Position numbers and translations under genes: made by a program
In this document: in pieces, positions 1-40,702 of the stretch
How the letters are laid out: each line of letters begins with the position of its first letter
Position numbering within the stretch: position 1 is the first letter of the stretch
Notes under the pieces: generated by a model
The model's database searches: none
Seen by the model: the letters and a program-made list of their open reading frames with translations, nothing else
Told to the model about the DNA's origin: nothing
Assembly (NCBI GenBank): GCA_903927945.1
Contig: CAIYOZ010000088.1
Span: 1 to 40,702 of the forward strand
Source: an uncultured Bacteroidales bacterium
Lineage (GTDB): Bacteria > Bacteroidota > Bacteroidia > Bacteroidales > Paludibacteraceae
Length of the DNA: 40,702 bases
Reading direction: 5' to 3'

Positions 1-1656
1 AAGTCAGGTGAATCTCCTAAAGATTATTTAATACTTCCTTATGTGAATCAACACAGGTGGGGGTCTCAGGAACGTCCTGATTCAAATGGTGATTCAAATT
101 TTCTGCTTCCTTTGCCCAATCCGGGGGAAGTTGAGATACAAGTTATTGCAGTAAAGGCTGAGCAGAACAATTGGATGGGGACTTCAAACCGTGAACTTCT
201 CATGGCAGGTAAGTTTATGCCCGATTCCGGTTTACATTCAAATGAACTCAAGGTGGTCATTACAAAACGAAAAATGCCCAAGTCATTAGATAACGGACAT
301 ATATTTGGTGTACAATGGGAATCGTGGTTCATTCCTGATCCCGGTTCATGGTGTACATCTGAAGCTGTACCTATTGTTGGTTTTTATGACTCATACAACG
401 AAGATGTTATTCGCCAGCATATACTCTGGTTTATGGATTTAGGTGTAAATTTTATTGTACCCGATTGGTCTAATCATCTTTGGGGGAAGAAGCATTGGAA
501 TGAAGCTGAGGATGGAGCCCGTGCTATTGTTCATGCCACAACTGTATTTCTGGAAGTTCTTGCAAAAATGCGCGATGAAGGAATTGATGTTCCGAAGGTT
601 GCTCTCATGCCCGGAATAAGTAATGGACCTCCAACAACGATGGTTGCAATGAATGAACAATTGGATTGGATTTATCAGAATTATGTATTGAATCCCAGAT
701 TTAAAGGACTATTTCAGAACTACGAAGGGAAACCTTTAATGATTATTTTGGATACAGGAGCACTTGGCAGCAAAGAAGGCACTGCAGCTTCAGCTTTCAG
801 TGTGCCATTTTTCAAACTATCTCTTGGTTTAACAGAACAAGAACTTGATGCCTTTCGCAATACTCAGGTACCGATTGATGATACACATTTTACCAATCGG
901 TTCGTGTCGTCTCAAAATCAATTAACACTGCATCATAAATTAGGATATTGGTCGTGGATGGACGGGCAATTAGAACCTCTGGTAACTTATTTGGACGGAA
1001 AACCGGAGGCAATTACAGTTACTCCAGCTTTCTTTGGACCTTTTGGATGGACTGCACCCGATGCATTTGGCAGAAGAGGCGGAACGACCTACCTTGAATC
1101 ATTCAAATGTGCGCTTAAATCAAAGCCACGTGTAATATTTTTGCACCAATTTAATGAATTCGTTGGACAGGCTGAAGGTCATGGTGTTGGTGAAAATAAT
1201 AATATTTATTTGGACGAAAACAGTATCGAATTAAGTGATGACATTGAACCTGTTTCAATGACTGCCTCTGGCTATCGCGATAGTATTGGCGGCTGGGGAT
1301 TCTACTACCTAAATATGACTCGTGCACTCATGGATATTTTCAATAAGAAGGATCAAAACAGCACCCTTTTAGCTGCTTATATTTCCAAAATATCTGATCA
1401 ATCCATCAAACTTCAATGGTCTGTAGTTGGTGAAATGCCAAAAAGTTTTGAAGTCGCGATTGATAATAAACCTTTTCTTAAAAATGTTACAGGTATGACC
1501 ATTGATATTCCCGTTAAGGGGATTTCTAAAGGGATTCATACTATAACAATTTCTGCAAATAATGTGCATACGCATTATGATCTCTCCAAAACAGAGTTTG
1601 ATGAAATAGCAGAAAAACCTTTGCCTGTTAAAGTAGTCCTGAGAATTAAAATCTAA
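1..1656 (+). CDS. Partial CDS (5' end outside window): glycoside hydrolase family 71/99-like protein
   Basis: The track starts at a GTG (43), but the frame is open back to base 1 (KSGESPKDYLILPYVNQHRW...), so the gene is probably truncated by the window edge. The motif VGFYDSYNEDVIRQHILWFMDLGVNFIVPDWSNH resembles GH71/GH99-type barrels. The Ig-like tail is inferred. Confidence 0.5.
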   Translation, partial: KSGESPKDYLILPYVNQHRWGSQERPDSNGDSNFLLPLPNPGEVEIQVIAVKAEQNNWMGTSNRELLMAGKFMPDSGLHSNELKVVITKRKMPKSLDNGHIFGVQWESWFIPDPGSWCTSEAVPIVGFYDSYNEDVIRQHILWFMDLGVNFIVPDWSNHLWGKKHWNEAEDGARAIVHATTVFLEVLAKMRDEGIDVPKVALMPGISNGPPTTMVAMNEQLDWIYQNYVLNPRFKGLFQNYEGKPLMIILDTGALGSKEGTAASAFSVPFFKLSLGLTEQELDAFRNTQVPIDDTHFTNRFVSSQNQLTLHHKLGYWSWMDGQLEPLVTYLDGKPEAITVTPAFFGPFGWTAPDAFGRRGGTTYLESFKCALKSKPRVIFLHQFNEFVGQAEGHGVGENNNIYLDENSIELSDDIEPVSMTASGYRDSIGGWGFYYLNMTRALMDIFNKKDQNSTLLAAYISKISDQSIKLQWSVVGEMPKSFEVAIDNKPFLKNVTGMTIDIPVKGISKGIHTITISANNVHTHYDLSKTEFDEIAEKPLPVKVVLRIKI

Positions 1657-1743
1657 AACATCTAATTTAATAAAATATTGGATAATTTCAAGTCTGATTG
1701 TAAGTTTTTAAAATTAATCAATAAAATAAAAATATCAATCGTA

Positions 1744-3075
1744 ATGAAAAAAGTTATAACAATTTTACTTCTAATAATAGCCCAATTCGGTGTTTACTCC
1801 CAAAATCCAATTTGTCCGACTGGTGTTTATATTCCTGATCCTTCAGCTCACGTTTGGAAAGATGGCAAACTGTATGTGTATGGTTCGTTGGATGAAAGTA
1901 CGAAATATTATTGTTCACATAAACATCATGTATTATCAACATCCGATATGAAGACCTGGGAATTGACTGAAAACTCGTTTGCCTCAAAAGGTGAAGGTGA
2001 TCAAGTTTCTTACACCGATGATTTTTTGTATGCGCCTGATGTTCAATATAAAAAAGGGACATATTATCTATATTACTGTCTTTCGAGTGCAAGAAATAAC
2101 GAAGGTGTGGCTACATCCACTTCTCCAACAGGACCTTTTGTAAATGGGAAGGTGCTTTATACGAAAGGCATAAACGAAATTGATCCCTGTGTCTTTATGG
2201 ATACCGATGGTCAGGCATATTATATTTGGGGACAGTTTACTGCAAAAGTTGCAAAGTTGAAACCTAATATGACTGAGATTGATACAACAACTATAAAAGA
2301 TAGGGTTGTAACAGAAAGCGAACACCACTTTCATGAAGGCGGATACATGGTAAAACGAAAAGGGATTTACTATTTTGTATATGCAGCCTTAGACAAAACC
2401 GGTTCGGCCAACTGTATTAGTTATTCTACCGCTAAATCACCCTTTGGACCGTTTAAATATGGTGGCATTATTATTTCGAATGAACATTGTAACCCTGGAA
2501 ACTGGAATAATCATGGTTCGTTGGTTGAGTTCAAAGGACAGTGGTATGTGTTTTATCACCGCTCAACACATGGTACCCCTTTTATGCGCCGTGCTTGCGT
2601 AGAGCCAATATATTTTAATAAAGATGGCAGCATAAACGAAGTGGAGATGACATCTCAAGGGGCGGGAAGTCCTTTAAGTGCCTTTGAAAAAATTGAAGCA
2701 GAAAGGGCTTGTTTATTACTTGGAAATGTTCGGATTGAAGCCTTTGACAAGGATCATGAAAAACTTACTATGATAAATAACGGAGACAAAGCTTGTTATA
2801 AATATATAGACTTTGGGAATGGTGTTGACAGTGTAACAATAAGTATTGCAACAAAACAAAAACCGGGTGTAGTTAGATTCAATATCGGTGTGTTTGAAAA
2901 ACAAACAGTAGCCGAAGTCACTATTCCGGGCAATGAAGATGGAAAAACATGGCAGACGATTACCGCGAAAGCCAAGGGCATAAAAGGAATTCATGCAGTT
3001 TGGCTACAGTTTGAAGGCGAAGGTACTGATTTGTATGATTTGTATTGGTTTAAGTTTTCAAAACGGACTGATTGA
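1744..3075 (+). CDS. GH43-like arabinosidase/xylosidase with C-terminal CBM6-like region
   Basis: The start was moved from 1678 to ATG 1744, giving a signal peptide MKKVITILLLIIAQFGVYSQ. GH43-type text: YIPDPSAHVWKDGKLYVYGSLDE, DDFLYAPDVQYKKGTYYLYYC, EIDPCVFMDTDGQAYYIWG, HFHEGGYMVKRKGIYYFVYA. Confidence 0.85.
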   Translation: MKKVITILLLIIAQFGVYSQNPICPTGVYIPDPSAHVWKDGKLYVYGSLDESTKYYCSHKHHVLSTSDMKTWELTENSFASKGEGDQVSYTDDFLYAPDVQYKKGTYYLYYCLSSARNNEGVATSTSPTGPFVNGKVLYTKGINEIDPCVFMDTDGQAYYIWGQFTAKVAKLKPNMTEIDTTTIKDRVVTESEHHFHEGGYMVKRKGIYYFVYAALDKTGSANCISYSTAKSPFGPFKYGGIIISNEHCNPGNWNNHGSLVEFKGQWYVFYHRSTHGTPFMRRACVEPIYFNKDGSINEVEMTSQGAGSPLSAFEKIEAERACLLLGNVRIEAFDKDHEKLTMINNGDKACYKYIDFGNGVDSVTISIATKQKPGVVRFNIGVFEKQTVAEVTIPGNEDGKTWQTITAKAKGIKGIHAVWLQFEGEGTDLYDLYWFKFSKRTD

Positions 3076-3127
3076 TATAGTTGAATCCTTATGTCATTTG
3101 CTGGCTATCGAGAAAAATAAAAAAAAT

Positions 3128-6100
3128 ATGTCTAAATTTAAAGTCCTGACCATCTGGTCGCTAATACTTTCTGGAGTATTTTTTGGTTTGTCCGCAGCCC
3201 TTCAACACAGCCAAGCAAAAGTTGTTAAGGATGATGGCAATAAAGTGAATGAGGTTGAATTCCCCTTGAATAAAGAAGTTAAATCTGAGAATGATGTTTT
3301 ACAAAGAGGTTTTCTCAATCCTCCCGATTCATCACGTCCCGGTGTTTATTGGTATTTTATGGATGGTAATATCTCCAAGAAAGCTGTTACTGCCGATTTG
3401 GAATCGATGAAGAAAGTGGGCATTGGTCATGTTCTTTTTCTGGAAGTAAATGTTGGAATTCCTCGTGGGAAAGTTGATTTCATGAGCGAAGAATGGATGA
3501 ATTTGTTTACACATATTGTACGCGAAGCCGAACGCCTGGGTATTGTTATTTCGTTAGGTGTTGGTCCGGGTTGGACTGGAAGTGGTGGTCCCTGGGTTTC
3601 GGGAGCTCAGTCAATGAAACATTTAGTCTGTAGTACAATCAAAGTATCCGGTATTGAAAACGGGAGAATAATTCTACGCAAAGCTACAACAATGAATCCA
3701 TACTTTGGAGAAGGATCATTTACACCGGAACTTAAACAACGATGGTTAGACTATTATGAAGATGTAGCAGTATTGGCTTTCCCAACTCCAACTGCTGATT
3801 TCAAAATTAGTGATATTACTGAGAAAGCCTTGTATTATCGTGATCCATATTCTTCTATGCCGGGGGTGAAGGCCTTTATTCCATCTTTTGCGGACTATAT
3901 AGAACCACTTCAAGGAGCAGTAATTTCGCACGATAAAATCATAGATCTTACCCAATTTTTGAAGTCGGACAGTGTCTTGGATTGGAAAGTACCTCCAGGA
4001 AATTGGACGATTATGCGCTTTGGAAGCAGAAATAACGGTGCGGTTACCCGCCCTGCCCCACTTCCCGGTGTGGGATTTGAAGCTGACAAATTTGATACTA
4101 CCGCAATTAGCGCTCATTTAGCAAATTTTACAGGTAAGTTGCTTAAACGAATTGGTATGCCAGATAAAAATCAACAAGGAGGTTTAAAAATGCTCCACAT
4201 GGATAGTTGGGAAATGGGTGCACAAAACTGGACAGCGAAATTAAGAGAAGAATTCACTAAACGACGTGGATATGATCCGTTACCATTTTATCCGGTTTAT
4301 GCCGGACTAGTGGTTGAGAGTTTGGAAAAGAGTGAACGCTTTTTATGGGATTTACGCCAAACCTCTCAGGAACTTGTTATCGAAAATAATGCGATATATA
4401 TAAAAAAGTACGGTCAAAAATATAATCTGGGCATTTCGATCGAACCTTACGATTTGAACCCAACAGCCGATATGGAACTGGGGGCAGTTGCCGATGTCCC
4501 AATGGGTGAATTCTGGAGTAAAGATTTTGGATTCAACTCTTCATTCAGTTGTATTGAGGCGGCTTCCATAGCTCACATTGAAGGAAAAAAAGTGGTTGCA
4601 GCTGAAGCATTTACAGCTTATCTTGATGCATGGAAACAATATCCAGGTTCAATGAAAAATCAAGGTGATTGGGCTTTTGCTACAGGGATTAATAAATTTA
4701 TGTTTCACACTTATCAGCATCAGTCCTTACCCGAAAACCTGAAACCGGGGATGACCATGGGACCTTATGGCGTACATCATGACCGAAACCAGACTTGGTG
4801 GTCGATGGTCGATGGATATCATAAGTATGTGGCTCGTTGCCAATACATGTTGCAACAAGGAAAGCCCGTTGCAGACATTCTTTATTTGACTCCTGAGGGA
4901 GCACCTCAGGTATTTCGTGCACCAGCATCAGCTCTTACGAGCGCTGATGATTTAACTAATTCACTCTCATTTTCAGTAAAAGAAGAGATAATTCCAGGAC
5001 AATCGAAACAAGATATTCTTCCCGACCACAAAGGATATAATTTTGATGGTTGTTCGTCATCTCAAATATTAAAAGCAACAGTGAGTAAAGGAAAAATAAT
5101 TTTCCCGTCGGGAGCAAGTTATTGTTTGTTGGTTTTGCCTAAAACTGAAACCATGACTCCAGCCTTACTAACCAAAATTGAATCGTTAGTAAAAGCTGGT
5201 GCTACAGTAATTGGCAACCCACCACGAAAATCGCCAAGTTTAGTAAATTATCCTGTATGCGATATACAAGTTGGGGAGAAAGCTAAAATGATGTGGGGAG
5301 AATTAACTGCCCCGGAGGAAATTTCAAAACGCGTGCTGGGTAAAGGTAAAATCTATTGGGGAGGAGCTTTCTCACAAATGAAGTGTCCTGAACTATACCC
5401 GGATTATTACAGTACTGCGAGCTTACTTAGGAAAATGGGAATTCAGGAAGATTTTATGTCAACAGGTCCGATAAGATATACTCATAAATTGATTGATTCT
5501 GACGATGTTTATTTCGTTTCGAATAAAACTAATTTCAGCATAAATACTAACTGTTTATTCAGGGTGAAAAAAGGCACACCGCAATTATGGTCACCAATGA
5601 CAGGAGAAATTCGTCAGCTATCAGATTATATAGTACTAAATGGTCAAATTCAAATTCCTTTACAATTTGAGCCTTACGAAAGCTATTTTATTGTATTCAA
5701 TAAAAAGGGTAAAGTTAGAACAGTACAGAATTCGATAAATACAAACTTTTCCGAACCGCTTGTTATCTCTGAAATTAGTACTCCATGGGAGGTGTCTTTT
5801 GATCCAAAATGGGGTGGACCTGCGAATATCACATTTGACAAACTCGCAGACTGGACATCCAGAGCAGAAGAAGGTATAAAGTATTATTCAGGAATAGCAA
5901 TCTATCATACTATGATTGAACTCTCAAAAAAAACCGTTACTGATAAAAAATCTGATATTTTTATCGACTTGGGTGAAGTATACAATATGGCAAGAGTACT
6001 GGTGAACGGCAAAGATCTGGGTGTAGTTTGGACAGCTCCTTTCCGTTTGAAAATCTCAGATGCTGTAGTCGTTGGTGAAAACAACATCGAAATTGAAGTG

Positions 6101-6310
6101 GCAAACCTATGGCCAAACAGGTTGATTGGTGACGAACAAAAACCGGATGATGGAATTGTGAATGGACAATGGCCTGAATGGTTACAAAAAGGTACACCTC
6201 GTACTTCAGGGAGGTTTACATTTACAACGTTTAAGCATTATAACAAAGACTCAAAATTATTGAAATCGGGATTAATGGGTCCAGTGAAAATACTAACTAT
6301 CAAAAAATAA
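3128..6310 (+). CDS. GH106-like alpha-L-rhamnosidase
   Basis: The ORF extends to 2993, but ATG 3128 gives a signal sequence (MSKFKVLTIWSLILSGVFFGLSAALQHSQA) and avoids overlap with the GH43 gene. RPGVYWYFMDGNISKKAVTADLESMKKVGIGHVLFLEVNVG, LHMDSWEMGAQNWT and a C-terminal GH2-like sugar-binding region are typical of large rhamnosidases. Confidence 0.8.
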   Translation: MSKFKVLTIWSLILSGVFFGLSAALQHSQAKVVKDDGNKVNEVEFPLNKEVKSENDVLQRGFLNPPDSSRPGVYWYFMDGNISKKAVTADLESMKKVGIGHVLFLEVNVGIPRGKVDFMSEEWMNLFTHIVREAERLGIVISLGVGPGWTGSGGPWVSGAQSMKHLVCSTIKVSGIENGRIILRKATTMNPYFGEGSFTPELKQRWLDYYEDVAVLAFPTPTADFKISDITEKALYYRDPYSSMPGVKAFIPSFADYIEPLQGAVISHDKIIDLTQFLKSDSVLDWKVPPGNWTIMRFGSRNNGAVTRPAPLPGVGFEADKFDTTAISAHLANFTGKLLKRIGMPDKNQQGGLKMLHMDSWEMGAQNWTAKLREEFTKRRGYDPLPFYPVYAGLVVESLEKSERFLWDLRQTSQELVIENNAIYIKKYGQKYNLGISIEPYDLNPTADMELGAVADVPMGEFWSKDFGFNSSFSCIEAASIAHIEGKKVVAAEAFTAYLDAWKQYPGSMKNQGDWAFATGINKFMFHTYQHQSLPENLKPGMTMGPYGVHHDRNQTWWSMVDGYHKYVARCQYMLQQGKPVADILYLTPEGAPQVFRAPASALTSADDLTNSLSFSVKEEIIPGQSKQDILPDHKGYNFDGCSSSQILKATVSKGKIIFPSGASYCLLVLPKTETMTPALLTKIESLVKAGATVIGNPPRKSPSLVNYPVCDIQVGEKAKMMWGELTAPEEISKRVLGKGKIYWGGAFSQMKCPELYPDYYSTASLLRKMGIQEDFMSTGPIRYTHKLIDSDDVYFVSNKTNFSINTNCLFRVKKGTPQLWSPMTGEIRQLSDYIVLNGQIQIPLQFEPYESYFIVFNKKGKVRTVQNSINTNFSEPLVISEISTPWEVSFDPKWGGPANITFDKLADWTSRAEEGIKYYSGIAIYHTMIELSKKTVTDKKSDIFIDLGEVYNMARVLVNGKDLGVVWTAPFRLKISDAVVVGENNIEIEVANLWPNRLIGDEQKPDDGIVNGQWPEWLQKGTPRTSGRFTFTTFKHYNKDSKLLKSGLMGPVKILTIKK

Positions 6311-6315
6311 TTATA

Positions 6316-7731
6316 TTGAAAACAAAAGTTGGATTATTTGGAATAGGTCTTGATACCTATTGGGCTCAATTTGATGGGTTGCTTAATAATTTAATGTCAT
6401 ATCAAAATCAAATTAAAGATAAAATAGGAAAATTTGGTGTAGAAGTGGTGGATGTAGGAATGATTGACAATCCTGTTAAAGCACGTGAAGCTGCTGATTT
6501 TCTGAAAGCGAAGGATGTAGAAATTGTTTTTTTATATGTTTCAACGTATGCCCTATCATCAACCGTTTTGCCGATGGCGCAAAAACTGAAAGTGTCGGTA
6601 ATCATACTGAACCTTCAGCCAGTTGCCGAACTCGATTATGATGCTTTTAATAAATTGGTCGATAGAGGAAGAATGACAGGGCTTTGGTTGGAACATTGCC
6701 AAGCCTGTTCGGTACCCGAAATTGCCAGTGTGTTTAACCGTTCAGGTATTCAGTATGATTTTGTAACCGGATATCTTCAGGACGAGGAAGCCTGGAGCGA
6801 GATTGAAGCATGGACAGAGGCGGCTCATGTGGCAGCAGCTATGCGTAACAATCGAATGGGTATTTTGGGACATTATTACGGTGGTATGCTTGATGTGTAC
6901 ACCGATGTAACAAAACAATCGGCTGTGTTCGGAACTCATTTTGAAATACTTGAAATGTGCGAACTAAAAAAATACCGTGACGAAGCGACTGAAGCCGAAG
7001 TGCAATTTAAAATTCAGGAGTTAAATAGCTCTTTTGATGTAGCGCCCGAATGTGAAATGTATGAAATTGAACGTGCTGCAAAAACCTCGGTGGCATTGGA
7101 TAAATTAATTGAAAATCATAACCTGGGTTCAATGGCTTATTATTACGAGGGTGAATTGGGCAACGACTATGAAAATATTGTAACCTCGGTGATTGCGGGT
7201 AACACCTTGCTGACAGGGCGGAATATTCCCGTTGCCGGTGAATGTGAAGTGAAAAATGCCCAAGCAATGAAAATCATGGCTGAATTTGGTGCCGGTGGTT
7301 CTTTTTCTGAATTCTACCTGATGGATTACAACAATGATGTGGTGATGCTCGGACACGATGGGCCGGCTCACTTTACCATTGCCCAGGGTCGTGTAAGGTT
7401 AGTGCCATTGCCTATCTATCATGGAAAACCCGGAAAAGGTTTGTCCATCCAAATGAGCGTGAAGCATGGACCGGTGACTTTGCTTTCGGTAGTTGAAGGC
7501 AAGGATGGCTTGTTTCTGCTGGTTGCTCAAGGCGAATCAGTTTCTGGTCATGTTCTCGAAATAGGTAATACCAATAGTCGATACCGTTTTTCGATTGGTG
7601 CAAAACGCTTTATGAACGAATGGTCGAAACAAGGACCGGCACACCATTGTGCTATTGGTGTTGGCCATATAGGAGATAAGATTGAGAAACTGGCATTTTT
7701 ACTGAACATACCGGTGAAAGTAATTTGCTAA
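6316..7731 (+). CDS. L-fucose/L-arabinose isomerase-fold protein (AraA-like paralog)
   Basis: 471 aa. TTG start with no nearby ATG. Conserved GECEVKNAQAMKIMAEFGAGGSFSEFYLMDYNNDVVMLGHDGPAHF and QGPAHHCAIGVGHIGDKIEKLA give the expected E/E/H/H pattern. Confidence 0.75.
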   Translation: MKTKVGLFGIGLDTYWAQFDGLLNNLMSYQNQIKDKIGKFGVEVVDVGMIDNPVKAREAADFLKAKDVEIVFLYVSTYALSSTVLPMAQKLKVSVIILNLQPVAELDYDAFNKLVDRGRMTGLWLEHCQACSVPEIASVFNRSGIQYDFVTGYLQDEEAWSEIEAWTEAAHVAAAMRNNRMGILGHYYGGMLDVYTDVTKQSAVFGTHFEILEMCELKKYRDEATEAEVQFKIQELNSSFDVAPECEMYEIERAAKTSVALDKLIENHNLGSMAYYYEGELGNDYENIVTSVIAGNTLLTGRNIPVAGECEVKNAQAMKIMAEFGAGGSFSEFYLMDYNNDVVMLGHDGPAHFTIAQGRVRLVPLPIYHGKPGKGLSIQMSVKHGPVTLLSVVEGKDGLFLLVAQGESVSGHVLEIGNTNSRYRFSIGAKRFMNEWSKQGPAHHCAIGVGHIGDKIEKLAFLLNIPVKVIC

Positions 7732-7786
7732 ACTAAATACAGTCGAATAAATCAAAATTAATGATATGAATCATAGAGAGCAAAAT

Positions 7787-8165
7787 GCATACAAAAATTG
7801 GTGTTTAGCAATTGAGAACAAAAAACATAGTCGGAAGTTACGATACTGAAAAAAGTGTATTGATAGTCTTGTGGTTCAATTTATCAACAGGGAAACGAGT
7901 TAAGTAAACATTCATTTGAGTAAACAGGCTGATCCTTTTACAAGCGTCGTTGTTAATTCATAGAACGATGGACCTTTAGGCGGGTGACTCCATTATGGGT
8001 CCCTTTTATGAAATTGAAACGTCATCGCCGGCAAGCAATCTAAAAGCGAACGAATCGATACATCGTATACTGTGAATGATTTATTTATAGGGAGAAGAAC
8101 CAGCTTTGATTAAAATCCTTCAACAGCTTTTTGGAGTAAAATTGAAGACAAATGAAACAAAATAA
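7787..8165 (+). pseudogene. Decayed remnant of a DUF6786-like protein C-terminus
   Basis: Manual reading across frames gives KIGV*QLRTKNIVGSYDTEKSVL / VNIHLSKQADPFTSVVVNS*NDGPLGG / MGPFYEIETSSPASNLKANESIHRIL / GEEPALIKILQQLFGVKLKTNETK*. The blocks are collinear, with frameshifts and stops between them. The family is recalled from memory as DUF6786. Confidence 0.65.
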
Positions 8166-8250
8166 TTAATCTAAACTTCTAAACTTAAAGTTTATAGACT
8201 TTTACTGGATAAATAAATTAAATTTAAACTATAAGCTTTAAAAAAATAAT

Positions 8251-8835
8251 ATGAGAAATAATTTTAATCCGTGGCATCAGGTAGTGCCTTACACTGAATC
8301 AGATGATGTAGTAAAAGGGATTATCGAGATTCCCAAAGGAACAAAAGCCAAGTATGAACTCGATAAAGAAAGTGGATTACTCCGCCTGGACAGGGTTTTG
8401 TTTTCATCAATGTATTATCCACATAATTATGGCTTTATACCGCAAACCTATTGCGATGATCATGATCCGCTTGATATTTTAATACTTTCACAGACCGAAG
8501 TTGTACCATTATGTATCGTTGAGGCGAAGATAATTGGGGTGATGCGAATGTTGGACAATGGGGAAGCTGATGATAAAATTATAGCTGTGGCATCTGGTGA
8601 TCCAAGTGTAAACCATTACAACGACATTTCAGAACTTCCCCAGTATTTGATTTCGGAAACCATGAGTTTCTTTGAAGATTACACTAAGCTTGAAAATAAA
8701 ACAGTAGTTGTTGATAAGTTTTTTGATAAAGAAATAGCTTTGCTAATCATTGATGAAAGTTACAAACTATACAAAAAACATTATGGAGAGTTACATAAAT
8801 TTTTTTTGGTTGAATATCAAACCAACATAGCATAA
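8251..8835 (+). CDS. ppa: Family I inorganic pyrophosphatase
   Basis: [54 protein letters not shown] is a PPase I signature; 194 aa. Confidence 0.95.
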
Positions 8836-8886
8836 TTATCAATCCAAATTCAGTTTGAATGCTAATAAGCAGGTGTTAACTATTTA

Positions 8887-8916
8887 ACAAACAAATACAA
8901 ACAAATACAAACAAAT
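8887..8916. repeat. Tandem 10-mer ACAAACAAAT x3 in the fucO leader
   Basis: Three exact copies of ACAAACAAAT, ending 15 nt before the ATG at 8932. Confidence 0.9.
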
Positions 8917-8931
8917 TTACATATCAAATTT

Positions 8932-10089
8932 ATGAGCATTAAAAGAATTATTCTAAATGAGATGTCCTATTTCGGGGCAGGAAGTCGTGCAGTGTTGTCC
9001 GATGAAATTAAGAAACGCGGTTTTAAAAAAGTATTTGTAGTGACAGACAAAGATCTGGTGAAGTTTGGTATTGCCGGCCAGGTAGCTTTAGTACTTTCCA
9101 ATGCAGGAATTCCTTTCCATATTTTCTGTGATGTAAAGCAAAATCCTACTGTCAACCAAGTGAAAGCCGGTGGCAATGAGTTTACCGCTTCGGAAGCCGA
9201 TGTGATAGTAGCTATTGGTGGCGGTTCGTCTATCGATACCGCCAAAGCCATTGGTATCATAGCTGCCAATCCGGAGTTTGCTAATGTAGTTTCGCTTGAA
9301 GGTGTTGCCGATACAAAAAACAAATCAATCCCCATTATTGCATTGCCAACAACTGCCGGAACTGCTGCTGAAGTAACTATTAACTACGTGATTACCGACG
9401 AAGAAAATGTAAAGAAAATGGTGTGTATCGATTCAAATGCCATTCCAATACTTTCTATCGTTGATGCCGAATTAATGGTAAGTATGCCAAAAGGGCTCAC
9501 TGCAGCTACAGGAATGGATGCCCTGACTCATGCCATCGAAGGGTATATTACCAAAGGAGCGTGGGAAATGTCAGATATGTTTGAGTTGAAAGCTATAGAG
9601 ATGATTGCAAAATATTTGCCCGCAGTAGTTGAAAATCCTTCAGATATTGAAGCCCGCGATGGAATGGCAATGGCTCAATACATTGCAGGCATGGGATTTT
9701 CAAATGTTGGGCTCGGATTGGTGCACGGAATGGCACATCCGTTGGGGGCTTATTTTGATATTCCACACGGTATAGCAAATGCGCTTTTGTTGCCAATCGT
9801 AATGAGGTATAATGCTTCATCATCCATAGATAAGTATTCAAATATTGCGATAGCAATGGGCGTTAACATTTATGGATTATCAAAAATCGAAGCATCTCAC
9901 GCAGCGGTCGATGCTGTAAAAGCTTTGGCTGTAAAAGTAGGAATTCCCGAAAGGTTGCGTGACTTGAATGTGACTGAAGATGGTTTGGAGAAACTTGCTT
10001 TATCTGCATTTAATGATATTTGTACTTCAGGAAATCCACGTGTTGCAACATTAGATGAAATTTTAACATTGTATAAAAAAGCATTTTAA
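8932..10089 (+). CDS. fucO: Lactaldehyde reductase / iron-containing alcohol dehydrogenase
   Basis: DVIVAIGGGSSIDTAKAIGI, LPTTAGTAAEVTINYVI, ATGMDALTHAIEGYIT and GLVHGMAHPLGAYFDIPHGIANA are Fe-ADH/FucO motifs. Confidence 0.9.
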   Translation: MSIKRIILNEMSYFGAGSRAVLSDEIKKRGFKKVFVVTDKDLVKFGIAGQVALVLSNAGIPFHIFCDVKQNPTVNQVKAGGNEFTASEADVIVAIGGGSSIDTAKAIGIIAANPEFANVVSLEGVADTKNKSIPIIALPTTAGTAAEVTINYVITDEENVKKMVCIDSNAIPILSIVDAELMVSMPKGLTAATGMDALTHAIEGYITKGAWEMSDMFELKAIEMIAKYLPAVVENPSDIEARDGMAMAQYIAGMGFSNVGLGLVHGMAHPLGAYFDIPHGIANALLLPIVMRYNASSSIDKYSNIAIAMGVNIYGLSKIEASHAAVDAVKALAVKVGIPERLRDLNVTEDGLEKLALSAFNDICTSGNPRVATLDEILTLYKKAF

Positions 10090-10132
10090 AATATTTATTC
10101 ATAAGAATTTAATCAAATAAATAATTTTAACA

Positions 10133-10539
10133 GTGAAAATAGCAATTTGTAATGACCATGCTGGTTTTGACTTAAAATCAAAAATAATTGAATATTTAGA
10201 TTTAAATGGAGAAAATAAAATAATTGATTTTGGGATACATTCTTCGGGAAGTTCAGATTATCCTGATTTTGCACATCCTATGGCAATATCAATTCTACAA
10301 GAAGATTCTGAATTAGGAATTTCAATTTGCACTCGGGTAATGAAATCAGTATGACCTTAAACAAACATAAGGGCATCCGTGCGGTTCTTTGTTGGATGCC
10401 GGAAATCGCAGCATTGGCACGTAAACATAACCATGCTAATTTGCTTTCTCTTCCTGCCCGTTTTACATCTTAATTCTTTAATTCAGAGTTTGAAGGAGGA
10501 AGACATCAGAGAAGAATTGAAAAAATGGATGTCCTTTGA
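10133..10539 (+). pseudogene. rpiB: Broken ribose-5-phosphate isomerase B
   Basis: Frame 1: MKIAICNDHAGFDLKSKIIEYL...ELGISIC. After a 1-nt loss near 10330 the next frame continues SGNEISMTLNKHKGIRAVLCWMPEIAALARKHNHANLLSLPARFTS*, then FFNSEFEGGRHQRRIEKMDVL*. The RpiB order is intact, with at least a frameshift and a stop/deletion. Confidence 0.9.
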
Positions 10540-10600
10540 CAATAAATCGTCACAATTAAAAAGAATACTGTCATTGAAACAATTAACACATAATACTATC

Positions 10601-12622
10601 ATGAATTCAATAGAAAATTTAAACCGCGCAGCAGACAATATCAGAATTTTGGCTGCCTCAGCAGTTGAAAAAGCCAAATCCGGTCATCCCGGTGGTGCCA
10701 TGGGTGGTGCAGATTATATTAATGTTCTTTATTCCGAGTTTTTGGAATATGACCCACAAAATCCTAAATGGGAAGGACGCGACCGAATGTTTTTAGATCC
10801 GGGACACATGTCGCCGATGCTTTATTCAGTTCTGTCATGTACCGGCAAATATACCATGGAAGAACTGGCTCAATTCCGTCAATGGGGTAGTCCGACTCCT
10901 GGCCATCCTGAAGTTGATATTCTGCGTGGAGTTGAAAACACTTCCGGTCCACTTGGACAAGGTCATACATATGCTGTGGGTGCTGCCATTGCTGCAAAAT
11001 TTTTAAAAGCACGTTTTGGTGAAGTAATGAATCAAACAATTTACACGTTTATTTCTGATGGTGGCGTTCAGGAAGAAATTTCGCAGGGTGCTGGACGAAT
11101 TGCAGGCCATTTGGGATTAGATAATCTGATTATGTTTTACGATTCGAATGATATTCAACTTTCGACTGAAACCAATGCTGTAACGAGTGAAAATGTAGCT
11201 CAAAAATATCTGGCATGGGGTTGGCATGTCAATGAAATAAATGGAAATGATGCAGTGCAAATTCGTACTGCTTTGAAAGAAGCCAAGGGTGAATTACACA
11301 AGCCTACCCTGATTATTGGAAAAACCATCATGGGTAAAGGTGCACTGAAAGCTGACGGAACAAGCTTTGAATGTCAATGCGCCACTCATGGAATGCCTTT
11401 GAGTGAAGGGGGAGCATCTTATGCTGAAACTATCAGGAATCTGGGTGGAAACCCTGAAAATCCTTTTGTTATTTTCGAAGAAACAAAAGCACTGTATGCA
11501 AAACGTGCCGGTGAGTTGATGGAAATTGTTGAGAAAAAGCAAGTAGCTAAAGCACTGTGGGCTAAGGAAAATCCTGAGTTAACAAAGAAACTTGACTTTT
11601 TCTTTTCGGGTAAAACAATTGTGAACTGGGATGCCATTGTTCAAAAGCCCAATCAATCAACCCGTGCTGCTTCAGCCACTGTGCTGGGTGAATTGGCAAA
11701 ACAGGTTGAAAACATGGTAGTAGCCAGTGCCGACTTATCTAATTCGGATAAAACAGATGGCTTTCTCAAAAACACCCATGCATTTGAAAGAAATGATTTC
11801 TCGGGAGCATTTCTACAGGCCGGTGTTTCTGAATTGACTATGGCTGCAATTTCAATTGGAATGAGCCTGCACGGTGGAATTATTCCTGCCTGTGCTACTT
11901 TTTTTGTTTTCTCCGATTATATGAAACCGGCTATTCGAATGGCTGCCTTGATGGAACAACCGGTGAAATTTATTTGGTCACACGATGCTTTCCGTGTTGG
12001 AGAAGATGGACCAACTCACGAACCTGTTGAACAGGAAGCTCAGATTCGCTTGATGGAAAAACTAAAAAACCATAAAGGACATAATTCAATGTTGGTTTTG
12101 CGTCCGGCTGATGTTGAAGAAGGAACTGTTGCCTGGAAAATGGCGTTGGAGAATACACATACACCGACGGGTCTGATTTTTTCACGTCAGAATATCGCTG
12201 ATCTTCCTACAACTTCTACCCGTAAAATAGATGCAGAACAAACTCAAAAAGGAGCTTACGTTGTTGAAAGTGATGATAATTATGAAGTAATTTTGGTTGC
12301 TTCCGGTTCGGAAGTTTCCACACTTCACGAAGGAGCTGAATTGCTTCGGGCTGATGGGATTAAAATCAGATTGATTTCAGCACCTTCAGAAGGTTTATTC
12401 CGCAGCCAACCGAAAGAATATCAGGAGAGTGTATTACCTACCGGAGCTAAGATTTTTGGTCTAACTGCCGGTCTTCCTGTAAATTTACAAGGATTGGTTG
12501 GTTCAAATGGAAAAGTATTTGGACTTGAGTCGTTTGGATTCTCAGCACCTTACAAAGTGCTGGATGAAAAACTTGGTTTTACAGCAGAAAATATATATGA
12601 ACAAGTAAAAGCAATGTTATAA
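10601..12622 (+). CDS. tkt: Transketolase
   Basis: The track start at 10379 reads out of frame through the rpiB remnant. ATG 10601 gives MNSIENLNRAADNIRILAASAVEKAKSGHPGGAMGGADY, a canonical transketolase N-terminus (673 aa). Confidence 0.95.
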   Translation: MNSIENLNRAADNIRILAASAVEKAKSGHPGGAMGGADYINVLYSEFLEYDPQNPKWEGRDRMFLDPGHMSPMLYSVLSCTGKYTMEELAQFRQWGSPTPGHPEVDILRGVENTSGPLGQGHTYAVGAAIAAKFLKARFGEVMNQTIYTFISDGGVQEEISQGAGRIAGHLGLDNLIMFYDSNDIQLSTETNAVTSENVAQKYLAWGWHVNEINGNDAVQIRTALKEAKGELHKPTLIIGKTIMGKGALKADGTSFECQCATHGMPLSEGGASYAETIRNLGGNPENPFVIFEETKALYAKRAGELMEIVEKKQVAKALWAKENPELTKKLDFFFSGKTIVNWDAIVQKPNQSTRAASATVLGELAKQVENMVVASADLSNSDKTDGFLKNTHAFERNDFSGAFLQAGVSELTMAAISIGMSLHGGIIPACATFFVFSDYMKPAIRMAALMEQPVKFIWSHDAFRVGEDGPTHEPVEQEAQIRLMEKLKNHKGHNSMLVLRPADVEEGTVAWKMALENTHTPTGLIFSRQNIADLPTTSTRKIDAEQTQKGAYVVESDDNYEVILVASGSEVSTLHEGAELLRADGIKIRLISAPSEGLFRSQPKEYQESVLPTGAKIFGLTAGLPVNLQGLVGSNGKVFGLESFGFSAPYKVLDEKLGFTAENIYEQVKAML

Positions 12623-12839
12623 ACAAAATATAAAAATTAGGTAAGAGTTTTAAAATTTTTGCCTGATTTTCATAAACATAATTTTTCTTGTTGATATAAT
12701 AAACTTTTCAATTATTTGTTTCATTATTATATCATTGTTGTCTCAATGAGCAACCAGTGAGTTTTTCTAAGTAATCAGATAATAAAACTAGCAATGAATG
12801 AGAGATTAAAACATTGATTCACATAATGATACTAATAAT

Positions 12840-14351
12840 ATGAATTGGAAAAAATTACAAAATGGATCTGATATACGAGGTGTTGCACTGGAAGGAGTAA
12901 TAGGGGAAGACGTGAATTTGACCTCTGAAGTTGCTCAAGTGTTGGGAAAATCCTTTGTGCAGTGGCTCTTGAATTTTACCTCTCTAACCAATGTATCCAT
13001 AGCAGTCGGAACAGATTCACGTATTTCGGGTACTGCTTTAAAAAATGCATTTATCACAGGAATGTGTCAGACCGGTGCAAAGGTGGTCGATTGTGGATTG
13101 GCATCTACGCCTGCCATGTTTATGACAACTGTTTCCGGCGAGAAGGCTACTACTGCCGGTGTAATGATTACTGCCAGCCATCTGCCATTTAACCGAAATG
13201 GATTCAAATTTTTCACCAATAAAGGAGGGCTCGATAAAAAAGACATTACAGAGATTCTGAGAATTGCCGAAATCGAAAAATCTACTACTAATAGCGATAA
13301 TTATACTATAGATACCTGGAATTTTATTGATGAATATTCCATATTCCTTGGTGATTATATTCGCAATAAGGCCAATATTGTGTCGAATTTTAAGAACCCG
13401 CTTCAAGGTTTAAAAATAATTGTAGATGCAGGTAATGGTGCAGGAGGTTTCTTTGCTTCAAAAGTGCTCGACCGACTTGGTGCAGATACAAACGGGAGCC
13501 AATTCCTGGAGCCTGATGGTAATTTCCCTAACCATGTGCCTAATCCGGAGGACAAAGTTGCTATGCGATCCATTTGTGATGCAGTAATAAGAGAAAAAGC
13601 CGACTTGGGAGTAATTTTTGATACCGATGTTGACCGATCGGCAATTGTAGATTCAAAAGGAAATCCTGTGAATCGGAATGCTCTGATCGCCCTGATTTCG
13701 GCTGTAATACTCCAGGAACATCCCGAAAGCACCATTGTTACAGACTCAATTACTTCTGACGGCTTAACAAAATTTATAGAAGAAGAATTAAAGGGTAAGC
13801 ATCATCGCTTTCAACGAGGCTATAAAAATGTGATTAATGAGTCAATTAACCTTAATACTCTTGGTGAAGAAAGTTGGCTGGCAATTGAAACTTCCGGTCA
13901 TGCTGCCTTAAAAGAGAATTATTTTCTCGACGATGGGGCTTATCTGGTTGCCAAGTTGTTGGTGGAAATGGCAAAACTAAATTCGAACGGTTGTAAGCTG
14001 ACTGACTTGATTGAAAAACTGGAACAACCCTATGAAAGTAAAGAATACCGTTTTACAATTTTAGAAGAAGATTTTGCAAATTACGGAAAACGCATCTTAG
14101 CTGAACTGGAAAAGAAAATAAATCATCAGGATGGTTGGGAAGTAGTTTCACCTAACTATGAGGGGCTGAGAGTGCGTTGTACTTCATCCAACGAAGAGGG
14201 TTGGTTTTTACTTCGGATGTCTTTACACGATCCTGTAATGCCTTTGAATATTGAATCGAATATAGAAGGTGGCGTTGAAATCATAGCCACTAAACTTGAA
14301 CTATTATTGCAAAATTTTCATGGTTTAAAAACAAGTGTACTGAAATTCTGA
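12840..14351 (+). CDS. Phosphohexomutase (phosphoglucomutase/phosphomannomutase family)
   Basis: GVMITASHLPFNRNGFKFFTNKGG (phosphoserine loop), DTDVDRSAIVD (metal loop), ETSGHAALKENYFLDDGAYL (sugar loop). Confidence 0.88.
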   Translation: MNWKKLQNGSDIRGVALEGVIGEDVNLTSEVAQVLGKSFVQWLLNFTSLTNVSIAVGTDSRISGTALKNAFITGMCQTGAKVVDCGLASTPAMFMTTVSGEKATTAGVMITASHLPFNRNGFKFFTNKGGLDKKDITEILRIAEIEKSTTNSDNYTIDTWNFIDEYSIFLGDYIRNKANIVSNFKNPLQGLKIIVDAGNGAGGFFASKVLDRLGADTNGSQFLEPDGNFPNHVPNPEDKVAMRSICDAVIREKADLGVIFDTDVDRSAIVDSKGNPVNRNALIALISAVILQEHPESTIVTDSITSDGLTKFIEEELKGKHHRFQRGYKNVINESINLNTLGEESWLAIETSGHAALKENYFLDDGAYLVAKLLVEMAKLNSNGCKLTDLIEKLEQPYESKEYRFTILEEDFANYGKRILAELEKKINHQDGWEVVSPNYEGLRVRCTSSNEEGWFLLRMSLHDPVMPLNIESNIEGGVEIIATKLELLLQNFHGLKTSVLKF

Positions 14352-14356
14352 TTTAA

Positions 14357-14373
14357 TCTCTCTCTCTCTCTCT
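14357..14373. repeat. TC dinucleotide tract (about 8.5 units)
   Basis: tctctctctctctctct directly after the phosphohexomutase stop codon. Confidence 0.9.
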
Positions 14374-14815
14374 TCCCTAGACATGCTTGGTGAAATACCT
14401 AATGTTTTAGCTATTATTTTTGTAAATAAAGCTTCATCTTCAAACTCTAATTTTGAGATACATATCGCTTATTTTCATGTTTGATGGTAATTAACCGTAA
14501 AAGCAATAAAAGCAAAAATAAAAAATGAGGTTCAGGAAATTTCTTTTGAGTTGAGAGAGAAAGAACATGCTTTGAATGTGTTCCAATCGTAAGTTAGGTC
14601 TATATTTACGGCACAGTTAAGCAGATGTAATATTGATATAATAAGTCTTACATTAACTTACTTAATGTCTTTAAAAACAATATAGAAGGTAAGGTATGAA
14701 CCTCTATTCAAAATCTTACTATTTAATTTATTTCTTTAAAGTATGGAGACATGTTGGATATCAAAAATCAAAGTTTTAATGTCAGAATTCAAACCGATAG
14801 TTGCCAATGTATGAA

Positions 14816-14823
14816 TATCTTTG
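14816..14823 (+). promoter_or_regulatory. Possible Bacteroidetes -7 box for rhaB
   Basis: TATCTTTG matches TAnnTTTG 21 nt before the rhaB ATG. No convincing -33 TTTG was found. Confidence 0.4.
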
Positions 14824-14844
14824 TGCCAGCTTTAAATTAAACTT

Positions 14845-16323
14845 ATGAAAAATAAATCATTCCTGGCATTCGACATTGGTGCTACCAGTGGCCGCTCTAT
14901 TTTAGGGACTCTTATTGATGGACACCTCCAGATGAAAGAATTAACCCGTTTCCCAAATCAGATGCTCCAGATCGGAGATCATTTCCACTGGAACATTTAT
15001 TCTTTGTTCGAACACTTAAAAGCAGGCTTGGCGGCCGTTAAAAATGAGGGTGTTGAAATATCCTCCATAGGCATTGATACCTGGGGTGTGGATTTTGCAT
15101 TGCTTGCCAAGGACGGAACCGTATTGGGGGCACCTTATGCCTACCGCGATCCACATACGGATGGAGCACCCGAAAAGTATTTTGAAATAGTATCCCGCGA
15201 AAAAGTATATCAGCTTACGGGGATTCAGGTCATGAATTTCAACAGCCTCTATCAGCTTTTTGCCTTGAAACAGGGCAAGAGTTCACTCCTGGAAGCAGCT
15301 TCCGATATGTTGTTTATGCCCGATGCCCTGGCTTACATGCTCACCGGGAATAAAGTGGTGGAATATACCATTGCCTCTACTTCCCAGCTATTAAATCCAT
15401 TTACAAAAAAGTTTGAGTCATTATTACTTGAAAATGCAGGAGTTTCTCCTTCCATTTTGGGTGACATTGTCATGCCCGGACATCTGATAGGTCCCCTGAC
15501 CGATGTGTTGGCTGAAGAGTTTGAACTTGGAAAAGTGCCGGTGGTGGCGGTAGCCGGACATGATACTGCATCGGCCGTAGCAGCAGTGCCGGCAGAGAAT
15601 GAACGTTTTGCTTATTTGAGCTCCGGTACCTGGTCACTGATGGGGATTGAGGTAAAGGATGCCATTATCAATGAGGAGACTTTCGCCTTAAATTTCACGA
15701 ATGAAGGAGGCATCGAAGGAACGACCCGCTTCCTCAAGAATATTACAGGCATGTGGTTACTTGAACAATGCCTGAAAGAATGGAAAAAAGAGGGTATAAC
15801 CTACGCTTACGAAAAGCTGGTTCATATGGCGGAATCCGCCACTGAATTCCGGTCATTAATTGATCCTGACCATATCTCTTTTGCAAACCCTGCGAGCATG
15901 ACAACTGCCATCAATGATTATTGCATGGCAACCGGCCAGGAGTCACCTTCGAATCATGCTGAATTTGTACGTTGCATTTTTGAAAGCCTTTCACTGAAAT
16001 ACAAGTTTATATTAGGAAAGCTAAGGTCCTTGGCTCCTTTCGCTATTGAAAAACTTCATGTGATCGGGGGTGGGTCTAAAAACCCATTACTGAACCAATG
16101 GACTGCCAATGCTATTGGAATCCCGGTTATAGCAGGTCCATCAGAAGCCACCGCTATCGGGAATATCATGATCCAGGCCAAAGCAGCCGGATGTGTTGAT
16201 TCCTTGCTGGAGATGCGTCAGATCATTCGTGAATCGGTACCATTGGATGAATTTCAACCGCAAAATTCGGAATGTTGGTCGGCAGCTTATGATAAATTCC
16301 TGAAAATTACGAAGCTGAATTAG
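14845..16323 (+). CDS. rhaB: Rhamnulokinase
   Basis: FLAFDIGATSGRSILGTL, IGIDTWGVDFALL, YAYRDPHTDGA, VAGHDTASAVAAVPAENERFAYLSSGTWSLMGIE. Confidence 0.93.
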   Translation: MKNKSFLAFDIGATSGRSILGTLIDGHLQMKELTRFPNQMLQIGDHFHWNIYSLFEHLKAGLAAVKNEGVEISSIGIDTWGVDFALLAKDGTVLGAPYAYRDPHTDGAPEKYFEIVSREKVYQLTGIQVMNFNSLYQLFALKQGKSSLLEAASDMLFMPDALAYMLTGNKVVEYTIASTSQLLNPFTKKFESLLLENAGVSPSILGDIVMPGHLIGPLTDVLAEEFELGKVPVVAVAGHDTASAVAAVPAENERFAYLSSGTWSLMGIEVKDAIINEETFALNFTNEGGIEGTTRFLKNITGMWLLEQCLKEWKKEGITYAYEKLVHMAESATEFRSLIDPDHISFANPASMTTAINDYCMATGQESPSNHAEFVRCIFESLSLKYKFILGKLRSLAPFAIEKLHVIGGGSKNPLLNQWTANAIGIPVIAGPSEATAIGNIMIQAKAAGCVDSLLEMRQIIRESVPLDEFQPQNSECWSAAYDKFLKITKLN

Positions 16324-16335
16324 AGGTGGATATTT

Positions 16336-16364
16336 AAATTGTAAATAAGTAAATTGTAAATATA
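16336..16364 (+). repeat. Direct repeat AAATTGTAAATA in the E2 leader
   Basis: AAATTGTAAATA at 16336-16347 and 16351-16362, 2 nt before the E2 ATG once the 14-nt form AAATTGTAAATATA is counted. Confidence 0.85.
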
Positions 16365-16366
16365 AA

Positions 16367-17707
16367 ATGGCTTTAATAGTTATTCTGCCCAAGCAAGGGC
16401 AATCGGTTGAAAGTTGTATTATCACAGAAATTAAAAAGAAAAAGGGTGATTCGGTACAGAAAGGTGACGTATTGTTCACCTACGAAACAGACAAGGCAAC
16501 TTTCGAAGAGGAATCTCCGGCGGATGGAGTCGTGCTGGAATGCTTTTACAATGAAGGTGACGAAGTGCCCGTATTACTCAATATGATGATTATTGGTCAA
16601 CCCGGGGAAGATTACGCTGCTTTGCTGGGGGAAGAGGGAAAGGAGCAGGAGGTAAGAGGTAAGGAGCAAGAGGTAAGTAAGGCGGTGCAAGCTAATCAAC
16701 CGATCAACCAATTAACCAATCAACTAATTAACCAATCAACCAATCAACATACTTTCATTTCACCACGAGCTAAGAACCTGGCTACAAAGGAAGCAGTTGA
16801 TATAAACCTATTGAAAGGCTCGGGACCTACCGGTCGCATAATAGAAAAAGATATATTGTCAGCCTTGGAGAATCGTCCAAAGATGACATCACTTGCCAAA
16901 CAAATTGCCGTTCAGGAGGGTGTACAACCACAAAGGACAGGAACTGGTTTAGCAGGTACTGCCAAATCCACCGATTTGCTCCCCGTACAGAATACCGTTT
17001 ATGGTGTAGATTACGAGGATAAAAAGATATCGAATATGCGTAAGCTGATTGCCAAGGCCATGCATACTTCCCTTCAGAATTCAGCACAGTTAACCCACCA
17101 TTTGGGTGCTGATGCACGCCGGATGATGGAACTTCGCAAGAAAGTGAAGAAAGCCATGGAAAGTGGAAAATTGTCTACTAATATCACGATAAACGATATG
17201 GTATGTTTTGCGGTCATCAAAGCATTGAAAAAATTCCCGAATGTAAATTCACATTTCCTGAATGATACCATGCGATTGTTCAATAAAGTCCATTTAGCAT
17301 TGGCCGTGGATACCGAAAGGGGATTAATGGTTCCGGTGGTTCGCAATGCAGATGATCTTTCGATTATCGGTCTGGCTAATCAGTTCAAAGAGATCGCAAA
17401 CGGTTGTCGAAAAGGAGGTATCGCACCTGAATTGCTGGCAGCAGAAGCCGGAACATTTACAGTCTCCAACCTGGGTAATTACGGAGTGGAAATGTTTACT
17501 CCGGTTATCAATTTACCTCAAACGGCTATTTTAGGGGTTAACACTATTATTCCAAGGCCAAAGGATTTAGGTGACGGTGTGTATGCATTTGTACCCTATA
17601 TCGGTTTAAGTTTGACATACGACCACCGGGCGTTGGATGGGGGAGAAGCAACCCGATTCCTGAAACAAATAGCCATAGAGATAGAAACGCTGGAGATTGA
17701 GATATAG
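16367..17707 (+). CDS. 2-oxoacid dehydrogenase E2 (lipoyl acyltransferase)
   Basis: Lipoyl motif YETDKATFEEESPADG, peripheral subunit-binding domain ISPRAKNLATKEAVDINLLKGSGPTGRIIEKDI, catalytic LTYDHRALDGGEATRFL. Confidence 0.93.
   Translation: MALIVILPKQGQSVESCIITEIKKKKGDSVQKGDVLFTYETDKATFEEESPADGVVLECFYNEGDEVPVLLNMMIIGQPGEDYAALLGEEGKEQEVRGKEQEVSKAVQANQPINQLTNQLINQSTNQHTFISPRAKNLATKEAVDINLLKGSGPTGRIIEKDILSALENRPKMTSLAKQIAVQEGVQPQRTGTGLAGTAKSTDLLPVQNTVYGVDYEDKKISNMRKLIAKAMHTSLQNSAQLTHHLGADARRMMELRKKVKKAMESGKLSTNITINDMVCFAVIKALKKFPNVNSHFLNDTMRLFNKVHLALAVDTERGLMVPVVRNADDLSIIGLANQFKEIANGCRKGGIAPELLAAEAGTFTVSNLGNYGVEMFTPVINLPQTAILGVNTIIPRPKDLGDGVYAFVPYIGLSLTYDHRALDGGEATRFLKQIAIEIETLEIEI
16693..16749. 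repeat. CAATCAAC/CAATTAAC degenerate tandem repeat inside the E2 coding sequence
   Basis: aatcaaccgatcaaccaattaaccaatcaactaattaaccaatcaaccaatcaac, translated in frame as [18 protein letters not shown]. It is the reverse complement of the TTGATTGG arrays elsewhere in the window. Confidence 0.9.
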
Positions 17708-17820
17708 AGAACCCCTGACCCCTAAAGGGGAATAAGACAGGGATCTGAGAGGGCTGAAAGAAATTAGAATAATAAAATAAAAACATGTAATCCGGTTCCC
17801 CTTTAGGGGTTAGGGGTTCT
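17708..17820. repeat. Inverted pair of CCCCTAACCCCTAAAGGGG elements between E2 and E3
   Basis: Left arm AGAACCCCTGACCCCTAAAGGGGAA (17708-17732) and right arm TTCCCCTTTAGGGGTTAGGGGTTCT (17796-17820) are reverse complements at 24/25 positions. Confidence 0.93.
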
Positions 17821-17834
17821 TATAAATTTACAGA

Positions 17835-19190
17835 ATGTTTGATTTAATCATAATAGGAGGTGGTCCTGCGGGATATGTGGCAGCTGAACGTGCCGGTCAT
17901 AAAGGACTGAATGTTATTTTGTTCGAAAAGAAGAGCATGGGTGGCGTTTGCCTGAACGAAGGATGCATACCCACCAAAACGATGCTCTACAGTGCGAAAA
18001 CATACGAAAATGCCCTGCACGGTGATAAATATGGCGTATACGGCGAGAATATCCGTTTTGATTATGGAAAAATTGTAGCCCGCAAGAATAAAATAGTCCG
18101 CAAGCTGGTGGCCGGCGTGGAAAGTAAAATGAAACAACATCATGTTACGGTGGTGAAAGGTGAAGCCACTATTCTGGGACGAAGCACAAAAGGAGTTGAA
18201 GTAAGCTGCAACAATGAAACCTATGTCGGACTAAATTTACTGATATGTACAGGTTCCGAAGCATTTGTTCCACCCATTCCGGGACTGTCAGAAGCCGGCG
18301 ATATCATCCTGACCAACCGTGAAATTCTCGACTTGAAAGAACAACCCAAATCACTGGTGATTATCGGTGGCGGAGTTATCGGGATGGAGTTTGCCAGTTT
18401 GTACAATAGCCTGGAAACAAAGGTGACCGTCATTGAAATGCTTCCTGAAATTTTGGGAAACAACGATTTTGAGATATCTGCCATGCTTCGTGAAATTTAC
18501 GGTAAGAAAGGAATTGAATTCCATCTGAATGCCAAAGTGGTAAAAGTAGAAGGCAATAAAGTCATATTTGAAAAAGAGGGCAAGACAGAAACTATCGAAG
18601 GTGAAAAAATACTCGTCAGTGTAGGTCGTCGACCCATAACCAAAGGGTTCGGGCTAGAAAATCTGAACGTCGAGTTGTTTAAGGGCGGTATCAAGACGGA
18701 TGAAAAAATGCGTACCAACCTGCCGAATGTATTTGCGGCGGGAGATGTAACCGGATTCTCTTTGTTGGCTCATACTGCCAGCAGGGAAGGCGAAGTGGTG
18801 GTGAATAACCTCACAGGAAGAAGCGATATCATGCGGTATAATGCCATCCCCGGAGTCGTTTACACGAATCCTGAAGTGGCTGCGGTAGGTGAAACCGAAG
18901 AATCAGCCACAAAGAAAGGAATAGCTTATAAGGTGGCGAAACTACCTATGGCTTATGCCGGACGGTTTGTGGCAGAGAATGAAGGGGGAACCGGACTTTG
19001 CAAAGTGTTGATTGGCTCCACCTACAACGAAATAATTGGAGTGCATTTGCTGGGTAATCCGGCCAGTGAAATGATATACGGTGCCTGCATGGCCATTGAG
19101 CAGGAAATGACACTGACAGAAATGCAGGAAGTGGTATTTCCACATCCAACGGTAAGCGAAATTTTCAAAGAAACAATCTTTGCTTTTTAA
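17835..19190 (+). CDS. lpdA: Dihydrolipoamide dehydrogenase (E3)
   Basis: IIGGGPAGYVAAERAG, GGVCLNEGCIPTK (redox disulfide), VIIGGGVIGMEFA, C-terminal HPTVSEIFKE. Confidence 0.95.
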   Translation: MFDLIIIGGGPAGYVAAERAGHKGLNVILFEKKSMGGVCLNEGCIPTKTMLYSAKTYENALHGDKYGVYGENIRFDYGKIVARKNKIVRKLVAGVESKMKQHHVTVVKGEATILGRSTKGVEVSCNNETYVGLNLLICTGSEAFVPPIPGLSEAGDIILTNREILDLKEQPKSLVIIGGGVIGMEFASLYNSLETKVTVIEMLPEILGNNDFEISAMLREIYGKKGIEFHLNAKVVKVEGNKVIFEKEGKTETIEGEKILVSVGRRPITKGFGLENLNVELFKGGIKTDEKMRTNLPNVFAAGDVTGFSLLAHTASREGEVVVNNLTGRSDIMRYNAIPGVVYTNPEVAAVGETEESATKKGIAYKVAKLPMAYAGRFVAENEGGTGLCKVLIGSTYNEIIGVHLLGNPASEMIYGACMAIEQEMTLTEMQEVVFPHPTVSEIFKETIFAF

Positions 19191-19193
19191 AAA

Positions 19194-19361
19194 GGAACCC
19201 CTGGTCCCTAAACGGTAACCGGGATATGTTCGTTTACTACAGTTTAATCAATGAATAATAATTAATACTACTCCTCTTACTCCCCTTTAGGGGTGGGGGT
19301 CATCTTAAATAAAGAATTAATACTAACTACTCTGACTCCCTTTAGGGGTTGGGGATCATCT
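19194..19361. repeat. Degenerate CCCC/GGGG element followed by two inverted, tandem copies
   Basis: GGAACCCCTGGTCCCTAAACGG at about 19194-19215. TCCCCTTTAGGGGTGGGGGTCATC and CTCCCTTTAGGGGTTGGGGATCATC lie in about 55-bp tandem units, each starting ATTAATACTA (19261, 19316). Confidence 0.85.
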
Positions 19362-19378
19362 CTTAAATCATATACATA

Positions 19379-21838
19379 ATGCCAAAATTACAGCACATTG
19401 ATCCGGCAAATAAACGTAAACCGGGTTTTGTGGAATTCCTGCCAATTCCAGTCAATCAATATCAAAAAACCGTTAAAGACGAAAAAGGGAATTTCTCCAA
19501 CGAAGAATTCAAAGCCATTTATCATGACATGGTGTTGATCCGCGAGTTTGAAACCATGATCAACCTGATCAAGACTGTGGGAGCCTATAACGGGACCTCT
19601 TATAATCACCCGGGTCCGGCTCACTTATCCATTGGTCAGGAATCAGCAGCTGTTGGTATGGCCTGGACACTAACCGTGGATGACTTCATTTTTGGAAGTC
19701 ACCGAAGTCATGGAGAAATTCTGGCAAAGGGAATGAGTGCCATCCATCAATCGGACGATAAATACTTGTTGGATGTCATGGAAAGTTTTTTTGAAGGTGC
19801 TGTAGTGAATGTTGTAAAGAAAGACTTTAAGGGTACTACGAAAGATCTGGCCCGTCGGTTTTTAGTATATGGTACGTTGGCTGAGATATTTGCACGCGAA
19901 ACCGGATTTAACCGCGGATTAGGCGGATCAATGCATGCATTCTTTACTCCTTTCGGTGTATATCCGAATAATGCTATCGTAGGTGGATCGGGAGATATTG
20001 CAGTTGGTGCAGCACTTTATAAAAAAGTAAACCGTCAGAAAGGTCTGGTAGTTGCCAATATTGGTGATGCCTCTATGGCGTGCGGTCCTGTATGGGAAGG
20101 AATAACCTTTGCAGCCATGGATCAGTTCAAGAAACTCTGGCAAGGTGATATGAAGGGCGGATTACCTGTGATTATAAATATCATGAATAATCAGTACGGT
20201 ATGGGTGGTCAGACTTGTGGTGAAACCATGGGTTATGATGTCGCTGCACGTATTGGAGCCGGGGTAAATCCTGAACAAATGCATGCCGAACGGGTGGATG
20301 GATACAATCCGTTAGCCGTAATTGATGCCTACAAGCGCAAACGTAAAATTATAGAAGCAAAGAACGGTCCGGTGTTGTTGGACGTATTGACATACCGTTA
20401 TAGCGGACACAGCCCTTCGGATGCTTCATCCTATCGCTCAAAAGAAGAAGTTGAAGCCTGGGAAAAACATGATTGTATCGGTTCTTATGGAAAACAACTG
20501 ATGGATGCCGGTGAAGCAACTCAATCGGACCTGGATGGAATATGGATGGATGTGAAAGCATTGGTATATGACATGTTCCTGAAATCCATCGATGATGAAG
20601 TTTCGCCCCGCATGAGAAATGCCCAGATTATCGGCGACATGATGTTCTCAAATGGTTCGGTGGATTCACTATCGACTGCTACCCCGGATGTTCTGCTACC
20701 GTTAGCTGATAATTCACGGGTGAAGAAAATAGCTGCCAAGGAACGATTTGCATTTGATGCAGACGGGAAGCCATTCAGCAAAATGAAGCAATTTCAGCTC
20801 CGTGACGGCATCTTTGAAGCGATGATGGATCGATTCTACAAAGACGCATCGCTGGTTGCTTACGGCGAAGAAAACCGTGATTGGGGAGGAGCATTTGCCG
20901 TATATGGTGGCATGACTGAAGCCTTGCCTTATCACCGGTTGTTTAATTCGCCTATATCCGAAGCTTCCATTGTGGGAACTGCCATTGGGTATGCCATGTG
21001 TGGCGGACGGGTAGTTCCTGAAATCATGTATTGTGACTTCCTGGGACGTTGCGGTGACGAAGTATTCAATCAAATGCCTAAATGGCAGGCCATGAGTGGG
21101 AATGTGCTGAAAATGCCTATTACCCTGCGCGTTTCGGTAGGTTCCAAATACGGGGCGCAACATTCACAGGACTGGACCTCACTGGTAGCACAAATACCGG
21201 GTATCAAGGTTTGTTTCCCGGTGACTCCGTATGATGCAAAAGGATTGATGAATTCAGCGTTACAGGGAACAGACCCAGTGATCTATTTTGAAAGTCAACG
21301 TATCTACGAAATCGGAGAACAGTTCCACAAGGGTGGTGTTCCTGAAGGTTATTATGAAATTCCTTTCGGGGAACCCGATATTAAAAAAGAAGGAAAAGAC
21401 ATTACTTTCCTGACTGTAGGTCATACACTATATCCTGCGTTGCAGGCTGCTAAAGAACTGGAAGAGAAATATGGCATGTCGGCTGAAGTGATTGATGCCC
21501 GTTCGATGGTTCCGTTCAACTACGAACAAGTGGTTGAATCGGTAAAGAAAACAGGGAAAATAATCCTTGCCAGTGATGCCTGTACGCGTGGTTCATTCCT
21601 GAATGACATGGCGGCAAACATCAGCACGCTTTGTTTTGATTACCTGGATGCCCCAGTATGTGTGCTGGGATCACGCAACTGGATCACCCCGGCATTTGAA
21701 CTCGAAGATTCATTCTTCCCACAAGTAAGCTGGTTCCTGGATATGATCAACGAACGCATTCAACCGCTGGCTGGTTATATTTCAGGGCAGAACTTTACGG
21801 ATGCAGAGTTTATCAGAAGATCGAAATTAGGTGTCTAA
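19379..21838 (+). CDS. Fused alpha-beta 2-oxoacid dehydrogenase E1
   Basis: 819 aa. N-terminal TPP-binding alpha half (GGSMHAFF, VVANIGDASMACGPVWEG) and C-terminal transketolase-like beta half (FNSPISEASIVGTAIGYAMCGGRVVPEIMYCDF). Confidence 0.92.
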   Translation: MPKLQHIDPANKRKPGFVEFLPIPVNQYQKTVKDEKGNFSNEEFKAIYHDMVLIREFETMINLIKTVGAYNGTSYNHPGPAHLSIGQESAAVGMAWTLTVDDFIFGSHRSHGEILAKGMSAIHQSDDKYLLDVMESFFEGAVVNVVKKDFKGTTKDLARRFLVYGTLAEIFARETGFNRGLGGSMHAFFTPFGVYPNNAIVGGSGDIAVGAALYKKVNRQKGLVVANIGDASMACGPVWEGITFAAMDQFKKLWQGDMKGGLPVIINIMNNQYGMGGQTCGETMGYDVAARIGAGVNPEQMHAERVDGYNPLAVIDAYKRKRKIIEAKNGPVLLDVLTYRYSGHSPSDASSYRSKEEVEAWEKHDCIGSYGKQLMDAGEATQSDLDGIWMDVKALVYDMFLKSIDDEVSPRMRNAQIIGDMMFSNGSVDSLSTATPDVLLPLADNSRVKKIAAKERFAFDADGKPFSKMKQFQLRDGIFEAMMDRFYKDASLVAYGEENRDWGGAFAVYGGMTEALPYHRLFNSPISEASIVGTAIGYAMCGGRVVPEIMYCDFLGRCGDEVFNQMPKWQAMSGNVLKMPITLRVSVGSKYGAQHSQDWTSLVAQIPGIKVCFPVTPYDAKGLMNSALQGTDPVIYFESQRIYEIGEQFHKGGVPEGYYEIPFGEPDIKKEGKDITFLTVGHTLYPALQAAKELEEKYGMSAEVIDARSMVPFNYEQVVESVKKTGKIILASDACTRGSFLNDMAANISTLCFDYLDAPVCVLGSRNWITPAFELEDSFFPQVSWFLDMINERIQPLAGYISGQNFTDAEFIRRSKLGV

Positions 21839-21844
21839 CAATTT

Positions 21845-21884
21845 TTAAAACAAGGTGTGGAGATTATTCTACGCCTTGTTTTTA
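21845..21884 (+). terminator. Intrinsic terminator after E1
   Basis: CAAGGTGTGGA-GATTAT-TCTACGCCTTG gives an 11-bp stem including two G-U wobbles, then TTTTT. Confidence 0.75.
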
Positions 21885-21905
21885 AAAATAACTTTAGTAA
21901 GTCAA

Positions 21906-23069
21906 ATGAAAATTATAAAAGTAAACGCCCACCTGCATACCCCTTATTCATTCAGTGCCTTCAAGGATGTAAATCAGGCACTCGACATGGCCGTTGCCGA
22001 AGGTGTAAAAGTGGTGGGAATAAATGATTTCTATACCACTGACGGTTATCAGGCATGGTCGACAGGTTGCAAAGAACGTGGTTTGTTTCCATTGTACAAT
22101 ATTGAGTTTATCAGCCTGAATGAAGCTGATCAAAAAGCAGGATTACGGGTGAATGACCCGGGGAATCCGGGACGCACCTACCTGAGTGGAAAAGGACTTT
22201 CGAATCCATTTGTATTGGCAGAACCATTTGCCACCCAATTAGCGGATGTCCGTGCCGAAGCAAACGCACAGGTTGAAGCCATGTGTGGTAAGGTAAATGA
22301 AATTCTGGAAGCTAACAATGCCGGTTTTATACTTGATTTTGATTGGATAAAAGAGGGCCTTACAAAAGGTTCAATACGCGAAAGGCACCTGGCCAAAGCA
22401 CTGCGTCTGAAAGTATATGAGGCTTGTGGAAACGACGAAATTAAGATTCAGGAGCTATTTGCAAAATTATTCTCAGGAAAAGAACTTAAATCGTTGGTTT
22501 CGGATATTGCAGGTGTCGAAAATGAAATCCGTGGTAATCTGTTGAAAGCATGTGGTGGAGCATTCGTTCCGGAAGACCCTAAAGCATTTTTGCCCATGCA
22601 AACTGTTTGCGATATTATTATAGCAGCCGGCGGCATACCCACCTATCCATTCCTGGCAGATGATGCAAAAGGGGGATATACTGATTTCGAAAACGATCTG
22701 GAACGTGTAGCAAAACAGCTCACCGAACGTGGTTTTCATTCGGTAGAATTTATTACTACACGCAACAATGTAGAATTACTTGAAAAATATGCTTCCTATT
22801 TGCATGATCAGGGTTTTGTAGTTACCTTTGGAAGTGAACATAATACTCCTGCCATGGAACCGTTAGAGCTTTTTGCCAGAAACAATGTTTCTTTAACCGA
22901 AAAACTCTTGAAAATCAATTATGAAGGTGCTTGTGTTATTGCCACCCATCAATTTTTTGTTGCACAGGGATATGTTGGTTATGTGGACGAGCGAGGAATT
23001 GCTGACCGTTCAAAACGCGCTGCATTTATCAAATTGGGTGATCAGCTGATCAGCCAAATAAAAGGGTAA
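21906..23069 (+). CDS. PHP-domain protein (putative metal-dependent phosphoesterase)
   Basis: The start was moved from 21855, which lies in the terminator hairpin, to ATG 21906. MKIIKVNAHLHTPYSFSAF resembles the HxH PHP motif, with GSEHNTPAM near the C-terminus. Confidence 0.7.
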   Translation: MKIIKVNAHLHTPYSFSAFKDVNQALDMAVAEGVKVVGINDFYTTDGYQAWSTGCKERGLFPLYNIEFISLNEADQKAGLRVNDPGNPGRTYLSGKGLSNPFVLAEPFATQLADVRAEANAQVEAMCGKVNEILEANNAGFILDFDWIKEGLTKGSIRERHLAKALRLKVYEACGNDEIKIQELFAKLFSGKELKSLVSDIAGVENEIRGNLLKACGGAFVPEDPKAFLPMQTVCDIIIAAGGIPTYPFLADDAKGGYTDFENDLERVAKQLTERGFHSVEFITTRNNVELLEKYASYLHDQGFVVTFGSEHNTPAMEPLELFARNNVSLTEKLLKINYEGACVIATHQFFVAQGYVGYVDERGIADRSKRAAFIKLGDQLISQIKG

Positions 23070-23091
23070 GAATTTATAGTAACTTGATCAA

Positions 23092-25050
23092 ATGAAAAAT
23101 CTACAAGATTTAATCGAAATATCACAGTTTTATGGTCGTGACAGTCGCTTTGTCATTGCTGGGGGTGGTAATACATCCTACAAAAATGCAGAGAAGATCT
23201 GGGTGAAAGCCAGTGGTTCATCGCTAGCTACTATTACCGAGGATGGATTTGCAGTGCTGGATAGAGGTAAACTAAATCTCATGTCATCCAAAACGTACAG
23301 CATCGATACTGCTGAACGTGAAGAGGAGGTGAAAAATGACCTTGCAGAAGCGACCCTCTCTAAAGGAAAACGTCCATCTGTGGAGACTTCGATGCACAAT
23401 GCCATCGACTTCTCATTCGTTGTGCATTTACATCCGACAATAGTCAATGGATTGATGTGTGCACAAAATGCCGAAAGTGAATTGAAGAGATTGTTTGGAT
23501 CGAATGCTTTGTATATTCCGTATACCGATCCGGGTTATGTGCTGTTCAAAAAAGTGGAAGAAGCCATTCAAGCCTCCCGTGCGGAAGACGGTGCAGAGCC
23601 TGCTGTGATCTGGTTGCAGAACCACGGTATATTTGTAGGTGCCAATAGCATTGAAGAGATCAAAGTGCTTTATGCAAAGATGTTTGAGACTCTTGAAAAA
23701 GCAATCAAATATCCCGTGCCAACTGAAGACCGGACAACGTGTTCTTGCACAGAACAAATACTCCCGGGTATTCGAATGATGCTTTCCAAAGAAGGTTTGA
23801 AAACATTGAAAGTCCGCAAGAATACACTGATTAAACACTTTTACGACAGCATTGAAAATCAGGCAAAGATTGCCAAACCTTTCAGTCCGGACGCTATCGT
23901 ATACTGTAAGTCAAATTATATATTCCTCAACGAAGAACAACCTGAAATTGTCTTAGCTGAAGCTGAGAAAGCAATTTCTGCTTTTACATCCAAATACGGC
24001 TATCAACCCAAAATGTTTTTGTTGAAAGGTATCGGGATGGTGGCTGCCGGTGATAATGCCGGCCAATGCGACATTCTACTTGATGTATTCGAGGATGCCA
24101 TGAAGATTGCTTATCTGTCTGAATCATTTGGTGGTGCACATCCTATGACACGGGAGCAAATCGACTTTATCGATAATTGGGAAGTAGAAAACTATCGTCG
24201 GAGTGTAGCAGCCGGAACAACGATTGGTCGTGCTGAAAATAAAAATATAATTGTCACCGGTGCTGCACAAGGATTTGGAGAAGGTATTGCCCGCTGTTTG
24301 ATGGAAGAAGGAGCTAATATTGTGGTTGCTGATATGAACGAAGCTGTTGGGTTGGCTACCGTAGAACGCTTTAACAGCCTGGCAAAAAGTAATCGCGCCA
24401 TTTTTGTGAAGACGAATGTCAGTGAAATAAAGAGCCTTGAAAACCTGATACATCAAACCATTTGTAACTTTGGTGCCATTGATAGTTTTATCAGCAACGC
24501 AGGTGTACTGCGTGCCGGTGGATTGGAAGACATGACTCCAGAGGACTTTGATTTCGTAACTAAAATAAACTATAATGCTTATTTTTATTGTACCAAAGTC
24601 GTAAGTCGTGTAATGAAGTTACAGACAAAGTATGCCCCGGAATATTATGCAGATATCATTCAGATTAATTCTAAGTCGGGCCTTCGGGGAAGTAAAGCTA
24701 ACTTTGCGTATGCCGGAGGCAAATTCGGAGGAATAGGCCTTACTCAATCTTTTGCATTGGAACTGGCACCATTCCGTATCAAAGTAAACTCCATTTGTCC
24801 GGGTAATTTCTATGATGGCCCGCTATGGAGTGATCCTGTGAACGGACTATTTGTTCAATATCTGAATGCTGGAAAAGTTCCCGGTGCTAAAACAGTGGAT
24901 GATGTAAAAGATTTTTACCTGGCACAGGTCCCTATGAGAAAAGGGTGTTCTCCCGAGGATGTAACTAAGGGAGCGTTATACCTTATGGAACAATGTGGTG
25001 AAACAGGACAGGCATTACCCATTACCGGCGGGCAGGTGATGCTTAATTGA
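23092..25050 (+). CDS. Bifunctional class II aldolase / short-chain dehydrogenase (RhaEW-like)
   Basis: Aldolase half: AGGGNTSYKN, VETSMHNAIDFSFVVHLHPTIVNGL, QNHGIFVGA. SDR half: IIVTGAAQGFGEGIARCLMEEGANIVVAD, ISNAGVL, YAGGKFGGIGL. Confidence 0.85.
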   Translation: MKNLQDLIEISQFYGRDSRFVIAGGGNTSYKNAEKIWVKASGSSLATITEDGFAVLDRGKLNLMSSKTYSIDTAEREEEVKNDLAEATLSKGKRPSVETSMHNAIDFSFVVHLHPTIVNGLMCAQNAESELKRLFGSNALYIPYTDPGYVLFKKVEEAIQASRAEDGAEPAVIWLQNHGIFVGANSIEEIKVLYAKMFETLEKAIKYPVPTEDRTTCSCTEQILPGIRMMLSKEGLKTLKVRKNTLIKHFYDSIENQAKIAKPFSPDAIVYCKSNYIFLNEEQPEIVLAEAEKAISAFTSKYGYQPKMFLLKGIGMVAAGDNAGQCDILLDVFEDAMKIAYLSESFGGAHPMTREQIDFIDNWEVENYRRSVAAGTTIGRAENKNIIVTGAAQGFGEGIARCLMEEGANIVVADMNEAVGLATVERFNSLAKSNRAIFVKTNVSEIKSLENLIHQTICNFGAIDSFISNAGVLRAGGLEDMTPEDFDFVTKINYNAYFYCTKVVSRVMKLQTKYAPEYYADIIQINSKSGLRGSKANFAYAGGKFGGIGLTQSFALELAPFRIKVNSICPGNFYDGPLWSDPVNGLFVQYLNAGKVPGAKTVDDVKDFYLAQVPMRKGCSPEDVTKGALYLMEQCGETGQALPITGGQVMLN

Positions 25051-25176
25051 CCCCTAACCCCTAAAGGGGAATTGGAAAGTCATTAATAATAAGAGAATTA
25101 AATACTATTTAAAAAACCATCTAATAAGTTCTTAGAATCTAAACTAACTTAGTTCCCCTTTAGGGGTTGGGGTCAA
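25047..25176. repeat. Inverted pair of CCCCTAACCCCTAAAGGGG elements between the aldolase-SDR and Zn-ADH genes
   Basis: Left arm TTGACCCCTAACCCCTAAAGGGGAA (25047-25071) contains the TGA stop. Right arm TTCCCCTTTAGGGGTTGGGGTCAA (25153-25176) ends 9 nt before the ATG. The arms are complementary apart from one indel. Confidence 0.95.
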
Positions 25177-25185
25177 TTTATATAT

Positions 25186-26463
25186 ATGAAAACAAAAGCA
25201 GTACGTCTCTATGGTAAAAAAGACCTTCGGTTGGAAGAGTTTGAATTACCTCAAATTAAAGACAATGAAATATTAGCTAAAGTTGTTTCAGATTCCTTGT
25301 GCATGTCATCGTATAAAGCGGCAAGCCAGGGGACCGATCATAAGCGGATTCCAAATGATGTGGAAGAAAACCCAATCATTATTGGCCACGAATTTGCAGG
25401 AGAATTAATTGAAGTCGGTGCTAAATGGACCCATAAGTTTAAAGCAGGAGATAAATTTTCCATTCAACCGGCATTGAATTATGAAGGTGGTCCGGTAGGA
25501 GTATTGAGTGCCCCTGGGTACAGCTATCACCATATTGGAGGGGATGCCACCTATGTGATTATTCCCAATGAAGTGATGGAACGTGACTGCCTGCTGGCCT
25601 ATCAGGGTGAAGGATTTTATCCGGCATCTCTGGCAGAACCTCTTTCTTGTGTGATTGGGGCCATGCATGCCAATTATCACATTACTCCGGGAAGTTATAT
25701 CCACAAAATGGATATTGTGGAGGATGGGAAAATGGCAATTCTGGCAGGAGTAGGCCCTATGGGATTAGCAGCCATCAATTATGTATTACGACGTGAGGAT
25801 CGTCACCCATCACTGTGCGTGGTGACAGACGTTGATCAAACCCGTCTTGACCGTGCAGCAACGTTGTATACGGTAGAATTTGCAGCTTCAAAGGGCATAG
25901 ACCTTCGATATATCAATACATCCACCATGCAGAACCCGGTGGCGGAACTAAAAGAAATGACAGGTGGTAACGGATACGACGATGTATTTGTTTTCGCACC
26001 GGTAAAACAGGTTGTTGAACAGGCTGATGCCATATTGGCTTTCGATGGTTGCCTGAACTTCTTTGCCGGTCCAGGTGACCCGAATTTCAGTGCCTCATTT
26101 AATTTCTATAACGTACATTACGGTTATACACATGTGGCAGGAACCAGCGGTGGGAATAATGACGATATGGTGGAAGCCCTTGATTTGATGAGTAAGGGAC
26201 TCGACCCTGCCGGCTTGATAACCCATATTGGAGGGTTGAACTCCGTGATTAAAGCAACAAATCACCTGCCTGAAATACCGGGAGGTAAGAAACTCATTTA
26301 TACACATGTCGAAATGCCATTGACACCCATTGCAGACTTTGCTAAATTAGGAGAATTAAATCCTGTTTACAAACAACTGTCAATGATTTGTGACCGGAAT
26401 AAAGGTCTCTGGAGCGTGGAAGCGGAGGCTTTTCTACTTGAGAATGGTGATAAGTTGATTTAG
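25186..26463 (+). CDS. Zn-dependent medium-chain alcohol/polyol dehydrogenase (L-sorbose-1-phosphate reductase-like)
   Basis: PIIIGHEFAGELIEVGAKW, SLAEPLSCVIGAMHANYH and MAILAGVGPMGLAAINYVL are MDR-fold motifs. Confidence 0.8.
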   Translation: MKTKAVRLYGKKDLRLEEFELPQIKDNEILAKVVSDSLCMSSYKAASQGTDHKRIPNDVEENPIIIGHEFAGELIEVGAKWTHKFKAGDKFSIQPALNYEGGPVGVLSAPGYSYHHIGGDATYVIIPNEVMERDCLLAYQGEGFYPASLAEPLSCVIGAMHANYHITPGSYIHKMDIVEDGKMAILAGVGPMGLAAINYVLRREDRHPSLCVVTDVDQTRLDRAATLYTVEFAASKGIDLRYINTSTMQNPVAELKEMTGGNGYDDVFVFAPVKQVVEQADAILAFDGCLNFFAGPGDPNFSASFNFYNVHYGYTHVAGTSGGNNDDMVEALDLMSKGLDPAGLITHIGGLNSVIKATNHLPEIPGGKKLIYTHVEMPLTPIADFAKLGELNPVYKQLSMICDRNKGLWSVEAEAFLLENGDKLI

Positions 26464-26507
26464 TTGATTTAGTTGATTAGTTGATTAAGTTGATTGGTTA
26501 ATAGGTT
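26454..26507. repeat. TTGATTTAG/TTGATTAG degenerate tandem array
   Basis: aagttgatttagttgatttagttgattagttgattaagttgattggttaatagg. The first unit encodes the last residues and the TAG stop of the Zn-ADH. Confidence 0.9.
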
Positions 26508-26513
26508 GCGCTG

Positions 26514-26533
26514 CCCCAAGCCCCTGAAGGGGA
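26514..26533. repeat. Solo CCCC..CCCCTGAAGGGG element
   Basis: CCCCAAGCCCCTGAAGGGGA, a variant of the CCCCTAAAGGGG family. Confidence 0.75.
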
Positions 26534-26618
26534 TGTTAAGAGTGGGGTATGCTGAGATTCATGGTTTTTGTACATTAAGTTGACTGGTAAATTGAGTTGA
26601 AGCAGTTGGTGAAATAGG

Positions 26619-26680
26619 TAACACAGAACACGGAACACGAAACACGTAACACTGAACGCGGAACTCGGAACGCTGAACTG
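26619..26680. repeat. GAACACGGAA-type degenerate tandem array
   Basis: taacacagaacacggaacacgaaacacgtaacactgaacgcggaactcggaacgctgaactg. Confidence 0.9.
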
Positions 26681-26736
26681 TTCAAACTCTCAAACCTCTT
26701 AAAATAAGTATTAGACAATTTTTTAAATATAAAAAG

Positions 26737-28035
26737 ATGAAACAGTTAGATGTTAATTTAATGCATCCAGTGGAACAGATCAATGTGATCATTGGAAGGA
26801 TTTATCGGAGTGGAATGACTACCACCTCAGGTGGCAATATCTCTATCAGGGATGATAACGGGGATATCTGGATTACACCTTCGGGCGTAGACAAAGGTTC
26901 GTTGACCATCAAAGATATTATCTGTATGAAAAAAGATGGTACGATTACAGGTCCTCATAAACCATCTTCCGAATATCCTTTTCACAAGGCAATTTATGAA
27001 GCACGTCCGGAGCTGAATGCGATTATTCACGCTCACCCGCCTGCATTGGTGGCTTTCAGCATTGCCCGTCAGGTGCCGAATACAAACATTATTCCTCAGG
27101 CCCGTTTCATTTGTGGCGAGATTGGATATGCCCCTTATGGCTGCCCGGGTAGTGAAGAATTGGGCAAGAAGATAGCCCATGAATTCAAAAATAACAAGTA
27201 TAAAGCGGTGATCATGGAAAATCACGGAGTTGTATTGGGTGGCACGGATATGATGGATGCTTATCAACGTTTTGAAACACTTGAATTCTGCTGCCGTACG
27301 ATTGTGAATGCCGGCAAGTTGGGTCAAGTAAACTCTTTGACCGACAAACAAATCAGTACCTATCAGACTCTTTTTCCTAAGAATATCACACATTTCATGG
27401 ATGTAACCTATCCATCCGATGAACGTGCTTTGCGTACCGACATGGTGAAGATCATCCGCCGTGCCTGCGACCAGGGACTAATGATTTCTACTTATGGTAC
27501 TGTCTCTGTACGTTGGCGTGAAAATGACTTCCTGATCACCCCACGTGACGTGGCCCGTTGGGATATTACTTCCAGTGATATCGTTCAGATTAAAAACGGT
27601 ATGGCTGAAGCAGGTAAAGTGCCCAGTCGTTCCGCTGCCTTACACCATCGCATTTACCAGTTGAACCCACATATCAATTCCATTATCTCCACGCAATCCA
27701 CAAACCTGATGGCACATGCAGTCAGCGGGACAAAGTTTGATGTCCGTACCATCCCTGAAAGCTGGATATTCCTGCAGGATGTTCCGAGTGTTCCGTTTGG
27801 AATTGTGCACGACAGTATCGATAATATGGCGAAAATGTTCAATGATAACCGGGTTATCCTGGTCGAAAACGACTGCGTTTTTGTAACAGGCGATAAACTC
27901 CTGAATACATTCGATTACCTGGAAGTGGCTGAATTCAGTGCCAATTCACTGGTGATGGCTTCCTCTATCGGACCCCTTCAACCTATGGGTGATAAGGAGA
28001 TTGACGAGTTAAGGGTGGCTTTTAATGTGAAATAA
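26737..28035 (+). CDS. Tandem class II aldolase/adducin-domain protein
   Basis: Domain 1: TSGGNISIRD, SSEYPFHKAIYE, IIHAHPPALVAFS, MENHGVVLGG. Domain 2: STYGTVSVRW, SRSAALHHRIYQ, IISTQSTNLMAHA, VENDCVFVTG. Confidence 0.85.
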   Translation: MKQLDVNLMHPVEQINVIIGRIYRSGMTTTSGGNISIRDDNGDIWITPSGVDKGSLTIKDIICMKKDGTITGPHKPSSEYPFHKAIYEARPELNAIIHAHPPALVAFSIARQVPNTNIIPQARFICGEIGYAPYGCPGSEELGKKIAHEFKNNKYKAVIMENHGVVLGGTDMMDAYQRFETLEFCCRTIVNAGKLGQVNSLTDKQISTYQTLFPKNITHFMDVTYPSDERALRTDMVKIIRRACDQGLMISTYGTVSVRWRENDFLITPRDVARWDITSSDIVQIKNGMAEAGKVPSRSAALHHRIYQLNPHINSIISTQSTNLMAHAVSGTKFDVRTIPESWIFLQDVPSVPFGIVHDSIDNMAKMFNDNRVILVENDCVFVTGDKLLNTFDYLEVAEFSANSLVMASSIGPLQPMGDKEIDELRVAFNVK

Positions 28036-28085
28036 GGGTATTATGAATCAACTGATATGATTCGTATTATCAATAAATAAAATAT

Positions 28086-28126
28086 AAATGCGTTCGGCCG
28101 ACATGTTCAGTCGAACGCATTTTTTT
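28086..28126 (+). terminator. Intrinsic terminator after the tandem aldolase
   Basis: AAATGCGTTCG...CGAACGCATTT (11-bp perfect stem) followed by a T-rich run. Confidence 0.85.
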
Positions 28127-28155
28127 ATTTTTACAACTTATAAGAACTTAATAGT

Positions 28156-28866
28156 ATGATCATAATTCAATCAAATTCGAATTCAACCGGTTTGAATCTT
28201 TCAATAGAAGATTATTTGTTTACGCAAAGAAAAGAGGAATTTCTTTTTTTGTATGTAAATGAACCTTCTGTTGTGATGGGTCATAATCAGCGATTGTTGT
28301 CGGAGGTAAATTCTCAATTCTGTGCAGAAAACAATATCCCGGTATACAGAAGAATGTCCGGTGGAGGAACCGTATTTCATGATTTAGGTAATCTGAATTA
28401 TTGCTTTATTTCAAACCGGATAGAAGGGGACTCGCCATTGAATGATCATTTTTTACAGGTAATTGTAGATGTTTTAAAAGATCTTCATATTGAGGCTCAT
28501 ATTGGCAAACGGAAAGATCTTTGGTTACCCGGTGGATATAAAATATCAGGAACTGCCTCACATATCACTAAAAAGCGGGAACTACACCATGGTACACTTC
28601 TTTACGACACTAATCTGGATAAACTTGAAAAAAGTCTATCATCTCAAGCTGAAAAATCAGAAATAAGTAAGGTCGCATCAGTACACAGTCCTGTAAAAAA
28701 TATCAGGGCCTATTTGGTAGATCAGAAATATATGGATCAGGAGGCTTGTGTATTTTTTAGATTAGTGACGGATAAGCTGCTTCATTTGTATTCTTTAGGA
28801 TCGGTTGCCGGGTTAAGTGATGAGGAAATGTCACTGATAAAACCGCTTGAACCAATTTTCAAATGA
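28156..28866 (+). CDS. lplA: Lipoate-protein ligase A (short form)
   Basis: EPSVVMGHNQRLLSEVN, VYRRMSGGGTVFHDLGNLNYCFI, KISGTASHITKKRELHHGTLLYDTNLDKL; 236 aa. Confidence 0.9.
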   Translation: MIIIQSNSNSTGLNLSIEDYLFTQRKEEFLFLYVNEPSVVMGHNQRLLSEVNSQFCAENNIPVYRRMSGGGTVFHDLGNLNYCFISNRIEGDSPLNDHFLQVIVDVLKDLHIEAHIGKRKDLWLPGGYKISGTASHITKKRELHHGTLLYDTNLDKLEKSLSSQAEKSEISKVASVHSPVKNIRAYLVDQKYMDQEACVFFRLVTDKLLHLYSLGSVAGLSDEEMSLIKPLEPIFK

Positions 28867-28877
28867 ATGGTGTACTA

Positions 28878-29786
28878 TCAGGTGTTTAAGTTTTTTATTG
28901 CATTATTCCTGTATTCCACAGGCGTTAGTCCTGTTCTTTTTTTGAAGAATATCGGGAAGTAATCAGGATTTTCAAAATTCAAACTATACGAAATTTCTTT
29001 TACAGGTTGACTGGTCGTAGACAGCAGTAATTTAGCTTCATTCAATTTTAATTCTATCATATACCTGGACGGTGAATTCCCCGTGAATTCTTTGAAGGCT
29101 CTTCGAAAACCCGAATAACTAATATTCAGGTATTTTGCAATGTCCTCCGCAGTCAGGTTTTTATATACCGATTCCCGCATAAAAACCTTGGCCTTATTTA
29201 TTTTATTGATGAGTTCCTCATCCTCAAAATCGCGTGTCTTATCACGGTAGTACATTAAACCCAAAATGTGCATGACGATCCCTGAAAGTGCCTGCTGAAA
29301 GCCGGCACGTTCTTCATTGGCTATCTCTATGGCTTTGAGGTATAAATCGATGATTCGCTCATTTAGTCCGATATTAAAAACGGGAGCTCTGTTAAGGAAG
29401 AACCCTTCATCAACGATATTTTGAATGATATTTCCTTTGAAACCAATCCAGTATTCATTCCAACCCGAATTTTCAAATGGCTTATAAGTATGCCACACCC
29501 CTGGCATCAGGAAGAACATCTTCCCCTCGGTGATAAAACAGGATTGTTTTGAATTTCCAAAAGTAAACAGCCCATTTCCATCAGTAATATAAAGAAGTTG
29601 GTATTCGTTCAGGACCCGGCCCTTATCTACGTTGAAATAATATCCCAGTGGATGGTTTTTTGGAGGATATAATTCGTTCTCGCCAATTTTTTGATGACCT
29701 ACGGTAGTAACAGTTAATCCCCATAGTTCATCTTCTTCTGAAGTGATCGGGTAATTGATATTTATATTTAACTCCTTTTTATTCAT
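28878..29786 (-). CDS. AraC-family transcriptional regulator (candidate rhamnose regulator)
   Basis: C-terminal double HTH: LTAEDIAKYLNISYSGFRRAFKEFTGNSPSRYMIELKLNEAKLLLSTTSQPVKEISYSLNFENPDYFPIFFKKRTGLTPVEYR. The N-terminal half is cupin-like. Confidence 0.9.
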   Translation of the reverse strand: MNKKELNININYPITSEEDELWGLTVTTVGHQKIGENELYPPKNHPLGYYFNVDKGRVLNEYQLLYITDGNGLFTFGNSKQSCFITEGKMFFLMPGVWHTYKPFENSGWNEYWIGFKGNIIQNIVDEGFFLNRAPVFNIGLNERIIDLYLKAIEIANEERAGFQQALSGIVMHILGLMYYRDKTRDFEDEELINKINKAKVFMRESVYKNLTAEDIAKYLNISYSGFRRAFKEFTGNSPSRYMIELKLNEAKLLLSTTSQPVKEISYSLNFENPDYFPIFFKKRTGLTPVEYRNNAIKNLNT

Positions 29787-29829
29787 GTCAAAACACTATA
29801 GAATGTAATCTTTAAAATTCTAATGTTTG

Positions 29830-29837
29830 CAAATATA
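29830..29837 (-). promoter_or_regulatory. Possible -7 box for the AraC regulator
   Basis: The minus strand reads TATATTTG (TAnnTTTG). No clear -33 box. Confidence 0.35.
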
Positions 29838-29925
29838 GAAAATAATTACAGTTATTAATTCGATTACCAAAAAATGGACATACATTTTCATGTATATCCA
29901 TTTCTAAGGTTGTCAAATTTAAATA

Positions 29926-30978
29926 TTATAACAGATTTGGCAATATCAATGAAGAAATCAAAATGAGCATTCCAAGGGCCAAAACCAGTATAGTTCTTGA
30001 TCCTGCTCCTTTCCATTCATTGAGTACAATTCCCCAAACATTACTAAACGTCACATTCAATGACATCAGAATGCTCCAGGAAAAGGCCATCATGATGCTA
30101 CCTTCAGTGAAATAACTTTTACCTAACGCTAATCCGAAAAACTGAGAATACCAAAGGATACCTGCCAGGGCACAAAACAAGACATTGTTAATGAAAACCC
30201 CGGATGGAACTCCGAAATAATCCTTTCCCGTTTTGTTTTTGTAATTCTGGTACAAGCAATAGATGGCATTGGTAATGAATCCACCCGATGTAATCATTAG
30301 AATCGCGGGTAATCCTGCATAAAGTGCTTTAGCCCCCAACTTGATGGCCGCCACTTTAATGGGTTCGGCAGCTTCAAGTCCAAGACTGAAACAAGCGCTC
30401 ATGACTCCGGCCAATAAAGCAACCAGCAATCCTTTCCCTAAGGCAAAATCCTTTACGGCAGCTTTCTTTTGTTCATCGGTCATGTTTTTCGACCGTAAGC
30501 TTCCGGCATATCCAATGACGGCAATGCCTGCAATGGCAATGCTGACACCCACCAATAATACCAGTCCTTTCCCTGAAAACAGATCAGTTCCAAGCATCAT
30601 GGCCGGAATTAATGTTCCAAAGGCTGAACAGGTGCCTAAGGCAATGGATTGTCCCAATGCCACACCCAGGTATCGCATGCTTAACCCGAAAGTAAGTCCG
30701 CCGATTCCCCAGAGTGCACCGTAAAACATGGCCCCATAGGCTGCACCATCGCCCGAAGATAAAACTTCAAGTAATGAATGTCCTGCAGGTACAGCCAATA
30801 ACGCACCCAAAAAAGGGAATACCAGCCAGGCAAAGATACCTTGCACCAACCAAAAGCTTTCCCATGCCCAGGTTTTTACTTTCTTTATAGGCACATAGGA
30901 ACTCGATTGTCCCATACTGCCCAACGCTATAATAAATAATCCAATGAGTGTATTCATGATGTGATTTACAATTGCCAA
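29926..30978 (-). CDS. rhaT: L-rhamnose/proton symporter
   Basis: SSYVPIKKVKTWAWESFWLVQGIFAWLVFPFLGA and GALWGIGGLTFGLSMRYLGVALGQSIALGTCSAFGTLIP are RhaT signatures; 350 aa. Confidence 0.95.
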   Translation of the reverse strand: MAIVNHIMNTLIGLFIIALGSMGQSSSYVPIKKVKTWAWESFWLVQGIFAWLVFPFLGALLAVPAGHSLLEVLSSGDGAAYGAMFYGALWGIGGLTFGLSMRYLGVALGQSIALGTCSAFGTLIPAMMLGTDLFSGKGLVLLVGVSIAIAGIAVIGYAGSLRSKNMTDEQKKAAVKDFALGKGLLVALLAGVMSACFSLGLEAAEPIKVAAIKLGAKALYAGLPAILMITSGGFITNAIYCLYQNYKNKTGKDYFGVPSGVFINNVLFCALAGILWYSQFFGLALGKSYFTEGSIMMAFSWSILMSLNVTFSNVWGIVLNEWKGAGSRTILVLALGMLILISSLILPNLL

Positions 30979-31033
30979 TTCTTAAACCGGCATTTGGTTG
31001 TGAATATTAGATGTTTAAAGTTAGCTATTTTTA

Positions 31034-32299
31034 TTAGGCACGTTTGGAAGTTACGTCCTTTTCGTACTGTTGAATATCCGTTATATAAGCTTCAGCAGCC
31101 ACAACACCTTTGTTCAGGCAGTAATAATCGTATACTGCAGCCCAGGGCAATGATTTTGCTTCTTCAAGCAATGCCAGACGTTCGAAATTCTGACTGTTAG
31201 CTTCAAACGCCCTTAATTGGGCAATTGGTTCCAACAATGCCTGAAGAAAAGCTTTCTGTGTGGCACGAACTCCAATCACATAGGCACCGATACGGTTGAT
31301 CGAAGCATCGAAATAATCAAGGCCAACATGTACCCGATCAAGTGCTTTGTTACGGATGATCTCTTGTGCAATGGCTTGTAGTTCTTCGTTTAATATCACC
31401 ACATGGTCACTGTCCCAACGGACACCACGGCTGACGTGAAGCATGATTTCAGTTGCAAAAAGCAATAAAGATGATATTTTATCAGAGATTACTTCTGTAG
31501 GATGAAAGTGACCTGAATCAAGCGTAATCATTTTCTTGTTGGCAATGCCATAGCCCATGTAAAATTCATGTGAACCTACTACGAAGCTTTCACTGCCGAT
31601 ACCGAACAATTTACATTCGATACTGTCAAGCATATACTCATCGTTGGTTTTGTATTCAAATATTTTATCCAGGGAATCTTTCAGGTTTTGACGGTAAAGA
31701 GAACGATCAATCGTCAAATCTTTTGACCCGTCCGGAATCCAAATGTTATGGATACATTTTGAACCCAGTTGACGGCCCATTTCTTCTGCAATCTTGCGAC
31801 AACGGATCACATGGTCGATCCAGAATTCACGGATTTCAGCGTCCCGATGAGATAAAGTAAATCCATCTGCAGATTTTTCATGAGAGAAGCAAGTGCAATT
31901 GAAATCGAGTTTATACCCTTTTTCCTTGGCCCAATCTATCCAGCTCTGGAAATGTTTAGGTTCAATTTGATTCCGGTCAACCGATTCTCCTCCAAAATCA
32001 CCGTAGAACGCATGGATATTTACCCTGTGTTCACCCGGGATCAGTGACATTGCTTTATCAATATCCGAACGCACTTCAGCAATTGTTCTGGCTTTTCCTG
32101 GATAATTGCCTGTTGCCTGAATACCTCCGGTGAGTTCTCCATCTCCGTTTTCAAATCCGGAAACGTCATCTGCCTGCCAGCAGTGAAGTGAAATTGATAA
32201 TTTATCTAAATCAGTTAATGCTTTTTCAACATCTATTCCTAATTCAGTGTAGCGTGTTTTTGCATACTCAAATGCTTGATTGATTTGTTGTTCTTTCAT
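31034..32299 (-). CDS. rhaA: L-rhamnose isomerase
   Basis: SISLHCWQADDVSGFE, GGIQATGNYPGKART, NIHAFYGDFGGE, TLDSGHFHPTEVISDKISSLLLF, SRGVRWDSDHVV. Confidence 0.97.
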   Translation of the reverse strand: MKEQQINQAFEYAKTRYTELGIDVEKALTDLDKLSISLHCWQADDVSGFENGDGELTGGIQATGNYPGKARTIAEVRSDIDKAMSLIPGEHRVNIHAFYGDFGGESVDRNQIEPKHFQSWIDWAKEKGYKLDFNCTCFSHEKSADGFTLSHRDAEIREFWIDHVIRCRKIAEEMGRQLGSKCIHNIWIPDGSKDLTIDRSLYRQNLKDSLDKIFEYKTNDEYMLDSIECKLFGIGSESFVVGSHEFYMGYGIANKKMITLDSGHFHPTEVISDKISSLLLFATEIMLHVSRGVRWDSDHVVILNEELQAIAQEIIRNKALDRVHVGLDYFDASINRIGAYVIGVRATQKAFLQALLEPIAQLRAFEANSQNFERLALLEEAKSLPWAAVYDYYCLNKGVVAAEAYITDIQQYEKDVTSKRA

Positions 32300-32326
32300 G
32301 ATTTGTAAGTTAGTGGTATTTTTTTA

Positions 32327-32355
32327 CAAAGTTATTTATTCAACATTCAATCAAA
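32327..32355 (-). promoter_or_regulatory. Candidate rhaA promoter
   Basis: The minus strand reads TTTG-N17-TAACTTTG (CAAA at 32352-32355, CAAAGTTA at 32327-32334), about 28 nt from the rhaA ATG. Confidence 0.5.
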
Positions 32356-32422
32356 CAGTTGATTTTGATAATATAGCATTAAATTTTGACAAAGAATATC
32401 CGGTTTGATTTTAGTTTAAAAG

Positions 32423-32459
32423 AAAAAAGTGATTGAGAACTCACTCAATCACTTTTTTT
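32423..32459 (-). terminator. Intrinsic terminator at the end of the ara operon, possibly bidirectional
   Basis: GTGATTGAG-AACTCA-CTCAATCAC flanked by AAAAAA and TTTTTTT, just past the stop of the SSS symporter. Confidence 0.85.
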
Positions 32460-32467
32460 ATAATCAG

Positions 32468-34213
32468 TTACCAGAAGTACCAGTAGAAGGTAGCGCAAAT
32501 AGCTACTACACCCAGTGAGGCAATCACATCCCACTTATTCCAGCTCTTGAAGATGAGTTTCTTGTAGTCACCGGTGAACGTGATGAAATCTATCTGTTGA
32601 GCCGTTGGCTTTGGAGTGAAAAGTGATACTACGACCATCATCAACATGATAAAGACTAGCAACCATATCTCAAAGATCAGCCAGTTCGTATGCCAGAACC
32701 AATGTGTGGTTTCCCAGAACGGGCCTGTCATGACGTCTTTCCCTGTATTGGTAAAGATATTGGTCAGCAAGCGGGACATTCCAATCAGAAAGCCTATTAT
32801 TAAGCCGGCTTCACCAGCCTTGGGTGTAATTCTTTTTGAAAATATACCCATGACGAATACAGCCACCATGGCCGGTGCAAGCAACGATTGAATCCCTTGC
32901 AGATAAGAGTAGAGGCTGCCAAGGCTCATCATGACCGGTATCCATACAATGCCAAGCACTACCACCACCACCGTGGCAATACGACCGACCAAAACATATC
33001 TGGCCTCGCTCTTGCCTTTGAACATCGGTTTGTAGAAGTCTTCTGTAAACAACGTAGCACAGGAATTGAAGAATGCCGCCAACGATGCTACTAAAGCGGA
33101 TATAAAGCCTATGGTAACAATCCCTTTCACACCGGCGGGCAATACAAACTTCACCATGGATCCAAAGGCGGTATCAGGGTTGGTTAATGTAAAGCCACTG
33201 TTCGGACGTGCTGCCAGGGCAGCGGCTATCATACCGGGTATCAGGAACATAAACACTGGTAAAATTTTGAAATAACCGGCAGCGATAGTACCTCTGCGCG
33301 CACGTTTCATCACCACATCATTAGACTCACCTTTTGTTTGTCCGAGGACACGTTGAACGATATGTTGGTCGGTAGCCCAATACCAAAAGCCGATAATGGA
33401 AGCTCCGATAAATACCCAGAAGCCTGGATAGTCGTCATATAGTGGGTCACCCGTATCTAAGTGGAACATATGGTTTGTTCCGTACGCATGCCCGTCTGCT
33501 CCAATACTCAGTGTTTTGGAATAATCGATCATGGCAGTCCAGCCGTGAGCGATACTGCCATCTCCAAGCGCTGACAATCCTAAGAAAAGTACCAGGAATG
33601 AACCAATGATCAGTATAGGCGTTTGAATGGCCGACAATGTCATGACACCCTTCATGCCACCAAAAATAGTAAAGATACCCGTGATAACGATCAAACCGAT
33701 AGCTCCGTACCAGAAAGGCAAGCCAATAAGGCTCTCCATAAAGATACCTCCCGTAAACGCTGTGACGCTCACTTTGGTCAATACGTAAGCTATCAGCGTA
33801 ATGATTGACAACCATGACCCTGTGCGTGGTGTGTATCGATTTTTGAGAAAGTCAGGCATAGTGATGATTTTCCCCAACTTTGTGTTCATAAGTTGGTAGA
33901 ATGGTACAAAGAGCCAGCCCAGGATGAGAATCATCCAACCTTGCATCTCCCAGTGTGCCATACCTACCCCTGCCTTGGCACCGGTTCCGGCAAGCCCTAC
34001 AAGGTGTTCCGAACCAATGTTTGCAGCAAAGATAGCCGCACCAATGATATACCATGGTTCGCCTTTACCAAACAGGTAGTCTTCACTGTTGGGACCCTGT
34101 TGCAAACGTTTATCCTTTTGTACCGCACGCCATACAGCCCATGTTACAGCACATATTCCAACTGCCAGAATCACCCAGTCAAGCCAAATAAATTCATGTG
34201 AACTCCAATTCAT
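32468..34213 (-). CDS. Sodium:solute symporter (SSS/SGLT family), probable arabinose transporter
   Basis: AAIFAANIGSEHLVGLAGTGAKAGVGMAHWEMQGW and FWYWATDQHIVQRVLGQTKGESNDVVMKRARRGTIAAGYFKILPVF. Substrate is inferred from its operon. Confidence 0.92.
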   Translation of the reverse strand: MNWSSHEFIWLDWVILAVGICAVTWAVWRAVQKDKRLQQGPNSEDYLFGKGEPWYIIGAAIFAANIGSEHLVGLAGTGAKAGVGMAHWEMQGWMILILGWLFVPFYQLMNTKLGKIITMPDFLKNRYTPRTGSWLSIITLIAYVLTKVSVTAFTGGIFMESLIGLPFWYGAIGLIVITGIFTIFGGMKGVMTLSAIQTPILIIGSFLVLFLGLSALGDGSIAHGWTAMIDYSKTLSIGADGHAYGTNHMFHLDTGDPLYDDYPGFWVFIGASIIGFWYWATDQHIVQRVLGQTKGESNDVVMKRARRGTIAAGYFKILPVFMFLIPGMIAAALAARPNSGFTLTNPDTAFGSMVKFVLPAGVKGIVTIGFISALVASLAAFFNSCATLFTEDFYKPMFKGKSEARYVLVGRIATVVVVVLGIVWIPVMMSLGSLYSYLQGIQSLLAPAMVAVFVMGIFSKRITPKAGEAGLIIGFLIGMSRLLTNIFTNTGKDVMTGPFWETTHWFWHTNWLIFEIWLLVFIMLMMVVVSLFTPKPTAQQIDFITFTGDYKKLIFKSWNKWDVIASLGVVAICATFYWYFW

Positions 34214-34237
34214 ATTTCTGATTTTATTGATTTTTGA

Positions 34238-35383
34238 TTAATACTCTTTTCGTTTTTCAATGCCAAACTTGTAAATACAGGTGCTTTTATAGACTTTCCC
34301 GGGCTCCAGAATCGTTGATGGCCATTGTGGCTTATTCGGACTATCCGGATAATGCTGGGTTTCCAGGCAAATTGCAGCACGTTGGTTATAAACAATACCT
34401 CTTTTGCCTTTCACTTTCCCGTCAAGGAAATTACCGGTATAAACCTGTATGCCGGGTTCATTCGTATAAACTTCCATAGTGATTCCACTAATTGGTGAAG
34501 TTACCTTGGCAGCCACTTTGTTTGCATCTCCTGCAGTATTCAGCACCCAGTTATGATCATACCCATTACCGTTTTTCAACTGCACATAATCGTATTTAGT
34601 GATGTCTTTTCCAATTTCCTTAGCAGTGGTAAAATCCATGGGGGTTCCCTTCACGGTGACAATCTCGCCCGTTGTCATAAACGTACTGTCAACCGGAGTG
34701 AAATTATCTGCATTGATATATAGCAGGTTGTCTGTGATCAGTTTAGTTGCGTCTCCCGAAAGATTAAAATAGGAGTGGTTACACATATTAATCACAGTCT
34801 TTTTGTCGGTAGTAGCTTCAAAGTTTATTTTGATTGCATTATCGGTTGTGAGAACGAAGGTCACTTTTGCAGTTACATTTCCAGGAAAGTTTTGATCGCC
34901 ATCCGGCGAGTGACGGGTCAACTCAATAGTGGTGTCATTCACCTGGTTTACTCTCTGATAAACCTGGTATTGCCACCCTTTTGGACCACCGTGTAAGCAA
35001 TGCCCGAAATTGTTTTGAGGCAATTGAATAGTTTTGCCATCAATGGTCAGGAGCCCTTTGTTGATACGGTTTGCATATCGGCCGATAGAAGCCCCGAAAT
35101 CGCTGGGGATATTCACATAATCAGCTAAACTGTCAAATCCCAATACCACATCCTGCATTTTACCCGCTTTATCGGGTACCATGATTGAAACAATACGTCC
35201 ACCGAAATTAGTGATGCACACCTCCATGCCTTTCGCATTTTTGAGTACATACAAACCGGTTGAATCGCCATTTATTACTTTCGAAAAATTGGCTTTTACC
35301 AAACCCGAAAGTGTCTTTTCGCTTTTCTCTTTACAGCTAAACATAAGTATTGGAATCAATGCTAAATAAATGAGTTTTTTCAT
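34238..35383 (-). CDS. galM: Aldose 1-epimerase, predicted lipoprotein
   Basis: MKKLIYLALIPILMFSCKEK signal/lipobox, NFGGRIVSIMVPDKAG, YANRINKG, CNHSYFNLSGD, YDHNWVL. Confidence 0.95.
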   Translation of the reverse strand: MKKLIYLALIPILMFSCKEKSEKTLSGLVKANFSKVINGDSTGLYVLKNAKGMEVCITNFGGRIVSIMVPDKAGKMQDVVLGFDSLADYVNIPSDFGASIGRYANRINKGLLTIDGKTIQLPQNNFGHCLHGGPKGWQYQVYQRVNQVNDTTIELTRHSPDGDQNFPGNVTAKVTFVLTTDNAIKINFEATTDKKTVINMCNHSYFNLSGDATKLITDNLLYINADNFTPVDSTFMTTGEIVTVKGTPMDFTTAKEIGKDITKYDYVQLKNGNGYDHNWVLNTAGDANKVAAKVTSPISGITMEVYTNEPGIQVYTGNFLDGKVKGKRGIVYNQRAAICLETQHYPDSPNKPQWPSTILEPGKVYKSTCIYKFGIEKRKEY

Positions 35384-35404
35384 TGTATTATTTTAAAATA
35401 GTGT

Positions 35405-37075
35405 TTATGAAAAAAGTTCTTTCTCGGTGAATTGGCCTAATTTGATATAATTTTTGTAGAGTTCCTTGTATAAAGCCACATTTTGTTTGTTCGGGAAGTA
35501 TTCCATGGCAAAGCCCATGCCCATAGCTTTCTGGGCATCTTCCACTTTTTCGTACACACCGGCTACAACCGCTGCAAACATTGAAGTTCCAAAAGCACAA
35601 GCCTGTTCTGATTTAGCCACTTTAATAGGCATGTTCAGTACGTCGGCCAATGTCTGCATGACAAAAGGTGATTTCAAGGCAATACCACCAATCCCGATGA
35701 TTTCGTTGATTACCACGCCGTTTTCAATAAAGCGGTCGACAATAGCTTTGGAGCCGTAAGCAGTTGCTTCCACCAGGGCACGGAAAATAAGAGGAGCAGA
35801 ACTGCCAAGGTTTAAACCGGTGATGGATCCCTTTACCAACTGATTCGCATCCGGTGTACGGCGACCGTTAATCCAATCCGTGGCTAATACAGTTGATTCT
35901 GAAACAGGAACTTTTGCCGCTTCAATGGATAACGCCGGAATGATTTGATCCATTGTCTCGTCAATCAGTTTTTGTTTGGTTGCTTCGTCCACTAACGTTG
36001 TTTTCGAAAGAATATTTACGACCGGCCAGGCCACTACGTTTTTAAACCATGCATAGACATCTCCAAAAGCCGATTGTCCTGCTTCCAGGCCAACCATGCC
36101 CGGTATCACTGAACCGTCCACCTGTCCGCAAATACCCGGTATTAGTTTATCACCCATTTCTTCATAGCTTGCCACCATGATATCGCAGGTAGAGGTTCCT
36201 ATCACACGCACAAGGGCTCCCGGAGTAACCTCAGCACCTACGGCGCCCGTATGACAGTCAAAGGCACCTACGGCCACGGCTACGTTTGTAGACAATCCTA
36301 AAAGAGCTGCCCATTCGGGAGTTAGTGTCCCCACTTTCTTATCACTAGGGAAAGTTTCTGTATACAGACGTTCACGATAACCTGCCAGGAGTGGATCAAG
36401 TGCAGTCAAAAATTCCTCGGAAGGTAGTCCACCCCATTTTTCCAGCCACATGGCTTTGTGCCCTGAAGCACACCGACTGCGACAAATGATGGCAGGATTG
36501 GTAGTGCCGGTGATTAATCCGGGTAGCCAATCGCAATGTTCAACGATAGAATAGGCCGCATTTCGTACTTTTTCATCAGCGCGGAGAACATGTAAAGCCT
36601 TCGCCCAGAACCATTCCGAAGAATAGATTCCACCTTCATAGGAAGTGTAATCAATGTCCCATTTAGCAGCCAGGTCATTGATTTCCTGAGCTTCTTTGAT
36701 GCCGGTGTGGTCTTTCCACAACACGAACATAGCGTTCGGATTTTCAGCAAACTCAGGGAGTAAGGATAGCGGTGTCCCGTTTTTATCCGTAAACACAGGC
36801 GTACTTCCGGTAGTGTCAAATGCAATGCCTACAACTTTTTCAGCAGTTCCGGCAGGACATTTCGACAATGCGTTTTTTACAGTGTGTTCCAATCCTTCTA
36901 CATAATCAAGCGGGTGTTGACGGTATTGATTGGCGGTAGGGTCACAGTACATTTCTTTCGCCCAACGCGAATAATATTTTACAGACGAAGCCATTTCCTG
37001 TCCTGTGAGGGCATCTACCACCACCGCACGGCACGAATCGCTTCCATAATCCAGACCTATAACGTATTTGCTCAT
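35405..37075 (-). CDS. araB: Ribulokinase
   Basis: MSKYVIGLDYGSDSCRAVVVDALTGQEMASSV, WKDHTGIKEAQEIN, GAFDCHTGAVGAEVTPGALVRVIGTSTCDIM. Confidence 0.97.
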   Translation of the reverse strand: MSKYVIGLDYGSDSCRAVVVDALTGQEMASSVKYYSRWAKEMYCDPTANQYRQHPLDYVEGLEHTVKNALSKCPAGTAEKVVGIAFDTTGSTPVFTDKNGTPLSLLPEFAENPNAMFVLWKDHTGIKEAQEINDLAAKWDIDYTSYEGGIYSSEWFWAKALHVLRADEKVRNAAYSIVEHCDWLPGLITGTTNPAIICRSRCASGHKAMWLEKWGGLPSEEFLTALDPLLAGYRERLYTETFPSDKKVGTLTPEWAALLGLSTNVAVAVGAFDCHTGAVGAEVTPGALVRVIGTSTCDIMVASYEEMGDKLIPGICGQVDGSVIPGMVGLEAGQSAFGDVYAWFKNVVAWPVVNILSKTTLVDEATKQKLIDETMDQIIPALSIEAAKVPVSESTVLATDWINGRRTPDANQLVKGSITGLNLGSSAPLIFRALVEATAYGSKAIVDRFIENGVVINEIIGIGGIALKSPFVMQTLADVLNMPIKVAKSEQACAFGTSMFAAVVAGVYEKVEDAQKAMGMGFAMEYFPNKQNVALYKELYKNYIKLGQFTEKELFS

Positions 37076-37084
37076 TTTTTTAAT

Positions 37085-37144
37085 GTCTAAAGTCTAAAGT
37101 CACAAGTCCAAAGTCGTTTGACTTTAGACCTTAGACCTTAGACC
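37085..37144. repeat. GTCTAAAGTC-type repeat with inverted arms between araA and araB
   Basis: gtctaaagtctaaagtcacaagtccaaagtcgtttgactttagaccttagaccttagacc. Confidence 0.92.
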
Positions 37145-37152
37145 GGTTGTTT

Positions 37153-38655
37153 TTATCTTAAAGCCTTGTTAAGCATATAATAAACTTCATTATTGCGGAT
37201 ATCTTGTTTGAAATTGCGGATATTAGTGTCTTTGTCAATAATCAACATTTCAATATCAGCGATTTCAGCATAATCTTCCATCATTTCAGTCGTCAAAGAG
37301 AATGAAAAGCTGGAATGGTGTGTCCCACCGGCTGTAATCCACGCACCTGCACCTACTTCAAGGCTTGGTTGTGGAATCCACAATGCACAGGCAACAGGCA
37401 ATTTAGGCAATGCCTTTGGTTCTATCACCTTCACTTCGTTGACAATCATGCGGAAACGGTTTCCCATATCCACAATGGTGGCAGCAATACCTTCTCCTTC
37501 ATGAGCCTGGAACACTAATCGGGCACATACACCTGCATCACCAATTCCAAGGAAATGAACTTCGATACGTGGTTTTCCTCCGGCAATTTCAGGATTGATT
37601 TCCAGCATGTGCGATTGCAGGATAGAACTCTTTGCTCCATTGAAATTCAGAACATAATCTTCCAGGAATGAACAACCTCCGGGAAGTCCCTGAGCCATCA
37701 CCCACATGGTGCGTGTCATGGCAGCCGTCTTCCAATCACCTTCGGCACCGAAACCGTAACCTTCTGCCATCAAACGTTGGGAGGCGAATCCCATCAATTG
37801 TTTCATGCCTTCCAGTTCATTAAAGCTGGTTGTAAAAGCTGTGGCACCTTTATCTTCCAGGAACCGGCGTAATCCGATTTCCTGAGCTGCAGCCTCACGA
37901 ACCGATTGATGTTTTTCTGCTCCTTTTTTACAATCAGCAGCAAAATCGTAAATGCGTTCATATTCTGATACCAGGGTGTCGATTTCAGCTTCCGTAACGG
38001 CTTCTACAAACGGTACAAGATTTGCAATCGGAGCGTTGTCCACGTGGTAACCCAAACGGATCTCAGCTTCCACTTTGTCACCATCGGTAACGGCCACATT
38101 ATTCATATTATCACCAAAACGGATGATCAGCATGTTTTGTGAATCTGCCCAACCGGCACAAACCCGCATCCAGTTAGCGATCTTTGATTGCGTGTTTTCA
38201 TCTTTCCAATAACCCACAACTACTTTGCGTGGTTTACGAAGGCGGCTGGTAATGAAACCAAATTCACGATCCCCGTGAGCCGATTGGTTCAGGTTCATGA
38301 AGTCCATATCAATTTCTGACCATGGAATTTGTTCGTTATATTGTGTATGGAGGTGTAACAATGGTTTTTTGTAATCCATTAATCCATGAATCCACATTTT
38401 AGCAGGTGAGAATGTGTGCATCCAGGTGATCACCCCCACACATTTTGTATCCCCGTTGGCAGCACGGAAAATGGCTGAAACCTCTTCTGAAGAATTTGCA
38501 GTACCTTTATAAACCACGTTTACAGGTAATTTGCCGGAATCATTCAATCCTTTTACCATTTCAGTAGAATGTGCATCGACATGTACTACTGCATCACCAC
38601 CGTACAACAGCTGCGCTCCTGTAACGAACCATACTTCTAAATCTTTGTATTCCAT
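37153..38655 (-). CDS. araA: L-arabinose isomerase
   Basis: VWFVTGAQLLYGGDAVVHVDAHS, GVITWMHTFSPAKMWI, HTQYNEQIPWSEIDMDFMNLNQSAHGDREFG, GTHHSSFSFSL. Confidence 0.98.
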   Translation of the reverse strand: MEYKDLEVWFVTGAQLLYGGDAVVHVDAHSTEMVKGLNDSGKLPVNVVYKGTANSSEEVSAIFRAANGDTKCVGVITWMHTFSPAKMWIHGLMDYKKPLLHLHTQYNEQIPWSEIDMDFMNLNQSAHGDREFGFITSRLRKPRKVVVGYWKDENTQSKIANWMRVCAGWADSQNMLIIRFGDNMNNVAVTDGDKVEAEIRLGYHVDNAPIANLVPFVEAVTEAEIDTLVSEYERIYDFAADCKKGAEKHQSVREAAAQEIGLRRFLEDKGATAFTTSFNELEGMKQLMGFASQRLMAEGYGFGAEGDWKTAAMTRTMWVMAQGLPGGCSFLEDYVLNFNGAKSSILQSHMLEINPEIAGGKPRIEVHFLGIGDAGVCARLVFQAHEGEGIAATIVDMGNRFRMIVNEVKVIEPKALPKLPVACALWIPQPSLEVGAGAWITAGGTHHSSFSFSLTTEMMEDYAEIADIEMLIIDKDTNIRNFKQDIRNNEVYYMLNKALR

Positions 38656-38760
38656 AATATTGTTTGTTTATTTTTTTTGTTTATAATTTGTTGTAATTAT
38701 TTGCAATTATTTTTTATCCTGTTTTATTTCTTGAGGAATACGAACTAAAATGTAATCCTC

Positions 38761-38837
38761 AACCCAATCAACTCAATCAACTCAATCAACCAATTAACTA
38801 ATTAACTCAATCAACCAATTAACCAATTAACCAATCA
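38761..38837. repeat. CAATCAAC/CAATTAAC degenerate tandem array at the araD 3' end
   Basis: aacccaatcaactcaatcaactcaatcaaccaattaactaattaactcaatcaaccaattaaccaattaaccaatca. On the araD strand it begins at the TGA stop as TGATTGGTTAATTGG... Confidence 0.93.
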
Positions 38838-39518
38838 CTGTCCATAATACGCTCCCGGCCCATGTTTCCTGAAAAAGTGTTTCTTTATCAAATGCTTGTT
38901 CATGGTCAGGTCGGGATTCACTCCGTAGGCAATGTAGCTCATTTTAGCCACTTGCTCCATCACCACGGCATTATGAACAGCATCATGGGCATCTTTCCCC
39001 CAGGCAAACGGACCATGGTTTTTTACCAATACTCCGGGGATAAAATCAGGATTCAACCCTTTGAAATTATCAACGATTACATTTCCTGTCTCCAATTCAT
39101 AATCACCTTCCACTTCTTGTTGCGTCATATCGCGGGTACACGGAATGGCATCACTAAAATAATCGGAATGGGTAGTACCAATATTTGGAATGCTCAACCC
39201 GGCCTGTGCCCACGAAGTAGCATAGGTAGAATGGGTATGGACAATACCCCCAATGTTTGGGAACGATTTATATAACACCAGATGTGTATCCGTATCGGAG
39301 GATGGTTTATAGTTGCCTTCCACAATATTCCCTTGCAGATCAATGACCACCATGTCTTCAGGCTTCATATCGTCGTATGACACTCCCGATGGCTTAATTA
39401 CCACCAATCCGGTAGCCCTGTCGATAGCACTGACGTTACCCCAGGTGAATATTACCAATCCATGCTTCACTAAATCCAGATTCGCATCGAATACTTCTTT
39501 TTTTAATGTCTCTAACAT
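38835..39518 (-). CDS. araD: L-ribulose-5-phosphate 4-epimerase
   Basis: [78 protein letters not shown]. Confidence 0.97.
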
Positions 39519-39521
39519 CTC

Positions 39522-39535
39522 TATATTTACAATTT
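39522..39535 (-). repeat. AAATTGTAAATATA leader element before araD
   Basis: Minus-strand AAATTGTAAATATA, 3 nt before the araD ATG; identical over 14 nt to 16351-16364 before E2. Confidence 0.85.
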
Positions 39536-39576
39536 AATCATTTACTATTTACCATTTGTTTACCTCTGATTTCTGC

Positions 39577-39607
39577 CTCTTACTCCCCTTTAGGGGTTGG
39601 GGGTCAT
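39577..39607. repeat. CCCCTTTAGGGG element abutting the araR 3' end
   Basis: CTCTTACTCCCCTTTAGGGGTTGGGGGTCAT; nearly identical to the copy at about 19275-19303. Confidence 0.92.
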
Positions 39608-39608
39608 A

Positions 39609-40298
39609 TTATAATGAAAAATGTAATCCCTGTTCTATCAACTGATCGTATTTTTCTTTGTTGTAATTATAATAGAATGCTCCTCTTTTGGAAGAACTCT
39701 TATCCTTTTCTTCCAGTTTTTCCAGTATATCCATGGTAAGCAATTTCTTTCTGAAGTTACGTTTGTCGATGGTCTCCTGATAGATGGATTCGTATAAACT
39801 CTGTAACGTGGGCAGTGTAAAAAGGTCGCCCAGTAAATTAAACCCTATCGGCCTCACAGCAGCCCGTTGTTGAAGTAACTTGATGGTATCCCTCACCATT
39901 TTGTTGTGATCGAAAACAAGTTCAGGTAGCAGCGTGATCTTTACCCAATGGGCATCATGTTTTTCTGCCAGCGAAGTATCAAATTTTTCTATATCCACCA
40001 AAGCATAATACGCCACTGATATTACCCGTTCCACATCCCGGTCTATATCTCCGTAAGCACCCACTTGTTCCAGGTAGATATCCTCAATGCCCGTAAATTC
40101 ACCAACTACCCGTTTAGCCGCTTCAGGAATGTTCTCCTGGGCATTGACAAACCCTCCCATTAAGGACCACCCCCCCCTGAAAGGTTCGATGGGTCGCCGG
40201 GATATAAGGATCTGCAGATCATTATCGCGAAAACCAATAATGATACAATCAACAGCAACTAGAAAGGTATCTTTGTTTTGGTAAAATGCAGCAGTCAT
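39609..40298 (-). CDS. araR: Nudix-fold winged-helix regulator of arabinose use (AraR-like)
   Basis: Nudix N-terminus (VDCIIIGFRDNDLQILISRRPIEPFRGGWSLMGGFVNAQENIPEAAKRVVGEFTGI) and a winged-helix-like C-terminus (RGAFYYNYNKEKYDQLIEQGLHFSL), adjacent to araDAB. A Nudix-family AraR is established in gut Bacteroidetes. Confidence 0.9.
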   Translation of the reverse strand: MTAAFYQNKDTFLVAVDCIIIGFRDNDLQILISRRPIEPFRGGWSLMGGFVNAQENIPEAAKRVVGEFTGIEDIYLEQVGAYGDIDRDVERVISVAYYALVDIEKFDTSLAEKHDAHWVKITLLPELVFDHNKMVRDTIKLLQQRAAVRPIGFNLLGDLFTLPTLQSLYESIYQETIDKRNFRKKLLTMDILEKLEEKDKSSSKRGAFYYNYNKEKYDQLIEQGLHFSL

Positions 40299-40394
40299 TC
40301 GAAGGATGGTCTAAGTTGAAATTCAGGTTGTAAATGTAAAATGTTTATATACAGATTGTTATATATTTTAATTGCATATAATTGCTCTGTCGGT

Positions 40395-40423
40395 AAAACA
40401 AGTGTAAAGAAAACACTTGTTTT
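40395..40423. promoter_or_regulatory. 11-bp inverted repeat upstream of araR (operator or terminator-like)
   Basis: AAAACAAGTGT-AAAGAAA-ACACTTGTTTT, perfect arms. Confidence 0.55.
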
Positions 40424-40446
40424 TGATATACTGTATATTTAATTCT

Positions 40447-40460
40447 ATGTTGTACAACAT
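40447..40460. promoter_or_regulatory. 14-bp perfect palindrome upstream of araR (candidate operator)
   Basis: ATGTTGTACAACAT. Confidence 0.5.
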
Positions 40461-40477
40461 GATTTTGGTTTGTTAGG

Positions 40478-40568
40478 TGATTAGTTGATTAAGTTGATTA
40501 AGTTAATTGGTTAATTGGGTGATTGGTTAATTAAGTTGATTGGTGTATTAAGTGATTGGTTTGGTTGA
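40478..40568. repeat. TTGATTAAG/TTAATTGG degenerate tandem array
   Basis: gattagttgattaagttgattaagttaattggttaattgggtgattggttaattaagttgattggtgtattaagtgattggtttggttga. Confidence 0.9.
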
Positions 40569-40702
40569 CTGCTTAATCGTTAAATGTTATATATCATAAG
40601 TTCGTTTACATTTCTAAGTTACTTAGCTGTATCAGATGATCGTTTACAAAACTAGGTAATCAATCATCACAATCCACAGTGGATTGGCCTTTCTAAGGCG
40701 GC

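What the first reader, a model, noticed from the sequence alone, without database searches (positions are those of the whole stretch)
17708..17820. 24/25-bp inverted repeat spanning the whole E2-E3 junction
The left arm starts on the base after the E2 stop and the right arm ends 14 nt before the lpd ATG. Each arm carries its own CCCCTAAAGGGG or CCCCTTTAGGGG palindrome, so a long hairpin or two small ones can form. The arrangement recalls REP/BIME-type elements, which can set segmental mRNA stability. That role is inference.
Basis: partly seen in the sequence, partly recalled or inferred. Interest (0 to 1): 0.7.

Follow-up and report, generated by a model that had tools for sequence, protein, structure and literature searches.

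The report
REP-doublet-like repeat between E2 and lpd
The hairpin-forming sequence between two enzyme-complex genes is one copy of a short repeat scattered about 100 times through this Paludibacter-like genome, typically placed right after a gene's stop codon or just before the next start, where it probably alters how the shared mRNA is translated or degraded.

Summary
As RNA, one long stem (-55 kcal/mol, z -6.2) beats two small hairpins by far. It is not unique: the core CCCCTAAAGGGG occurs 101 times in this genome (0 for the reversed control), up to 282 times in sister species, mostly intergenic, often as inverted pairs. Some copies in a closed sister genome are compact units with a conserved spacer and two different inner ends, so it is a dispersed REP-doublet (BIME/REPIN)-like or MITE-like element. 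The gene-facing side sits at stops (mode 10 nt from stop to core) and about 19-38 nt before starts. It lacks the GT[AG]G foot, and 78 sampled Y1/RAYT loci show no enrichment; the mobilising enzyme is unknown. The E2-lpd gap in Bacteroidales is bimodal (44 of 78 at most 40 nt, 34 at least 70 nt). Long gaps are often bracketed by inverted repeats, of unrelated sequence in different species. The REP/BIME likeness is supported; the mRNA-stability role is plausible and untested.

The parts
17708..17732 (+). Left arm: gene-facing flank AGAACCCCTGA plus core CCCCTAAAGGGG; starts on the base after the E2 stop; inner flank AATAAGA = 'A-type' end
17733..17795 (+). 63-nt spacer, diverged; partial similarity to spacers of other copies in the same genome; no TAnnTTTG-type Bacteroidetes promoter seen by eye
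17796..17820 (-). Right arm (reads CCCCTAAAGGGG on the - strand); inner flank AACCGGATTAC = 'B-type' end; ends 14 nt before the lpd ATG
17708..17820 (.). Whole element: one inverted pair of the genome-wide family
25058..25166 (.). Second complete pair in the window: cores at 25058 (+) and 25155 (-), bracketing the gap 25051-25185
19191..19378 (+). lpd-E1 gap: exact core at 19282 (-), a degenerate left arm just after the lpd stop, and a second degenerate right arm near 19335-19355
39585..39596 (-). Single copy, core 12 nt after the stop of the 39609-40298 (-) gene and facing that stop
26521..26532 (+). Variant core CCCCTGAAGGGG in the gap 26464-26736

Best explanation
The repeat is one copy of a dispersed, non-coding REP-doublet-like (BIME/REPIN- or MITE-like) element of the Paludibacter-like genus: two similar arms in inverted orientation around a spacer, probably inserted into what was a gap of some 15-40 nt between E2 and lpd. 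In transcripts that read from E2 into lpd it folds into a 25-27-bp stem-loop whose foot is directly at the E2 stop and 14 nt before the lpd start. Shown: the anatomy, copy number, family, position bias, and the presence of the same or other inverted repeats in this gap in relatives. Inferred: that the pair arose as one mobile unit, and that the stem acts mainly at the RNA level, by hindering ribosomes finishing E2 and/or blocking 3'-5' exonucleases, so that E2 and lpd-E1 mRNA segments can have different fates. The site is probably tolerated because this position spares the coding regions and the lpd start region; a selected function at this junction is possible but not shown.
For: Family: 101 cores in the genome, 0 in the control; 40 of 48 genomes of the genus carry it, up to 282 copies. 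86 of 100 fetched cores lie outside called genes although about 81% of that DNA is coding. Unit: compact copies with conserved spacers in closed genome G015, e.g. L282:15075-15155; three copies in the window's own genome align with the window element along its length, spacer included; the outer flanks of two arms at one locus match better than permuted arms, p=0.0002. Position: 34 of 40 stop-facing cores lie within 34 nt of the stop, commonest distance 10 nt. Insertion: E2-lpd gaps in 78 species are bimodal, 44 of at most 40 nt, none of 41-69, the rest 70 or more; G029/L151 has only 4 nt. RNA. E. coli REPs within 15 nt of a stop can stall ribosomes and lower translation (PMC12306157, citing Liang 2015); intercistronic structures protect upstream segments (PMC5927463).
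Against: The mobilising enzyme was not found. The spacer of the window copy is much diverged. The stop-edge preference in long gaps seen in G000 was absent in G015 (0 of 12), so it is not general. No RNA data exist here, and cotranscription of E2 and lpd is assumed. An exact empty-site pair between very close strains was not available; no target-site duplication was looked for systematically.
Confidence: 0.68

Rival explanations
1. The stem-loop is a selected intercistronic device that preserves translational coupling: pairing of the arms brings the E2 stop and lpd start close together (0 + 14 nt outside the stem, like the usual gap), and a ribosome finishing E2 opens the foot of the stem and frees the lpd start region.
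For: Stem foot at the stop and 14 nt before ATG. Different species have unrelated inverted repeats in the same gap with the same geometry: CCCCTAAAGGGG, GCCAATnTGCCAAT, GAACCAAGAGCCAAGA, GCTGTTAGCCGTTAGCT: 14 of 23 genus genomes score >=9, 13 of 41 gaps >=50 nt score >=11 against 6.1% in cross-paired gaps.
Against: Simple insertion of any inverted-repeat element into a short gap gives the same geometry. Many relatives have long gaps without inverted repeats (e.g. L138, L140, L145, L146). Bracketing repeats are also found in other tandem gaps.
Confidence: 0.15
2. It is a partial transcription terminator or attenuator between E2 and lpd.
For: Strong stem; weak terminator-like calls on both strands. 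Inverted repeats of another kind, with A/T tracts, are very common in convergent gaps of G015 (41% at score >=11).
Against: No U-run follows the stem: the bases after it are TATAAATTT and the UUCU lies within the stem. The family favours tandem gaps: 65 of 72 sites, 4 convergent.
Confidence: 0.1
3. It is a true REPIN mobilised by a RAYT (Y1 transposase) of this genus.
For: Doublet architecture; Y1 genes in 40 of 48 genomes; copy density correlates with Y1 count, rho 0.40, p=0.005.
Against: Both quantities scale with genome size (rho 0.46 and 0.51). G032 and G020 have 49-52 copies without a detectable Y1. 78 Y1 loci (300 kb) contain 12 cores, about genomic density, and several are flanked by other hairpins instead. 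No GT[AG]G foot.
Confidence: 0.12

Closest known systems
REP / BIME / REPIN elements (E. coli, Pseudomonas; RAYT-associated)
   Same: Short palindromic repeats, high copy, mostly extragenic, often inverted doublets with a spacer, some within 15 nt of stop codons
   Different: Foot is ACCCC(TAA/AAG/...) rather than GT[AG]G; core CCCC-TAAA-GGGG; no enrichment near sampled RAYT genes; spacer often diverged
Bacteroidetes TnpA-Y1 subclass 2.6 with 'atypical secondary structures' (PMC6006769)
   Same: Same phylum; repeated hairpins unlike the GT[AG]G type
   Different: Those flank the transposase gene; here the Y1 genes have other hairpins (CCCCGTTAGGGG, CCCCTACGGGG) or none
Bacterial MITEs
   Same: Small non-coding unit with long terminal inverted repeats, many copies, intergenic
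   Different: No parent insertion sequence with these ends was found; target duplication not established
Heptamer repeats (TAACTGA in Beggiatoaceae, Cyanobacteria and some Bacteroidetes, PMC4679880)
   Same: Seven-base period in the arm (AACCCCT AACCCCT AAAGGGG); placed beside start or stop codons; stop triplets in all three frames
   Different: Those are direct repeats mostly upstream of starts; here inverted pairs with hairpin cores

Membership tests
REP | Many copies, in extragenic DNA | tested here: met
   101 copies, 86 of 100 fetched copies noncoding
REP | Short palindrome able to form a hairpin | tested here: met
   CCCC-TAAA-GGGG core plus outer CCCC; arms fold alone at -7 to -8 kcal/mol
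REP | GT[AG]G tetranucleotide at the foot (canonical type) | tested here: not met
   Gene-facing flank is ACCCC + TAA/AAG/CAA etc. in the aligned copies
BIME/REPIN | Two REPs inverted around a spacer as the recurrent unit | tested here: met
   37 convergent pairs listed; compact units with conserved spacers in G015
BIME/REPIN | Cognate RAYT gene flanked by the same repeats | tested here: not met
   78 Y1 loci, 12 cores in 300 kb, about background density; not every Y1 gene of the genus was read
MITE | Terminal inverted repeats, no coding capacity | tested here: met
MITE | Autonomous element with the same ends | tested here: inconclusive
   Three convergent core pairs 0.7-3.2 kb apart enclose ordinary genes; only part of the genomes was read
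MITE | Target-site duplication | not tested
   No close-strain empty site was available
Intrinsic terminator | GC-rich stem directly followed by a U-run | tested here: not met
   Sequence after 17820 is TATAAATTT; only weak consensus calls
Curated RNA families (Rfam 15) | Match above gathering score | tested here: not met
   No match in the window

The most novel reading that the evidence does not exclude
Operon-internal gaps of Bacteroidales (E2-lpd, lpd-E1 and others) are slots that different lineages fill with unrelated, lineage-specific inverted repeats, several of about seven-base period, one arm against the stop codon and the other just before the start. The geometry, not the sequence, is kept, because the resulting intercistronic stem tunes coupling or segment stability.
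Probability: 0.2. Interest if true: 0.7.

Novelty: new variant of a known kind. Interest (0 to 1): 0.42.

Why it matters
It adds a high-copy REP-doublet-like family in Bacteroidales, without the usual tag and with no RAYT link found. Its copies sit where REPs are known to affect translation termination. The turnover of unrelated inverted repeats in the same operon gap across species gives a natural set of variants for asking whether intercistronic hairpins are tolerated debris or selected regulators.

Tried and rejected
RAYT linkage: no enrichment. Rfam: nothing. Autonomous element with the same ends: ordinary genes between distant cores. Exact-string literature searches gave no relevant paper. 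A Bacteroidetes-type promoter in the window spacer was looked for by eye only: none. First pass on relatives' E2-lpd gaps missed reverse-strand loci; redone. The null for bracketing repeats at E2-lpd is inflated by repeats shared among relatives, so the comparison is conservative; but several gaps share ancestry and are not independent events. A/B end bias between stop and start edges (Fisher p=0.027) is weak and not relied on.

Full report
What is there. The described inverted repeat exists exactly as stated: arms 17708-17732 and 17796-17820, 25 nt, 24 pairs, 63 nt apart, between genes whose products match 2-oxoacid dehydrogenase E2 and dihydrolipoamide dehydrogenase E3; the E1 gene follows at 19379. 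Folded as RNA the junction forms one stem of 27 pairs (-55 kcal/mol; 200 shuffles -32.5 +/- 3.65). Each arm alone gives only -7 to -8 kcal/mol, so the long hairpin is the expected form once both arms are transcribed; the small ones could exist only transiently.

It is a repeat family. The core CCCCTAAAGGGG occurs 101 times in the window's own genome (4.47 Mb, 450 contigs) and the reversed string not at all. In 148 genomes searched it is abundant in the genus (40 of 48 genomes carry it; up to 282 copies), scarce in other genera of the family and mostly absent in the order, with a few exceptions. Named relatives found through E2 are Paludibacter and other Bacteroidales. Aligned copies show a gene-facing flank ACCCC + 2-4 nt, the core, and an inner flank of two main kinds: A (..AAGA..) and B (..TTAC/TTAG..). 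37 convergent pairs were listed in the sequence read; in the closed sister genome G015 some are compact units with a conserved spacer (e.g. CCCCTAAAGGGGATTTTAATTACTTTCGTCTGGCAACTTGCTCTTGTTCCCCTTTAGGGG). Three copies in the window's genome align with the window element along its length, and the two arms of one locus resemble each other more than permuted arms (p=0.0002). This fits a two-armed unit that spreads and then decays; that the unit moves as one is inference.

Where the copies lie. Of 100 cores in 345 kb of fetched own-genome sequence, 86 are outside called genes although about 81% of that sequence is coding (simple codon-usage gene caller, start positions uncertain). The ACCCC side faces the nearest gene end: 34 of 40 stop-facing cores lie within 34 nt of the stop, commonest distance 10 nt, and start-facing ones cluster at 19-38 nt. 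In G015 this preference is absent in long gaps (0 of 12), so it is not universal. Part of the effect may come from elements that supply the stop codon themselves; for E2 this is unlikely because its C-terminus matches its relatives.

The E2-lpd gap in relatives. In 78 named Bacteroidales the gap is at most 40 nt in 44 and 70 nt or more in 34, nothing between. In 23 genus genomes with readable gaps, 9 hold the CCCCTAAAGGGG family, 4 an unrelated GCCAAT-type inverted repeat, 1 a CCCCAAATGGGG variant with the change in both arms, 8 a long gap without clear repeat, and 1 only 4 nt. Farther species show further unrelated repeats, and the lpd-E1 gap behaves alike. Some of these species are related, so the gaps are not all independent. 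In an unbiased 1.2 Mb of G015, 4.0% of tandem gaps have bracketing inverted repeats (score >=11) against 0.42% in cross-paired gaps; divergent gaps show no excess; convergent gaps show many, of terminator type.

How it may work. REPs within 15 nt of a stop can stall ribosomes and lower translation in E. coli (PMC12306157, citing Liang et al. 2015), and intercistronic structures protect upstream mRNA segments (malE; PMC5927463). The window element, with its stem foot at the stop, has the right position for both; which, if either, applies is not shown. I take the most likely account to be a REP-doublet-like element settled in a tolerated position, with an RNA-level side effect on E2 and lpd-E1 expression.

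Membership. It works like a REP doublet in anatomy. It is not filed as a canonical REP or REPIN: the GT[AG]G foot is absent and 78 Y1 loci show no enrichment. Copy density correlates with Y1 count (rho 0.40), but both scale with genome size, and G032 and G020 have about 50 copies without a detectable Y1. PMC6006769 reports atypical hairpins beside subclass 2.6 genes of Bacteroidetes, the nearest described case.

Noticed in passing
window 37076-37152: Tandem gap bracketed by an unrelated seven-base-period inverted repeat (GGTCTAAGGTCTAAGGTCTAAAGTC / GACTTTAGACTTTAGAC) right after a stop and before a start.
   Followed up: partly
L282:11700-18100 (G015:C1:791-798 kb): Array of small same-strand ORFs, most followed by a compact CCCCTAAAGGGG unit and a repeated text around TTGTGCTAAGCTACGCTTAACGAGG; may be an integron-like cassette array; a divergent Y1 gene lies inside it.
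   Followed up: no
L105, L108, L109, L111: Y1/RAYT-type genes of the genus flanked by arrays of other hairpins (CCCCGTTAGGGG, CCCCTACGGGG; mostly 51-nt spacing in L108).
   Followed up: partly
L163-L242, E2-lpd and lpd-E1 gaps: Unrelated inverted repeats in the same gaps in different Bacteroidales (AACACAAAGACAC, AACGCAAAGACGC, GAACCAAGAGCCAAGA, GCTGTTAGCCGTTAGCT, CGTCATTGCGAG and others).
   Followed up: partly
G015 convergent gaps (L243-L302): 41% of convergent gaps carry inverted repeats with A/T tracts, apparently two-way terminators.
   Followed up: no
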